From the NCBI GenBank assembly GCA_946479745.1, contig CAMLGZ010000025.1:1-61238 (forward strand): 61,238 nucleotides of DNA, read 5' to 3'. Under the pieces are notes generated by a model. The model ran no database searches. It worked only from the letters and a program-made list of their open reading frames with translations, and had not been told where the DNA came from. The position numbers were made by a program, and so were the translations under genes. Of the stretch, positions 1-61,238 are shown one piece after another (position 1 is the first letter of the stretch; every line of letters starts with the position of its first letter). The stretch is from an uncultured Pseudoxanthomonas sp. (GTDB lineage: Bacteria; Pseudomonadota; Gammaproteobacteria; Xanthomonadales; Xanthomonadaceae).

Positions 1-335
<335 letters not shown>

Positions 336-466
336 ATATAACCTCAAGTTGCTTTAGTCTCGACAACACGTCGAATTGAAAACCAAATAGCAAACTACTT
401 CCCAAGACCTTATGAGAGACAGGCGCCACTCCTATTTTTATAGGTATGAGCGACGCTCCAACCGTC

Positions 467-582
467 TCCCTGGTGAAATTAGCGCTGTGGAACCACCCGA
501 TCCCATCCCGAACTCGGAAGTGAAACGCAGCTGCGCCGATGGTAGTGTGGCTTAAGCCATGCAAGAGTAGGTCATCGCCAGG
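467..582 (+). rRNA. rrf: 5S ribosomal RNA
   Basis: The segment carries the conserved 5S core (CCGATCCCATCCCGAACTCGG at about 499-519, followed by GAAGTGAAACG). Its ends, CCCTGGTG near 468 and CGCCAGGG near 577-583, pair to form the terminal stem. Length is about 116 nt, normal for the family. It is the last gene of the rrn operon. Both ends are estimated from the stem. Confidence 0.96.
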
Positions 583-592
583 GTCTTTACCC

Positions 593-627
593 AAACGCCG
601 GATCGGAAGATCCGGCGTTTTCTTTTG
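593..627 (+). terminator. Rho-independent terminator of the rrn operon
   Basis: A perfect 12-bp stem (593-604 with 609-620) closed by a GGAA tetraloop runs straight into a T-rich tract (TTTCTTTT). It starts ten bases after the 5S rRNA. Confidence 0.93.
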
Positions 628-645
628 CGCCGCAGGCGCGACCCG

Positions 646-665
646 CAACAGGTCATCGCCAGGGG
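646..665 (+). repeat. Duplicate of the 5S rRNA 3' tail
   Basis: AGGTCATCGCCAGGG at 650-664 repeats the last 15 bases of the 5S region (569-583) exactly, and the GCAA four bases further upstream also matches. The rest of a second 5S gene is absent. A second, different terminator follows, so this looks like the remnant of a second 5S/terminator unit left by recombination (inference). Confidence 0.8.
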
Positions 666-676
666 TTTTTATCCAG

Positions 677-711
677 AACGCCATTTCCGAAAGGAGGTGG
701 CGTTTTTCTTT
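677..711 (+). terminator. Second tandem rrn terminator
   Basis: A 12-bp stem (677-688 with 693-704, including two G-U pairs) with a GAAA loop is followed by TTTTTCTTT. It lies behind the duplicated 5S tail and gives the operon a second intrinsic stop. Confidence 0.88.
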
Positions 712-772
712 GCCCATTCCATTACCGACCTGGCGCGCGGTTGCTAAGATCGCTCAAAACCGGGAGCCAGTG

Positions 773-2008
773 ATGAAAGCGAAATATTGGATGCTAGGCC
801 TGCTGTTGTTGGCCACGGGCGCAGAAGCCGCGGACGTTGCGGGCGCCAACACCGCGCAAGCGCGTTCGCTGCATGAAAGCGCGTTGATTCTCGATACGCA
901 TCTGGATACGCCCTCCAATTTCCACCGTCCCGGGTGGAGCATCCTCGATCGGCACGAGCAAGACGGCGATTTCGCCCAGGTCGATCTGCCGCGCATGAAG
1001 GAAGGAGGCTTGGATGGCGGCTTCTGGGTGGTGTACACGGCGCAAGGCGCGCGCGATGCCGCGGGCAATCGTGCTGCAAGAGACCATGGCCTGGTGCGAC
1101 TGACCGCGATCCGGGAAATGGTTGCGGCGCATCCCCAGGACTTCGAGCTGGCGCTTACTGCCGACGACGCAGTGCGGATAGAAAAGTCGGGCAAGCGGGT
1201 GGTTTTCATCAGCATGGAGAACGCCTCTCCTCTGGCCGGCGATCCGACGTTGTTGAGCGCTTACTACAAACTCGGTTTGCGCATGCTCGGAATCACCCAC
1301 ACCAGCAACAACGATTTCGGCGACTCATCGACCGACCCTGCCGGCGCGGAATGGAACGGATTGAGTCCGCGTGGCCGCGCATTGGTGGAAGAAGCCAACC
1401 GGCTCGGTATCGTCCTGGACGCCTCGCACGCCAGCGACAAGGTCTTCGACGATCTGTTGGAGCTGTCGCGGGCACCCATCGTCCTCTCGCACACCAGCGC
1501 CAAGGCGTTATATGCCCATCCGCGCAATATCGACGACGAACGACTACGCAAACTCGCGGCCAAAGGCGGAGTCATCCATGTCAACGCCTATGGCGGCTAT
1601 CTGATTGAGACGCCAAAGAACCCGGCGCGCGATGCGGCGTTGGCCGAGTGGGAGAAGCGAGTCGGGGAATACAGCGCGCTAAGTCCGGCGCAGATCCAGG
1701 CCCGATTACGCGATAGGCAGGAAATAAACCGCAAGTATCCGGTCGCTCCGGCCACCCTGGACGACTACATGCGACACCTGCTGCATATCCTGAAAGTAGC
1801 GGGGCCAGAACACGTGGGTGTCGGTGCGGATTGGGACGGCGGCGGCGGCGTTGGCGGGCTGGAAGATGTCGCTGCGCTGCCGCGCATCACCGAGCGCTTG
1901 CTGGCGGCGGGTTACAGCGAGAGCGACATCAGGAACATTTGGGGCGGTAACCTGCTTCGTGTACTCCGCGAAGTCCGGGCGAAAGCCGATGCCGCGCACG
2001 TCCCCTAA
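773..2008 (+). CDS. Membrane dipeptidase, peptidase family M19
   Basis: This 411-residue zinc dipeptidase of the renal-dipeptidase family hydrolyses dipeptides and probably acts in the periplasm, since residues 1-19 form a signal peptide ending in GAEA. The metal and active-site residues of the family are visible: HLD at 43-45, Glu149 in SMEN, His219 in DASHAS, His240 in LSHTS, and an Asp-rich GADWDG motif near the end. The frame is open back into the 5S gene, but only the ATG at 773 gives a signal peptide and a normal family length. It follows the rrn operon as a separate unit. Its natural substrate cannot be told from sequence. Confidence 0.93.
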   Translation: MKAKYWMLGLLLLATGAEAADVAGANTAQARSLHESALILDTHLDTPSNFHRPGWSILDRHEQDGDFAQVDLPRMKEGGLDGGFWVVYTAQGARDAAGNRAARDHGLVRLTAIREMVAAHPQDFELALTADDAVRIEKSGKRVVFISMENASPLAGDPTLLSAYYKLGLRMLGITHTSNNDFGDSSTDPAGAEWNGLSPRGRALVEEANRLGIVLDASHASDKVFDDLLELSRAPIVLSHTSAKALYAHPRNIDDERLRKLAAKGGVIHVNAYGGYLIETPKNPARDAALAEWEKRVGEYSALSPAQIQARLRDRQEINRKYPVAPATLDDYMRHLLHILKVAGPEHVGVGADWDGGGGVGGLEDVAALPRITERLLAAGYSESDIRNIWGGNLLRVLREVRAKADAAHVP

Positions 2009-2093
2009 ACTTCTTATCGATCATCGCATCGGATCGACGGTGAGCTGAAGCCGCGCGACGACGGCGCCACCTGATCAATACCCGCCCGCCTTG

Positions 2094-2846
2094 CTAGCCA
2101 GCGCCGCGCGGGGGAATAGGATAGGCAGCATCAAGGCCGAAAGCGCTCTGTGCCGTGGCTACCGGAAAACGGATGCGCACGTTGGTGCCCACCGCCGGCA
2201 GCGTCCAGCTTTCGGCAACGCCGGCGAAGGGTTTCACCAGCGATTTGATCGCGGCGAATTGCTTGTCGAAGCCGCTGACTTTGGGGGAATCGGGATTGGT
2301 GGGCCGGAACAGAAACATAATGTCGACATGGTCGGTGCCCGCCAGACTGTTGCCATAGTCCCGCGGCGCGCTGCGTACGCCGATCATCGACCAGCCGCCG
2401 GGTTCGCACGAACGCAGTGCATAGGTGGCCAGCGTGAGAAGGATGAGACGCATCGCCTTCATGTCGAAGAATATGTCGACCGGATGCGGGGGAACAAGGC
2501 AAGACAGGTCCAGGATGTTGAGCAGAATCTCGCTGGTCTTGTACGCCCATTCCCGTACCAGCGCGCAGATGTCGAACGACCCGGGGTCGCACTCCGGCGT
2601 GGTCAGGATATCCATGACGTTGCGGGAATAGAGCAGGCCGCAAGAAGAGATAGCGTCGATTTTCTCCAGCATCTCATCGCGCGCCTGGAAGCCAGGCATT
2701 TCGAGCGCGTGCTGGGTGTATCCGGACAACGCACCCCACAGACGATCGAACTCCAGGCCCAGGCAACGGACAAGTTGCTCGAACGCCCTGTCCGCTTCAG
2801 CCGAAAACGTTGCCGGCCGTACATCGCCATCTCTTACTGCAAGCAT
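2094..2846 (-). CDS. Histidine-kinase-like protein lacking the phospho-histidine (paralogue A)
   Basis: This 250-residue soluble protein is clearly paralogous to the one at 10327-11088; both begin MLA and share GLLYSRNVM, SCLVPP, IGVRS/LGVRS and VNVRI. The layout resembles a histidine kinase core: a two-helix dimerisation segment (about 20-80) and a degenerate GHKL ATPase-like fold (about 130-235). Where the paralogue has LAHDFNN, this copy has LGLEFDR, so the phospho-accepting His is gone, and no N-box or G-box for ATP is visible. The start at 2846 is chosen for the AGGGAG ribosome site six bases upstream. It may be a ChpT-like phosphotransferase relic or a decoy; the function is unknown. 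Confidence 0.75.
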   Translation of the reverse strand: MLAVRDGDVRPATFSAEADRAFEQLVRCLGLEFDRLWGALSGYTQHALEMPGFQARDEMLEKIDAISSCGLLYSRNVMDILTTPECDPGSFDICALVREWAYKTSEILLNILDLSCLVPPHPVDIFFDMKAMRLILLTLATYALRSCEPGGWSMIGVRSAPRDYGNSLAGTDHVDIMFLFRPTNPDSPKVSGFDKQFAAIKSLVKPFAGVAESWTLPAVGTNVRIRFPVATAQSAFGLDAAYPIPPRGAG

Positions 2847-3191
2847 AAAAGACTCCCTATAGGCGAGATGGATCGTCCCTGTTTCTCGCCGCCGGCAGCG
2901 GTGAAACTCATTGGCATAATGTTTGAATGGCGACACGGGCGCTATATCAAATTCTTTCGTCCGACAAACATGAGAAATTGAAATAATTTGATAGTTAGGG
3001 AAATTTCACGATCTTGTTCGGCGCTTCTTGAATCACTATCGTTGCAAGCACGAGGAAGGGCGGCGATGGAAGTTCGTTCCAGGTTTCGTGCAAAGGGTGA
3101 TGCCTCTCACTCACTTTGGACTACGCAAGCGGGCTCTGACGAGCTCTCCAGCGTTTCAGGCAATGCCAAGGGAAAGGTCTGCAAGTGAGAG
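2847..3191. other. Gene-free stretch between paralogue A and the next small gene
   Basis: I see no convincing gene here. Around 2945-3015 the DNA is clearly AT-richer than its surroundings. On the minus strand TATAGC (2941-2946) and TTGTCG (2962-2967) are 15 bp apart and could be a weak promoter for the kinase-like gene. Short open frames at 2988-3261 lack a good ribosome site and protein features. Confidence 0.5.
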
Positions 3192-3575
3192 ATGGCTAAC
3201 GTTAGTCGGCATGCCGAACGGCTTCAAGCCGCTTCGAAGATTCCGGAGAAAGCAGCCGTGACAAAACAGTTCTACATCGACGAAGCGTTGGCGATGGCCA
3301 GCGAAGTGCGTTACCAGACGCCGTTGATAGCGGTCGAGCGGCGACAGAAGGAATGCCAATGCGGAGCTCCGGCAAGATTTCCGGGGCCATGTGCAGATTG
3401 CGCCAGCCACAGGCTGGCGAGCCGCATCGGAGAAGATCTGGCCGGGCAATGGCTCGAGGCGTGCAAGGAGCAACAGCGCCTGTGGCAGGTGATTTCCGAA
3501 GCCGCAGCCGGCTCCGCCAGGAAATCATGGGGCTCGCACCAGGGCGCCGCGCATTCAGCACTTTCCGCCCAGTGA
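3192..3575 (+). CDS. Hypothetical Cys-rich protein
   Basis: I do not recognise this 127-residue protein. It has a compact cysteine cluster, CQCGAPARFPGPCADC at about residues 55-70, which could bind a metal like a small zinc ribbon, and an otherwise helical, charged composition. Codon choice looks like coding DNA. The start is uncertain: ATG 3192 has only a close GAGAG upstream, whereas GTG 3258 has GGAG nine bases upstream and would give a protein beginning (V)TKQFYIDEAL. It lies just ahead of an orphan transposase-domain gene on the same strand and may be co-transcribed with it. Confidence 0.5.
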   Translation: MANVSRHAERLQAASKIPEKAAVTKQFYIDEALAMASEVRYQTPLIAVERRQKECQCGAPARFPGPCADCASHRLASRIGEDLAGQWLEACKEQQRLWQVISEAAAGSARKSWGSHQGAAHSALSAQ

Positions 3576-3649
3576 GTTGGAAGAAGCGCTTGCGAAATAG
3601 CCGTACTCGACAGCGAACCGATGGGTCGCGGAAAACCAGGTAGTGACGA

Positions 3650-4120
3650 ATGAATGGAGTAACGAACGCCCCTGTTTGTCTTTCCGAAGGCAGTAACGAC
3701 GTCTCGCGCGGCAAGCATGTATCCGACTATGAAGTGCGCGTGGCTGGGCTGCGAAATCTTTGCCGCTTGAGCGACCTGCAGTGGGAACGAATCAGTACGA
3801 TTCTCCCGGGCAGGGTCGGCAAACGCGCGCGCACCGGAAACGGAAGGGTGTTCCTTGAAGCGGTGCTGTGGGTTGCGGACAACCAGGCAAGTTGGTTGGA
3901 TGTTCCGAAAGTATTCGGGGACTCGCACGCAGTCTATATCCGCTTCGCCCGTTGGGCCCACGACGGCGTATGGCCCCGTGTTATCAGCGAGCTGCACGAG
4001 CTTCCGGAGTTGAACGCCCGCTTGTCCGCCCTGGTGCGGGCTTATGTCGACGCGCGCACTGTGCGTCAGCTTCGATCGTCCATGAAAGGCTTGAATTCAG
4101 GGCTTTTGCCGGCTAAGTAA
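3650..4120 (+). CDS. Orphan IS5-type transposase N-terminal domain protein (DUF4096)
   Basis: The 156-residue product matches the first half of IS5-group transposases from about residue 38: LSDLQWERISTILPG, then RVFLEAVLWVADNQASWLDVP, a VYIRFARWAHDGVW helix, and YVDARTVR where active elements have the first catalytic Asp (IDST.VRAH). No second half with the remaining DDE residues follows, and I see no flanking terminal inverted repeats. A 37-residue N-terminal extension is unlike normal IS5 orfA. It is either a decayed insertion sequence or a domesticated DNA-binding protein. The start has AGG about eight bases upstream. Confidence 0.72.
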   Translation: MNGVTNAPVCLSEGSNDVSRGKHVSDYEVRVAGLRNLCRLSDLQWERISTILPGRVGKRARTGNGRVFLEAVLWVADNQASWLDVPKVFGDSHAVYIRFARWAHDGVWPRVISELHELPELNARLSALVRAYVDARTVRQLRSSMKGLNSGLLPAK

Positions 4121-4249
4121 GGCCAAAGATGAAGGCGCAACCGGTTTGCCAGCATGTCATCGCTTGTCGACGGTCGGCCGCTGTTCCTGCAACGGCATGA
4201 CTGTTGCGTGCCCAGCAGACTTACAGGAAACAGGTGGCAGCGCCCATCG

Positions 4250-4789
4250 TCACGAAGCGAGGTGAGGAATTTCATCGAGCGTTTCATTGCAGAAGATCCG
4301 CTTCGGTGGCGAGAAGCCAAGGTCTTGCGGGGACTTGAGCCCGTTATCGCGCCAGGTAACCCATCCTGCGGCGTCAACTTCGTGCAGCCATTCCAAAGTC
4401 GCATTGGAACGGCTGCGAAGCGAAACCGGGATCGCCAGGGATGCCTCGCCTTCGGAGGGTAACGCCTCGATGAAGCCGGGAAGCAGGCAGCAGATGGCGC
4501 GCGTCGTCATCACGCTTCCGATGCCCAGTTTACCGCCGATTGCCGCAATCAACGGCACGCCGAAAATCTTCCTCGCTTCGCCGAATGTAGTCGACTGGTT
4601 GTGTCCAACCGAGGACCACGATGCGAATGCATCCTGCATGCCAAGTTCCTGAAGCGACGCGGAGAAGCCTGCGAACCCGCCATGTCTACGGTCGAAAATC
4701 AGCGCAATCAGTAGGCCAGAAAGCTGTTCTATCTTGTGGCTCGGCAGGTCAAGATTCCGCGCGGTATCTTCAATCAATCGTTCTAGCAT
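4250..4789 (-). CDS. YidB-like (DUF937) protein
   Basis: This 179-residue protein carries the DUF937/YidB signature in its first half: a GGFAGFSASLQELGMQDAFASW segment followed by GHNQSTTFGEARKIFG. In the family this reads as repeated G-hydrophobic turns followed by S-x-G-x-N and a helix. The second half (about 90-179) is not part of that domain and I do not recognise it. The start at 4789 is supported by GAGGAA just upstream and by family alignment; the frame opens 21 codons earlier without a ribosome site. No signal peptide or membrane segment is obvious. The cellular role of the family is unknown. Confidence 0.7.
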   Translation of the reverse strand: MLERLIEDTARNLDLPSHKIEQLSGLLIALIFDRRHGGFAGFSASLQELGMQDAFASWSSVGHNQSTTFGEARKIFGVPLIAAIGGKLGIGSVMTTRAICCLLPGFIEALPSEGEASLAIPVSLRSRSNATLEWLHEVDAAGWVTWRDNGLKSPQDLGFSPPKRIFCNETLDEIPHLAS

Positions 4790-5124
4790 GGCTTCCTCGG
4801 ACAGCCATGGGACGATTCTTCTACATGGCGCTGGATGCCTTTTTACACCCAATCATTTCTATTTTTGCGCAAAGATCGTTAATGAGAAACGGCATACATA
4901 TGTTTCGTTCACGCAAGGTCTTATTGTGTAATTCTAACTCCGAAATTCAATGATCTAGTTCGAGAAAGTTAGCCGTAGCACAGTTGCAGAAAGCGGTTGT
5001 TTTTTGTTGTTGCATAAAAAGAACGGGTGCTAGGATCGGGCAGCCATCAGCCAAGGGGATGACGCAACTCGCATCCGGAAAGCCTGTCAGGGAGATGTGC
5101 CAGCAAATCGAAAGGGATCATTCA
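4790..5124. other. AT-rich gene-free stretch with likely promoter for the small secreted protein
   Basis: No gene is seen. The segment 4840-5030 is conspicuously AT-rich for this genome (long T and A runs such as GGTTGTTTTTTGTTG). TTGCAT and TAGGAT near 5013-5038, about 15 bp apart, could be a promoter reading to the gene at 5125. The base composition suggests either a regulatory region or acquired DNA. Confidence 0.45.
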
Positions 5125-5316
5125 ATGAAGATGCTGATACTGGGGTTTTCCGCAGCGATGGGCGTATCGTCCGCGGTCCACGCGGGCACTACTGGCTTGG
5201 GGTCACAGGAACTCAGCTACAAGTACATGATCCGCTGTCCCATTGGACAAATGGCCGTACCGATCTATAACGCGAACGGCGCAATCATCGGCTGGCAGTG
5301 CGTGCGTGAGCCTTGA
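5125..5316 (+). CDS. Small secreted hypothetical protein
   Basis: A 63-residue protein with a signal peptide at 1-20 (cleavage after VHA) leaves a mature chain of about 43 residues with two cysteines (IRCPIG and GWQCV), which could form one disulfide. The ATG at 5125 has GGGA eight bases upstream. The open frame extends further upstream but without export or ribosome signals. I do not recognise a family. It stands alone between an AT-rich stretch and the propeller gene. Confidence 0.6.
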   Translation: MKMLILGFSAAMGVSSAVHAGTTGLGSQELSYKYMIRCPIGQMAVPIYNANGAIIGWQCVREP

Positions 5317-5593
5317 CCCAAGGGAAATTTGACGGGCGTCTGAAGCGGCTTCCGGGCCGCATTCTTGCGTCAGTCATTGCGAATCACCTGGTTTCTCTGA
5401 AACGAATAGAATGGGGTTACCGTCCGTAGGGGGTCGGGAGTTGATGGCCGGTTTCCTGTCCATGGCACAAGAGCGGACCTGCGCGGATCCGTGCCGCGCT
5501 ATGCCGCGCCAGATCGGCGGCGATGCGGTGGCGGGCCGACCGATAACCGTGCGTCTTCCCATCAGCCTTGATGGCATCTCCTGGACCGGCGCC

Positions 5594-8011
5594 ATGGCCG
5601 CTCGGCTCTTTTCCGTCTGTCCGCGGTGGTTGATATTGACCTTGCTCATGGCCGCGGCAGTGGTGCCGATGAGCCACGCGGCGCCAATTGAGCAGGCACC
5701 GGCGCTGCAGTACCGAAGCATTGTCCGCAATTACGGCGCCGAACAGGGGTTTTCCCAGACCGCGGTGAACGCGCTACTACAGGGCCAGGACGGGTACTTG
5801 TGGATCGGAACCTTCGGCGGATTGGTGAGATTCGATGGCAACAAGTTCACCACGCTCCGAACGACCCATGGCAAAGCGGCCCGGCAAGATGAAAGGGACA
5901 GCGGAGGTCCTAGCAGCGATCGCATCGTGGCGCTGCGCGAGGATGCCCGTGGACGTATCTGGATTGGTACCGAAGACGCGGGTTTGAGTCTCTACGATCA
6001 CGGACGCTTCCAGCAGCTTCCGATTTGCGGAGGAACCTGCAAGGTGAACTCGATCTCGCCGCAAGCAGGTAAAACACTATGGGTCACCACCAACGTAGGC
6101 CTGTACCGCATAGCGACGGATTCATTGCGCTCCGCGCTTATCCGGGAGTCGACGTCCCGTGTGTACTCAGAGGTTGCGATCGGCAGCGATGGCCACGCTT
6201 ATCTGAGTGGATCGGGAAAATTGGGGAAAGTGATCGGCAACAATATCGCGTCGGTTCCTCTTCCAGCCGAGGTCACCTCGGTATGGCAAATACAGGCCGC
6301 TGGAACGTACATCTGGGTCGTGACCGGGGAGGGAATTTATCAGTTCGACCCGGTGCGAAACATGTGGACACCGAAGTTTCCGGGAAGGGACCTGCGCCTG
6401 CTGGAGTCTCGGGATGGACGGCTCTGGGTAGTGACCGTAACGGGAGAACTGTTGCGAGAGGATAGTGCGGGTGTGCTGCAGCCTGTCGGCGGTGTTCCTG
6501 CCATATATACCAATGCGATCTGGCGGGACCGTACTGGTGTCCTGTGGATGGGCAGCAACAGCAAAGGCCTATGGAATATGCAGTCCAGCAGGGCGATGAC
6601 GCTGGAAAAGACAGATGATTTGGCAGCGCTTGTAGGGTCGGGAAGGGCCGTCATCGGTGATGGATCGGGCGGCGTCTGGCTGGGATACGGTTGCGGCGGT
6701 GTACGTCATCGCCTCAAGGACGGCGCATATGAAACCTCATGGGCGCGTGCGGTAAAACAGCATCAGTGCGTGACCGGCCTGCTGCGGGATGCCGACGGCA
6801 CCTTGTGGTTGGGTACGGTGGACGCAGGATTGCAACGGGTCACCGACGGCGCGTTGGAAACGCTTCCGCAATCCTTGAGCTTGTCGAACGTGCAGATTTG
6901 GATGGCCGGCAGCGGCGACTACTGGGTGGTCAGCGACGGTCATACCTCCAATCTCCGCAAAACCGAGGCGGGTAAATACATTCTTTCGCCGCCGGTAGCC
7001 GCGCTGGAAGGCAACACCATCAGGAAGATGGTCATGGCGCGCAAAGGAGGCATCTGGTTTGTCGGCGACCAGGGCGCGTTGCGCCTGGAAAAGAACCGCA
7101 TCGTGGAGCGCTGGACGCCGACCGAAGGCCTGTCCAGCCGCTTCGCCCGTTCCCTGTACGAGGACGATCATGGCGTCTTGTGGATAGGCACCTACGGCGG
7201 CGGCCTGAACCGCATCGAAGACGGCCGGATCACCCACTACGACGAAAGCAACGGCCTGTTCGACGACACCGTCTCCTGCATCCTCGCCGACAAGACGGGA
7301 CAGATGTGGCTGGGTGGGAATCGCGGAATTTCCGTGCTGCCAGCGGCCAGCCAACTGGGCATGACGTTTGAGACAGTGCCTTTCGCGGTCAGTGCAGGTG
7401 CGGTGACGTTCGAACTGAACGGCGGGCTGCAGACTTCCTGCTATCAGGACGAAAAGGGGTATCTCTGGTTCTCGTTGGTGAAAGGATTCGCCAAGGTGGA
7501 TCCCGCCAAGCTGGTCGAGGTCTCCGCACTGCAACCCGAAGTGCACATCGAACGTGTCGCCGCCGCAGGCGTGAAACAAGACCCGCGCCAACCCGTCGTT
7601 CTCGGCACTTCAATGCAGCCACTGGAAATCGAATACACCGCGATCAACCTGACCAGTCCCGATCAACTCAGCTTCCGTTACCGCATTTCCGGCGCGGATG
7701 CGCAGTGGACAGAAGCAGGTCAAACCCGCAGCCTCGTTATCTACGACGTGCCTTGGGGCGAACACGTGTTCGAAGTACAGGCCCGCAACCGCGGCGGATC
7801 GTGGTCGCCGGCGGCAACACTGAAGATTTCGCGGCCGGTGCCCTGGTACCGGCATCAGTGGCTATGGCCCTTGATCGCCTTGTTGGCATTGCTGGCATTG
7901 ATCTGGCGTACCCGCGACCGTGCGCTGTCCGCTGCCCACGACGCACGCCTGCAACGCATGTCCGCGCAAAGATTGCTGGATCAAAAGGAAGAATCGCCGG
8001 ACCGGCTGTGA
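5594..8011 (+). CDS. Two-component-type propeller sensor without kinase domain (Reg_prop, Y_Y_Y)
   Basis: The product (about 805 residues from this start) is a periplasmic sensor. It has a signal-anchor at 1-30 ending MSHA, then many Reg_prop beta-propeller blades marked by LWIGT, IWIGTEDAG, LWMGSNSKG and LWLGT repeats. A Y_Y_Y domain follows (LSFRYRISGAD), then one membrane helix (about 760-785) and only about 30 cytoplasmic residues. In the family a HisKA/HATPase module or a GGDEF domain usually follows; here the protein simply stops. The start is chosen for the signal sequence; the frame is open from 5411. The last 31 bp overlap the convergent histidine kinase gene, which may supply the missing output. 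Confidence 0.85.
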   Translation: MAARLFSVCPRWLILTLLMAAAVVPMSHAAPIEQAPALQYRSIVRNYGAEQGFSQTAVNALLQGQDGYLWIGTFGGLVRFDGNKFTTLRTTHGKAARQDERDSGGPSSDRIVALREDARGRIWIGTEDAGLSLYDHGRFQQLPICGGTCKVNSISPQAGKTLWVTTNVGLYRIATDSLRSALIRESTSRVYSEVAIGSDGHAYLSGSGKLGKVIGNNIASVPLPAEVTSVWQIQAAGTYIWVVTGEGIYQFDPVRNMWTPKFPGRDLRLLESRDGRLWVVTVTGELLREDSAGVLQPVGGVPAIYTNAIWRDRTGVLWMGSNSKGLWNMQSSRAMTLEKTDDLAALVGSGRAVIGDGSGGVWLGYGCGGVRHRLKDGAYETSWARAVKQHQCVTGLLRDADGTLWLGTVDAGLQRVTDGALETLPQSLSLSNVQIWMAGSGDYWVVSDGHTSNLRKTEAGKYILSPPVAALEGNTIRKMVMARKGGIWFVGDQGALRLEKNRIVERWTPTEGLSSRFARSLYEDDHGVLWIGTYGGGLNRIEDGRITHYDESNGLFDDTVSCILADKTGQMWLGGNRGISVLPAASQLGMTFETVPFAVSAGAVTFELNGGLQTSCYQDEKGYLWFSLVKGFAKVDPAKLVEVSALQPEVHIERVAAAGVKQDPRQPVVLGTSMQPLEIEYTAINLTSPDQLSFRYRISGADAQWTEAGQTRSLVIYDVPWGEHVFEVQARNRGGSWSPAATLKISRPVPWYRHQWLWPLIALLALLALIWRTRDRALSAAHDARLQRMSAQRLLDQKEESPDRL

Positions 8012-9006
8012 ACCACCTTGCGTCCGGCATGCGGCAAGTCGATGCGCAGGGTGGTGCCCAGAGCTGGTGCGCTGGCGACCTTGATGGTTCCGCCCGCCTC
8101 GGCGATGGACTGCAGCACGATGGCCATGCCAATGCCGGTTCCCACACCTTCGGGCTTGGTGGTATAGAAAGGCTCGAACATGCGCGCGCTGACTTCCGGC
8201 GCCATGCCCATTCCGGTGTCGACCAGCGCCACCTGCACCTTGGCCCCATCTCCGCTGACCGCTATCTTGAACTCGCCCCCTTGCGGCATGGCATCGCGGG
8301 CGTTGCTGGCGATATTGAGGATGGCCAGTTCGAATTCCTGCTTGTCCATGAATACCGGAAACGCAGACGCAGGGACCTCCAGCGATACCGCCGTTTTCTG
8401 CGCGAACAACGAACGCACCAGCGGCATCAGTTCGGTAAGCGCAACGCCCGCATCGAACATCGTGGCCTGGCCGGCATCGCGGCTCAAGGACAGCAGGCGC
8501 CGGGTCACTTCGGCACCGCGCCGGGCAGCCTGTTCCACCGCCTCCAGACTGTCCAGCGCCTGTTGCGAGCGGGCCATGTTCATCGGGTCGGTGGCGTAGC
8601 CCAGAATCACGCTGAGCAGATTGTTGAAGTCATGGGCGATGCCGCTGGCCAGTTGTCCCAACGCATCCATCTTCTGCGAATGGATCAGCTGCGCCTGCTT
8701 CTGTTCCTTGGCCTTGATTTCGATCTCCAGTTGATCGAATGCCAATTCCAATTCCCGTCTGCGCTGGTTGGCATGGTCGGACTTGGCGATCAGCCGGTCC
8801 AGGATCAGGGCCAGGATCAGGCAGGCCAGGCCAGGTTGCATCAGGTTGGCCAGACCGTCCTGCACGTCGGGTTCCACTCCGGCACGGACGTCAGCCACCA
8901 TGCCCGCCAGCAGCGCCACCAACAAGGCCGCGGTGGTGATCCAGACCGCCCGTCTGCCCAGGGTCAGCCCTGCGAACAAGAGTGGAATGATGTGGTTGAG
9001 TTGCAA
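7981..9006 (-). CDS. Membrane sensor histidine kinase (5' end probably frameshifted)
   Basis: The 341-residue frame holds membrane helices in its first 75 residues, a linker helix, and a complete kinase core. His125 lies in GIAHDFNN, the N-box reads ILNIASNARDAMP, and the G-boxes are VDTGMGM and GVGTGIGMA, so it should be catalytically active. The frame has only a TTG start (9006) inside the first membrane helix. In another frame ATG 9106 opens MKLEGNARAIWIGLITAS, which would join smoothly onto YWRYGLQAQALLQLN of this frame after a one-base shift near 9045-9055. Either a real frameshift or a sequence error is likely. The cognate regulator is probably the gene at 9387. Confidence 0.85.
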   Translation of the reverse strand: MQLNHIIPLLFAGLTLGRRAVWITTAALLVALLAGMVADVRAGVEPDVQDGLANLMQPGLACLILALILDRLIAKSDHANQRRRELELAFDQLEIEIKAKEQKQAQLIHSQKMDALGQLASGIAHDFNNLLSVILGYATDPMNMARSQQALDSLEAVEQAARRGAEVTRRLLSLSRDAGQATMFDAGVALTELMPLVRSLFAQKTAVSLEVPASAFPVFMDKQEFELAILNIASNARDAMPQGGEFKIAVSGDGAKVQVALVDTGMGMAPEVSARMFEPFYTTKPEGVGTGIGMAIVLQSIAEAGGTIKVASAPALGTTLRIDLPHAGRKVVHSRSGDSSF

Positions 9007-9386
9007 CAGCGCTTGCGCCTGCAGGCCGTAACGCCAGTAACTGACAGAGTACGCTTGCCGTAATCAGGCCGATCCAAATCGCCCGCGCATTGCCTTCAAG
9101 CTTCATGTGAGGTGCCCCAGTAGGGAAGCATTAATTGCAGACAGGTAATATTTCCTTTTATTTGTGATTCAGTGCTATTTTCTACCCGTAAGTGGCGGTA
9201 AAACAGTGCGGGATGGCGCGAATACTCTGCAATCTTTGGCAATATTTTGATACCGAACAATCGCAGGCTTTAAGAAAATCGTTGCGCTTCGGACAAGCAA
9301 CGAATGCACTATCGGCAACTTTGGGGACGGCGATAGGGTGAATTGCACACTGCTCCGATATCGAGCGGGAACCGGGGGGTTAAGCG

Positions 9387-10085
9387 GTGAGTAGTGTAGG
9401 AGGTCAACGTGTTCTGGTGGTCGAAGACGACAAAGAGCTTCGCGACGGGATCCTAGTGCCCGGCTTGCGTGGTTTCGGCTTCGACGCCGTGGGCGTTGGC
9501 AGTGCGATTGAGCTGTACAAGTGGCTGGTAAGCAATTCGTGCACGCTGGTCGTGCTGGATATCGGCCTGCCCGACGATGATGGCTTCGCCATCGCCAAGC
9601 ATCTGCGCGAAACCACCGGCGCGGGCATCATCATGCTGACCGGCCGCAATGCCCAGTCCGACCACATCCGCGGTCTGGCCGAAGGCGCCGATGCTTATTT
9701 CAGCAAGCCGCTCGATGTTGAACTGCTGGCCAGCGCTTTGCACAGTCTGTCGCGGCGCATGTCGGCCAATACGCATACCACGGCCACGCCGGCCGTCGCC
9801 ACGCAATGGCGACTGGAAGCCGACGGTTGGCGTTTGTTGACGCCCAACGGCAGCGTGATCGCGCTGTCACTGACTGAGCGGGTGATCCTGAAGTGCCTGG
9901 AGGCCTCCGATCATCCGGTGCCCAAGGACGTATTGATCACCGAGCTGGAGCGGGTGCTGGACGATTTCGATCCCAGCCGCCTGGAAATGCTGATCCACCG
10001 TTTGCGCCGCAAGGTGGAGTCCAAGGCCGGGCAGGAGTTGCCGCTGTCGGCGGTGCGCAGGATGGGTTATCTGCTTTCGATCTGA
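9387..10085 (+). CDS. OmpR/PhoB-type response regulator
   Basis: This 232-residue transcription regulator has a receiver domain (about 7-120) with the acidic pair in VVEDDKE, the phospho-acceptor Asp58 in VLDIGLP, Thr85 and Lys107 (FSKPLD). A winged-helix effector domain (about 130-232) contains LTERVILKCLE and a recognition helix near RLEMLIHRLRRKVE. The GTG start at 9387 has a G-rich site (GGGGGG) about ten bases upstream. It is divergent from the histidine kinase (7981-9006), 280 bp away, the usual arrangement of a kinase/regulator pair. Its targets are unknown; the nearby adhesin is a reasonable candidate. Confidence 0.9.
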   Translation: MSSVGGQRVLVVEDDKELRDGILVPGLRGFGFDAVGVGSAIELYKWLVSNSCTLVVLDIGLPDDDGFAIAKHLRETTGAGIIMLTGRNAQSDHIRGLAEGADAYFSKPLDVELLASALHSLSRRMSANTHTTATPAVATQWRLEADGWRLLTPNGSVIALSLTERVILKCLEASDHPVPKDVLITELERVLDDFDPSRLEMLIHRLRRKVESKAGQELPLSAVRRMGYLLSI

Positions 10086-10130
10086 GGATCGCACCGATCC
10101 CTGAAATGATCCGTGAAATCAAGAAAGTCC

Positions 10131-10231
10131 GTCGTCCCCGCGAAGGCGGGGATCCAGCGACTTTGAGCTTTCCTGCAAACTCTACGGTCGCGGCACGAAA
10201 GACGCTGGATCCCCGCTTTCGCGGGGACGAC
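10131..10231. repeat. Inverted pair of a dispersed CCCGCG(A)AGGCGGGG repeat
   Basis: GTCGTCCCCGCGAAGGCGGG (continuing GATCCAGCG) at 10131-10159 is mirrored by its complement at 10203-10231, about 43 bp apart. Each arm is itself a small palindrome. A seven-T run follows, so the structure may also end transcription of the response regulator gene. A shorter member of the same repeat type lies at 33568-33595. Confidence 0.8.
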
Positions 10232-10326
10232 GAGTCATTTTTTTGTTTCTTCTGCAGATAATCTGCAGATAAAACGAGATCTTCCGCAGAGGGATATGGC
10301 GTCTTCCAACAGACCGTGGACAGGCT

Positions 10327-11088
10327 CTAAGCGCTTCCGATTCGTTCGCCGTCGGCTGTCTTTCTATCGTCGTCCGCCGCTTCTTCGTTTGGTGCAGGCG
10401 CCAGCGGCAGATGGATGCGCACGTTGACCCCCACTTGCGGCACTACGCGAGTCAGCGCGGTGCCACCATACGGAGCCACCACCGCACGGATCGCTTCCAC
10501 ACGCTGCAGGAAGCTTTGCGACATCGACGTACGGGTTTCGCCCAACTGGCATAGGAACATGATGTCGGCGCCGTCGGCCTCTGCTTCCTTGGCGCGTCGC
10601 TCGCCCCTGACGCTGCGCACGCCCAGCATGGCCCAGCGCTTGCCGTCGCCCGAGCGCAGGGCGTAGCCCACCAGCGACAGCAGGATCAGGCGCAACGCGT
10701 TGGGTGGAAAACGGATGTGCAGCGGATAAGGCGGCACCAGGCAGGAGAAAGTGACGGTGTCCTGCAATGCGTTTTCCGTTTCCGCTGCCCATTCGCGCAC
10801 GGAGGTGCATGCATCGAATACCTGCGGTGCGCTGTGGGCATGGGCAAGGGCCTCCATGACGTTGCGCGAGTAAAGCAGGCCGCCGGAAGACACTTCGCTC
10901 AACCGGCCCAGTATGTCGTCGCGGCTATCGAAGCCGGGCAGTTCCCTGGCTTGTTGGGTCAGGCCGAAAATATGCGCCCAGATGTTGTTGAAGTCGTGCG
11001 CCAACTGCCGTGACAACTGCAGCAGCGGTTGCTGCACGGCGTCCGCCGACGCAGCGCTTTGGATGATCGTTTCGTTTGCGGCAAGCAT
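10327..11088 (-). CDS. Histidine-kinase-like protein with intact HDFNN motif (paralogue B)
   Basis: This 253-residue soluble protein is paralogous to the product of 2094-2846. It keeps the phospho-accepting motif LAHDFNN (His31) in a predicted two-helix dimerisation segment. The following ATPase-like half (about 125-235) lacks the N-box Asn (SLVGYALRSG), and I see no DxGxG box. That pattern, phospho-His with a dead ATP site, is what ChpT-type histidine phosphotransferases show, so a role as phosphorelay intermediate is plausible (inference). The start at 11088 has GGGGA six bases upstream. It lies between the response regulator and the adhesin gene and reads away from the adhesin. Confidence 0.75.
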   Translation of the reverse strand: MLAANETIIQSAASADAVQQPLLQLSRQLAHDFNNIWAHIFGLTQQARELPGFDSRDDILGRLSEVSSGGLLYSRNVMEALAHAHSAPQVFDACTSVREWAAETENALQDTVTFSCLVPPYPLHIRFPPNALRLILLSLVGYALRSGDGKRWAMLGVRSVRGERRAKEAEADGADIMFLCQLGETRTSMSQSFLQRVEAIRAVVAPYGGTALTRVVPQVGVNVRIHLPLAPAPNEEAADDDRKTADGERIGSA

Positions 11089-11382
11089 GCGTGGTCCCCG
11101 GAATGCAACGCGCAATGGCTGCCTCTGGAGCGGAATGGTGTGTGAACGGGATCGCCGCCGCCATATCTGAACCTTTCGTAGTTTTTTAGCGATCTGCAAG
11201 AAATGCAATGTTTCGATATGTAGAGAAATTTATCGAGCTTGTGACTCACTTCACGGACTTCTAAATTTCCCGCCACTGAAACAGGGGGGTGCGGGTTGTC
11301 GGGACTGTGAGATCAGTACCAGACGTTCGCATCCAGGCTTTTCTCCCTGCGCAGACTCATTCCAAAACAGAGGGGAAAAACC

Positions 11383-14300
11383 ATGAACAAGATCTTCAGC
11401 AAGGTATGGAACAAGAAGCTCGGCCAACTGGTCGTGGCGTCGGAACTGGCCAGCAGCGATATCACGGGAGCAGCGGCTTCTAACGGAACGGTACTGCGGC
11501 GCCACGCGCTGACGGCGGCATTGTGCGTATTGCTGTTGTCGCCGGGTGTGCATGCGGGAACTTCGGTCCAGATCGATCAGGTTGGCAACGGCACTGCTAC
11601 GGGTAGTGGTGGCTCCGTACCCGCCACCTCGGGCTCGTTCTCGATCGCCATCGGTGGCGGCAGTGGCGCCAACGCGCAGAACATCAGCGTTGCGGTAGGT
11701 GATGCGTCCAATGCCACCGGCCAGGATTCCATTGCAGTCGGGCGCCGCGCCAATGCGACGGGCAACCAGTCCACGGTAGTGGGCTCCGATGCCGACGCAA
11801 CCGCGGACGGAGCGACGGCAATCGGCCAATTCGCTCAGGCAACTGGCGTCAACAGTACGGCACTGGGTGTAAATTCAGTAGCAGGCCAAGCCGGCGCGGT
11901 TGCGTTGGGCTCGGGGTCGACGACGGCCGTGGCGGTGGGGACATCCAGCACGAGCATCGCGGGCACAAGCTACAACTTCGCCGGTGGCGCGCCCACCAGC
12001 ACGGTCAGCATCGGCGCAGTGGGTACGGAACGCACTCTTACCAACCTGGCTGCGGGCCGTATCAGCGGCACCAGCACCGATGCCGTCAACGGCAGCCAGC
12101 TATTCGCTACCAACACCGCTATCGATAATCTGGCGACTACGGTCGATGCCAACGCGACGCACTACTTCAGCGTCAACGACAATGGCGTGCAGGGCAACTA
12201 CAACAACGATGGTGCCACGGGCATCAATTCGGTAGCTATTGGCATGAACTCGATTGCCACCAATACCGACGGTTTTGCCGCAGGCAACGGTGCCCAGGCG
12301 ACAGGTACGCGTTCAATCGCCATCGGTCTTAATGCACAAGCGATCGCCAATGGCGGCCTGGAGGACAACAACATAGCCATTGGCGTGAACTCCATGGCCG
12401 GAGAGCAGGGTGCAACGGCTGTGGGCAACGCTGCGCAGGCGCAGGGCGTCAACTCATCGGCATACGGCAATGGAGCGATCGCAGTCGCCACGGCAGACGC
12501 CGCATTCGGCACGGGCGCGCAGGCGTCGGGTGGCTCGGCTACCGCGATCGGCTCTAGCGCCACGGCCACTGGCCGCGTCTCGACGGCGGTCGGCTACCTC
12601 TCGCAGGCAACTAATGTTCAAGCGACAGCCGTCGGTGTGGCGGCCAACGCCTCCGGCATCAATGGAAGCGCGTTTGGTGTATTGGCCAATGCGAGTGCTA
12701 ACGACAGCACGGCAGTGGGTAGCGGCGCCCAAGCGACGGCTTTGAGATCAGCCGCGCTGGGGTATCACGCAAATGCGACTGGCGTAGACAGCGCTGCAGT
12801 GGGTAGCAGCAGCCAGGCGACGGCTTTGAATTCAATTGCGTTGGGCGCCAGCAGCGTTGCCAGCGCGACGAATGGCGTTGCCTTGGGTTCGTCCTCGGTG
12901 GCCAATACGGCGGCCGGCGTGGTGGGTTACGACCCTGTTACCGGTCTGCCCTCCACCAATACCGGCAGCACCTGGGTCAGTACCTTGGGCGCGGTAAGCG
13001 TGGGCGGCAACGGTCAGACCCGCCAGATCACCAACTTGGCGGCCGGCACGCTGGCGACCGACGCGGTCAACGTGGCGCAGTTGCAGGCGGCGCAGGCGGA
13101 AGCCACCACGCACTACTTCAGCGTCAACGACAACAATGTACATGTCGCCAACTACAACAACGATGGCGCCACCGGCATCGGCGCCGTAGCGGCAGGCATG
13201 GGCGCCAGCGCGACCAACTGGCACGGTATCGCAGTGGGCGAGAATTCGACGTCTACAGCCGAAGCCGCCACGGCGATCGGTTACGGCTCGGTCGCGTCTG
13301 GCTTTGATTCCACGGCCACCGGAGCTTTATCGAGCGCCACCGGCAGAGTTTCGGTGGCCTACGGCTTCGCTTCTCAGGCCACCCTTGATTACGCCGCTGC
13401 CTTTGGCCCCTACTCTATAGCTACTGGTGCTGTGGCCACCGCAGTCGGCTTTGACACCCATGCCTTCGGTGTGGGCAGTGCGGCCATAGGCGCCGACAGC
13501 GAGGCGACCAATGACCATGCCATCGGCATCGGTCACGCTGCGCATGCGACGGGCAACAGCGCCACGGCTATCGGCTGGGAAGCCCGAGCCAGCCAATTCC
13601 GAGGCATCGCTATCGGCGATCATAGCCTGGCCTCCAACACAAACAGCGTCGCCATGGGCGCCAATAGCGTAGCCTCCGGCGTCAACGGTATCGCCATCGG
13701 CACCGGCGCACAGGCCAACGGCTCACAGTCCATCAGCATCGGTACGGGTAATATCGTCAACGGCAACAATTCGGGTGCCTTCGGCGACCCCAGCATCATC
13801 AACGCGGCGGACAGCTACTCGGTCGGCAACAACAACACGCTGGCCGCCGGACAGAATGATGTGTTCGCCTTCGGCAACAACATCACCACCACCATCAGCA
13901 ACTCGGTGGCGTTGGGCAGCAACTCGGCCATGAATGCCGCGCTGACCACCCAGTCCGCGGGCACCACGGCGTACAACAGCGCCAACCTCAACGGCAGCAC
14001 CTACAACTTCGCCGGCGGTACGGCGGTGGGTGTGGTCACCGTGGGCGGTGTGGGCAGCGAGCGTCGTATTCAGAACGTGGCCGCTGGTCTGGTCAGCGCC
14101 ACCAGTACGGATGCCATCAACGGCTCGCAGCTGTATGCGTTGATCACCGATGTCAATGACAAGGCGCCGCATTTCTACAGCGTCAACGGCGTCCCAGCTA
14201 ACGGCAACTACAACAATGACGGTGCCACAGGCACTGAAGCATTGGCGGCTGGCGTTGGCACGACTGCTGCGGGCACCTTTGCCACGGCGGTCGGCCACAA

Positions 14301-16065
14301 CGCCAGCGCATCGGGCAGAGAAGCGATTGCAATCGGCAATGACGTAAATGCCGCTGGTATCCAGGCAGTCGCAATAGGCACGGCGTCCGCTGCGAACGGA
14401 GACGGCGCCCTTGCCATTGGCAATGTGGCAAGCGCCAGTGGCGTTGGTTCTGTTGCGGTAGGCAACAGCAGCTATGCGGGTGCGCTGGGAAGCACGGCCC
14501 TTGGTTTGGGTGCGGTGGCGGAGTTCCAGGATTCGGTCGCCATCGGCAACGGCGCAGGGTATGGCGGCGTCCGTTCGGTGGCGGTGGGCGCGAGCACCAC
14601 GGGTGCGGCCGATTCGACCGCGCTGGGCTACAACGCCAGCGCCAACAGCGTGGGCGGCGTGGCGCTGGGTGCCAACTCGGTCTCCAATACGGCGGCTGGC
14701 GTTGCCGGCTTTGTGCCGCTCGGTGCAAGTGCGGGGGATACGGCCGCCATTCTGGCCACCACCAGCACCTCCGGCGCTGTCAGCGTGGGCGATCCGGGTA
14801 CTGGACTGTTCCGCCAGATCACCGGCGTGGCCGCCGGTACCGCCGACAGCGATGCGGTGAACGTGGCGCAGTTGCGGGCTGTGCAGCAATCCGTCATCGA
14901 CAGCGAGACCCACTACTACAGCGTCAACGACGGTTTAGTGCAGGGCGGCAACTACGACAACGACGGCGCCACCGGCTTGAACGCGATGGCGGGCGGCGTG
15001 AATGCATCTGCCGCCGGCCAGAGTGGCGTGGCAATGGGCTACAACAGCAACGCGGCGGCGAATAACTCGGTAGCCGTGGGTGCGGGTTCGCAATCCACGG
15101 TGGACGGTGGTGTTGCATTGGGCGCCGGTTCGGTTTCCAGCACGGGTTCCGGCCAGGCCGGTTACGTGCCCACGGGCGCAACCGCTGCGCAGACGGCGGC
15201 CATCGTGGCCACCACCAGCACTTCCGGCGCGGTCAGCGTCGGTGATGCCAGCACCGGGCTGTACCGCCAGATCACCGGCGTGGCCGCCGGTACCGCCGAT
15301 AGCGATGCCGTCAACGTGGCGCAGTTGCGTGCGGTGCAGAGTGGTGTGACCACTGATATCACCAACATCCAGAACGGTGCCGATGGCATGTTCCAGGTCA
15401 GCCAGGATCACAATGCTCCCAAGCCGATGCCGACGGGCACCAATTCGGCGGCTGGCGGCGCGGGCGCAGTGGCCAGCGGCAACAACTCGCTGGCCGTGGG
15501 CAACGATAGCCGCGCAACGGCCACCAACAGCACGGCGTTGGGAACCGGCGCACAAGCCACGCACGCCAACAGTGTGGCGGTGGGCAACGGTTCGGCCACC
15601 ACGGTGGGCGCGCAGACCAACTACAACGCCGCGTACGTGGGCAGCAGCACTTCGACGGGCGAAATGAACGTCGGCGGCCGCACCATCACCGGCGTGGCAC
15701 CGGGTATCGCTGGTACCGACGCGGTCAACGTCAATCAGTTGACCGGCGGCGTCAACTACGCCATCGACCAATCGAAGGCCTACACCGACGCACGCATCAC
15801 CAATATCGAAGGCGATGTGTGGTCGATGAAGCGCGACTTCCGCGGTGCGACATCCTCGGCAATGGCCATGGCAGGTTTGCCGCAGGCCTACCTGCCGGGC
15901 AAGAGCATGTTGGCGGTTGGCGTGGGCGGCTACCAGGGCGAGTACGGCATGGCCGTGGGCTTGTCGGGCATCACCGAGAACGGCCGCTACGTCTACAAGG
16001 CTGCGGCCAGCGGCAACACCTCGCGCGATTGGGGCTTCTCCGTCGGCGCCGGCATCCAGTGGTAA
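11383..16065 (+). CDS. Trimeric autotransporter adhesin (YadA family)
   Basis: The 1560-residue surface adhesin starts with the extended signal region of type Vc autotransporters ([18 protein letters not shown]; hydrophobic core about 41-58, ending VHAG). The passenger is built from dozens of YadA-head repeats (AIG..A.ATG..S.A.G). These are broken by HIM/neck motifs such as [36 protein letters not shown] and [16 protein letters not shown], and by four HY.SVN...NDGATG modules. The last 70 or so residues are the YadA membrane anchor, ending in GAGIQW. A strong site (AGAGGGGAAAAACC) precedes ATG 11383. It probably mediates attachment or biofilm formation and is followed by an OmpA lipoprotein. 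Confidence 0.95.
14755..15339 (+). repeat. Near-identical 132-bp direct repeats within the adhesin gene
   Basis: Copies at 14755-14886 and 15208-15339 encode the same 44-residue HIM/neck block with only three amino-acid differences and few silent ones. They are 453 bp apart, a multiple of three, so recombination between them would delete or duplicate 151 residues without breaking the frame. Confidence 0.88.
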
Positions 16066-16070
16066 CGGAC

Positions 16071-16101
16071 TGCGGACCCTTCCCTCGCGGAAGGGTCCGC
16101 A
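16071..16101 (+). terminator. Intercistronic hairpin behind the adhesin gene
   Basis: A perfect 13-bp stem (16071-16083 with 16089-16101, loop CTCGC) starts five bases after the adhesin stop. No T-run follows, so it may stabilise the upstream mRNA or weaken read-through into the lipoprotein gene rather than terminate fully. Confidence 0.65.
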
Positions 16102-16150
16102 CCACGACCATGCGGCTTCTGCCATCACTCAAATTCAAAGGGGAATACTC

Positions 16151-16972
16151 ATGAAACACCAACTCAAGATTTGCAGCATGCTTCTGCTGACGGTAAGCGC
16201 CGCACTCGCGCTGTCCGCCTGCGGCACCCGCCACGTCAGCCGCGACATCAGTCCGCAGGGCGTCGCTGGCGAAGTGATTTTTCCGGACCCGGCGCACATC
16301 GTGATGAAGGGCGGCACCTTCCCCAACCTGGGCGACCTGCGTCTGGTCAAGGCCGGCGTGACCAAGGACCAGCTGTATCAACTGCTGGGCCGCCCGCACT
16401 TCCACGAAGGCTATGCCGGCGTGCGCGAATGGGACTACCTGTTCCACTTCCGCAAGGGCGATGAAATCATCACCTGCCAGTACAAGGTCGTCTACGACAA
16501 GGACTACATCGCCCAGACCTTCCATTGGGCACCGGCGTCCTGTGCGGATCTGCTGGCCGAAGCACCGCCAGCAGCAATGGAACCGAAGGAACGCACGTTC
16601 AACCTGTCGGCCGACGCACTGTTCGAATTCGCAAAATACGGCGCCAACGACATCCTGCCCAAGGGCCATGAAGAGTTGGCCGCCATCGCCGAACAATTGG
16701 CGGACGCCAACAAGATGTCGATCACCGTTGTCGGCCACACCGACCGCATCGGCAGCGACGCCGCCAACCAGTTGCTGTCCCAGCGACGCGCAATGACGGT
16801 ACGCCAGTACCTGATCGACCATGGTGTGCCGACGATGTCGATCACTGCAGAAGGCCGTGGCGAAAGCCAGCCGGTGAAGGATTGCGAAGAACAGTCGCGC
16901 GATGCATTGATCGCGTGCCTGCTTCCCAATCGCCGGGTGGAAATCCAGGTAAGGGCCAGTTCGGCCAACTAA
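16151..16972 (+). CDS. OmpA-family lipoprotein with SmpA/BamE-like domain
   Basis: The 273-residue envelope protein has a lipoprotein signal with lipobox LSAC (Cys24). A BamE/SmpA-like segment follows (about 55-120: VKAGVTKDQLYQLLGRPHFHEG), and then a C-terminal OmpA peptidoglycan-binding domain (about 150-265) with FAKYGANDILPKG, VGHTDRIGSDAANQLLSQRRA and NRRVEI. It should tether the outer membrane to peptidoglycan. ATG 16151 follows AAAGGGGAATACTC. It lies 85 bp behind the adhesin gene, separated only by a hairpin, so the two are probably co-transcribed and it may support adhesin assembly. Confidence 0.88.
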   Translation: MKHQLKICSMLLLTVSAALALSACGTRHVSRDISPQGVAGEVIFPDPAHIVMKGGTFPNLGDLRLVKAGVTKDQLYQLLGRPHFHEGYAGVREWDYLFHFRKGDEIITCQYKVVYDKDYIAQTFHWAPASCADLLAEAPPAAMEPKERTFNLSADALFEFAKYGANDILPKGHEELAAIAEQLADANKMSITVVGHTDRIGSDAANQLLSQRRAMTVRQYLIDHGVPTMSITAEGRGESQPVKDCEEQSRDALIACLLPNRRVEIQVRASSAN

Positions 16973-16982
16973 GAACCGAACC

Positions 16983-17006
16983 GCGTGGCATCGAGGGATG
17001 CCACGC
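16983..17006 (+). terminator. Intercistronic hairpin behind the OmpA lipoprotein gene
   Basis: A perfect 10-bp stem (16983-16992 with 16997-17006, loop GAGG) fills most of the 50-bp gap to the next gene. It has no T-run. It is the second such palindrome in this gene string. Confidence 0.6.
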
Positions 17007-17022
17007 CTACTCTGGGAGAATC

Positions 17023-17994
17023 ATGAACGTTACACGCTCTCTTATCGCCGATGATGCCGGCAAGAATCGCCGCTGGCCTTTCCTGTCCCTTGTGCGCAAG
17101 GCGATGGCGGTAGGTCTGGTTCTCTGCGGTTGCACGGCGCTTTCTGCGCCGGTATCGGCGCAAGTCGTATACAACGCTTTTGAAGGCTATGGCGCGCCTC
17201 CGATCGTGATCAACGTTCCCACCAAGGAACAGATCGAAGCTGCCGAGGATGCCGCCGCCATGAGGGCGGGTAGGGAGGCCTACCTAAAGAAGGAGCGCGC
17301 GTTTATTCGCAACGAACTATCCAAGTATCCGCGCTATGGCGCGCTGGCACTCACTGCTGACGGCCGGTCTGCGGGCGTCAGCAAGATGGCCATGAACGAA
17401 GTGAATGCAGATCTTCTGGCATTGAACCAATGCGGTGTGGAAGGGTGCCGCTTGGTGCATCGCTATAAGAACGCCTGTTTGAGCTTGGCCGAAGTCAAAC
17501 AAGCCGATGGCCGTATCGGATATGGCTGGCAAACGCTGGCGAAAGGGATGGCTCCGACATGCAATGCAACCTCGTGCAAGGTCGTTGAAACGGCCTGCAG
17601 CGTGCCAGGCCGCGATGTGCCGGTGACCTTCGGTGTTCCCGAGTTGGGCAACGTTTGGGGAGCGCTTGCGGTGAATATCGCCGCCAACAAGTACAAAATA
17701 GTGGCCCATCAACCGAGCATGGACGAAGCCAAGCGCGTTGCCGCCAACGAATGCGATCCGGATGGCTACGCCAGTAACGGACAAGCTTCATGCTTCGCAA
17801 TCGTGACCTTTGCCAACAGCTGTCTGAGCATGGCCAAGGGTACGGCTAGGAATGGTGTGGTGAATACGCCTTACAGTAGTACGCAGCCTACTCGTCAGCA
17901 GGCGCAGCAGGACGCATTGGCTACCTGCAAACGGCAAGGCGCAAAGCAATGCAAGGTAGTAGAGACGTCCTGCTCGTTCCGTCTGTCGCAATGA
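17023..17994 (+). CDS. Secreted DUF4189 protein
   Basis: This 323-residue exported protein has a signal peptide up to about residue 46 (SAPVSA). Two copies of the DUF4189 pattern follow, each with WGALAL/YGALAL followed by cysteine pairs (CGVEGCRLVHRYKNACLSLA; CFAIVTFANSCLSMA) and C..V.TSC ends. The even number of cysteines suggests disulfides in the periplasm or outside the cell. The start ATG 17023 has GGGAGA just upstream. The gene is separated from the OmpA lipoprotein gene only by a hairpin and probably belongs to the same transcription unit. The function of the family is unknown. Confidence 0.82.
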   Translation: MNVTRSLIADDAGKNRRWPFLSLVRKAMAVGLVLCGCTALSAPVSAQVVYNAFEGYGAPPIVINVPTKEQIEAAEDAAAMRAGREAYLKKERAFIRNELSKYPRYGALALTADGRSAGVSKMAMNEVNADLLALNQCGVEGCRLVHRYKNACLSLAEVKQADGRIGYGWQTLAKGMAPTCNATSCKVVETACSVPGRDVPVTFGVPELGNVWGALAVNIAANKYKIVAHQPSMDEAKRVAANECDPDGYASNGQASCFAIVTFANSCLSMAKGTARNGVVNTPYSSTQPTRQQAQQDALATCKRQGAKQCKVVETSCSFRLSQ

Positions 17995-18090
17995 TTATGC
18001 GATAGGTGTTTCAAGGCGTAGGAGGATCGGTACGGCTTTAACGGATTGACGGATAGTCGCGCAAAACATCATTTCCCCAGGGAGAAGCAC

Positions 18091-18603
18091 ATGAAAACCT
18101 CGAAGTTCGCCCTCGCCTCGCTGCTGCTGGCTTTCGGAGGCGCGGCGTCGGCACAGCAAGCGGCGCAACCGGCCCGTGCTCCGACCCAGAACCAGCAGCA
18201 GACCGCGCAGCAGCAGTTGACGCCCGCCCAGCAAGCGCTGGTTGCGAAACAAGATGCCGACATGGCCGCCGCTGCCGCGTGGGTCGTGCAGACGGTGGAC
18301 AAGAACAACGCGGCCGAAGTCTGGCGCGGCGCTTCCCCGGTAGCCAAGAACGTGGTGACCCTGGATGCGTTCGTCCAGCAGATCGCGCTGGACCGGCAGA
18401 AGCTTGGTGCGGCCACCGAGCGTAAACAGATGGCGCTCACCCGCGCCGTCTATCCGGCGGGCGGGCAGGTGCCTGCCGGCAGCTACGTCAATGTGGCCTA
18501 CGCCACCAAGTTCGCCAACTCGCCGCAAGCGGTGCGCGAACTGGTTTCGTTCCACCTGGACGACGACAAGGTCTGGCGCGTCTCCGGCTATAGCGTGCGC
18601 TGA
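18091..18603 (+). CDS. Secreted DUF4019 protein
   Basis: This 170-residue exported protein has a signal peptide at 1-21 (ending ASAQ) and a Gln/Pro-rich linker (about 22-45). A DUF4019 domain follows (about 55-170), recognised by AAAAWVVQTVDKNNAAEVWRG and the end WRVSGYSVR. The start at 18091 has GGGAGAAGCAC directly upstream. It is the last gene of the adhesin-OmpA-DUF4189 string, 96 bp behind the DUF4189 gene. The family has no known function. Confidence 0.82.
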   Translation: MKTSKFALASLLLAFGGAASAQQAAQPARAPTQNQQQTAQQQLTPAQQALVAKQDADMAAAAAWVVQTVDKNNAAEVWRGASPVAKNVVTLDAFVQQIALDRQKLGAATERKQMALTRAVYPAGGQVPAGSYVNVAYATKFANSPQAVRELVSFHLDDDKVWRVSGYSVR

Positions 18604-18623
18604 GGCGGGTCCGCGCTATGCGC

Positions 18624-18680
18624 GTAGGGCGCGGGCACTGCCCGCCAGCCTTGCGCAGGAGCGGTGGGCAGTACCCGCCC
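18624..18680. repeat. GTAG-type REP-like inverted pair
   Basis: GTAGGGCGCGGGCACTGCCC (18624-18643) is mirrored imperfectly by GGTGGGCAGTACCCGCCC (18663-18680). The GTAG end and GC-rich inner palindrome match the REP type seen at 30115, 31391 and 32851 but with a different core. Confidence 0.55.
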
Positions 18681-18910
18681 ATGTATCTAGTACGGGGCAG
18701 GCTCTACAAGATTGCTTGGCTGCGGCGGGTCAAGCTGCAGCCTGAGCCTGCAGGCTGAATGGAACCATGGCGGTGCGGGAATGAAGAGCTACGAGTACCA
18801 CTACGATTCTGGGGTTCCGGTTTTACAATAAGTAATTGATTTTACTGAAATATATTATGCGTTCTGGGTGCGGACGGCAGGTCGCCTGGAATTCTCCTCG
18901 GGTTCCAGTC

Positions 18911-18940
18911 GTTCCATCGGCGAAACGATGGAACTCTTTT
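18911..18940 (+). terminator. T-tailed hairpin in the rpoH leader
   Basis: A perfect 9-bp stem (18911-18919 with 18926-18934, loop GCGAAA) is followed by TCTTTT. It sits 33 bp before the rpoH start codon. It may end upstream transcripts or act as an attenuator in the rpoH leader. Confidence 0.6.
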
Positions 18941-18945
18941 ACCGT

Positions 18946-18972
18946 TTAGCAGTCCAACTCCGCGACTGCTAA
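18946..18972. promoter_or_regulatory. CIRCE-like operator (HrcA site) abutting the rpoH start codon
   Basis: TTAGCAGTC, nine bases, then GACTGCTAA forms a perfect inverted repeat. The heat-shock operator CIRCE is TTAGCACTC-N9-GAGTGCTAA, so this differs by one base per arm, and the two changes compensate each other. Spacer length is exactly nine. With the flanking T and A the stem is 10 bp and ends directly at the ATG (18974). HrcA repression of rpoH is inferred. Confidence 0.72.
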
Positions 18973-18973
18973 A

Positions 18974-19861
<888 letters not shown>

Positions 19862-19888
19862 TTGCGGCGTGTTGCGACCACGAAGAAT

Positions 19889-19923
19889 ACGAATGGCCCG
19901 GGAAACCGGGCCATTCGTTTTTC
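19889..19923 (+). terminator. Rho-independent terminator of rpoH
   Basis: A perfect 13-bp stem (19889-19901 with 19906-19918, loop GAAA) is followed by TTTTT. It starts 27 bp after the rpoH stop. Confidence 0.93.
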
Positions 19924-20029
19924 AGGCCAAGACACATGCGCCGACAGATGCGGAAACACCGCAAGATCCGGATATCGCGCTTTGCGATTGCGGGGGAGGA
20001 TGAGCCGTCCCCAACCTGCGGAGCTTCCC

Positions 20030-20497
20030 GTGAATTTCCAGATCAACGCATTGCCCTTGGCCTCGTTCCAGCCGCTGTTCTCCTTGTCCGATGCCGAATT
20101 GTCCGGGCGCAACATGCGTCGCGTGATCGCCGACGGCAAGCCCGCGTATCCGTGCCGGGTCAGCCTGCAGGATGCGGACGAAGGCGAGCGCTTGCTACTG
20201 CTTCCGCATGCGCACCATGTCGTGGACACGCCTTATCGCGCCTACGGTCCTATTTATGTGCGCGAAGCGGCGCAGCAGGCGATGCTCGCGGCGAACGAGG
20301 TTCCCGACTTGCTGCGCGCGCGCACTTTATCGCTGCGCGCTTATGACCAGAGCGGAATGATGGTGTGGGCGGACGTGCTGCCGGGCACGGAAGTCGAGCA
20401 GGGCATCGAGCAGTTGCTGGCAATCCCGCGCACGGCTTATCTGCACATCCATTACGCAAAACCCGGTTGCTACGCCTGCCGTGTCGATCGCGCCTGA
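20030..20497 (+). CDS. DUF1203 protein
   Basis: A 155-residue cytoplasmic protein of the DUF1203 family, recognised by ALPLASFQPLFSLSD near the start, a central VIADGKPAYPCRVSLQDADEGERLLLLPHAHHV block with YRAYGPIYVRE, and the end RTAYLHIHYAKPGCYACRVDR. The GTG at 20030 has GGAG six bases upstream and gives the family length; an ATG at 20000 has a site too close to use. The last 28 bp overlap the convergent ndh gene. The family's function is unknown. Confidence 0.82.
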   Translation: MNFQINALPLASFQPLFSLSDAELSGRNMRRVIADGKPAYPCRVSLQDADEGERLLLLPHAHHVVDTPYRAYGPIYVREAAQQAMLAANEVPDLLRARTLSLRAYDQSGMMVWADVLPGTEVEQGIEQLLAIPRTAYLHIHYAKPGCYACRVDRA

Positions 20498-21753
20498 TCG
20501 TTCTGATCCTGGCCCAGGATGATCCGTGCGCCACGTTGATAGCTCCAATAAGCCCACGCCCAGTTGAGCAACACCACCAGGCGATTGCGGAATCCGATCA
20601 GGAAGAACACGTGCGCGGCCAGCCAGAACCACCACGCCAGCAGACCGGAAAGTTTTAGCTTCCCGAAATGCACGATCGCCGCCATCCGGCCGATGGTGGC
20701 CAGATTGCCGTAGTCTTTGTAATGGAAAGCAGGCGCTGGTTTGTTGTCCAGCCGCGCACCGATTGCGCGAGCGACATGCCGGCCCATCTGCTTGGCGGCG
20801 GGCGCAACGCCAGGCACCGGCTTGCCATCCTGCTGCACGGACGCCAAGTCGCCGGCGACGAAGATGTCCGGAAATCCTGGCACGCTCAGATCCGTCTGTA
20901 CTTGTACGCGGCCGGCGCGGTCCAGCGGCGCGCCGAGGGATTTGGCCAGTGGCGATGCGGCCACGCCCGCTGCCCAGACCACGGTGCGCGCGGCGATGAA
21001 TTCATCGCCAAGCCGATAGCCGGACTCGTCGATGTCGGTGACCGCGGTGCCGGTGGAAACTTCGACGCCAAGCTTCTGAAGCTGTTTGCGCGCTTTTTCC
21101 GACAGGTCTTCCGGGAATGAGGACAACACCCGCGGCCCGGCTTCGATCAGGCGCACGCGCGCATCCGATGGATTGATGTTGCGGAATTCGTTGGTCAGGG
21201 TATGGCGCGCGATTTCCGCCAGCGTACCCGCGAGTTCCACGCCGGTCGGCCCGCCGCCGACGATAGCGAAATTCAGCCAGGCTGCGCGCTCGGCCGGATC
21301 CGGCTCGGCCTCGGCACGTTCGAACGCCAGCAACAGGTGCCTGCGCAGTTGCAACGCGTCGTCCAGCGTCTTCAGGCCTGGCGCATGCTTGGCCCATTCG
21401 TCATGCCCGAAATAAGCGTGGGTGGCGCCGCTGGCCAACAGCAGGTAATCGAAATCGATCACGCTCCCGTCGTCCAGCGCGACCCGTTTGTCCGCGGCGG
21501 AGATGTCGCGCACTTCGGCCAGGCGCACTTCCACATTGCGTTGCTTGCGCAGGATGTGGCGCAGCGGTGCAGCGATATCGGGCGAGGACAAACCGGCGGT
21601 CGCCACCTGGTAGAGCAGCGGCTGGAACAGATGATGGTTGCAACGGTCGACCAGCGTGATGCGCACCGGCGCACCGGCCAGCGCGCGCGTGGCCCACAGG
21701 CCGGCGAAGCCGCCGCCGATGACGACCAAATGAGGAAGCGGGCCGGCGGTCAT
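20470..21753 (-). CDS. ndh: Type II NADH dehydrogenase (NAD(P)/FAD oxidoreductase)
   Basis: The 427-residue single-subunit, non-proton-pumping NADH:quinone oxidoreductase works at the inner face of the cytoplasmic membrane. The FAD-binding fold opens with VVIGGGFAGLWA (10-21) and the NADH-binding fold with VGGGPTGVELAGTLAE (about 165-180). A second FAD contact is IFVAGDLAS, and the C-terminal hydrophobic segment (FWLAAHVFFLIG and LNWAWAYWSY) anchors it. The start at 21753 has only a weak ribosome site. It is transcribed on its own and converges with the DUF1203 gene, overlapping it by 28 bp. Confidence 0.93.
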   Translation of the reverse strand: MTAGPLPHLVVIGGGFAGLWATRALAGAPVRITLVDRCNHHLFQPLLYQVATAGLSSPDIAAPLRHILRKQRNVEVRLAEVRDISAADKRVALDDGSVIDFDYLLLASGATHAYFGHDEWAKHAPGLKTLDDALQLRRHLLLAFERAEAEPDPAERAAWLNFAIVGGGPTGVELAGTLAEIARHTLTNEFRNINPSDARVRLIEAGPRVLSSFPEDLSEKARKQLQKLGVEVSTGTAVTDIDESGYRLGDEFIAARTVVWAAGVAASPLAKSLGAPLDRAGRVQVQTDLSVPGFPDIFVAGDLASVQQDGKPVPGVAPAAKQMGRHVARAIGARLDNKPAPAFHYKDYGNLATIGRMAAIVHFGKLKLSGLLAWWFWLAAHVFFLIGFRNRLVVLLNWAWAYWSYQRGARIILGQDQNDQARSTRQA

Positions 21754-21874
21754 GGGGAAAGCGCTCGGAGGGTCTCCATGGAGCGCATTATTTCATGGAC
21801 GCGAGGTTGAGGCGCGGACAATGCACGCTATTCGGCCAGGTCGGTATCGAAAACCGATGCCAGCCGCTGCGCCG

Positions 21875-24217
21875 TCAGTAAAGATCCAGCGGATCCACAT
21901 CCAGCGACCAGCGCGTCTTGCGCGCTTCGGGTAGTTCGTAGATAGCGGGCAATGCGGAATCCAGCAGCGCATGCAGCTCGCGGCGGCTGGGCGATGACAG
22001 CAGGAGCTGCGCACGGTGCATGCCGGCGCGCCGTGACATGGGGGCGGGAATAGGCCCCTGGATTTCAATATGTTGAGCCCCTCTCCCAACGGGAGAGGGG
22101 TTGGGGTGAGGGTACGGCGAAGTTATTGCCCTCCCAGCCGTCACGGACTTCGCCGCACCCTCATCCGTCGCTTCGTGCCACCCCGTATCAAGTACGGGGC
22201 GGGCTCTTCTCCCGCTGGGAGAAGAGATTGCCAATACCGACTTGGCCGCATGCAAAAAAGCATTCGCAGCATCGATGTGCTTGGCTTCCGCACGCAACAA
22301 AGCCAGATGCGCGAACGGCGGAAATCCTGCAGCCTGCCGCTGTTCCAGTTCGTTATGCGCGAAGGCGTGATAGCCGCCATTGATGAGCGTGTTGAGCAGA
22401 GGATGGTCTGGATGGTGGGTCTGCAGCCAAACCTCTCCGGGTTTTTGCGCGCGCCCTGCACGCCCTGCTACCTGGATGAGTTGTTGGGCGAGTTTTTCGC
22501 CCGCGCGGAAGTCGGCCGAAAACAATCCTTCGTCCACACCCACCACCACCACCAGAGTGAGATGCGGCAGATCGTGGCCCTTGGCCAGGATCTGCGTGCC
22601 GATCAGGATGCCGGGGCGGTCGCCCAGTTTTTCCAGATGGCCGGCCAGCGCATCGCGACGCTGGGTAGTGCTGCGGTCGATGCGCAGCACCGGCACGTCG
22701 GTGAATTTCTCCATCAGCATTTCTTCGATGCGCTCGGTGCCTATGCCCTGCGGCTGCAATGCCAGTCCGCCGCAATCCGGGCACGCCGGCGGCACGGCCT
22801 GGCGCGCACCGCAGTGATGGCATTGCAGCCGGCGACCAGCGCCGTGCACGGTCATCGGCGAGCTCTTCGTCGGAGTGCCGCAACGTTTGCATTGCGCGCT
22901 CCAGCCGCAGTCGTGGCACATCAATACCGGCGCATAGCCACGGCGGTTCTTGAATACCAGTACTTGCCCGCCGGCCCGCAACGCGTTGGAAATCGCGGCC
23001 ATCGTTTCCGCGGACAACCCCGCCTCGAGAGGGCGCTTGCGCAGGTCCTGCACGCGCACCGAAGGCGGCTTGGCCTCGCCTGCGCGGTGAACGAGCCGCA
23101 GATGCGCGTAGCGGCCGCTCATCGCGTTGTGCAGCGATTCCAACGAGGGCGTGGCGCTGCCCAGAATGACCGGCACGTCCAGCGCCTTGCCGCGGACCAG
23201 TGCGAAATCGCGCGCGTGGTAGCGCATGCCGTCCTGCTGTTTGTAGCTGCCGTCGTGTTCCTCGTCGACGATGATCAGGCCCGCTTCGGGCAACGGCGTG
23301 AACACGGCCGAGCGCGTGCCTACCGCCACCCGCGCTTCGCCGCGTGCGAAAGCGGCCCAGCCGCGCGCGCGCGCGTTGTCGTTCAAGCCCGAATGCAGCG
23401 CCAGCACCGGTACACCCAGGCGTTGCCGGAAGCGCCCCAGCGTCTGCGGAGTCAGGCCGATCTCCGGCACCAGCACCAGCGCCTGCTTGCCGCGCCGCAG
23501 ACAGTCGGCGATGGCGTGCAGGTAGACCTCGGTCTTGCCGCTGCCGGTCACGCCATCCAGCAGCAACGGCGCGAAACCCCGCACGGCCAGGATCGCGTCC
23601 ACCGCCGTTTGCTGTTCCGCATGGAGCTCGGGGCCACTCTGCGGCAACGGCGCAAGGGTCGAGGCGGGGACCGCCACACGTTCGACCAACCCGCGCTTGG
23701 ACAAGGCGCGCGCCGCAGTGCGCCAGTCGTCCATCTGCAGATCCAGGCTGTCTTCGTCGCGCGCGCCGGTGTGCAACAGGTCGGCGAAACGGCGCGGACG
23801 CGTGTCCTGCCGCAGCCGTTCCCTGCGGGTGGCCCCCGCCTCGGTCAGCCGCCAGGCCCAGGCGTGCGTATCCGGCACCGGCTCGCCCTGGCGCAGCAGC
23901 GTCGGCAGCGCAGTGCCCAGCACCTCGCCCAGCGGTGCGTGCGTGTAACGCGCCAGCCAGCGCAGGGAAGCCAACAGCTCGCCGTGCAGCAGTGGAGCCG
24001 CATCCAGCAAGTCCAGTGCCTGGCGCAACTCAGGTCCGTCGCCGGTCGCCGCACCAATGCCGGCCACCACGCCGGTCATTTCGCGCGAACCGAACGGCAC
24101 CCGCACCCGTTTGCCTATGTCGTCGGCACCGGGCGAATGGTCGGGTGGCGGCAGATAGTCGAACCACTGCGGCAAGGGCAGGGGCAGGACGATCTGGAGG
24201 GTGGCATCGGAGCGCAT
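21875..24217 (-). CDS. priA: Primosomal replication helicase PriA with in-frame repeat insertion
   Basis: The 780-residue helicase reloads the replication machinery at stalled forks. Seen are the 3'-DNA-binding domain (1-110), Walker A GVTGSGKTE (222-230), Walker B VDEEHDGSYK, the zinc module (CHDCGW, CKRCG, CHHCG, CPDCGG) and the helicase C-terminal motif QVAGRAGRAQ. The family is usually about 730 residues. The excess is a block of about 50 residues (about 664-713) encoded by a dispersed repeat at 22078-22227, rich in Pro, Ser and Arg. It lies ahead of the conserved PAPM.RR end domain, so the protein should still fold. Two DnaA boxes lie 120-142 bp upstream. Confidence 0.94.
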   Translation of the reverse strand: MRSDATLQIVLPLPLPQWFDYLPPPDHSPGADDIGKRVRVPFGSREMTGVVAGIGAATGDGPELRQALDLLDAAPLLHGELLASLRWLARYTHAPLGEVLGTALPTLLRQGEPVPDTHAWAWRLTEAGATRRERLRQDTRPRRFADLLHTGARDEDSLDLQMDDWRTAARALSKRGLVERVAVPASTLAPLPQSGPELHAEQQTAVDAILAVRGFAPLLLDGVTGSGKTEVYLHAIADCLRRGKQALVLVPEIGLTPQTLGRFRQRLGVPVLALHSGLNDNARARGWAAFARGEARVAVGTRSAVFTPLPEAGLIIVDEEHDGSYKQQDGMRYHARDFALVRGKALDVPVILGSATPSLESLHNAMSGRYAHLRLVHRAGEAKPPSVRVQDLRKRPLEAGLSAETMAAISNALRAGGQVLVFKNRRGYAPVLMCHDCGWSAQCKRCGTPTKSSPMTVHGAGRRLQCHHCGARQAVPPACPDCGGLALQPQGIGTERIEEMLMEKFTDVPVLRIDRSTTQRRDALAGHLEKLGDRPGILIGTQILAKGHDLPHLTLVVVVGVDEGLFSADFRAGEKLAQQLIQVAGRAGRAQKPGEVWLQTHHPDHPLLNTLINGGYHAFAHNELEQRQAAGFPPFAHLALLRAEAKHIDAANAFLHAAKSVLAISSPSGRRARPVLDTGWHEATDEGAAKSVTAGRAITSPYPHPNPSPVGRGAQHIEIQGPIPAPMSRRAGMHRAQLLLSSPSRRELHALLDSALPAIYELPEARKTRWSLDVDPLDLY
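22078..22227. repeat. Dispersed CTCTCCC/GGGAGAG repeat inserted in frame in priA
   Basis: The element has a palindrome at each end: CCCCTCTCCCAACGGGAGAG at 22078-22097 with GGG following, and TCTTCTCCCGCTGGGAGAAG near 22205-22225. The middle includes TTGGGGTGAGGG. Its length of about 150 bp is a multiple of three, and it leaves the priA frame open. Related CCTCTCCCC...GGGGAGAGG arms flank the REP cluster at 30102-30270. Exact borders are estimated. Confidence 0.8.
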
Positions 24218-24676
24218 CTGTTCCAGTTTACCGACCGCCGCAAGCCCCCTCGCGAAGCGTGCTGCAGTTGCACGTCATTGCTACCTGGGAGGTGACGAAA
24301 ATCACGCAAGTCGCCGTTGCGCTTGGAGATTCTGCTTTATCCACATGGTCTGTGGATAAAACTGTGCATCAAAGCCCTGCTCCACGCTTCCGGAGGCTTA
24401 AAGCAAGCTTCGGCGTGAGGTTGGCTAAAAAAACACCAACGCCATTAACTTCATAAATATCAACAAGTTGACCGTGAAACAGGATTGTAATGCGAATGCC
24501 GGGCCTGTCCTCGGGCAGGCGTGTGACATTCGAATGACGGCTGTGCACAACGTGTTTTGGCGCAAAGCCTTACGGCGCTTGGGAGAGCAGGTTTTGGGAA
24601 TCTGTCAAGGAACATTTTGTGCTCTGGAAATACCGGCGCGCAGCTATGATGCGGTGACGAATCCCCCGGTTCCACG
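24218..24676. other. 459-bp gap upstream of priA with origin-like features
   Basis: No gene is seen. The gap contains two consensus DnaA boxes facing each other (24337-24359), a weaker DnaA-like TGTGCACAA near 24543, and an AT-rich tract at about 24425-24480 (CTAAAAAAACACC, CATAAATATCAAC). A short palindrome (GCCTGTCCTCGGGCAGGC) lies near 24502-24520. TATGAT at about 24645 could be a -10 element for the gene at 24677. The combination resembles a DnaA-binding control region. Confidence 0.6.
24337..24359. promoter_or_regulatory. Inverted pair of consensus DnaA boxes
   Basis: TTATCCACA (24337-24345) and TGTGGATAA (24351-24359) are both perfect 9-mer DnaA boxes, in opposite orientation, five bases apart. 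They lie 120 bp upstream of the priA start and could bind a DnaA dimer. They may regulate priA or act as a DnaA titration or reactivation site (inference). Confidence 0.75.
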
Positions 24677-25681
24677 ATGCCCAGCAATTTGAACGACGCC
24701 GCGTCCGTGCCGGCCGCGCTCTCCGCCTTTCTGCGTGGCGTCGAACGCCGGGGAGCGCTGTTCGCTGAACTCCAGTGCGGCGACCGCGAGGCAGGCGACG
24801 AGGCCCTGGCAGCCGCCATGCGCGCCTTCCGCAACCACGCCGGCACCTTGCCCATGGCCGAGTGGCCGCGGCGCTTCTGGACCCTGTTGGCGGCGACCCC
24901 GCAGTTGCGCCAGTCGGCGGCGACGGCGCGGTGGCCGGCGGGTGTCGAGGCACTGGCCGGATTGCAGCCGCTGCCCCGGCAAGCGCTGCTGCTGCGCCTG
25001 ACGGCGGGCCTGCCGGAGGAGGAGGCCTCGGCGGTGCTGGGCATTGCCCCGGAAGTCCATCAGCAGGCGCTCGCCTCGGCATGCCCGCGCGACGTGAGCG
25101 GACAACCCGATGCTTCGGCCTGGCGCACGCTGGCCGAAGCGATCCAGTCCCTGTTGCGCGACTTGCCGCCGCAGCGCCTGGCGCGTTTGGCACGCCTGCG
25201 TGAGGCGGCCATCCTGGGCACTCGGCTCGAGCGCCCTGCGCCGGCAAGCTCTTCCGCAACGCCGGTCCCTGCACAGCCCGGGCGGCGCCGTTGGCCTTGG
25301 GTCTTGCTGGTGCTGGTGTTGTGCGCGACCGCGCTGGCGGCGACCTGGTGGTGGCCGCAATGGAGGGCATCGCATCGCGGCGACGCCGATCCGCAGGGCG
25401 ACGTACAGCGTCTGCAGGACCCGGTGGAAATCACCCGCGAAGATCTCCCCGAGCAGCCACCCGCAGCGAAATTCGATGCTGCCACCGCTTTGCTCACGCA
25501 CCCGGATTTTGAACTGCTGCTCGAGCCGCAGGACGAAGCGGTCGCCCGCGATGCGGATTTCCTGGCCTGGTACGCAGCTGGGGCCAGCACGCAGCCGGAC
25601 GCTTCCGATGAAGAAGGAAAAGCCGAAGAAGAAATTCCGCCAAAGGCTGCGGGAACGGAGACCACCGATGCGCAGTTCTGA
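24677..25681 (+). CDS. Sigma-70-like protein with membrane anchor
   Basis: This 334-residue protein has an N-terminal helical part that resembles the end of an ECF-type sigma factor. Region-4-like residues are at about 96-131 (LPRQALLLRLTAGLPEEEASAVLGIA). A proline-rich linker, one membrane helix (206-226, WPWVLLVLVLCATALAATWW) and an acidic C-terminal part (230-334) follow. A sigma-like domain with its own membrane segment suggests membrane-tethered regulation, but DNA-binding region 2 is not clear, so it may not be a working sigma factor. It overlaps the next gene by 14 bp, indicating translational coupling. The start ATG 24677 has no strong ribosome site. Confidence 0.65.
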   Translation: MPSNLNDAASVPAALSAFLRGVERRGALFAELQCGDREAGDEALAAAMRAFRNHAGTLPMAEWPRRFWTLLAATPQLRQSAATARWPAGVEALAGLQPLPRQALLLRLTAGLPEEEASAVLGIAPEVHQQALASACPRDVSGQPDASAWRTLAEAIQSLLRDLPPQRLARLARLREAAILGTRLERPAPASSSATPVPAQPGRRRWPWVLLVLVLCATALAATWWWPQWRASHRGDADPQGDVQRLQDPVEITREDLPEQPPAAKFDAATALLTHPDFELLLEPQDEAVARDADFLAWYAAGASTQPDASDEEGKAEEEIPPKAAGTETTDAQF

Positions 25682-26327
25682 TCGGCCGTTCGCGAATGAC
25701 GGATTCGCCATGGGCCGCGCCGCCGGGATTCTCGTCGCGTTGCTGGCCGCCCTGTCGATGCACGCCCCGTCCGTTCTGGCGGCGGGGGCGGACGACACAA
25801 TCGCTCAAGGCGCGATGACCCAAAGCCAACGCCAAGCGCGGCTGCAAGCCATGACGCCCGAGCAACGCGTGCAGTACGGGCAACGCTTGGCGGCCTGGAA
25901 CGCGTTGCCGCTCAGCGAACGCGAGGAACGACGCGCGCGCTACCAGGCCTGGCTGCAGTTGGAGGCCGGCGAACGCGACAGCCTGCGCGCACTAGCGGCG
26001 CAGGTCGATGCATTCCCGCCGGAACGCAAGCAGGCGCTGCGCGCGCAGTTCGATGCGCTGGACGACGTACAACGGCATGGCTGGAGGTTGGGACCGGTGT
26101 TGGGACCCGATTACCCCGCACTGCAACCGTTGCTGGCCTACGTTTCCGCGCCACAGCGTCTGCTGCTGCTGGTCAGGCTGCGGAGCATGGATGCGCAACA
26201 GCGCGCCGACCTTGCCGTGCTGGCGCAACGCACGCCGCCGCAGGATCGGCAGGCGCTGCGCAGCGAATTGTTGTCGGTACCGCCGGCGCAAGTGGCCGCC
26301 TGGTTGCGGGAGAAATTGGATAAGTAG
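25668..26327 (+). CDS. DUF3106 protein, exported
   Basis: A 219-residue protein with an N-terminal signal segment (hydrophobic about 17-38, ending SVLAAG) and a DUF3106 domain of helical MTPEQR/LPLSER-type repeats (TPEQRVQYGQRLAAWNALPL, EREERRARYQAWLQL). It starts at ATG 25668 inside the previous gene, with GGAG seven bases upstream; a second ATG at 25710 is possible. Coupling to the membrane-anchored sigma-like protein suggests that the two work together, perhaps as a signal or anti-sigma pair (inference). Its stop lies in a 15-bp tandem repeat shared with the convergent DUF4286 gene. Confidence 0.75.
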   Translation: MRSSDRPFANDGFAMGRAAGILVALLAALSMHAPSVLAAGADDTIAQGAMTQSQRQARLQAMTPEQRVQYGQRLAAWNALPLSEREERRARYQAWLQLEAGERDSLRALAAQVDAFPPERKQALRAQFDALDDVQRHGWRLGPVLGPDYPALQPLLAYVSAPQRLLLLVRLRSMDAQQRADLAVLAQRTPPQDRQALRSELLSVPPAQVAAWLREKLDK

Positions 26328-26368
26328 CGGCCCGGTCAGTAGCGGTCCGGTCAGTAGCGGCCCAGGTC
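26323..26368. repeat. Three tandem 15-bp units at a convergent gene junction
   Basis: AGTAGCGGCCCGGTC, AGTAGCGGTCCGGTC and AGTAGCGGCCCAGGTC follow each other. The first unit contains the TAG stop of the DUF3106 gene, and the second/third junction contains the TGA stop of the DUF4286 gene on the other strand. Read on the minus strand, each unit repeats GRY-stop, so the duplication leaves two more in-frame stops behind the DUF4286 gene. Confidence 0.8.
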
Positions 26369-26665
26369 GCGCAATACGCGACGCGAGGAGCGGAACCTGT
26401 CGCCGAAACGATCGATCCCGTCGGCACGCATGCGCGCTGAGTGCACGCGCAGGTATTCGTCGAGCGCGGACTGGTCGGCCAGCTCGTACTGCGTACAGAA
26501 GACGATTTCCGCAGCGTCGTCCTGCTCCTGCACGGTTTCCATCAGACGCGCGCCGGTGAAGCCGGGCAGTGCGAGCATTTCCTGCACGTGCGCCACCAGC
26601 CAGCCGCGATATTCGGCGGCGATTTCGCGGTCGACAGCCAGATTGACTTCATAGATGACAGGCAT
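26351..26665 (-). CDS. DUF4286 protein
   Basis: A 104-residue protein with the DUF4286 pattern: MPVIYEVNLAVD at the start, then YRGWLVAHVQEMLALPGFTGARL, a central YELADQSALDEYLRVHSARMR and FGDRFRSSRRVL near the end. The fold of the family is ferredoxin-like and resembles antibiotic-monooxygenase dimers, but no enzymatic role is established. The start at 26665 fits the family; the frame continues upstream into the divergent MATE transporter gene region, which I take as non-coding for this protein. Confidence 0.82.
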   Translation of the reverse strand: MPVIYEVNLAVDREIAAEYRGWLVAHVQEMLALPGFTGARLMETVQEQDDAAEIVFCTQYELADQSALDEYLRVHSARMRADGIDRFGDRFRSSRRVLRDLGRY

Positions 26666-26739
26666 GCGGTTTAGACTACCCCGCTCCTCGACCCGGTGCC
26701 AGCGCGTCCCGCGCGACCGCAGTCGAACGGATCCACTCC

Positions 26740-28137
26740 ATGTCGCCCCAAGCTCCCCATTCCCCACGCTTCGGCAGCGAAGTGCGCGCCACGGCCACGC
26801 TCGCCTTGCCGCTGGTGCTGGGCCATGTGTCCACCGGTCTGATCGGTTTCGTCGACAACGTCATCGCCGGCCATCACAGCACGCAGACTTTGGCCGCAGT
26901 CACCATCGGCACCGCGCTGTTGTGGCTGCCGATGATGGTGCCGATCGGCACGCTGATCTCGCTCACTGCTTCGGTGTCGCAGTTGAACGGCGCCGGGCGC
27001 CGCGCGGAAATCGGCCCGCTGTTCCGGCAGGCGCTGTGGCTGGCCCTGGCGCTGGGCCTGTTGATGTTCGCTTTCCTCAGCCTGATCCCGTACGCGTTGG
27101 CGCCGTTCGGGATCGCACCTGAGATCATTCCCGGCGCACGCGGCTTTTTGCATGGCATCCGCTGGGGTGCGCCTGCATTGACGCTGTTCTTCTGCATGCG
27201 CTATCTGAGCGAGGGCATGCACTGGACGCTGCCGACGATGCTGATCGGGTTCGGCGGATTGGCGGTGCTCGCGCCATTGGGCTATGCCTTCACTTTCGGC
27301 CGCTTCGGATTGCCGGAAATGGGCGCGGCGGGCCTGGGCGTGGCCTCGGCCATCATGATGTGGTCGCAGGCGCTGACCTTCGCGCTGTACCTTTGGAATG
27401 CCAAGCGATTTTCCCACCTGCAACTGTTCGCGCGTTTCGACGGCCCGCATTTGCGGCCGATCGTGCAGCTGTTGCGTACCGGGTTGCCGATCGGCATCAC
27501 CGTGTTGATGGAGGGCGGCTTGTTCATCGCCACCGCGCTGTTGATAGCGCGCCTGGGCGCAGTGCCGGCGGCGGCGCATCAGATCGCGATCAACGTAGCG
27601 GCGCTGTGCTTCATGATCCCGATGGGCGTGGCCGAAGCGACCACCGTGCGCGTGGGCCATGCGCTGGGGGCAGGAGATGCTCTGGGCATCCGTCGCGCGG
27701 CGCATGCCGGCTACGTGATCGTGCTGTGCACGCAGGCGTTGTCGGCCACGGCGCTGCTGCTGGGCCACGACGCGGTGGTGGCGCTGTATACGCGCGATCT
27801 GGCGGTGGCGGGGCTGGCCGGCAGTTTGCTGCTGTATGCGGCGGCGTTCCAGTTTCCCGATGGCATCCAGGTGTTGTCTGCCGGCGCGCTGCGCGGGCTC
27901 AAGGACACTCGCGTGCCGATGTGGCTGGCGGTGCTTTCTTACTGGGGCCTGGGCATGCCGCTGGGCGCTGGATTGGGTTTGGGGCTGGGCTGGGGCCCTC
28001 AGGGCATGTGGATGGGGCTGATCCTGGGCCTGACCGCCGCGGCGGTGCTGATGGCCGCGCGCTTCCAGCGCAGCAGCCGGCGATTGCTGGGCCTTCCGGC
28101 CTCACAAATACCGGGCAGTGACTTACGGGGCATGTAA
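26740..28137 (+). CDS. MATE-family multidrug efflux transporter
   Basis: The 465-residue inner-membrane antiporter has about twelve membrane helices arranged as two related halves. MATE hallmarks are ATLALPLVLGHVSTGLIGFVD near the start, IGTLISLTASVSQLNGAGR, and VGHALGAGD at the start of the helix 8 region. The family exports cationic drugs in exchange for Na+ or H+; NorM is the nearest named type. It starts at ATG 26740, 74 bp from the divergent DUF4286 gene. Confidence 0.93.
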   Translation: MSPQAPHSPRFGSEVRATATLALPLVLGHVSTGLIGFVDNVIAGHHSTQTLAAVTIGTALLWLPMMVPIGTLISLTASVSQLNGAGRRAEIGPLFRQALWLALALGLLMFAFLSLIPYALAPFGIAPEIIPGARGFLHGIRWGAPALTLFFCMRYLSEGMHWTLPTMLIGFGGLAVLAPLGYAFTFGRFGLPEMGAAGLGVASAIMMWSQALTFALYLWNAKRFSHLQLFARFDGPHLRPIVQLLRTGLPIGITVLMEGGLFIATALLIARLGAVPAAAHQIAINVAALCFMIPMGVAEATTVRVGHALGAGDALGIRRAAHAGYVIVLCTQALSATALLLGHDAVVALYTRDLAVAGLAGSLLLYAAAFQFPDGIQVLSAGALRGLKDTRVPMWLAVLSYWGLGMPLGAGLGLGLGWGPQGMWMGLILGLTAAAVLMAARFQRSSRRLLGLPASQIPGSDLRGM

Positions 28138-28188
28138 GCGCGGCGGGCAACCGGTAAGCTGGTGTCGGTTATCCGGAGCTCGCCCCCC

Positions 28189-30090
28189 ATGAATCAAGTC
28201 ATCCATCGCGGTCCCATCGCCGCCTTCTTTGTCGGCCTGTGGAACGTGATGAATTTCACCCGCAGGCTGATCCTCAACTTCCTGTTCTTCGGGTTGCTGT
28301 TCCTGTTCCTGGTCATTTTCGTGGCGGCGGTGGGGCGCGGCAACGGAGTGCAGCCATTGCTGGAGCGGACCACGCTGGTGATCGCGCCGGAAGGCAAACT
28401 GGTGGAGCAGTACAGCGCCGACCCGGCCACGCGCGCGTTGGCCAAGGCCTTCGGCGACAAGAACGCCGAAGAGATCCAGCTGCGCGATCTGATCCGCGCT
28501 ATCGATGCGGCCAAGGACGACAAGAAGATCGAACGCGTGCTGCTGCGCGTGGACCAGCTGCAGCCCAGCGGCTACGCCTCGATGCGCGAAGTAGCCGCCG
28601 CACTGGCGCGCTTGCGCGCTTCGGGCAAGCAGATCGTGTCGTTCGGCGAGAACCTGGACCAGTCGCAGTATCTGTTGGCCGCGCAGGCCAACGAGGTCTA
28701 TATCGACCCGATGGGCAGCATGCTGCTGGAGGGCCTGGGCCGTTACCGCCAGTACTATCGCCAAGGTCTGCAGGACAAGCTGGGCGTGGACGTGCATCTG
28801 TTCCGCGTGGGCGAATTCAAGTCCGCCGCCGAGCCGTACATTCTCGATGCCGCCTCGAAGGAATCCAAGGAAGCCGACCTGTTCTGGATGAGCGACATCT
28901 GGCAGCGCTACCTGGCCGACATCGCCAAGGCCCGCAAACTGACGCCGGAACAACTGGCTTCGGGTATCGACACTCTGCCCGAGGGCATCGCTGCCGCCGG
29001 TGGCGACCTGGCCAAGTTCGCCCTGCAGCAGAAGCTGGTGGACGGACTGAAAACGCAGGAAGAAGTGGAAACGTTGCTGACCAAGCGCGGCGTGGCCGAC
29101 GAGGATTCGGACAACGGTTTCCGTAGCGTCTCGCTGGGCGGCTACCTGGCCCAGGTGGACGCGAAGACGGTGCGTATCGCCGACGAACGTCCGCAGGTGG
29201 CCGTAGTGGTGGCCGCAGGCGAAATCACCGACGGCGAACAGCCGGCCGGCACCATCGGCGGCAAGTCCACCTCGGCTCTGCTGCGCGAAGCGCGCGACGA
29301 CGAGGACGTGAAGGCCGTGGTGCTGCGCGTGGATTCGCCCGGTGGCGGCGTGTATCCGTCGGAAGAGATCCGCCGCGAAGTCGCAGCGCTGAAGGCCGCC
29401 GGCAAGCCGGTGGTGGTGTCGATGGGCGATCTGGCCGCTTCGGGCGGCTACTGGATTTCGATGAACGCCGATCGCATCTACGCCGATCCCTCGACCATCA
29501 CCGGTTCCATCGGCATCTTCGGCCTGATTCCCAACGTCACCCGCACGCTGGACAAGGTGGGCGTGCATACCGACGGCGTGGGCACCACGCGTTTCGCCGG
29601 CGCCTTCGACATCACCCGGCCGATGGATCCTGCTGTAGGCCGCGTGGTCCAGTCGGTGATCGACAAGGGCTACGCCGATTTCACCGGCAAGGTCGCCGCT
29701 GCGCGCAAGAAGCCGGTGGAAGAAGTCGATGCCATCGCACGCGGTCGCGTGTGGAGCGGTGCGCAGGCCAAGGAGCGCGGGCTGGTGGACGAGCTGGGTG
29801 GTTTTGAAGCCGCCGTCGCCGATGCCGCCGCGCGCGCCAAGTTGGGCAAGCCGGATAAATACCGCGTGCGCTACATCGAGAAGATGGCCTCGCCGTTCTC
29901 GCAGTTCATGAGCGGGTTCGCCGGCAGCCGCCTGGGTGCGGCCTGGTTGAAGGATTCGGACTTCGCGCGTGCGTTGTTGGCCAAGGCCATGCCGGAAACC
30001 GATGCGCAATTGCGCTTCGTTGAACAGGCTGCCAACAGCCGCAATGGCGCGCCGGTCAAGGCGCTGGTGTATTGCTTCTGCGGGTTGTGA
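28189..30090 (+). CDS. sppA: Signal peptide peptidase SppA, long (67K) type
   Basis: The 633-residue membrane-bound serine protease degrades leftover signal peptides. A membrane anchor lies at about 22-52 (LILNFLFFGLLFLFLVIF). The N-terminal domain contributes the catalytic Lys in VGEFKSAAEPY and the C-terminal domain the nucleophilic Ser in GDLAASGGYWIS. This is the tandem-domain arrangement of the E. coli-type enzyme. ATG 28189 is preferred over an upstream GTG because it directly precedes the cytoplasmic tail and anchor; GGAG lies eleven bases upstream. A REP cluster follows the gene. Confidence 0.95.
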   Translation: MNQVIHRGPIAAFFVGLWNVMNFTRRLILNFLFFGLLFLFLVIFVAAVGRGNGVQPLLERTTLVIAPEGKLVEQYSADPATRALAKAFGDKNAEEIQLRDLIRAIDAAKDDKKIERVLLRVDQLQPSGYASMREVAAALARLRASGKQIVSFGENLDQSQYLLAAQANEVYIDPMGSMLLEGLGRYRQYYRQGLQDKLGVDVHLFRVGEFKSAAEPYILDAASKESKEADLFWMSDIWQRYLADIAKARKLTPEQLASGIDTLPEGIAAAGGDLAKFALQQKLVDGLKTQEEVETLLTKRGVADEDSDNGFRSVSLGGYLAQVDAKTVRIADERPQVAVVVAAGEITDGEQPAGTIGGKSTSALLREARDDEDVKAVVLRVDSPGGGVYPSEEIRREVAALKAAGKPVVVSMGDLAASGGYWISMNADRIYADPSTITGSIGIFGLIPNVTRTLDKVGVHTDGVGTTRFAGAFDITRPMDPAVGRVVQSVIDKGYADFTGKVAAARKKPVEEVDAIARGRVWSGAQAKERGLVDELGGFEAAVADAAARAKLGKPDKYRVRYIEKMASPFSQFMSGFAGSRLGAAWLKDSDFARALLAKAMPETDAQLRFVEQAANSRNGAPVKALVYCFCGL

Positions 30091-30101
30091 AGCGGCGACG
30101 C

Positions 30102-30313
30102 CTCTCCCCGCAATGAGAGTAGGTCGGGGCTACGCCCCCGACTGAGAGTAGGTCGGGGCTACGCCCCCGACTGCAGCAGGTAGGGCTACACCCGGATATG
30201 CAGGTGATTTCAAGTTTCCGAGTGTCGGGGGCGCAGCCCCGACCTACTTACTCTCCCACAAGGGGAGAGGAGAAAAGCGCGGTTAGGCAAATCGGGGCTA
30301 CGTCCCCGACACG
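30102..30313. repeat. Cluster of GTAG-type REP palindromes
   Basis: Two identical 29-bp units lie in tandem (30115-30143 and 30144-30172), each with GTAGGTCGGGGCTACGCCCC. A decayed unit follows at about 30178-30194, an inverted unit at 30222-30250, and another partial one at 30288-30311. CCTCTCCCC at 30102 and GGGGAGAGG at 30262 bracket most of the cluster as an outer inverted repeat. This fills the gap between sppA and the small lipoprotein gene. Confidence 0.88.
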
Positions 30314-30316
30314 CGG

Positions 30317-30553
30317 CTATTGCGCCGCTGCATCGATCGCCGCTTCGTTCTTGTCAGCCGCTTCCTGCACGGTCCCCTCGACCGCCTTGGCCTGGTCGAT
30401 CGGCTTCTGGATCGCATCCCGCAACTCGGTGTTCTCGGCAGCGACGGCCTTGGGCTCGGGCGGCTCGTCGGTCGGCGGCGGCTCCGGCTTGCAGGCGGCC
30501 AGCCCTGTCAACGAGAGGACAAGGCAGGCAGTACGGAACAATGATGCTTTCAT
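30317..30553 (-). CDS. Small lipoprotein
   Basis: A 78-residue protein with a lipoprotein signal peptide (lipobox LAAC, Cys21) has a Pro/Glu-rich stretch directly behind it ([13 protein letters not shown]). A predicted amphipathic helix follows ([26 protein letters not shown], about 45-72). It should be an outer-membrane-anchored small helical lipoprotein. I do not recognise a named family. It is divergent from the SDR gene, with 57 bp between them, and ends against the REP cluster. Confidence 0.8.
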
Positions 30554-30610
30554 GAAGGCGTCTCCACGGGGCGTGGCGTTATGCTACGCCCATCCGTGCA
30601 GGGCGATGCG

Positions 30611-31387
30611 ATGACTCCCAACCGTTGGCGATTGGATGGACAACTGGCGTTGATCACCGGCGCCAGCGCGGGGATCGGGCTGGCCATCACCCGCGAGCTG
30701 CTGGGCTTCGGCGCCGACGCGATGCTGGTGGCGCGCGATGCCGATGCGCTGGAAGCGATACGCGACGAACTGCTGGACGAATTCCCCGAGCGCTCCATCA
30801 ACGCCATGGCCGCCGATGTGGCCGACGACGAAGACCGCCGGGCGATACTCGATTGGGTGGAAGACCACGCCGATGGTCTCAACATCCTGATCAACAACGC
30901 CGGCGGCAATCTGACCAAGGCCGCGGTGGACTACACCGAGGACGAGTGGCGCGGGATATTCGAGATCAATCTTTTCTCCGCATTCGAACTCTCGCGTTAC
31001 GCGCACCCCCTGTTGACCCGTCACGCGGCCTCCAGCATCGTCAACGTCGGCAGCGTGTCGGGCATCACTGCGGTACGCAGCGGCGCGCCCTACGGCATGG
31101 CCAAGGCCGCGCTGCAGCAGCTCACCCGCAACCTGGCGGTGGAATGGGCCGAAGACGGTGTGCGCGTCAACGCGGTGGCGCCGTGGTACATCCGTACGCG
31201 GCGCACATCGGGCAAGCTGGCCGATGCGGATTACTACGAAGAGGTGATAGACCGCACGCCTATGCGTCGCATCGGCGAGCCTGAGGAAGTGGCTGCGGCG
31301 GTCGGTTTTCTGTGCCTGCCGGCGGCGAGCTATATCACTGGCGAATGTATTGCGGTGGATGGTGGGTTTCTGCGTTACGGATTCTGA
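30611..31387 (+). CDS. Short-chain dehydrogenase/reductase (tropinone-reductase-like)
   Basis: The 258-residue NAD(P)-dependent oxidoreductase has the classical SDR motifs: TGASAGIG for cofactor binding (about 17-24), NNAGG (about 96-100), the active-site Ser in GSVSGI and the YxxxK pair in PYGMAK, and PW.I.T after strand six. Arg in VLVARD-type context ([10 protein letters not shown]) suggests preference for NADP. The ending ECIAVDGGF is typical. Sequence style is close to tropinone-reductase-like proteins, but the substrate is unknown. ATG 30611 has GCAGGGCG upstream. A REP pair follows its stop directly. Confidence 0.9.
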
Positions 31388-31390
31388 TCC

Positions 31391-31460
31391 TGTAGAGCCG
31401 AGCTTGCTCGGCTGCTTTTCTCTCCACTGCCAAGAGCAGCCGAGCAAGCTCGGCTCTACA
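31391..31460. repeat. Inverted pair of GTAG REPs (REPIN)
   Basis: TGTAGAGCCGAGCTTGCTCG (31391-31410, continuing GCTGC) is mirrored perfectly by its complement ending CTCTACA at 31460, with about 20 bp between the arms. Each arm is itself a hairpin (GCCGAGC-TT-GCTCGGC). The right arm provides the TAG stop of the DUF4124 gene on the minus strand. Confidence 0.92.
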
Positions 31461-32124
31461 AGGGCTGCGGGCTGCAGTTGCTTTCACGCCAGATCTTCTG
31501 CGTACGCTCGAACTCCGCCTTGTTCTTCGCCTCGTTTCCCGGGCGCGCGAAGCGCCAGGCCACTTCGGTTTCCCCCAGACGTTTCTTCCACGCCTCGCAC
31601 AGCGCGCCATCGGCCACGCGCGCGCACTGGTCGCGCATCATCTCGCAGGCTTCGCCCGCGCCGGTCTGCGGATTGCCGTCCAGACCCACCGTGCGCAGGG
31701 GAACGCATCGCGATTGCGGTTCCTCGCCTTCGGTGATGTAGGTGTCCTTGTCGTAGGTGGTGCACTGGAAAAGAACCGGAGGCGGCAAGCGCCTCTCGAC
31801 AGCGGGCTCGGCGCTGCTGTCCGCGACGGCTTCGGCCGGCTTCGGTGCGGAGGGGACGATTGGCGTGGCCGCCGAGGGGGTCGATGCCGTGGGGGTGGAA
31901 GGTGGCGAGCTGGATGGAGTGGGCTTGGCCGGCGCGGAGCCTCCCATCGGCACCGTGCTTACGCTCTGCATGACCTTCTTTTCCTGCTTGGTGCCTTTCG
32001 GACACGGCATGTTCTGCATGGTCAGCGCGCCGCTGGCGTCGGTGCAGCGATAGAACACGACTTCGTCCGCCTCCACCGGCGAAACGAACAACAGCAGGAA
32101 TGACAAGGCGTATCTGAATTTCAT
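31456..32124 (-). CDS. Secreted DUF4124 protein
   Basis: A 222-residue exported protein with a signal peptide at 1-19 (ending VEAD) has an N-terminal DUF4124 domain (about 20-60: VFYRCTDASGALTMQNMPCPKGTKQE). A long Pro/Ser/Thr/Ala linker follows (about 68-110), then a C-terminal part with six cysteines. The start overlaps the stop of the upstream gene (TGATG), so the two are translated together. Its own TAG stop is formed by the GTAG end of a REP element. The family role is unknown. Confidence 0.8.
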   Translation of the reverse strand: MKFRYALSFLLLFVSPVEADEVVFYRCTDASGALTMQNMPCPKGTKQEKKVMQSVSTVPMGGSAPAKPTPSSSPPSTPTASTPSAATPIVPSAPKPAEAVADSSAEPAVERRLPPPVLFQCTTYDKDTYITEGEEPQSRCVPLRTVGLDGNPQTGAGEACEMMRDQCARVADGALCEAWKKRLGETEVAWRFARPGNEAKNKAEFERTQKIWRESNCSPQPL

Positions 32125-32807
32125 CAATAATTTCCGCAATCGTTGGCGATGCGCGCGTCGATGCCGCGCTGCTCCAGTTCCAGCTGGCGTATCTCGCTTT
32201 GCAGAGCGCTGTTGTAACGGCGCATGATTTCATAACGGCGGTCCGACAGACGTGAGCAGACTTCTTCCTGCGGCAATGCGTGACACTCGTCGCGCACCCA
32301 GGTGTAGCCGCCCGGAACCACCACACCAGGGCGATACGGATAGCCTGGACGCGATGGCCGGCCGCCGGGCGTGCGGTTATCCGGCGTGCTGATTTCGCCA
32401 CCGCCGCCGCCACGGTGCGACCACATCGGATAGCCAAGCGTCCACAAAGGAACCGAACGCGGATTGCCTTCGCCGTTGTCGCTGATGTAGCGCTTCCCTT
32501 CGTCGGTGACGCATTCGTACATCGGGCGCGGCGGAGTGCGGTAGACGACCTGCACTTCGCGTGTCGGGACCGCTGCGGGGGGCGAGGCCGGCTTCGCCGC
32601 CGGCAAGGCGCCGGGCGTGGGGTCTTTCGGCCGTTGCATGGAGCGCACTTCCTGGGTTTCGCCCTTCGCACAGGGCGAGTCACGCAAGGTCAGCGTGCCG
32701 GCTGCACCGATGCAGCGATAGATGGTGACGTCCTGCGCTAGCGCGCATGCTGGAACGGCGGTCAGCGACAGGCCGAGGAACAGGAGTGCGGGGCTAAGAA
32801 GCGACAT
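32124..32807 (-). CDS. Secreted DUF4124 protein
   Basis: A 227-residue exported protein has a signal peptide (about 1-25, ending CALAQ) and a DUF4124 domain (VTIYRCIGAAGTLTLRDSPCAKGETQE, about 27-54). A Pro-rich linker and a C-terminal region with YECVTDEGKRYISDN, a glycine/proline stretch and paired cysteines follow. It is the first gene of a two-gene unit with its paralogue at 31456-32124 (one-base overlap). The shared CxD...CPKG/CAKG pattern shows that the two arose by duplication. No function is known. Confidence 0.8.
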   Translation of the reverse strand: MSLLSPALLFLGLSLTAVPACALAQDVTIYRCIGAAGTLTLRDSPCAKGETQEVRSMQRPKDPTPGALPAAKPASPPAAVPTREVQVVYRTPPRPMYECVTDEGKRYISDNGEGNPRSVPLWTLGYPMWSHRGGGGGEISTPDNRTPGGRPSRPGYPYRPGVVVPGGYTWVRDECHALPQEEVCSRLSDRRYEIMRRYNSALQSEIRQLELEQRGIDARIANDCGNY

Positions 32808-32850
32808 GCGGGTATCTTGCGCGTATCGGCGGATGCGGGAAAGTGAAGCC

Positions 32851-32926
32851 GATAGGTCGGGGCTACGCCCCCGACGCACGGAAGGCATCCGGCACCGCGC
32901 CCGTCGGGGCGTAGCCCCGACCTACC
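32851..32926. repeat. Inverted pair of GTAG REPs (REPIN)
   Basis: GATAGGTCGGGGCTACGCCC (32851-32870, continuing CCGAC) is mirrored by GTCGGGGCGTAGCCCCGACC (32903-32922, continuing TAC). The right arm reaches into tsaC and supplies its TAG stop codon (32922-32924 on the minus strand). The left arm begins GATAG instead of GTAG. Confidence 0.9.
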
Positions 32927-33485
32927 GGATGGCTGCGCCGGTCAGCGCATCGCGGATGGCGGTAGGCGCGCCAAGACCACCGGTTTCCCCGGCAACCAGT
33001 CCGTCGATATCTTCCAGCACCACAGCGTCCAGCGTCTGGCGCGTGAGCGCCGCTGGCTGTCCGGCCCGATTGGCGCTGGTGGAGACCAGGGCGCCGCCAT
33101 AGCCGTTGCAGAGTTCGATCACCAGCGGATACGCGCTGATGCGCACCGCGATACCGTCGTGCGCGCCGGTGATCCAGCGCGGCGCGGCGGTGCTGGCGGG
33201 CATCACCCAGGTATGCGGGCCCGGCCAACTGGCAAGCACCTCCGCCAGGTTTTTTGCAGGTACCGCAGCCAGGTTCAGGAACGGCCGCAGCTGGTCCAGA
33301 TGCGAGGCGATCAGGATCAGTCCCTTCTCCACTTCGCGTTGTTTTATCGCCAGCAAACGCAGCACCGCTTGCTCGTCGCGCGGATCGCAACCCAGGCCCC
33401 AGACCGCTTCGGTGGGATAGGCGATCACGCCGCCGGTCTGCAGGGCGGTGGCGGCTTCGGGGATTGAAAGTTGCGAGCTGGTCAT
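32922..33485 (-). CDS. tsaC: Threonylcarbamoyl-AMP synthase TsaC (YrdC/Sua5 domain)
   Basis: The 187-residue enzyme makes threonylcarbamoyl-AMP from threonine, bicarbonate and ATP for the t6A modification of tRNAs reading ANN codons. The YrdC fold is seen in GGVIAYPTEAVWGLGCDP (about 18-35), the KQRE active-site segment (KQREVEKGLILI), PGPHTWVMPAS and VSTSANRAGQPA. Length is that of the short TsaC type rather than the long Sua5. It starts at 33485. Its TAG stop belongs to a REP element. Confidence 0.95.
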   Translation of the reverse strand: MTSSQLSIPEAATALQTGGVIAYPTEAVWGLGCDPRDEQAVLRLLAIKQREVEKGLILIASHLDQLRPFLNLAAVPAKNLAEVLASWPGPHTWVMPASTAAPRWITGAHDGIAVRISAYPLVIELCNGYGGALVSTSANRAGQPAALTRQTLDAVVLEDIDGLVAGETGGLGAPTAIRDALTGAAIR

Positions 33486-33567
33486 TGGAAGTGGCCGGTC
33501 TACGGGTTTTAGCTTGCAGAGGGCTTTGATTGCAGCAATGCCTCAACCAATCGAAACATTTCCAGAT

Positions 33568-33600
33568 CGTCATTCCCGCCTTCGCGGGAATGACGGTTTT
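33568..33600. terminator. Repeat-derived hairpin between topA and tsaC
   Basis: A perfect 12-bp stem (33568-33579 with 33584-33595, loop CTTC) carries CGTCATTCCCGC, a common dispersed repeat in proteobacteria and related to the pair at 10131-10231. TTTT follows on the plus strand. Both neighbours are on the minus strand, so it lies downstream of topA and could act there as a rho-independent or RNA-stabilising element. Confidence 0.6.
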
Positions 33601-33703
33601 ACTAATGACGGCTTTATTGTGGCCAGCATAACGTCGCCATCATGTCGTTCTGAAGAGCTGGCCATACAGTCCGCCCGGCACCAGCTCCGCGAAGTCGAAG
33701 AAC

Positions 33704-36247
33704 TTATTTTGCCGCCTTCACGATCCGCTTCTTGCCCAGCTCGATATTGGCCGCGGGGGTCAGTAGCGATTTCGCGGGCTCGACTACCGGCACCTCGGAT
33801 TTGCGAGCCGTTGCCTTTTTGACGGCCGCCTTCTTCACAGCAGTCTTCTTGGTGGCCTTCTTCGTTGTTTTCTTGGCGGCCACCTTTTTTGGCGCCGCTT
33901 CCTTCTTCACCGCGGTTTTCTTCGCCGCGGTCTTCTTGCCGAAGCCCTTGCGCATCGGCTTGCCGGTTTCTTCCATCAGCTTCACCACTTCCTCCAGCGT
34001 CAGCGAAGCGGGTTCGCGATCCTTGGGAATGCGGCCGTTGAGCTTGCCGTCGCTGATGTAGGGACCGTAGCGGCCGTTGAGCACCTGGATATCGCTGCCG
34101 TCGAATTCCTTGATGACGCGGTTGCGCGCAATCTCTTCCTTTTCCTCGATCAGGAACACCGCGCGCGCCAGATCGATGGTGTACGGATCGTCTTCCTTCT
34201 TCAACGACGCATACACACTGCCGCGCTTGGCGAACGCGCCGAAACGGCCGATGCCGACGCTGACTTCCTCGTCCCTGTCCTGGCCCAGCTTGCGCGGCAG
34301 CTTGAACAGCTCCAGCGCGTCCTCCAGGGAAATGGTGTGCATGCTCTGGCCCGGACGCAGCGAGGCGAAGGTGGGCTTGTCTTCGGCATCCTCGGCGGTA
34401 CTGCCGATCGCCGCATACGGTCCGTAGCGGCCCAGGCGCACGCTGACCGGCTTGCCGGTCTTGGGGTCGCTGCCCAACTCGCGCGCGCCGGTGGCTTCGC
34501 TGCGGTCCACCGATTCCTTCTTTTCCTCCACCAGTTGCTTGAACGGACCCCAGAACCGCTCCATCAGCGGAATCCAATCCTCTTCGCCGCGCGACACCGC
34601 ATCCAGCTCGTCCTCGAGCTTGGCGGTGAAGTCGTAGTCGACGTACTGGGTGAAATGTCCGCTGAGGAAGTTGCTGACCGCGCGGCCCACGTCGGTGGGA
34701 CGGAAGCTGCGCCCTTCCATTTCCGTGTACTTGCGGAACAGCAGCGTCTGGATGATCGAAGCGTAGGTCGAAGGACGGCCGATGCCGTACTCCTCCAGCG
34801 CCTTGACCAGCGCCGCTTCGGTGAAACGCGGCGGCGGTTGGGTGAAATGCTGTTCGGCGTGGATGCGGTCCAGCGGCACGCGGTCGCCGGGCTTCATCAG
34901 CGGCAGCTTGCGTCCTTCGTCCTCGTCCTCGGAAGTCTTGGTGTCCTTGCCTTCCTCGTACACGGCCAGGAAACCGGGCACGACCACGCTGGTGCCGCTG
35001 GCGCGGAAGCTGTGTTCGTTGCCGGCGGCCAGTTCGACGCTGACGGTGTTGAGGGTGGCCGGAATCATCTGGCAGGCGACGGCGCGCTTCCAGATCAGTT
35101 CGTAGAGTTTGCGTTCGTCGTCGGACAGGAAGCGCGACACCTGCGCGGGTGTGCGCAAGGCGGAAGTGGGGCGTACCGCTTCGTGGGCTTCCTGCGCATT
35201 CTTCGACTTGGTCTGGTAGACGTTGGGCTTGTCGGGCAGCGAGGCGGTGCCGAAATCGCGTGCGATGACGTCGCGGATCTCGTCCAGGGCGTCCTGCGAC
35301 AGGTTGACCGAGTCGGTACGCATGTAGCTGATCAGGCCGACCGTGCCTTCCTCGCCGATGGCCACGCCCTCGTACAGCTTCTGCGCGACCTGCATGGTCT
35401 TGCGGGTGGTGAAGCCGAGTTTGCGCGAGCCTTCCTGCTGCAGCGTGGAAGTGGTGAAAGGCGGCGAAGGACGGCGCTTGCGTTCCTTGCTGACCACATC
35501 GGTGACGTGCAGCGCGCCCTGCGCGGCCTGCTGGATGCGCAGGCGCGCCGCTTCGGCAGTGTCGCCGTCGGTGACGGTGAACTGTTCGAACTTCTGTCCG
35601 TCCAGCTTCACCAGTTTGGCCGTGAAGGCCTGCGAGGTATGCGCGCACTCGGCCTCGATGGACCAGTATTCGCGCGCGATGAACGCTTCGATCTCTTCCT
35701 CGCGCTCGACGATCATGCGCAACGCCGGCGACTGCACCCGACCGGCGGACAGGCCGCGCTGCACCTTGCGCCACAGCACCGGGGACAGGTTGAAGCCGAC
35801 CAGATAGTCCAGCGCGCGGCGCGCCTGCTGCGCGTCGACCAGGTCGCCAGCGATCTGGCGCGGCTTGGTCATCGCTTCCTTGATGGCGCGCGGAGTGATT
35901 TCGGTGAACACCACCCGCTCCAGGGTCTTGTCCTTGAGCAGGCCGCGTTCCTTCAGGATCTCGGCGATATGCCAGCTGATGGCCTCCCCTTCGCGGTCCG
36001 GGTCGGTGGCCAGGTAGATAGCGTCGGCGCCCTTGGCGGCCTTGGCGATGGCTTCCACGTGCTTCTCGTTCTTGTCGATCAGCGCGTAGCTCATCGCGAA
36101 ATTGTGATCGGGGTCGACTGCGCCCTCCTTCGGCACCAGATCGCGGACGTGACCATAGGAAGCCAGGACGGTGAAGTCCTTGCCGAGGTATTTGTTGATC
36201 GTCTTGGCCTTGGCGGGCGATTCGACGATGAGCAGGTGCTTGGGCAT
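33704..36247 (-). CDS. topA: DNA topoisomerase I
   Basis: The 847-residue type IA topoisomerase relaxes negative supercoils. The Toprim domain has Glu9 (VESPAKA) and TDPDREGE (81-88), and the catalytic Tyr308 sits in SYMRTDS. The C-terminal half carries repeated topoisomerase C-terminal domains (LGRYGPYAAIG, VGIGRFGAFAKRG, LNGRYGPYISDG) instead of the Cys4 zinc ribbons of the E. coli enzyme; no Cys cluster is seen. It ends in a tail of about 85 residues dominated by KKA/KKT repeats, as in histone H1-like proteins, likely to add DNA affinity. The start is at 36247. Confidence 0.96.
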   Translation of the reverse strand: MPKHLLIVESPAKAKTINKYLGKDFTVLASYGHVRDLVPKEGAVDPDHNFAMSYALIDKNEKHVEAIAKAAKGADAIYLATDPDREGEAISWHIAEILKERGLLKDKTLERVVFTEITPRAIKEAMTKPRQIAGDLVDAQQARRALDYLVGFNLSPVLWRKVQRGLSAGRVQSPALRMIVEREEEIEAFIAREYWSIEAECAHTSQAFTAKLVKLDGQKFEQFTVTDGDTAEAARLRIQQAAQGALHVTDVVSKERKRRPSPPFTTSTLQQEGSRKLGFTTRKTMQVAQKLYEGVAIGEEGTVGLISYMRTDSVNLSQDALDEIRDVIARDFGTASLPDKPNVYQTKSKNAQEAHEAVRPTSALRTPAQVSRFLSDDERKLYELIWKRAVACQMIPATLNTVSVELAAGNEHSFRASGTSVVVPGFLAVYEEGKDTKTSEDEDEGRKLPLMKPGDRVPLDRIHAEQHFTQPPPRFTEAALVKALEEYGIGRPSTYASIIQTLLFRKYTEMEGRSFRPTDVGRAVSNFLSGHFTQYVDYDFTAKLEDELDAVSRGEEDWIPLMERFWGPFKQLVEEKKESVDRSEATGARELGSDPKTGKPVSVRLGRYGPYAAIGSTAEDAEDKPTFASLRPGQSMHTISLEDALELFKLPRKLGQDRDEEVSVGIGRFGAFAKRGSVYASLKKEDDPYTIDLARAVFLIEEKEEIARNRVIKEFDGSDIQVLNGRYGPYISDGKLNGRIPKDREPASLTLEEVVKLMEETGKPMRKGFGKKTAAKKTAVKKEAAPKKVAAKKTTKKATKKTAVKKAAVKKATARKSEVPVVEPAKSLLTPAANIELGKKRIVKAAK

Positions 36248-36310
36248 TGGTTGGGTTCGAGCGCCGGCGGGGCCGGCGAGTGTCCTTCAGATAGGGGTGG
36301 CGTAGAAGCC

Positions 36311-36338
36311 AACGCCCGGGGTGTATGCCCCGGGCGTT
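36311..36338 (-). terminator. Hairpin between the GYF_2/RDD genes and topA
   Basis: A perfect 11-bp GC-rich stem (36311-36321 with 36328-36338, six-base loop) lies 70 bp downstream of the minus-strand GYF_2/RDD gene and upstream of topA. The minus-strand side has no long T-run, so strength is uncertain. Confidence 0.6.
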
Positions 36339-36409
36339 CAGGTTTCTTCTATTTATAGTGGAATCACGCCGGACCCCTGCCTGTCAAGCAGAGCCCGCCA
36401 GATTCAGTT

Positions 36410-37357
36410 TCAGTTGCTGGCGGAAGCCGCCATGCCGATGGCCAGTGCGAACACCGCCAAAACAGCCAGCATCAACACGCCGAAAATGGCGAGGATGACC
36501 ACGGTCACAGTTCCCAGTTCGCGCTTCTGCCACTCCGGATGGGCTGTATAAGCCCACTTGTCCACCACCAAAGTGTCGCAGATCATGTCGTGCAGACCCT
36601 GTTTGCGCTCGGTGAAGGCAGCCATCAGGAAGCCGATACCCAGGGTCAGGCCGCTCAGCATCGCCGCGAAGAACCGGCCTACGCCGCGCGCCAGGCTGAT
36701 GCGGGTGCCATCGGTGCGCACCACTTTGATCCCCACCGCCATCTTGCCCAGCGTGGCCTGCTTTGAGGATGCGTGAAAAGCGGCGTAATAGGCGGCATTC
36801 ATGGCCAACGGCACCAGATACAGCGCCAGTACGAACAGGATGCCGGCGCCGCTGGAAAACATGGTTTCCGGGTTGGTCATGCTGGAGGCGTTGAGGCCGA
36901 AGAACAGCCCCATCACCACCAACTGCACGATCTGGGTGGCAACGCCAATGACCATGGCATCGATCATGTAAGCCGCCACACGCTTCCAGAACCCGGCGTA
37001 GACCACCTCGCCGCCGGCGTAGAAGGCTTCGTCGGAAGTCAGCGCGGCGCTAGGCGGTGCGTAGGGCGAACCGACCGCAGACGCCGCATCGCCGGACTCC
37101 CCGAAGACCGGTGCCGCCGGACCGGCGGGCGTTCCTGCCGCCGCCGGTTCGACCGGGGTGTAGAAGGTTTCCGCCGGCGTCTGATGCAGGGCCAGCTCAG
37201 CGGTGAAATCGCGCAGGGGCTGCCATTCGGCCATTCCATCGCGCCAGACCAGCGTGTCCAGACGCAGCTTGCCCTGGTGGAAGCGTTGCGCCAGTTCGTC
37301 CGCGCTGAGCGGCCCCTGACGCTGGCGTTCGGCATCGGCGTAGTACCAGTTTTCCAT
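36410..37357 (-). CDS. GYF_2 (DUF4339) and RDD-domain membrane protein
   Basis: A 315-residue protein with an N-terminal GYF_2 domain (WYYADAERQRQGPLSADELAQ to LVWRDGMAEWQPL, 1-50). A Pro/Ala-rich linker (55-110) and an RDD membrane domain (about 118-300) follow. The RDD domain has the starting Arg/Asp pattern GFWKRVAAYMIDAMVIG, ATLGKMAVGIKVVRTDG and KQGLHDMICDTLVV. GYF_2 modules usually bind proline-rich partners, while RDD proteins are membrane proteins of mostly unknown, partly transport-linked function. It is the last of three consecutive GYF_2 genes on this strand, 28 bp behind the previous one. Confidence 0.85.
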   Translation of the reverse strand: MENWYYADAERQRQGPLSADELAQRFHQGKLRLDTLVWRDGMAEWQPLRDFTAELALHQTPAETFYTPVEPAAAGTPAGPAAPVFGESGDAASAVGSPYAPPSAALTSDEAFYAGGEVVYAGFWKRVAAYMIDAMVIGVATQIVQLVVMGLFFGLNASSMTNPETMFSSGAGILFVLALYLVPLAMNAAYYAAFHASSKQATLGKMAVGIKVVRTDGTRISLARGVGRFFAAMLSGLTLGIGFLMAAFTERKQGLHDMICDTLVVDKWAYTAHPEWQKRELGTVTVVILAIFGVLMLAVLAVFALAIGMAASASN

Positions 37358-37385
37358 AAGGTTTCCTCAAGTCCTTTCAACGCGC

Positions 37386-38408
37386 CTATCGGAAGCGGAT
37401 TCCCAGTGCCACCAGAAATATCGAGCCCAGCACTATCACTGCGACATAACCCATCAGCACTACGAGAGCGGCGGTTCCCAGTTCGTGCCGTTGCATTTCC
37501 GGCTGTTCGGAGAAGGCCCACTTATCCACCACCACAGTGTCGCAGATCATATCGTGCAAGGCCTGCTTGCGATCGGTGAAGCCCGCCATCAGGTAGCCGA
37601 TACCCAGGAGGATGCCGCTGGGAATGGTGGCGAAGTAACGTGCGACTGCGCGCAGGAAACTGATGTTTTCACCGTCGCTGCGCACCACCTTGATGCCGAT
37701 CAGCATCTTGCCGGGCGTTGCGGCGTTGAAGGAGGCATGGAAGAAAGCGTAGTAGAAGAGCTGCAGCAGCAAGGTTGCCAGTACGACCATCAACGCCACC
37801 GCAAGCTCGCCGCCCCCCGCCAGATCGCCCAGCAGTGTTCCCAGCGCTTCGCCGCCGAAGCGGCCGATGATCCAGACGACGGTGCCGTCCACGATGGCCG
37901 CAGCCGCGCGTTTCCAGAACCCGGCGTAGACGATGTCCTGGTTGCGCGCCGCGGGAGCGCGACTGCGCAGCGCGGCCTGGGACGGGCGATATGGGTTGCT
38001 GGATTCCAGATTGTCGAGCGCCTGCACGGCGCGCTGGTGCACTTCGGCCAGTACCTGTGGCGGCAATTCGGTAGGTTCGCTGCCCAGATTGAACACCGCG
38101 CGGCCGGTAGTGGGAGCCGGTGATTCGGGAAGCGCAGGTTCCGCTTCGGCGACAGGAGGCGACGGCAAGGGCGCCAGTGCCGGCGGTCCGGCCCTGGCCG
38201 GCGACGGAGCGTCGGCGACGGGCGCAACGGTGGCCAGCAGATTCAATTGTTCGGCCAATTCGCCCAGCGCGCGCCAATGCAGCATTCCATCGCGCCACAC
38301 CAGGGTGTCCGGATTGACGATTTCACGGTGGAAGTATTGCTTGAGTTCATCGGTGGACAGCGGCCCCTGCTGCTGCCGTTCGGCATCGGTGTAATACCAG
38401 ATGGACAT
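37386..38408 (-). CDS. GYF_2 (DUF4339) and RDD-domain membrane protein, second copy
   Basis: A 340-residue paralogue of the downstream protein: GYF_2 domain (WYYTDAERQQQGPLSTDELKQ to LVWRDGMLHWRAL, 1-50), a longer proline-rich linker (about 65-165) and an RDD domain (about 175-330). The RDD domain has GFWKRAAAAIVDGTVVW, ATPGKMLIGIKVVRSDG and KQALHDMICDTVVVDKW. The near-identical IKVVR.DG and LHDMICDT blocks show a recent tandem duplication. It is separated from the following copy by 28 bp, suggesting an operon. Confidence 0.85.
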   Translation of the reverse strand: MSIWYYTDAERQQQGPLSTDELKQYFHREIVNPDTLVWRDGMLHWRALGELAEQLNLLATVAPVADAPSPARAGPPALAPLPSPPVAEAEPALPESPAPTTGRAVFNLGSEPTELPPQVLAEVHQRAVQALDNLESSNPYRPSQAALRSRAPAARNQDIVYAGFWKRAAAAIVDGTVVWIIGRFGGEALGTLLGDLAGGGELAVALMVVLATLLLQLFYYAFFHASFNAATPGKMLIGIKVVRSDGENISFLRAVARYFATIPSGILLGIGYLMAGFTDRKQALHDMICDTVVVDKWAFSEQPEMQRHELGTAALVVLMGYVAVIVLGSIFLVALGIRFR

Positions 38409-38544
38409 GTGGTCTCCCCAGACCGGTTGTTGAAAAAACTAACGCATGCGCTGTGTCCGACCAAGCGCAATGATTTGAAACCTGGAACCCCTCACTGAAA
38501 CCACACTCATCCGTGCGCGCTGGCATCGACAGCGCGCGCGGATT

Positions 38545-39234
38545 TCACCCGCGGCATTGAGCGGGCAGATACTTGTCGTCGATTTCCGAACTGCAGTGCC
38601 AGGACGAATCGGACGGGTCGTATTCCAGCCACACCGCCTTGCCGTCGAGCGCCGGCTTGCCAGGGACGGCAAGAGTCAATTCCATGCCGCACAGTTCGCT
38701 TTCGAACTGGCCCAAAGAGATCGAGGCGACGGTGCCGCTGGCATAGCTCTCCGGCGCGCCGAACCCGGCGTCTTCGTTGCCAGGGCAGGTTTGCTCACGC
38801 GACAGGTGTTCGACCACAGCCTGTTTCATCGGTTCGGCGACGGGCAAAGCCATGGCCACTTTTGCCCTCAACGTATAGTCGTTGTACGCAGGCAAGGCGA
38901 TCGCCGCCAGGATGCCGATGACCGGAACGGCCAACACGGCGGCCACGATGACCGCGATCAGGCAGCCGGACATGCCTGATTTCGGCGGAGCGGCGGCAGC
39001 TTGCGGAGTGGACGCCTGGCGCGGCGGAAGCGGCGGCGGAATCGTTTGGCCTGCGCCGCCGGCGAGCCCGAGCTCAGCGGCGAAATCCGCCAATGGCTGC
39101 CATTGCGCCTGACCGTCCCGCCAGACCAGCGTGTCCAGGCCGATCTGGCCGTAGCGGAATTGGGCTATCAGATCGTCCGTGCTCAGCGGACCCTTGCGCT
39201 GGTCGTTGCCGGCCGAGTAATACCAGTCGCTCAT
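38545..39234 (-). CDS. GYF_2 (DUF4339) protein fused to a type IV pilin-like segment
   Basis: The 229-residue product joins a GYF_2 domain (WYYSAGNDQRKGPLSTDDL to LVWRDGQAQWQPL, 1-50) and a Pro-rich linker (62-85) to a hydrophobic helix (about 90-118). That helix runs into PVIGILAAIALPAYNDYTLRA, the hallmark of the end of a type IV pilin N-terminal helix. The normal prepilin cleavage site (G/FTLIE) is missing and replaced by SGCLIAVIV. The following globular part (125-229) has five cysteines. The start is supported by AGGG six bases upstream. It may be a membrane-anchored, non-assembled pilin-like protein. It lies 136 bp ahead of the two GYF_2/RDD genes. Confidence 0.8.
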   Translation of the reverse strand: MSDWYYSAGNDQRKGPLSTDDLIAQFRYGQIGLDTLVWRDGQAQWQPLADFAAELGLAGGAGQTIPPPLPPRQASTPQAAAAPPKSGMSGCLIAVIVAAVLAVPVIGILAAIALPAYNDYTLRAKVAMALPVAEPMKQAVVEHLSREQTCPGNEDAGFGAPESYASGTVASISLGQFESELCGMELTLAVPGKPALDGKAVWLEYDPSDSSWHCSSEIDDKYLPAQCRG

Positions 39235-39286
39235 GCGATCCCTGCGAAGTTCGCCCTTCCCCGCAGCGGGGAAGGTTACTGTGTCC

Positions 39287-39760
39287 TCAGTGTACCGGTT
39301 CAGGTTCGTCGTCGAACATCTGGGTTTCCATCCACGCATAAGCGGCTTCGGAACCCGGCTGGTTGAACAACACCATCAGCACGACCCATTTCAGATCGTC
39401 CAGGTCCAGTTCGTCCTGGTCCAGGGCCATGGCGCGGTCCAGCACCAGTTCGCGCTGGTCGGCGTCCAGCACGCCGTGCTGTTCCAGGAACAACAGGAAG
39501 CCACGGCATTCCACGTCCAGCTTTTCCAGTTCGGGACCGTGGTAGACGCGGGTGGGGCCGCCGATGCGGGGTTCGCTGGCGGCCGGGCGCTGCTCGGCCA
39601 GAGCGTCGAGCCAATCGAACGCCTTGCTGATCTCGGCTGGGCTGAAACCGGCCTGGATCAGGCCGTTCTGAAGCGAGTCGCGGTCGCGGACGGGGTCCGC
39701 GTCTTCGGTGAAGTAGTGTTCGAACAGGTAAAGCAGTACATCCAGGATGCTCTCTTTCAT
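39287..39760 (-). CDS. smg: Smg protein (DUF494)
   Basis: A 157-residue protein of the Smg family: [17 protein letters not shown] at the start, then [21 protein letters not shown], a central [30 protein letters not shown] and [18 protein letters not shown]. It is found behind dprA in many proteobacteria, as here (41 bp). GAGGGG lies directly upstream of ATG 39760. The function is unknown; the family is cytoplasmic and highly acidic. Confidence 0.94.
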
Positions 39761-39801
39761 TGCCCCTCGGCCTGCGTCCCTGACGCTGTGGAGGAAAGAA
39801 A

Positions 39802-40932
39802 CTAGGTCTTGCGCGAGTAGCGCCCGTGTTCGACCGCCACCCGTCCATCCAGTTCCATGACCAGCAGCATGGAGGACAGCTCGGCGGCCGTCAATCCGGT
39901 CCGCTCGACCAGTAAATCCATACCGGTTGGGTCGTGGCCCAGCGCCAGCCACAAGGGCTGGTAGTCGGGGTTCAGCGGCGCAAGGGCGGCGTCGGACCCG
40001 ATATGGGGACGGGCGGTGCTGCCCGCAAGCCGCCCGCGCAGGAAATCGGCCAGTTCGCTGGCCATCGGCACCAGCGCGTCGAGCACTTCCTGAGCGTTCT
40101 CGACCAGGCCGGCGCCCTCCCGGATCAGCCGGTGACAGCCGCGCGCCATCGGATTGTGAATAGAGCCGGGCACGGCGAACACTTCGCGCCCGTTGTCGCC
40201 GGCCTGGCGGGCGGTGATCAGAGCGCCGGAGCGCTCGGTGGCTTCCACCACCAGAGTTCCCAGAGCCAGACCGGCCAGGATGCGGTTACGGCTGGGGAAA
40301 TGCGCCGGCTTGGCCGGCGTGCCGGGTGGATGCTCGCTGACCACCGCCCCTTGCGCGGCGATCCGCTCGCGCAGGCCGGCATGATGCGGCGGGTAGGCAA
40401 GGTCCGGTCCGGTGCCAAGCACGGCGACCGTGACCCCCTGCGGCACCGACAGCGCCGCTTCGTGGGCGGCGGCATCGATGCCGGCCGCCATCCCACTGAT
40501 TACCGCGGTACCGGAGGCAGCGAACGCCTTGGCGAAGGAGTACGCATTGTCGCGACCGCCCGCCGTGGGCGAGCGGCTGCCGACGATGGCTACGCCGGCA
40601 TGCCAGAGCAGCGAGGGGTCGCCGTCCACGAACAAGGCCAACGGCGGACTGCTGATCCTGCGCAGCAGCGGAGGGTAATCGGGATCGTGCCAACCCAGCA
40701 GGTGGTGACCGGCGCGTTCCAGCCACCGTTGCGCGCGTTGCAATGTCTCGCCGTCGGGCTGGCAGATCCGTTGTATCTGCGCTTCGCCAAGGCCCGCCGC
40801 TCTCCAGGCCGATGCGCCGGCGGCCAGACTGCGCGCGGGAGCGCCATGCGCATCCAGCAGCTCGCGACGGGGAGCGACGGCGCCACCGGCAAGGATCAGT
40901 TTCAGCAGGGCGAACGCGTCTTCTTCATGCAT
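39802..40932 (-). CDS. dprA: DNA-processing protein DprA (Smf)
   Basis: The 376-residue protein protects incoming single-stranded DNA and loads RecA during natural transformation. It has an N-terminal helical domain (about 1-80) and the extended Rossmann fold with [43 protein letters not shown] and [43 protein letters not shown] follows. A C-terminal winged-helix domain (about 310-376: [22 protein letters not shown]) completes the protein. It precedes smg and is separated from the upstream LysM gene by a terminator. It indicates competence potential. Confidence 0.95.
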
Positions 40933-40955
40933 CCCTTCAGACTAGGGCGGAAACG

Positions 40956-40981
40956 ACGACGGCGCCTTCAGGCGCCGTCGT
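40956..40981 (-). terminator. Hairpin between the LysM gene and dprA
   Basis: A perfect 11-bp stem (40956-40966 with 40971-40981, loop TTCA) lies 31 bp downstream of the minus-strand LysM gene; CGTTTCC follows on that strand. It likely separates the LysM transcript from dprA-smg. Confidence 0.75.
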
Positions 40982-41012
40982 GTTGTTGCATAGGAAGTTT
41001 CCTACCAAAAGG

Positions 41013-42197
41013 TCAGTAGGTCGCGTCCGGATGCTTGAGCGCGTAACCCACGCGCGCCGGCTTGGTGCCTTCCATGATCAGGCCGTAGCTGACTTTTTCG
41101 AAGGTGCGGAACACCATCACGTGGCCGGCGTATTCGTCGGGGAGCACATGGTCGCTACTGCCCGCCTTGGTCCTCGAATTCGGGCGCGTTTCGGTCGTGC
41201 GGGAGTCTTCCGGATCGTACAAACGGTCGATGACGTGGCTGCCCTGGCGCCAGATGGAGAACACGGTGCCGTTGTCGATTCCTTCGCGGGTGCCGCCGGA
41301 AATAGCCACCACGTCGCGCGGGCCGCCCGAGGTCAGGGCGTTGGCTACCGCAGCGATCTGAAGCTTGCCCTCGGGCTGCAGCACTTTGGGCACGTGCGGG
41401 AAGAACTGCAGGTCGTAGGGCTGGGCTTCGACCGGAATCAACCGGTCGCCGACGCGCACTTCGTGGCCATTGCCTTCCAGGGCCAGCGTGCTGGCGTCGG
41501 AACCGGGCACCACACCGCGGGTCAGAGTGCCGACGCTGACCTGGGCCAGTTCATAGCCCAGCAGTTCGAGCTGTGGCCCGGTATCCAGGGCGGCGCTGTT
41601 CCAGCTGCGGTCCCAGTCAATGGTCTGCGAACCCAGGCGCTTGCCGCGGAAGTCGAGATCTTCTTTGTAGGTCGCGTAACGGCCGTTGGAAACGAAGCGG
41701 GTGTGGGTGTAGCGCAGGGTGGGGCGCACGACCGCGAAACGCTGGCCCACCTGGGCGCCTTCCAGGCCCACGCTATAGATCAGCTGACCGCCGGAGCTGC
41801 GCAGGCGGTCTTCTTCCAGGCCCACCACGCGCGGCAGCTGTTCGAAGCTGTCGGTCACGCGCAGGTTCTTCAGGAAGGGTTCGATGTCCGCCAGCGGGAT
41901 CGCCCCGATCGGCGCTTCCTGGCGTGGACCCGGCTGCAAGGCCACGCGGTCCAGGTAGGCCAGGCTGATCACGTCGCCGGGGTAGATGAGATGCGGATTC
42001 TTGATCTGCGGGTTGGCCTGCCAGATTTCCGGCCACAGCCAGGGCTTCTTCAGGAATTTGGCGGAGATGTCCCAGAGGGTGTCGCCCCTTTTCACCACAT
42101 AGGTGTCGGGATGGGCGCCGGACATTTCGGCAGCCGCAGCGTAAGTGGCCACGATGAACGCGGCAGCGGCAAGAACCGTACGAAATTTTCTGAACAT
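41013..42197 (-). CDS. LysM-domain envelope protein
   Basis: A 394-residue exported protein with a signal peptide (about 1-23, ending AAAAE) has a LysM peptidoglycan-binding domain at about 32-79 (YVVKRGDTLWDISAKFLKKP, WPEIWQANPQIKNPHLIYPGD). The rest of the chain (about 100-394) is probably beta-rich, with no known catalytic motif. ATG 42197 follows GGGGATCATC; the frame opens eight codons earlier. It is divergent from def-fmt-rsmB, an order common around dprA in this group. It probably has a cell-wall-associated role. Confidence 0.9.
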   Translation of the reverse strand: MFRKFRTVLAAAAFIVATYAAAAEMSGAHPDTYVVKRGDTLWDISAKFLKKPWLWPEIWQANPQIKNPHLIYPGDVISLAYLDRVALQPGPRQEAPIGAIPLADIEPFLKNLRVTDSFEQLPRVVGLEEDRLRSSGGQLIYSVGLEGAQVGQRFAVVRPTLRYTHTRFVSNGRYATYKEDLDFRGKRLGSQTIDWDRSWNSAALDTGPQLELLGYELAQVSVGTLTRGVVPGSDASTLALEGNGHEVRVGDRLIPVEAQPYDLQFFPHVPKVLQPEGKLQIAAVANALTSGGPRDVVAISGGTREGIDNGTVFSIWRQGSHVIDRLYDPEDSRTTETRPNSRTKAGSSDHVLPDEYAGHVMVFRTFEKVSYGLIMEGTKPARVGYALKHPDATY

Positions 42198-42342
42198 GAT
42201 GATCCCCACCTGATTCCCCACAGGTTGTCCGCACTATAGTCCAGAAACCCGGGCACTAAGCAAGCTCGGGAGTTAGAATTCGTGAGGCCTTGCCGAATTC
42301 CGACGGCATCCCCATTACGACATCCCCCATTACAGCACCGCC

Positions 42343-42864
42343 ATGGCACTCCTCCCCATCCTCGAATTCCCCGATCCCCGGCTGCGCACCAAGGCAATCC
42401 CGGTGGATTCCGCGCAGATCGCCGATCCGGCGTTCCAGCGCCTGCTCGACGACATGTTCGAGACCATGTACGAAGCCCCGGGCATCGGTCTTGCCGCCAG
42501 CCAGGTCGATGTGCACAAGCGTTTCATGGTCATCGACATCAGCGAGGACAAGAGCGGCCCGCAGGTGTTCATCAACCCGGAAATCCTTTCCAGGACCGGT
42601 GAGCAGGTCTACCAGGAAGGCTGCTTGTCGGTGCCCGGTATCTTCGCCGACGTGACCCGCGCAGACTCCATCGACGTGCGCTTCCTGAACCGCGACGGCC
42701 AACCGCAGCAGCTGCAGGTCGACGGGTTGCTGGCGGTCTGCATCCAGCACGAGATGGACCACCTGGACGGCAAACTGTTCGTCGATTACCTGTCGCCGCT
42801 CAAGCGCGAGATGGTGCGCAAGAAGCTGGCCAAGCAGCGCAAACTGGCGGGCGACGCGGCCTGA
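42343..42864 (+). CDS. def: Peptide deformylase
   Basis: The 173-residue metalloenzyme removes the formyl group from the first methionine of new proteins. All three signature motifs are present: GIGLAASQV (about 47-55), EGCLSVPG with the metal-binding Cys, and HEMDHLDG with two metal-binding His and the catalytic Glu. It heads the def-fmt-rsmB group. It is followed 85 bp later by fmt, whose product adds the formyl group that this enzyme takes off. Confidence 0.97.
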
Positions 42865-42949
42865 GGTCGCGGAAATAGCGAATAGAAAAGGCGGTGCGCT
42901 ATCGCTTCGCCGTTACCATTGCCTATTCCCCATTTCCCATTCCCCCAGC

Positions 42950-43870
42950 ATGAGAATCGTTTTTGCCGGCACGCCGGCCTTTGCCGTCCCCAGCCTTCGC
43001 GCCGCGCATGCGCACGGCGAAGTGATTGCGGCCTACACGCAGCCGGACCGGCCTGCGGGGCGTGGGCGCGGGCTGACGCCTTCCCCGATCAAATTGGAAG
43101 CGATCCAGCGCGGAATCCCGGTGCTGCAGCCGGAAACGCTGAAGCGCAAGGAATCGCAGGAAGCGCTGCGCGCGATGGAGCCCGATCTGCTGGTGGTGGT
43201 CGCCTACGGCCTGATCCTGCCGCGCGCCGTGCTGGAGATCCCGCGCTTCGGCTGCTGGAACGTGCATGCCTCATTGTTGCCGCGCTGGCGCGGTGCCGCG
43301 CCGATCCAGCGGGCCATCGAGGCAGGCGATACCGAAACCGGCGTCTGCCTGATGCAGATGGAAGCGGGTCTGGATACCGGTCCGGTGTTGCTGGCCCAGA
43401 CCACGACCATCGGGCCCGAAGAAACCGGCGGACAACTGCACGACCGCCTTGCCGAAATGGGCGCCGGGGTGTTGGCTGACGGCCTGGCCTTGCGCCGCGC
43501 CGACGTTCTACCGCTGCCTTGGGTGCAACCCGAGCAGGGCGTGACCTACGCGCACAAGCTGGAAAAGCACGAGGCGCGTCTGGACTGGAACCTGCCAGCG
43601 GTGGTCTTGGCGCGCAAAGTGCGCGCTTTCGAACCCTGGCCAGTGGCCGAAGCGCTGGTGGCGGGCGAGCGTCTGCGTATCCGCGGCGCGGTGGCTTTGG
43701 ATCTTCCCCATGCGTTCGCACCGGGTACGCTGCTGGCCGCCGGCAAGCAGGGCCTGGACATCGCCTGCGGAGACGGTGCGTTGCGTCTGCGCGTGATCCA
43801 GCGCGAAGGTGGCAAGGCGATCACCGCCGCCGATTATCTGAACGCGCGTCGCGATCTGGCCACTCTGTGA
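42950..43870 (+). CDS. fmt: Methionyl-tRNA formyltransferase
   Basis: The 306-residue enzyme formylates initiator Met-tRNA using 10-formyl-tetrahydrofolate. The N-terminal formyltransferase fold begins [16 protein letters not shown] and holds the folate-site motif [16 protein letters not shown] (about 107-122) with the catalytic Asn-His-Asp set around WNVHASLLP and GLDTGPVL. The C-terminal tRNA-binding domain starts near 205. Its TGA stop overlaps the GTG start of rsmB (GTGA), so these two are translationally coupled. Confidence 0.97.
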
Positions 43871-45201
43871 ACGCTTCCTCCAGCGGCGGCTCGTCCGCAA
43901 ACGGCGCTCCGGGCGTCGCCACGCGCGTGCTGGCCGCCAAGGTGCTGGAAGCGGTGATCCATCGCGGCCGCTCCCTGAAAGGCGAGCTGGCCATGGCGTT
44001 GTCGCAACTACCCGATCCGCGCGACCGCGCCTTGCTGGAAGCGATCTGTTTCTCCGCATTGCGCCAACGCGCGCGCTACGACGCCGCCTTGCAACTCTGG
44101 CTGCAGAAACCGTTGGGAGAAAAAGACGGCGACCTGCGCTCGCTGTTGCTGGTGGGTTTCGCCCAGATCGATGCGATGGGCCTGCCGCCGCATGCCGCGC
44201 TGTCGGCTACCGTGGAAGCCACGCGCACGCTGGGCCGGCCGCATCAAGCCGGTATGGTCAACGCGTTGCTGCGGCGCGCGCAACGCGAAGGATTTCCCGA
44301 ATCGGATCCGGCCGCGGCTTGGCCGGCGTGGCTGCGCAAGAAGATCAACCTGGAGTGGGGCGGGCACGCGACGGCTATCTTCGAAGCCAGCGCGCATGCC
44401 GCACCGCTGTGGCTGCGGGTGAACCGCAACAAGGGTACGCGCGACGAATACGCCGCGCGTCTGCAGGAAGCGGGTATCGCTTCTGGCATCGATCCGGACC
44501 TGCCCGATGCGTTGCGCATCGATCTGCCGGTCGCTGTGTCGGCGCTGCCGGGTTTCGCCGGGGGCGATGCTTCGGTGCAGGACGGCTCCGCACAACAGGT
44601 GGCCGATGCGTTGCCGCTCGCCTCCGGAGCGCGCGTGCTGGACGCCTGCGCCGCGCCCGGCGGCAAGGCGGCCCATCTGCTGGAGCGCGACCCCTCCTTG
44701 CGCTTGTTGGCGCTGGACGTCGATCAACGCCGTTTGAACCGGGTGCGGGAAACGCTGGAGCGTATCGGCGCGCACGCCGAATTCCGCGTGGCCGACGCAA
44801 GCGACACGCAAACCTGGTGGAACGGCGAACCATTCGATGCCGTGCTGCTTGACGCGCCGTGTTCGGCGACCGGCATCGTGCGGCGGCAGCCGGATGTGCT
44901 GCTGCATCGCCGGCCGGAAGATCTGTCTTCGCTGGTGGCCTTGCAGGCGCGATTGCTGGATGGATTGTGGAAGACCGTCAAGCCGGGAGGAGTGTTGCTT
45001 TATGCGACCTGTTCGATTCTGAAGGACGAGAACGAGCAGCAGATTTCCCGTTTCGTGGAGCGCACCACCGACGCGCGGCCACAGACGTTGGATGCGCGCT
45101 ACGGGCATGCGGCCGGTCACGGCCGCCAGCGATTGCCGGGTGAGCAGGATATGGACGGTTTTTTCTATGCCTTGTTACGCAAAAAGCACTATCGCGATTA
45201 G
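43867..45201 (+). CDS. rsmB: 16S rRNA (cytosine-967-C5)-methyltransferase RsmB
   Basis: The 444-residue enzyme methylates C967 of 16S rRNA. An N-terminal NusB-like domain (about 15-150) is followed by the SAM-binding domain with [27 protein letters not shown] and [16 protein letters not shown], which holds the first active-site Cys. The catalytic Cys is in LYATCSIL. The GTG start at 43867 overlaps the fmt stop by four bases; the frame continues upstream inside fmt without meaning. Confidence 0.96.
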
Positions 45202-45349
45202 CCAATAGTGAAAATTCAGTGAGCAGCCACTGCGGCTGAACGTGTCGTTAAGTATTTTGTTTCGCAATTGTGAGACGGAATTGCCCAAGACTTTACGCTT
45301 CGCCCGCTACTATTAAAATGTCCTGACTTCAACGCTGGATCGAGCAAAA

Positions 45350-46621
45350 ATGGCTGTTTCGGGAAAAGGGCTTTACTCGCAACGTCATCTGGAGCGACAG
45401 CGTTTCGCCGCCAGTGCCGCCGGGTTGTCCTTGGTCTGCGCCACTGCATTGATATTCCTACCCAAGGGTTTTGCAGCTTTCGGCGCGCTGTTGGCAGTGA
45501 TGACGCTGCTGGTGCCCGATCTGCTTGCCGACGCATGGACGGACACCGGGCATGTGCTGCGTTCGGTCGCGCTGCTCGCAGTTCTGGTGCTTGGGCTGGC
45601 GATTCTGTCCATGCAGTTTTCCGGACAGGATTGGCGAACGATCGACAACTACGCAAGGTTCCTGCTGGTGCCCTGGTGCGGATTATTGGCGTTCGCACTG
45701 GCTCCTTCGCGCTTGTGGTTATGGGTTGGCGCAATGTTCGGGATCGTTCTGGCCTGCGTTATCGCAATAGGGGAAATGATTTCCGGAGTCGAGCGCGCCG
45801 GCGGCGGAGGCAATCCCATCGTATTCGCCAATGCCGTGCTCGCATTGCTGGTGTTGGTCGTCTATTGCCGTCCGCAAGACAAACGACCGTGGACGCTGCC
45901 GTTGCTGGCCGTCATGCTGGTACTGGGAACCATCGCCATAGTGCTGTCGGGAAGCCGCGGAGTATTGCCGGGCCTGGGTTTGCTGGTGCTGGTCGCCGCG
46001 ATCGGAAGCGGTGGCCGCGGCGCACGGTTCCGCATCGGCGTTTCCCTGGGCGCATTGTTGCTGTTGCTGGTGCTGATGTGCGCAGTGCCGTGGTTGACGG
46101 CGCATATGCGGTTGGAGAATATCCAGACCGATCTGCAGAAATATTCCACTGGCCATGTGGATTCGGCCGTGGGCGCGAGACTGGAATTCCTCTCGCTGGC
46201 CTGGCACGCATTCCTGGACCATCCCTGGACAGGCGTGGGCATAGACCGGTTCGGCACGCTGGTAAGTCAGCTGCCGGAATGCCGCACGCAAGAATTGACC
46301 GTATGCACGCTTCGCCATGCCCATAACGATCTGGCGCAATGGTCTGCCACCCTGGGCATTCCCGGGCTTTTCCTGGTCGTCGCGCTCTATCTGCTTCCCG
46401 CGATCCATTTCCTGAGGATCATCGTCGCCCATCGTCTGACCCTGCCCAAGGGTTCGGCTTGGGCAGGTCTGATGCTGATCGTGGTGTACGTACTTTCCGG
46501 AATCACGCAATCCATGTTCGCGCATGCGCTGACCACAACGCTTTACGCGGTATTGGTGGGTCTGTTGCTCGGCCTGGCGTTGCGCGAGAACCCGCCCGTA
46601 CCCGGCGCGGCATCCGCATGA
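45350..46621 (+). CDS. O-antigen ligase/polymerase family membrane protein
   Basis: A 423-residue inner-membrane protein with about ten to twelve membrane helices and one larger periplasmic loop (about 255-330). The Wzy_C/WaaL-type signature lies there: SGSRGVLPGLGL before the loop, then WHAFLDHPWTGVGIDRFG and the HAHNDLAQWSATLGIPGL motif with its conserved His. Such proteins ligate or polymerise O-antigen on the periplasmic face. It is followed at once by glycosyltransferase genes, consistent with LPS or capsule assembly. Ligase and polymerase cannot be told apart by sequence reading. Confidence 0.88.
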   Translation: MAVSGKGLYSQRHLERQRFAASAAGLSLVCATALIFLPKGFAAFGALLAVMTLLVPDLLADAWTDTGHVLRSVALLAVLVLGLAILSMQFSGQDWRTIDNYARFLLVPWCGLLAFALAPSRLWLWVGAMFGIVLACVIAIGEMISGVERAGGGGNPIVFANAVLALLVLVVYCRPQDKRPWTLPLLAVMLVLGTIAIVLSGSRGVLPGLGLLVLVAAIGSGGRGARFRIGVSLGALLLLLVLMCAVPWLTAHMRLENIQTDLQKYSTGHVDSAVGARLEFLSLAWHAFLDHPWTGVGIDRFGTLVSQLPECRTQELTVCTLRHAHNDLAQWSATLGIPGLFLVVALYLLPAIHFLRIIVAHRLTLPKGSAWAGLMLIVVYVLSGITQSMFAHALTTTLYAVLVGLLLGLALRENPPVPGAASA

Positions 46622-46625
46622 GCGA

Positions 46626-47435
46626 TTATTCGCGCTTGCCCGAAACCGGCTGCCCATGCTGCAGCATCAACAGCATGATCGATTTCTGCCGCACGTAGTT
46701 GGCGCGCACGTAGGCGTAGACGAGTCCCTGCCAACCGTCCAGAAACCCGAGGCGGAAGATATAACCCCGCCAGAACCGCCATGCGGGCGACAGCACCAGT
46801 TTGAGCAACGAAGCCCGCTTGCCGCGGGCATATTCGTGTTCGGCCATCATCCGCGCATAGGTCTGGGTCTTCGCCAACTGCTGTTCGAGCGAGCGGTAAG
46901 GGTAATGAACGACATCGCCTTCCAGCAGCAGGATAGGGCCGTCCACGCTTGCCGCTTCGTGGATCTCGCGATCGCCGCGCCAGCCGCCGCGACGCCGGTC
47001 GAACAAGCGCAACCCGCGATCCGGATAGGCATTGCCGTGGCGCAGGAATTTGCCGAAATACCACGACAGTCTGGCGAACCGGTAGCCCGCCGCGCCGGAG
47101 AAGCCGCCCGTTTGCGCGGCCTGGATCGAGGCCCGCAAGCGGTCGCTGACGCGTTCGTCCGCATCGAGGGTGAGGATCCATTCGTGGCCGGCCTGCGCGG
47201 CGGCGAACGCTTTCTGGCTGCGATAGCCATCGAAGGGCCGCACCAGCACTTTCGCACCGAGTTCTTCAGCCATCGCCGCGGTGCCGTCGGTGGATCCGGA
47301 ATCGACCACGACCACTTCGTCGCAGAACGACACCGAGGCCAGGCAATCGGCGATGCGGTCGGCCTCGTTGAAAGTGATAATGCAGGCCGAAAGCCGAGGC
47401 CGCTCGCCGTGAGCGCTGGTTGGGGACGTATCGAT
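46626..47435 (-). CDS. Family 2 glycosyltransferase (WaaE/KdtX-like), start codon unclear
   Basis: The GT-A glycosyltransferase (about 269 residues from this point) resembles the LPS-core enzymes WaaE/KdtX. Seen are LSACIITFNEADRIADCLASV, VVVDSGSTDGT, the LDADERVS metal site, RLFDRRRGGWRGDREIHEA and a C-terminal YIFRLGFLDGWQGLVYA segment. No ATG, GTG or TTG occurs in frame between TTG 47639 (deep inside the divergent gene) and the conserved fold. The listed 5' end is an ATC at 47435, within the ATCGAT that also holds the start of the gene at 47434. The true start is therefore open: a rare codon, a long overlap or a lost start. Confidence 0.78.
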   Translation of the reverse strand: MDTSPTSAHGERPRLSACIITFNEADRIADCLASVSFCDEVVVVDSGSTDGTAAMAEELGAKVLVRPFDGYRSQKAFAAAQAGHEWILTLDADERVSDRLRASIQAAQTGGFSGAAGYRFARLSWYFGKFLRHGNAYPDRGLRLFDRRRGGWRGDREIHEAASVDGPILLLEGDVVHYPYRSLEQQLAKTQTYARMMAEHEYARGKRASLLKLVLSPAWRFWRGYIFRLGFLDGWQGLVYAYVRANYVRQKSIMLLMLQHGQPVSGKRE

Positions 47436-48489
47436 GGCCGAGTACCTGTTGTTTGCTACCGAGCGGTATGCGCTGCCTATTCTGCAACCTTTGGCGCGTG
47501 CATTGCATGAGTCGGGCCAGTCCGTATCGGCCTGGCTGGAGGGCGCGGCGTCGGCAGGGCGCTGGGAAACGCCCGTGCGCGCGGTTGGCCTGCGCGAAGC
47601 GCTGGCGCTGCGTCCGCGCGCGGTGTTCAGCGCCGCCAATTGGGTGCCGTCCTTCGTGTCCGGCGCCAAAGTGCAGGTGTTCCATGGCTTCAATGTGGAA
47701 AAGCGCGGCGATACGCGGGGTCATTTCCGGGTCAGAGGCATGTTCGACCTGTACTGCACGCAGGGGCCGGCGACCACCGCGCCATTTCGCGCGCTCGCCG
47801 AACGCGAAGGACATTTCGCGGTGGCCGAAACCGGCTGGCCCAAGCTCGACCCCTTGTTCCGCCACGGCGCGCATGAGGACGATGCGTTGAAGCTGCCCAC
47901 CGCGGGCCGCCGCATCGTTCTGTTCGGTTCCACCTTCACCGAGCGGCTGAGCGCCGCGCCGCTGCTGTTCGACGCCATCGCCGCCGAAGTCGCGCGCGGC
48001 AACCGCTACTGGCTGCTGACCCTGCACCCCAAATGCCCACCCGAGTGGTTCGACCGCTACCGCTCCCTGGCAGGTCCCAATGCCGCTTTCGTGGAGACGG
48101 AACAATTGATGGCGGCGCAACGGGTCGCCGATGTGCTGGTGTCGGATACGTCGTCGATCGTTTCCGAGTTCGTGGTGCAGCACAAGCCGGTGGTGACTTT
48201 CCGCAATCGCGCGCCGAAGCCGCACATGATCGACTTCTCGGACAGCGCACTGCTGCCTGAAATGCTGGAACGGGCATTGGCGCCGTCGCCGGAATTGCGT
48301 GCGGAAATCGTGCGCTATGCCGATGCCATTCATCCGTACCGTGATGGACGCTCGGCCGAGCGGGTGATCGCCGCCACCGAGGATTTCATCGATGGCGAAA
48401 TGGGTTCGCTACGCGCCAAACCCCTGGCCGCGCGCCTGCGCAACCTGCAGATCAGACAGCGCTTGGGTTATTGGGGCCCATCGCGCTGA
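47434..48489 (+). CDS. CDP-glycerol glycerophosphotransferase-type protein
   Basis: The 351-residue protein fits the TagB/TagF-like family, with a GT-B fold. The first half has YLLFATERYALPILQPLARALHE and KVQVFHGFNVEKRGDTRGHFR; the second half has TGWPKLDPLF, LFGSTFTERLSAAPLLFDAI, ADVLVSDTSSIVSEFVV and IHPYRDGRSAERVI. Relatives transfer glycerol phosphate or similar groups to polymers such as teichoic acids; in this Gram-negative setting it probably modifies a surface glycan (inference). ATG 47434 has GGGGA seven bases upstream. It starts head-to-head with the GT2 gene. Confidence 0.85.
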   Translation: MAEYLLFATERYALPILQPLARALHESGQSVSAWLEGAASAGRWETPVRAVGLREALALRPRAVFSAANWVPSFVSGAKVQVFHGFNVEKRGDTRGHFRVRGMFDLYCTQGPATTAPFRALAEREGHFAVAETGWPKLDPLFRHGAHEDDALKLPTAGRRIVLFGSTFTERLSAAPLLFDAIAAEVARGNRYWLLTLHPKCPPEWFDRYRSLAGPNAAFVETEQLMAAQRVADVLVSDTSSIVSEFVVQHKPVVTFRNRAPKPHMIDFSDSALLPEMLERALAPSPELRAEIVRYADAIHPYRDGRSAERVIAATEDFIDGEMGSLRAKPLAARLRNLQIRQRLGYWGPSR

Positions 48490-48514
48490 CGGTATCGTGT
48501 GCCGGATGAGTTAG

Positions 48515-49567
48515 TTAGGGCATGTACGAATCCGGATCGCCCGCAATAGCTTCGCGCCATGCCGAAATGACCTGCGTTGCCGAAAGATCGCGCACTTCGC
48601 TCTGATCGCCACGTTCGCCACGCAGCACCAGCACCTTCCCTGGCCCCAGCGGGCGCCATTTTAGCGGCGAGGCATTTCCGAACATCACCACCAACGGACA
48701 AGCCAGCGCGGCGGCGGCGTGCGCCGGGCCGGTGTCCACCGAGACCATGCTGTGCGCGTCCTCGATCAACGCAAGCAAGCGCGGGATGGGCAGTTCGCCG
48801 CCCAGGTTATGCAGGCGCGGGTCGTTGCCGGCGGCAACGCGGATTTCCTCGAGTACCGACTGCTCCTGCGGCGATCCGCACAACAATACCTGCGCGTCGG
48901 GCAGGTCTTGCCAGATCGCGGCGGCCAATGCTGCCCACGATTCCGGCGGCCAGAACTTGGGGTGTTGGCGCGTGGCCACGGTGCCGCGTTTATGGGTGCG
49001 CTTGTTGCCGGGCTGCAGCAGGATCAACGGATCGCGCAGGCCCTTGGCTTGTTTCCATTCGCGGTATTCGCTGCGCGCGGCGTCCCCCAGCGCAAGCGAT
49101 GGCAGCCGGTAAGCCTGCGCATCGACCGCATGGGTCGGAAAGGACGAGACGGGATCGCGCATACCCATGTCCAGCCATCGGTCCGGCCATAGACGGATTG
49201 GCGCACCGGGCGCTTCGTCTTCGACCGGACGCCGCACCATATCTTCTTCGCGTACGCCTCCCCGTCGAAGCAGAGCCAACAGACGCGGATGGTTGTCGCA
49301 CATGTAGACGGGCCCGCGGCCGCGCTGCTTCAACCAGCGCGCGACCTGCCACTGGCTGGGGTTGAGCACGTACGGCGTGTTGCGGCTGGTCAGCAGGTGG
49401 ACTTCAGCGACTGCCGGGTCATCGGCCAGCAGCGCCTCGGTCCACGCGTCGGCGCCGATCACATCGACGGGGGAACCATAGCGAGCGCTGAGCAGATGTA
49501 TCAGGGTGGTGAGCACTACCACGTCGCCGAAAGCGCCGGTTCGCACGATCAGGGGTCGGGCCGTCAT
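48515..49567 (-). CDS. Family 9 glycosyltransferase (heptosyltransferase-like)
   Basis: A 350-residue GT-B enzyme of the ADP-heptose:LPS heptosyltransferase family. It opens LIVRTGAFGDVVVLTTLIHLLS (the nucleotide-loop region) and carries LILLQPGNKRTHKRGTV, DAQVLLCGSPQEQSVLEEI and the donor-site stretch IEDAHSMVSVDTGPAHAAAALACPLVVMFGNASPLKWRPLG. It probably adds a heptose or related sugar in the LPS core, on the cytoplasmic side. It ends 25 bp from the convergent TagF-like gene, within the glycan gene group. Confidence 0.9.
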   Translation of the reverse strand: MTARPLIVRTGAFGDVVVLTTLIHLLSARYGSPVDVIGADAWTEALLADDPAVAEVHLLTSRNTPYVLNPSQWQVARWLKQRGRGPVYMCDNHPRLLALLRRGGVREEDMVRRPVEDEAPGAPIRLWPDRWLDMGMRDPVSSFPTHAVDAQAYRLPSLALGDAARSEYREWKQAKGLRDPLILLQPGNKRTHKRGTVATRQHPKFWPPESWAALAAAIWQDLPDAQVLLCGSPQEQSVLEEIRVAAGNDPRLHNLGGELPIPRLLALIEDAHSMVSVDTGPAHAAAALACPLVVMFGNASPLKWRPLGPGKVLVLRGERGDQSEVRDLSATQVISAWREAIAGDPDSYMP

Positions 49568-49695
49568 CGGGCGTCGCCCTGTGCGTGGATCGCCCGGGCA
49601 GGCGCGCGGCGGCCGCCATCCATGCATTCAGAAGTAAGAGTCATTGGGCTCGGACGAAGGTAGGGAGAATCGATGTGCGGCCGACGCATCGCAGG

Positions 49696-51201
49696 CTACC
49701 AGCGCATTCTACGGCGTGCCAAAGCGTGAGACAGCTGCGAGTAGAGTGCCCTGGCTTCGGCTTCCGGCAGAAAACGAATCTGCAGCGGCGGCGCAAAGCC
49801 GCTGGCGCCTGCGGTGTCCATCCACAGGCTGGCGGTGCCCATGCGCCTGTCCATGGGCGAACGCACCAGACGCAGCGCCTGCAGCTTGTCGATTTCCGCA
49901 AAGCGCCAGTGACGCGACCACCAGCCGCTGCGTACGGCCACCAAGCGTTCGTCCACCGAATAACCGGCACGCCGGGCCTGCTGGATAGACGCATAGATGC
50001 TCCACGGCAGCCATAGCAGCGGCAATAGTCCCCACGCCGCGCGCGCATTGGAAACCAGCACCAGCTCCAGGATGCCGATGAAAACCAGAGTGGGCAGGAA
50101 CAACCGCCACCAGGCAGCCGTCGGCAACGGCGTCCATTCCGATCGCGGCCAATGCGCCTGCGGCAGCAAACGCTGGATCAGCGCGTCGCAGGCCTCAGGT
50201 GTGGCAATGGGCGCCAACTCCTTCAGCGCGCGCTGGTCGTTCTTGCCCTGCTGCTCGGCCACGGCGGTGTCGATGCGCAAGCTGCGGCGTTTCAACATCC
50301 GATGCAGGAAGCCTTCGTGCAATGTCCAGGCCTGGATGCGCCGGCGGGCAACGCTGGTGCGCAGTTTCGAAAGCAGGCCGCGTTCCACCGTGAGCCGGCG
50401 TTGTTCTTCGCTGAGACGAAAGCCGTGGTACTGCACCAACGCCAACAACACCGAGAGCAGGCGCAGCAGCAGCGCCGCCAGCAAAAGCAACGCCGCCGCC
50501 GCAGCGGCCGTGGTGAGCCAGCCGTACTGCAGGTGGCTGGCGTAGCCGAACAACTGACGCGCGAAGCGCTCGAAATAATTGGTGAGCAGTTGATCGGGAA
50601 ATACCTGCCAGGCCGCGCCGAACGCCGCCGCCATCACGATCATGCCGCGGTTGGAGACCAGGCCCAGCCGGATCACTTCGGTGGTCGACAGCGACAGCAG
50701 GTTGTCGGCTTGCACGGCGGGCGCATCGGCGTCCGGCGCCTGGCCGCGATGCTTGATCAGGCTTTCCAGCGCCAGCGCCTGGTCCAGCCGCAGCACGCGC
50801 ATCTGCGCCTCGGGCTTCTGCCCGCCCGCCGATTCCAGCCTGACTTCGGCCACGCCGAACAGGCGGTGCAGCACACTCTGGTGCAGCACTACGTTGTGGA
50901 TGCGCGAATACGGAATCTCGCGCAGGCTGCGGTGCAGCCAGCCATCGCGGATGCTCAATCCATCGCGGCCGATGCGGTAGCGATAAGTGAAGTACTGCAG
51001 TACCGAGATCACCACCAGGACGCCCACGGCGATCAACGGGCCGATGCCGGCCCAGAAACCGCCGGGGCCACCGCCGCCGCCGAACACCAGCAGGGCAGCC
51101 AGCGGAACGATGAACTGCTTGAGCTGCTGCACCAGCACGAACAGCCACGACCAGGGATGCAGCCGGCGTTCGGGGTTTTCTTCGCTGGCTTCGGCCCGCA
51201 T
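49696..51201 (-). CDS. PH-domain (bPH2) membrane protein, YdbT-like
   Basis: The 501-residue membrane protein contains repeated bacterial PH (DUF304) domains between pairs of membrane helices. A first helix pair (about 25-75) is followed by YRIGRDGLSIRDGWLHRSLREIPYSRIHNVVLHQSVLHRLFGVAEVRLES. A second and a third PH-like unit (FRLSEEQRRLTVERGLLSKLR; YSVDERLVAVRSGWWSRHWRFAEIDKLQALRL) follow. Its ATG overlaps the stop of the smaller PH protein gene (TGATG). The YdbS/YdbT pair in Bacillus is linked to resistance to antimicrobial compounds; no function is established here. Confidence 0.88.
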   Translation of the reverse strand: MRAEASEENPERRLHPWSWLFVLVQQLKQFIVPLAALLVFGGGGGPGGFWAGIGPLIAVGVLVVISVLQYFTYRYRIGRDGLSIRDGWLHRSLREIPYSRIHNVVLHQSVLHRLFGVAEVRLESAGGQKPEAQMRVLRLDQALALESLIKHRGQAPDADAPAVQADNLLSLSTTEVIRLGLVSNRGMIVMAAAFGAAWQVFPDQLLTNYFERFARQLFGYASHLQYGWLTTAAAAAALLLLAALLLRLLSVLLALVQYHGFRLSEEQRRLTVERGLLSKLRTSVARRRIQAWTLHEGFLHRMLKRRSLRIDTAVAEQQGKNDQRALKELAPIATPEACDALIQRLLPQAHWPRSEWTPLPTAAWWRLFLPTLVFIGILELVLVSNARAAWGLLPLLWLPWSIYASIQQARRAGYSVDERLVAVRSGWWSRHWRFAEIDKLQALRLVRSPMDRRMGTASLWMDTAGASGFAPPLQIRFLPEAEARALYSQLSHALARRRMRW

Positions 51202-51716
51202 CACAAGGCGTCGTCGTCGTGATCCAACTGACGCGCCAGCCGGTCGCGCAGGCGCTCGGCATCCTCGCCGTCCAGTCCGGAGACCGATACCGCCGCCATC
51301 TTGGTGCCCGCTGTGTGGATCACCAGTGTGGCCAGTTTGAAAGCACGTTCCAGCGGGCCGCGTTTGAGGTCCAGGTGCTGTACCCGCGAAATCGGCACGC
51401 GGCTCTCGATTTGCCACCAGCGTCCGCGCTGCAGGGCGAAACCTTGTTCGTCCAGCTTCCACAGCGTGCGCCGGTGACGTTTGACTCCCAGCCAGGCGCC
51501 GAATGCCGCGCCAACCAGTCCGCCTAGAGGTCCTAGCAGCCACGGGTTGCCGAAATCGGCGAGCCGCGACATGAAAACCGACGCCACCACACAAGGAATG
51601 GCGACTGCGATGGCGTTGCCAAATCCCGCGAGTTTGGCGCCGCGCGGCGGCAGGTGTTGCCAATCGGAATGGACGGTGGGCGGCGGCGAAGGCTGGGTTT
51701 CGTTGGAAGCTTCCAT
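51201..51716 (-). CDS. PH-domain (bPH2) membrane protein, YdbS-like
   Basis: A 171-residue protein with two membrane helices (about 27-48 and 59-80), then one bacterial PH domain: WKLDEQGFALQRGRWWQIESRVPISRVQHLDLKRGPLERAFKLATLVIHTAG. The tail is acidic (DHDDDAL). It is the first of a two-gene unit with the larger YdbT-like gene, joined by a one-base stop/start overlap. The two proteins probably form one complex in the inner membrane (inference from family pairing). Confidence 0.87.
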   Translation of the reverse strand: MEASNETQPSPPPTVHSDWQHLPPRGAKLAGFGNAIAVAIPCVVASVFMSRLADFGNPWLLGPLGGLVGAAFGAWLGVKRHRRTLWKLDEQGFALQRGRWWQIESRVPISRVQHLDLKRGPLERAFKLATLVIHTAGTKMAAVSVSGLDGEDAERLRDRLARQLDHDDDAL

Positions 51717-51744
51717 CAGTGAATGTCCATCAAGCGAATGTCCA

Positions 51745-53205
51745 TCAATAGCGACCCGCCGCGATTTCTTCCAGGGTGCTGTAGTCCTGAATGTAGTCCT
51801 GCCCGCGCTGGTAGCCGCGCAAGCGGGCCTGCATGCGCTTGCGGGTAACTTCCACGGCCTTTTTACGAGTGGTTTCGGGAGTGCCTGTGCCCAGTTTATC
51901 CAGGGCCAGTTGCTGGAATGTCGCGGCCTCGGCGAACTTCCGATTGGCGGCGTACGCGGCCGCGACCGTATCGAGTTCGCTGGCCTCCAGCGTGTCCTTG
52001 TTGGAGATCATGAAACCGGCGAGCTGCAACGCCTTGGCCGGATCGCGCTGTTCGGCGATCGGGCAGGTGGCCAACGCCCACACCCGCTGGTTGTGCGAGT
52101 GCTCCACGCCCGCCTCTTCGGCGCGCGCTTGCCAGTTCTCGGCCTGCCGGCAGTCGCGTTGCAGTCCGCCCACGCCGTCGAAGTAAAACGATCCCATTGC
52201 GGCCATCGCAGCGGGATTGGCGGCGTTGGCCGCACGCTGCAGATGAGGCAGCGCCCGACGGAACTGCGCATCGGAATACTGCGCCCGGTCCGACATCAGG
52301 TGGCCGAACACAGACCATGCCGCGGCGCTGTTGCCGCCTTCGCTGGCTTGCTCCAGCAGCTTCCAGCCGCGCGTCTCGTCCTTCGGCGCGACCTGCGGCA
52401 GGTTGCCCAGAACCAGCGTCGACCCCAGCGCGTATTGCGCGAAAGCATCGCCTTGTTCCGATTTCCGGGCCAGCGCTTTCACTCGCGTCTTGTAAGTCTC
52501 CTGGTACCGCGGCCAAGCTTCGTTGAGGCGCAGCCGCGCGTCGGCATCATCGGCGAGGGGGCGTTCCAGGGTGACCAGCGATGGGGCAGGGCGTTCTTCG
52601 CCCAGCAGGCTCGCAAGGATGCGCTCCAGCATCTGGTTCTCGGTCAATCCGCTGCGCTTGATGTGCTGGTCGATGGTGGCCGACTCATCGGCGGTCAGCG
52701 ATTCGGGCATGACTTTCCATTGCCCCTCTTCCCGTATGAACTCCGGACCGAACAGGAACTGCGTACCGGTGGGCGGTCCGAACTCGCCGATGGCACGATC
52801 CTGATCGATCAAGGTCACATGGGACAGAGCAGGCAGCGACTCGCCTTCTTCCACCTCGGAGACGCCGCACCAGTTTTCGGTGGTGCACAGTCGCGCCACG
52901 CCGGCACCCTCCAGTGCCGACAACTGCGCCTGATCCTGCGTGGACCTTAGTGCGTACACCAGCACGCGGTCGGCGAGCGGCACGCGTCTCATCTGTTCGG
53001 TCGAAGCGTACAGGGCCGCGTCGCGCAGGAATGCGTAGTGGGCAAGGCTTGCGCGCGACATCATCGGCACGACGGTCGGCTTGCCGCCGCTGCTGGCCAG
53101 CGCATAACCGTCCCACAGCTTGCTTATCGAATTCATTTCCCGATTGTCGTCGCCGGCCCGGGCCGTTGGCGCCAGCAACGCCATCAGCAGAATCACTTTA
53201 CGCAT
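51745..53205 (-). CDS. Exported Sel1-like repeat protein
   Basis: A 486-residue protein with a signal peptide (about 1-17, ending ARAGD), an N-terminal region I do not recognise (20-230), and a C-terminal helical repeat region of Sel1/TPR type (about 255-430). Repeat blocks include GDAFAQYALGSTLVLGNL, GGNSAAAWSVFGHLMSDRA and ANPAAMAAMGSFYFDGVGG. Such repeats mediate protein contacts. It starts at ATG 53205 (the frame opens earlier, without a ribosome site) and lies 28 bp ahead of the PH-domain pair on the same strand, so the three may be co-transcribed. Confidence 0.8.
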   Translation of the reverse strand: MRKVILLMALLAPTARAGDDNREMNSISKLWDGYALASSGGKPTVVPMMSRASLAHYAFLRDAALYASTEQMRRVPLADRVLVYALRSTQDQAQLSALEGAGVARLCTTENWCGVSEVEEGESLPALSHVTLIDQDRAIGEFGPPTGTQFLFGPEFIREEGQWKVMPESLTADESATIDQHIKRSGLTENQMLERILASLLGEERPAPSLVTLERPLADDADARLRLNEAWPRYQETYKTRVKALARKSEQGDAFAQYALGSTLVLGNLPQVAPKDETRGWKLLEQASEGGNSAAAWSVFGHLMSDRAQYSDAQFRRALPHLQRAANAANPAAMAAMGSFYFDGVGGLQRDCRQAENWQARAEEAGVEHSHNQRVWALATCPIAEQRDPAKALQLAGFMISNKDTLEASELDTVAAAYAANRKFAEAATFQQLALDKLGTGTPETTRKKAVEVTRKRMQARLRGYQRGQDYIQDYSTLEEIAAGRY

Positions 53206-53329
53206 CCGCCCCTTCCCCTCGTCCAGTTCTCTGCCGACCTGCCGCGGCATTCCACGGCATCCCCGGCCAAGCGTATAACCTTTGCGTCGATGCGGGGGCG
53301 CGCTGTGTGGAAGGATCGCGGCGATACGC

Positions 53330-54244
53330 TTATTGCGCCGCAGGAACCTTGTAGGGATTGGGTTCGCCGCTTCCAGGCGGCCTTGCGCCATAACGTTTGT
53401 AAGTCCACTGGTATTGCGCCGGATCGCGGCGGGCGATGCGCTCGATCATGGCATTGAGCGTGGCCGCCGCGGCCGCCGGATCGGCGTCGGCGATGCCGTC
53501 GGGCGCCGGTTCCACATGCAAGGCGAACTCCAGATCGGCGCTGGTGCGTTCGCACCAGGCGAACAGCACCGTGGCACCGGTGCGTTCGGCCAGCCGGGAG
53601 ACCAGGGTCATGGTCAGGGCCTGAACCCCAAAGAACGGGGCGAATTCGCCATCGCCCATCTTCGGCTGCTGGTCGGGCAGAATGCCGACCGCGCCTCCGT
53701 CCCTCAGCGTCTTCCACAGCTGCCGTACCGCCGGCCCCTCTGCGCGAACCTGGCGGATGTTGTCCGCCCCGCGTACGCGCAACAGGAAGGCATCGCCCAC
53801 CTTGGAGTCCGGCGGGTTGTAGACGATGGCGATCGGCCCGCGCGAGGACAGCCACTGGTTCAACAGCTCCCAGTTGCCGAAATGCGGCGCCACCACGATG
53901 AGCCCTTTTCCCGAGGCCAGTGCCGCGTCGTACGACGGTTCGCCATGGCGTTCGCGCAGGCGCGCCAGGTTTTCGGCGGGCGGGCGGGTCCAGAAACGCA
54001 GGGTTTCCAGCGCCTGGCGCGCGGTCGTGCGCAGGATCCGGCCATGCAGGTCTTCGCGTTGGGAAGGCAGCAGCTCGGGGTAGGCGAGCTGCAGATTGCG
54101 GCGGGCGACCTTGCTTTCGCGCGCGTCCAGGCGCCGCCATACCCAGGCCAGTGCGTCGGCCAGCGCCCGCAACCAGGGCCAGGGCAGGGAAGTCAGCAGG
54201 GCGGTGGCGCGGTAGAGCAGACCCGCCAGGGTTTCGGGCTTCAT
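53330..54244 (-). CDS. lpxL: Lipid A biosynthesis acyltransferase (LpxL/HtrB family)
   Basis: The 304-residue inner-membrane acyltransferase adds a secondary acyl chain to lipid A. The catalytic motif is APHFGNWELLN (HxxxxD/E type with His and Glu, about 119-129), and the family block GGAVGILPDQQPKMGDGEFAPFFG follows. An N-terminal membrane segment lies within 1-38. The end QWTYKRYGARPPG is typical. It may be LpxL or LpxM; with a single copy in view I use the LpxL name. It fits the neighbouring LPS glycosyltransferases. Confidence 0.92.
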   Translation of the reverse strand: MKPETLAGLLYRATALLTSLPWPWLRALADALAWVWRRLDARESKVARRNLQLAYPELLPSQREDLHGRILRTTARQALETLRFWTRPPAENLARLRERHGEPSYDAALASGKGLIVVAPHFGNWELLNQWLSSRGPIAIVYNPPDSKVGDAFLLRVRGADNIRQVRAEGPAVRQLWKTLRDGGAVGILPDQQPKMGDGEFAPFFGVQALTMTLVSRLAERTGATVLFAWCERTSADLEFALHVEPAPDGIADADPAAAAATLNAMIERIARRDPAQYQWTYKRYGARPPGSGEPNPYKVPAAQ

Positions 54245-54302
54245 TCGCTAAGTCTATCGGGTTGGCGCGGTCCGGCATGCCCAAGAGGCTACCTGCCGGC
54301 GA

Positions 54303-54379
54303 TTAGGGCCTGTTAACGCTATGCCCCACGCGCACTCAGCGGTGGCGTGACCCCTTCCAATAGCGTTAACAGGCCCTAG
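54303..54379. repeat. 77-bp element with 19-bp perfect inverted ends
   Basis: TAGGGCCTGTTAACGCTAT at 54304-54322 (approximate) is mirrored exactly by ATAGCGTTAACAGGCCCTA ending at 54378. The inner 37 bp are not repeated. The right end supplies the TAG stop of the minus-strand membrane protein gene (54376-54378). It looks like a MITE- or REPIN-like element and can also form a large hairpin between two genes. No coding capacity. Confidence 0.85.
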
Positions 54380-54876
54380 TATCTCGTTCCTCGCTCACGG
54401 TAGCGAAAGGTCAGCCACAGGCCCACGGAAACGGCATAGCAGAGATTGGGAATGAAGGCCTTGTCCAAAGCCGTCAGATGAGTGGTGACGGCAATGAAGT
54501 TGGTATAAGCGGCCTGTGCGGCCGTGAACGCACCCAACATCAGCACGAAGCGGGTCAACACCGGCCTACCGATCCCGATTGCGATGATAGTCACCTCCGA
54601 CACCAGCGCCCCGACCAGGAATGGGACGACGGCGCCGATCAGGATCAGCATGAAGACATCCTGCTGCTGCAGTGAGGACAGCAGCAGGTTGGCGAAAGTC
54701 AGCCCCAACGCTTTGGTGATCAGGAACATCAGGATGCCGGTGGCGTAGGACATGATCCTGACGTACTGCTCGGGACCGTCGGAATTCAGGATCACCTTAC
54801 AAGCGATCCAGATTTGACCGGCGATGGTCAGCAGGATGATCAGTTGTTCTATGGCGGTGAAGATGTCCCACTTCAT
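54376..54876 (-). CDS. Hypothetical integral membrane protein
   Basis: I do not recognise this 166-residue protein. It has five likely membrane helices (about 9-28, 40-62, 70-95, 100-125 and 140-158), few charged residues, and a basic end (FRYRERGTRY). ATG 54876 has GGAAGAAG upstream; the frame opens 25 codons earlier without support. It stands alone, upstream of lpxL on the same strand but separated by the inverted-repeat element that supplies its stop codon. Confidence 0.75.
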   Translation of the reverse strand: MKWDIFTAIEQLIILLTIAGQIWIACKVILNSDGPEQYVRIMSYATGILMFLITKALGLTFANLLLSSLQQQDVFMLILIGAVVPFLVGALVSEVTIIAIGIGRPVLTRFVLMLGAFTAAQAAYTNFIAVTTHLTALDKAFIPNLCYAVSVGLWLTFRYRERGTRY

Positions 54877-55025
54877 TTTTGCTTCTTCCTTGATGCTGCA
54901 CCCGGCGCACGCATAGTGGGTGAGGGTAAGCGGCCCCGTATGCTCACACAACCCAGCCCGGGTTCGGGCTCAAGGCGCTACGCTGCCACTCGCGCGGCTT
55001 CCTTACCCTTAAGCACTCAGGTCCT

Positions 55026-55466
55026 ATGCTTTCACTCATACAGCGCGTCACCCAAGCCAGCGTCACCGTCGACGGCCGGATCACCGGGGCGATCGGCCCC
55101 GGCCTGCTGGCGCTGGTCGCCGTAGAACCGGGCGACACCGAGGCTCACTTCGTTCGCATGGCCGAGCGCCTTCTGGCCTACCGGGTTTTCGCCGACGCGC
55201 AGGGGAAGATGAACCGGTCCCTGACCGATACCGGGGGCGGTTTGCTGCTGGTCAGCCAGTTCACCCTGGCCGCCGACACTCGCTCGGGCATGCGGCCCAG
55301 CTTCACCACGGCCGCCCCACCCGAAGAGGCTGAACGCGGTTACAACCGTCTGGTTGAAATATGTCGGCAAAAACATCTCCCGGGGGTGGAAATCGGCCGT
55401 TTCGGTGCCCATATGGTTGTCAGCCTGACCAACGACGGTCCCGTGACCTTCCTGCTCCGGCCCTGA
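55026..55466 (+). CDS. dtd: D-aminoacyl-tRNA deacylase
   Basis: The 146-residue enzyme removes D-amino acids mistakenly attached to tRNA. The family motifs are complete: the start [17 protein letters not shown], the [17 protein letters not shown] active-site segment with SQFTL, and the cross-subunit motif NDGPVT (about 137-142). It lies 132 bp ahead of rpoD on the same strand. Confidence 0.97.
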
Positions 55467-55550
55467 AAAACGGGCGGTGGAAGGCCCGGGCCGGAGGCCG
55501 TGCCCCAGCGCGTTCATCACTCAGGTAAGGTCAAACCCCCGGCGGCGCGG

Positions 55551-55556
55551 TATAAT
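55551..55556 (+). promoter_or_regulatory. Consensus -10 element upstream of rpoD
   Basis: TATAAT lies 43 bp before the rpoD start codon. The expected -35 position (about 55528-55533) reads AGGTCA and is weak, so the promoter may depend on the strong -10 or on an activator. Confidence 0.55.
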
Positions 55557-55598
55557 GCTGGGTTCCCCATTCTCCTATTGCCGGTGGCGCAAGCACTG

Positions 55599-57449
<1,851 letters not shown>

Positions 57450-57490
57450 GCGGCAACTGACGACCCTTCCGGCATCGATGCGAAACCAGG

Positions 57491-57518
57491 AGCCCCGCCA
57501 GTGCGGGGCTTCTTCGTT
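57491..57518 (+). terminator. Rho-independent terminator of rpoD
   Basis: An 8-bp GC-rich stem (AGCCCCGC 57491-57498 with GCGGGGCT 57503-57510, loop CAGT) is followed by TCTTCGTT. It lies 41 bp after the rpoD stop. Confidence 0.85.
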
Positions 57519-57636
57519 ATATGGTTGCGATCCGCATGTCAGGTCCGGCTTCAGCCCCAGGATCATGTCTTGGCGCTAACGCGGGCTTGCCTACAATGCG
57601 GCGGCTTCCCCCAGCCCTGATTCGCGAGGAATAGCG

Positions 57637-59169
57637 GTGCGCAGACGAGAATTGATCCTGGGCGGCCTGTCGCTGCCCCTGGCGACGATAGCCGCCAATG
57701 GTTTGCTGTCGCCTCTGACGGCATGGGCTGCGGACAGCGATGCGGCATTCAACGATGACAGCGTGCCGGCCATGGCACGTCAGTTGGCCGCCGCCCCCTT
57801 TCGCAAGCCGCCCGCCGACCTGCCCGGATGGCTGCAGGACATGGGCTACGACGAATACCGGGATATCCGTTTCAATCCGGAGCATGCGCTGTGGCGCAAG
57901 CAAGGATTGCCCTTCCAGGCGCAGTTCTTCCATCGCGGTTTTCTGTTCAAGGACCGGGTGCAGGTCTTCACCGTTGCCGCAGGACGCGCCAGGCAGGTGG
58001 ATTACTCTCCCGACCTTTTCACTTTCCGCGCCTCGGCGGTGCGCGGCCGTGCCGGAGCCGATCTGGGATTCGCGGGAATACGTCTGCACGGGACCATCAA
58101 TCGCCCGGACTACTTCGATGAAATATGCGCTTTCCTCGGCGCCAGCTATTTCCGTGCGCTGGCCAAGGGCCAGGCCTACGGCCTGTCCGCACGTGGTCTG
58201 GCATTGAACACAGTGCAGCCGGCAGGCGAGGAATTTCCGGTGTTCCGCGCGTTCTGGCTGGAAACGCCGGCGCCTGGCGCGACCTCCATCGTCGTGCATG
58301 CGTTGATGGACAGCCCCAGCGTGTCCGGGGCGTTCCGCTTCTCGATCAAACCCGGCGACGAAACCGTGTTCGACGTGCAGGCGCGTTTGTACCCGCGGGT
58401 GGAGCTGACCCATGCGGGCATCGCCGCATTGACCAGCATGTACGAGTTCAGCGCCAGCGATCGTGTAGGCGTGGACGACTACCGTCAGGCCGTGCACGAC
58501 TCGGAAGGATTGGCCTTGCTGACCGGCGCGGGCGAACAGATCTGGCGGCCGTTGCACAATCCGGCCACCGTGCAGGACAGTGGTTTCCAGGACACCACGC
58601 CGCGCGGATTCGGCCTGATGCAGCGCCAGCGCGACTTCGCCGCGTTCGCCGACAGCGAAGCGCACTACGAAAAGCGTCCCAGCGCGTGGGTGGAACCGGT
58701 CGGCGACTGGGGCAAGGGCGCGGTGCATCTGGTCGAGATTCCCACCGGCGACGAATACCACGACAACATCGTCGCGTTCTGGCGTCCAGCTGCGCCCCTG
58801 ACCGCAGGGAGCGAGCATCGCTTCGACTATCGTCTGCACTGGTGCAGTGATCACCAATGGAAACCCGACCTTGCCATCGTCGCCAAGACCATGATCGGCG
58901 CCGCCGCCCAACCGGGCCGGCGACTGGTGATCATCGATTTCAAAGGCGATGCGCTGGCGGGCCAGGGTGAGGCGGATCTCAAGCCGGACGTCTGGTCCGG
59001 TGCCGGCAAGGTGCTCAATGCCGTCGCCCATCCGGTGCCGGCGATGGGGGGCTGGCGAATCGGATTCGAACTTGACCCGGCTGGTATACAAGCGGCCGAA
59101 CTGCACGCACGCTTGTTGAAAGGCACACAACCGGTCTCGGAAACATGGCTTTACCGTTGGACGGCGTAA
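57637..59169 (+). CDS. opgG: Periplasmic glucan biosynthesis protein, OpgG/OpgD family
   Basis: The 510-residue periplasmic protein acts in synthesis of osmoregulated periplasmic glucans. Family blocks seen are [96 protein letters not shown] and [32 protein letters not shown]. The signal peptide begins [10 protein letters not shown], a twin-arginine (Tat) signal, which is typical of OpgD rather than OpgG, but the position directly before opgH is that of opgG. The GTG start has AGGA upstream. It overlaps opgH by 25 bp. Confidence 0.92.
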
Positions 59170-61100
59170 CCGTGATGCAGGCGCAGGCGATTCTTTCTGT
59201 CGCCTGCGAATCGCTGCCGCCGCCTGCGCCGATGCAGATGCCGGTGCAATCGCTGCGCACCGGGAAGCTCGATCGGCGCGCGTTGCCCAGCGCGCCGCGC
59301 GGGGCTTTCTGGCGGCGCGCATACATTCTGGGCGGCACCGGCGCGCTTACCCTGCTGGCGACGTATCAGATGTGGCGGGTGCTGCGCGTAGAAGGATTGA
59401 GCGTGCTGGAAGGCGTGTTGCTTGTCTTGTTCGCGGCGTTGTTCGCCTGGATCGCGCAATCGTTCCTGGGCGCGCTAGCCGGATTCGTGCTGGTGCTGTC
59501 GCGCAAGGGGGGCAGATCGCTGGGAATCGATCCTGGCGCGCCTTTGCCTTCGTTGCCGTCTTCGGCACGCACCGCATTGCTGATGCCGGCGTACAACGAG
59601 GATCCGCACCGGTTGATGGCCGGCCTGCAGGCCATCTTCGAGTCGGTGCGCGATACCGGGCAGCTGGACCGTTTCGATTTCTTCATTCTCAGCGATACCA
59701 CCCGCACCGAAACCGCCGATGCCGAAGCCGCCGAATACCAAGCGCTGCTTGTGCGCCTGGGCGCTCCGACGAATCTCTACTACCGGCGCCGCACCGACAA
59801 CATCGAACGCAAGGCCGGAAACATCGCCGAATGGTTGCGGCGTTTTGGCGGCGCTTATCCGTACATGCTCATCCTGGACGCCGACAGCCTGATGACCGGC
59901 GACACCATCGTCAGGCTGGCCGCAGCCATCGACGGGCACGCCGACGTCGGTCTGATCCAGTCGCTGCCCGCGATCGTCAACGGCACCAGTCTGTTCGCGC
60001 GCATGCAGCAGTTTTCCGGCCGCGTGTACGGTCCGATCATCGCCCATGGCGTGGCCTGGTGGCACGGCGCCGAGAGCAACTACTGGGGGCACAACGCGAT
60101 CATCCGCACACGGGCCTTCGCCGAGCAGGCGGGGCTGCCGCAACTGCCCGGCAGCAAGCCGTTCGGCGGCCACGTGCTGAGCCACGATTTTGTCGAAGCG
60201 GCGCTGATCCGTCGCGGCGGCTGGGCGTTGCATATGGTTCCCGCCTTGCACGGCAGCTATGAGGAAGGGCCCCCTTCGCTTACCGATCTGCTGGTTCGCG
60301 ATCGCCGCTGGTGCCAGGGCAACCTGCAGCATGCCGCCGTGTTGCCGACGCGCGGTCTGCATTGGGTGAGCCGCTGGCATTTCATGATCGGCATCGGCCA
60401 TTACTTCACCGCGCCCATGTGGGCGATGTTGCTGCTGGTCGGCATCGCGATCCCGTTCGAGCATATCGGCCTGGCTTCAGAGGGCGGCCTGCGTGCCGCG
60501 CTTTCGCCAGCGGCCTACTGGAGATCGCTCGATCCGGAGCGGATCCTCTGGTTGTTCGCGGCCAGCATGGGCGCGTTGTTCGCTCCCAAGATCCTGGGCT
60601 ACCTGGCCATGCTGGCCAATCCCGTGGAACGCCGCGGTTGCGGCGGCGCTTTGCGAGCGCTACTCAGCGTATTGATAGAAAGCGTGTTTGCAGCGCTGAT
60701 GGCTCCGATCGTGATGTACGTGCAATCGCGCGGGGTAGCCGAAGTACTGGCGGGCAAGGATTCTGGCTGGGAATCGCAGCGCCGCGACGATGGCAGCCTG
60801 CCTTTGTCGGGATTGTTGAAGAGCTATGGCGGGTTGAGTCTTTTCGGGGTGTTCATCGGCGTGCTGGGGTTGTTCGCATCGCCTTCGCTGGCAGCCTGGA
60901 TGGCGCCGGTCACGCTGGGACTGGTGCTGGCCGTTCCGCTCGTGGCCCTGACTTCGGCGCGCGCGCCCGGACAATGGCTGCGCAGAAGGAAGCTGCTCAG
61001 CATCCCGGAAGAAACCGATCCGCCCCCCATCCTCAAGCGTGCCACCGCACTGCGCCTGCGGCCTGCGCCGCGGTCGCAGGACGGCATATCGACGTCGTAA
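59145..61100 (+). CDS. opgH: Glucan biosynthesis glucosyltransferase H
   Basis: The 651-residue inner-membrane glucosyltransferase (also called mdoH or hrpM) makes the linear glucan backbone from UDP-glucose. A cytoplasmic GT2 domain (about 140-400) lies between membrane helices. It carries [57 protein letters not shown] and the RDRRWCQGN motif (Q-x-x-R-W equivalent). About eight membrane helices are seen. In Xanthomonas the gene is needed for virulence. It starts inside opgG (25-bp overlap), so the two are translationally coupled. Confidence 0.96.
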
Positions 61101-61116
61101 GACGGATCCGCCACCG

Positions 61117-61143
61117 ACTCTTCGCCATTAGCCGGCGAAGAGT
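61117..61143 (+). terminator. Hairpin behind opgH
   Basis: A perfect 10-bp stem (ACTCTTCGCC 61117-61126 with GGCGAAGAGT 61134-61143, seven-base loop) lies 16 bp after the opgH stop. No T-run follows, so it is a weak or rho-assisted stop. Confidence 0.6.
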
Positions 61144-61184
61144 GCATGGCCACGAACTAGCCAGTTACAATTGCCCTCCGCGAC

Positions 61185-61238
61185 GGGCCCATAGCTCAAT
61201 GGTTAGAGCAGAGGACTCATAATCCTTTGGTTCCAGGT
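61185..61238 (+). tRNA. tRNA with CAU anticodon, partial (Ile2 more likely than Met)
   Basis: The window ends inside this gene. Seen are the acceptor strand GGGCCCA, the D-arm GCTCAATGGTTAGAGC and the anticodon loop CTCATAA with anticodon CAT at 61218-61220, followed by the beginning of the T-arm. The D-loop and the TTGGTT variable region resemble isoleucine tRNA whose CAU anticodon is changed to lysidine-AU, rather than elongator Met. The missing 3' half would help decide. Confidence 0.9.

Follow-up and report, generated by a model that had tools for sequence, protein, structure and literature searches.

The window, a stretch of 61,238 nucleotides of DNA from an uncultured Pseudoxanthomonas species, carries on its forward strand an open reading frame for the heat-shock sigma factor RpoH (sigma-32), assigned with the family model TIGR02392 (410.6 bits against a cut-off of 323.1), whose product is 88% identical to the RpoH of Xanthomonas pisi and 98% identical to that of the closest relative, genome G075. 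Directly upstream, on the same strand, positions 18946–18972 read TTAGCAGTC-CAACTCCGC-GACTGCTAA, an inverted repeat with a nine-nucleotide spacer, which is proposed here as an HrcA operator on the basis of its sequence match and of its loss together with hrcA in relatives. The likeness reported in the first-pass annotation was confirmed: the arms agree with those of CIRCE, TTAGCACTC-N9-GAGTGCTAA, at 16 of 18 positions, the spacer length is exact, and both differences preserve complementarity in a copy that is perfectly symmetrical, with T18945 and A18973 forming a tenth base pair. It is the single match in the window to the pattern TTAGCASTC-N9-GASTGCTAA at up to three mismatches, against a mean of 0.02 in 100 shuffles. 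Two further features of the window may be recorded, namely a protein of 1560 amino acids encoded at 11383–16065 of the forward strand, resembling the trimeric autotransporter adhesins and containing many YadA-type repeats, with NCBIfam matches all below the curated cut-offs, and, at about 22000–22200 of the reverse strand, a PriA frame containing near its C-terminus SPYPHPNPSPVGRG, which looks by eye like the in-frame insertion of a translated repetitive element.

The left arm of the repeat and its spacer take part in a promoter-like element of the sigma-E type. The -10 box of sigma-E promoters has the form TCnnA, and the test pattern consisted of a GGAACTT -35 box, 16–17 nucleotides and TCnnA; the window reads GGAACTC-N16-TCCAA, with the -35 box at 18930–18936 (6/7 to GGAACTT) and the -10 box, GTCCAA at 18952–18957, made up of the final three left-arm bases and the first three bases of the spacer. 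In the relatives, GGAACTT-like words show a sharp peak at -16/-17 from the repeat, and by this offset the TC of the left arm and the third spacer base make the -10 box. Of the 89 family sites with a -35 box (at least 5/7), 88 have A as the third spacer base, against none of the 15 without it; among the matches listed for the wider collection the contrast is weaker but of the same direction (24/26 loci with a -35 box at 6/7 or better, 4/18 without). On the tree, the -35 box changes eight times and the spacer A nine times; the independent pairs are three, all agreeing (p 0.25), and all such tests, performed on the supported branches of the HrcA tree, have too few pairs for any significance. The window thus contains every element of the sequence pattern of a sigma-E (ECF) promoter, and sigma-E dependence is predicted.

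The G of the left arm converts CTCnnA to GTCnnA, and GTC may suit sigma-E better than CTC, a claim with few cases behind it. Across eight genomes the pattern is not enriched (26 matches against 65 in the reversed control); of the 22 matches outside rpoH, 14 have G before TC, and many lie in long open frames. The candidates preceding secreted-looking proteins were picked by hand from the 13 of the 26 matches that were inspected. Among them are an FKBP-type isomerase of G075 (L407; Pfam FKBP_N and FKBP_C), preceded by a GGAACTT-N16-TCnnA-like word with GTC in a region that may be coding, as an open frame of 355 amino acids without a Pfam match covers it, and a secreted-looking protein without a Pfam match (L401), which has a GTC-type word upstream and look-alikes in five of the eight genomes. 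A sigma-E-like word with G before TC was noted at L401, L402, L404, L407, L411 and L412, while one other secreted-looking case, L408, has TTC instead of GTC.

A second palindrome, with the family consensus GTTSCAT-NN-ATGSAAC, is present as a degenerate copy at 18911–18926 of the forward strand (extended, 18911–18934), directly upstream of the -35 box, where its score is that of a terminator-like hairpin followed up by a run of T. Among the 104 rpoH sites of the family, 78 have their best copy of this palindrome just upstream of the sigma-E -35 box, and in relatives it lies at -35 to -38 relative to the repeat; its C/G changes preserve the symmetry, and genomes that lack hrcA or the sigma-E boxes have it as well; perfect copies were found in 13 of 119 genomes, 11 of these at rpoH.

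The right arm, extended by AAT, gives an extended -10 element of the sigma-70 type, TGCTAAAAT (TGC-TAAAAT, 18967–18975, hexamer at 18970–18975), which would place the transcript start on or close to the ATG at 18983. The promoter scan returned TTAGCA-18-TAAAAT with TG as one hit, against a shuffle mean of 0.4, and the final T of the hexamer, although outside the operator, is invariant across all 104 family sites. The repeat had been described as lying against the rpoH start codon; an ATG at 18974 does abut it, whereas the true start is probably the next in-frame ATG, so that the gene would occupy 18983–19861. Among the 65 family genomes that, like the window, have G at the variable left-arm position, 61 have an ATG 7–9 nucleotides past the final T of the -10 hexamer, as do 29 of the 39 genomes with C there; by contrast, the first ATG is missing in 23 of the 65 left-G genomes and out of frame with the next one in 12 more. 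A Shine-Dalgarno-like word within 60 nucleotides was seen in 1 of 65 left-G genomes versus 21 of 39 left-C genomes, some of the 21 words being inside the reading frame. The lack of a visible ribosome site, pointed out in the first-pass annotation, fits with the rpoH message from the sigma-70-type promoter being probably leaderless, and such a predicted start accounts for the missing site. The predicted starts are at about 18982–18983 for the sigma-70-type promoter and at about 18962–18965 for the sigma-E-type promoter, the latter of which would leave about 20 untranslated bases.

In a sample of 119 Lysobacteraceae (Xanthomonadaceae) genomes, RpoH was found in 116, and the comparison with related rpoH upstream regions proposed by the first-pass annotation recovered the same repeat at 104 of these 116 (threshold of at least 15/18 to the consensus, with C or G allowed at the variable position). 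In a wider collection, in which sites preceded by fewer than 45 bases were omitted from the count, 44 of 80 rpoH loci among the matches listed have a CIRCE-like repeat (15/18 or better, no more than 330 bases upstream), most of these repeats being canonical; no repeat was found at the enterobacterial, Vibrio and Shewanella rpoH loci among the matches listed. The repeat at rpoH is widespread and not peculiar to the window; Luteimonas terricola (L002) is another member of the family with a site at rpoH.

The hrcA gene was found in 115 of the 119 family genomes, including G075, from which the presence of hrcA and groES in the source organism of the window is inferred by relatedness. In three of the genomes without it (G015, G041 and G067), recN, identified by NCBIfam matches to its product, adjoins grpE, the interval containing neither hrcA nor a run of N, and these genomes have no intact operator at rpoH or groES, a groES site not being found within 300 bases upstream. 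The rpoH repeat in G015 and G067 has many changes, and that of G041 has a changed left arm and a spacer of 10 bases. The fourth genome without an hrcA hit, G101, has an intact rpoH operator and one further site but likewise no grpE, so that a gap in the assembly probably explains the absence of its hrcA. With G101 dropped, genomes lacking any site at up to two mismatches are 3/3 of those without hrcA and 2/115 of those with it (p 4e-5; with G101 kept, p 1.4e-4, kinship being ignored in both tests). Two genomes outside the set of 119, G003 and G007, appear, as far as their assemblies go, to lack hrcA and have no site either.

The association is not strict in the converse direction. While the rpoH site was lost in 3/3 clean deletions of hrcA, nine genomes (G024, G051, G066, G084, G087, G092, G109, G114 and G115) keep hrcA and the groES site without an intact rpoH site, the arms being retained with a shortened spacer in G084 and G115 (six bases in G115), and G046 has hrcA with the groES site not found. 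The deletions agree with HrcA control of rpoH, and the nine hrcA-bearing genomes speak against its being strict; judged from these sequences, such control looks common but dispensable. The nine genomes may be regarded as possible natural escapes of rpoH from HrcA.

These genomes also bear on the view that the CIRCE at rpoH is decaying and survives solely on account of the overlapping promoter boxes. The right arm does double as the -10 box and the left arm as the sigma-E -10 box, each left-arm T is replaced by C in 13 family sites, nine hrcA-bearing genomes manage without an intact site, and G041, devoid of hrcA, retains the right arm and both promoter boxes. However, the part of the left arm outside the promoter boxes is fixed (GCA in 104/104, each base of TTA in 89–94/104), the window copy has kept its full symmetry, and G015 and G067, also devoid of hrcA, have kept TGnTAAAAT and lost much of both arms. 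We regard simple decay as unlikely.

The departure from CIRCE concerns one position, the seventh of the left arm and the third of the right arm. By left/right state, the 104 rpoH sites comprise G/C (58), C/C (20), the canonical C/G (19) and G/T (7), with none in which only the left arm is changed. Of 106 groES upstream regions examined in relatives, 102 have a site of at least 14/18, the rest being the three hrcA-less genomes and G046; the states of these sites are C/G (42), C/C (32), G/C (16), G/G (11) and C/T (1), so that 60 of 102 groES sites have this position changed in at least one arm. In the 90 genomes with both sites, a canonical rpoH site is paired with a canonical groES site in 13/13, whereas a changed rpoH site occurs with any groES state. 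Since canonical rpoH sites always accompany canonical groES sites and none at rpoH is changed in the left arm only, the arm change is read, with kinship uncorrected, as a family-specific stepwise rewriting in which rpoH leads and the right arm changes first at rpoH.

These data make it quite improbable that the variant arms at rpoH serve a repressor other than HrcA. This explanation would agree with G075, whose groES site retains CACTC, canonical at position 7, where rpoH has CAGTC; against it are the recurrence of the change at groES, the common occurrence of sites mixing one arm of each kind, and the fact that the three hrcA deletions have left neither the rpoH nor the groES site intact. By analogy with G075, the rpoH site of the window type could be a weaker HrcA site than that of groES.

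A residue of HrcA, x in VGS[x]TL, varies along with the arms. In 82 genomes it is Arg in 17 of 18 with a canonical rpoH site, Arg in 10 and Gln in 5 of 15 with a one-armed C/C site, and Gln in 45, Lys in 3 and Arg in 1 of 49 with left G; when hand-labelled genomes are added, the counts become Arg in 22/23 canonical and Gln or Lys in 51/52 left-G genomes. As the cause of the arm change the residue was rejected in spite of this strong raw association, because it changes only twice on the HrcA tree and Gln is also found at this position in the HrcA of T. maritima. Among the genomes with Gln or Lys, 47 of the 49 that have the sigma-E boxes carry left G, against 1 of the 5 that lack them (kinship uncorrected); among those with Arg, 1 of 28 does. 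The independent pairs are four for sigma-E versus left G (typically one agreeing, none opposing), two for the HrcA residue versus left G (at most one agreeing) and three for the groES right arm versus the rpoH left arm (none agreeing, 0–2 opposing). From the split by sigma-E boxes within the Gln/Lys genomes, a more elaborate scenario may be put forward tentatively, being somewhat more doubtful than probable: the rpoH element of 45 bp would combine an HrcA operator, a sigma-E promoter and the promoter of a leaderless mRNA, and its code would have been rewritten together with the repressor, the right arm first and then, after an Arg-to-Gln change in the winged helix-turn-helix of HrcA, the left arm where the sigma-E promoter was kept, as the left-arm G would also improve the sigma-E -10 box, with the intermediate states of this recoding, constrained by the overlapping promoter, preserved in the family.

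The proposal of the first-pass annotation that rpoH is under HrcA is supported by comparison, in so far as the repeat recurs at orthologous rpoH genes, hrcA is present in 115/119 genomes and the repeat is lost where hrcA is deleted. The other half of that proposal, an RNA thermometer whose stem would hold back translation of the rpoH mRNA until melted by heat, is very improbable. The stem does fold in silico at -12.4 kcal/mol (18946–18985) if transcription starts upstream, but the predicted starts lie inside or downstream of the repeat and would leave the left arm out of the mRNA. The stem is unbroken in just 56 of 104 orthologous repeats (the other 48 have one or more mismatches, in 20 cases at the changed position), there is no visible ribosome site for it to hide, and loss of the repeat tracks the HrcA protein in 3/3 clean deletions.

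The reading that we consider likely takes the repeat for an HrcA operator that lies across the rpoH promoter region and blocks two overlapping promoters; heat would free rpoH, sigma-E would add to its expression, and the arm changes would be lineage-specific. Sequence comparison shows the repeat and its conservation, its disappearance along with hrcA, and the nested motifs of the two promoters with their covariation; from these we infer that HrcA binds and represses, that the promoters are used, where transcription starts and why the arms changed. At normal temperature, HrcA on the repeat would keep RNA polymerase off both the sigma-E-type promoter, with its -10 box in the left arm and spacer, and the sigma-70-type promoter, whose extended -10 box of the right arm and AAT would give the leaderless mRNA. 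In other organisms HrcA is inactivated by heat or by unfolded proteins; the same inactivation would free rpoH here, and envelope stress would add to rpoH expression via sigma-E. The differences from the classic CIRCE would then be a lineage-specific rewriting of the HrcA site.

The number of sites at up to two mismatches per family genome is two in 82 of 119, one in 31, none in 5 and three in 1, the two of G075 being those of rpoH and groES. Upstream of hrcA itself, no CIRCE was found in 33 of 33 loci taken as family members (best at most 11/18), and the 2 of 39 loci overall that have one are both outside the family; a crude sigma-32 pattern was found upstream of hrcA at 0/39, which says little. 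From these site counts the HrcA regulon of the family seems to consist of groESL and rpoH, and hrcA-grpE-dnaK, if under RpoH, would close a negative loop. In Xylella, according to a review (PMC11764788), the heat-shock genes depend on RpoH. If the proposal is true, a repressor responding to protein folding and an envelope-stress sigma factor directly control the heat-shock sigma factor through one overlapping element, and rpoH is probably the meeting point of two stress signals in one short DNA stretch. Such wiring is unlike that of E. coli, in which the level of RpoH is set mostly after transcription. The presence of canonical, one-armed and two-armed operators in one family also makes the stepwise evolution of an operator and its repressor open to binding assays.

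Among known systems, the element resembles the CIRCE/HrcA operators that many bacteria have at groESL and hrcA-grpE-dnaK-dnaJ in its 9-bp arms, 9-bp spacer and promoter overlap and in the presence of hrcA in relatives, and differs from them in that both arms of the window copy are changed at one position, the target is a sigma-factor gene and the family hrcA lacks a CIRCE. The work of Permina and Gelfand from 2003 is the likeliest earlier source for CIRCE at rpoH in beta- and gamma-proteobacteria. Control of rpoH by HrcA has precedents, as HrcA sites at rpoH are already published: upstream of rpoH of Geobacter sulfurreducens, a CIRCE was likewise predicted as an HrcA site, although with canonical arms at -51 and, in the accessible part of that paper, with no nested sigma-E promoter mentioned (PMC545781). 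The nesting of an HrcA operator with a sigma-E-type promoter at rpoH looks new, no description of it having been found in the open-licence literature, which is weak evidence. The sigma-E component recalls the P3 promoter of E. coli rpoH, which, as stated in PMC8103513, is driven by RpoE with a GGAACTT -35 box; direction of rpoH by sigma-E is proposed here from sequence, and, unlike in E. coli, whose control genome gave no HrcA hit, the -10 box in the window is built from the operator itself.
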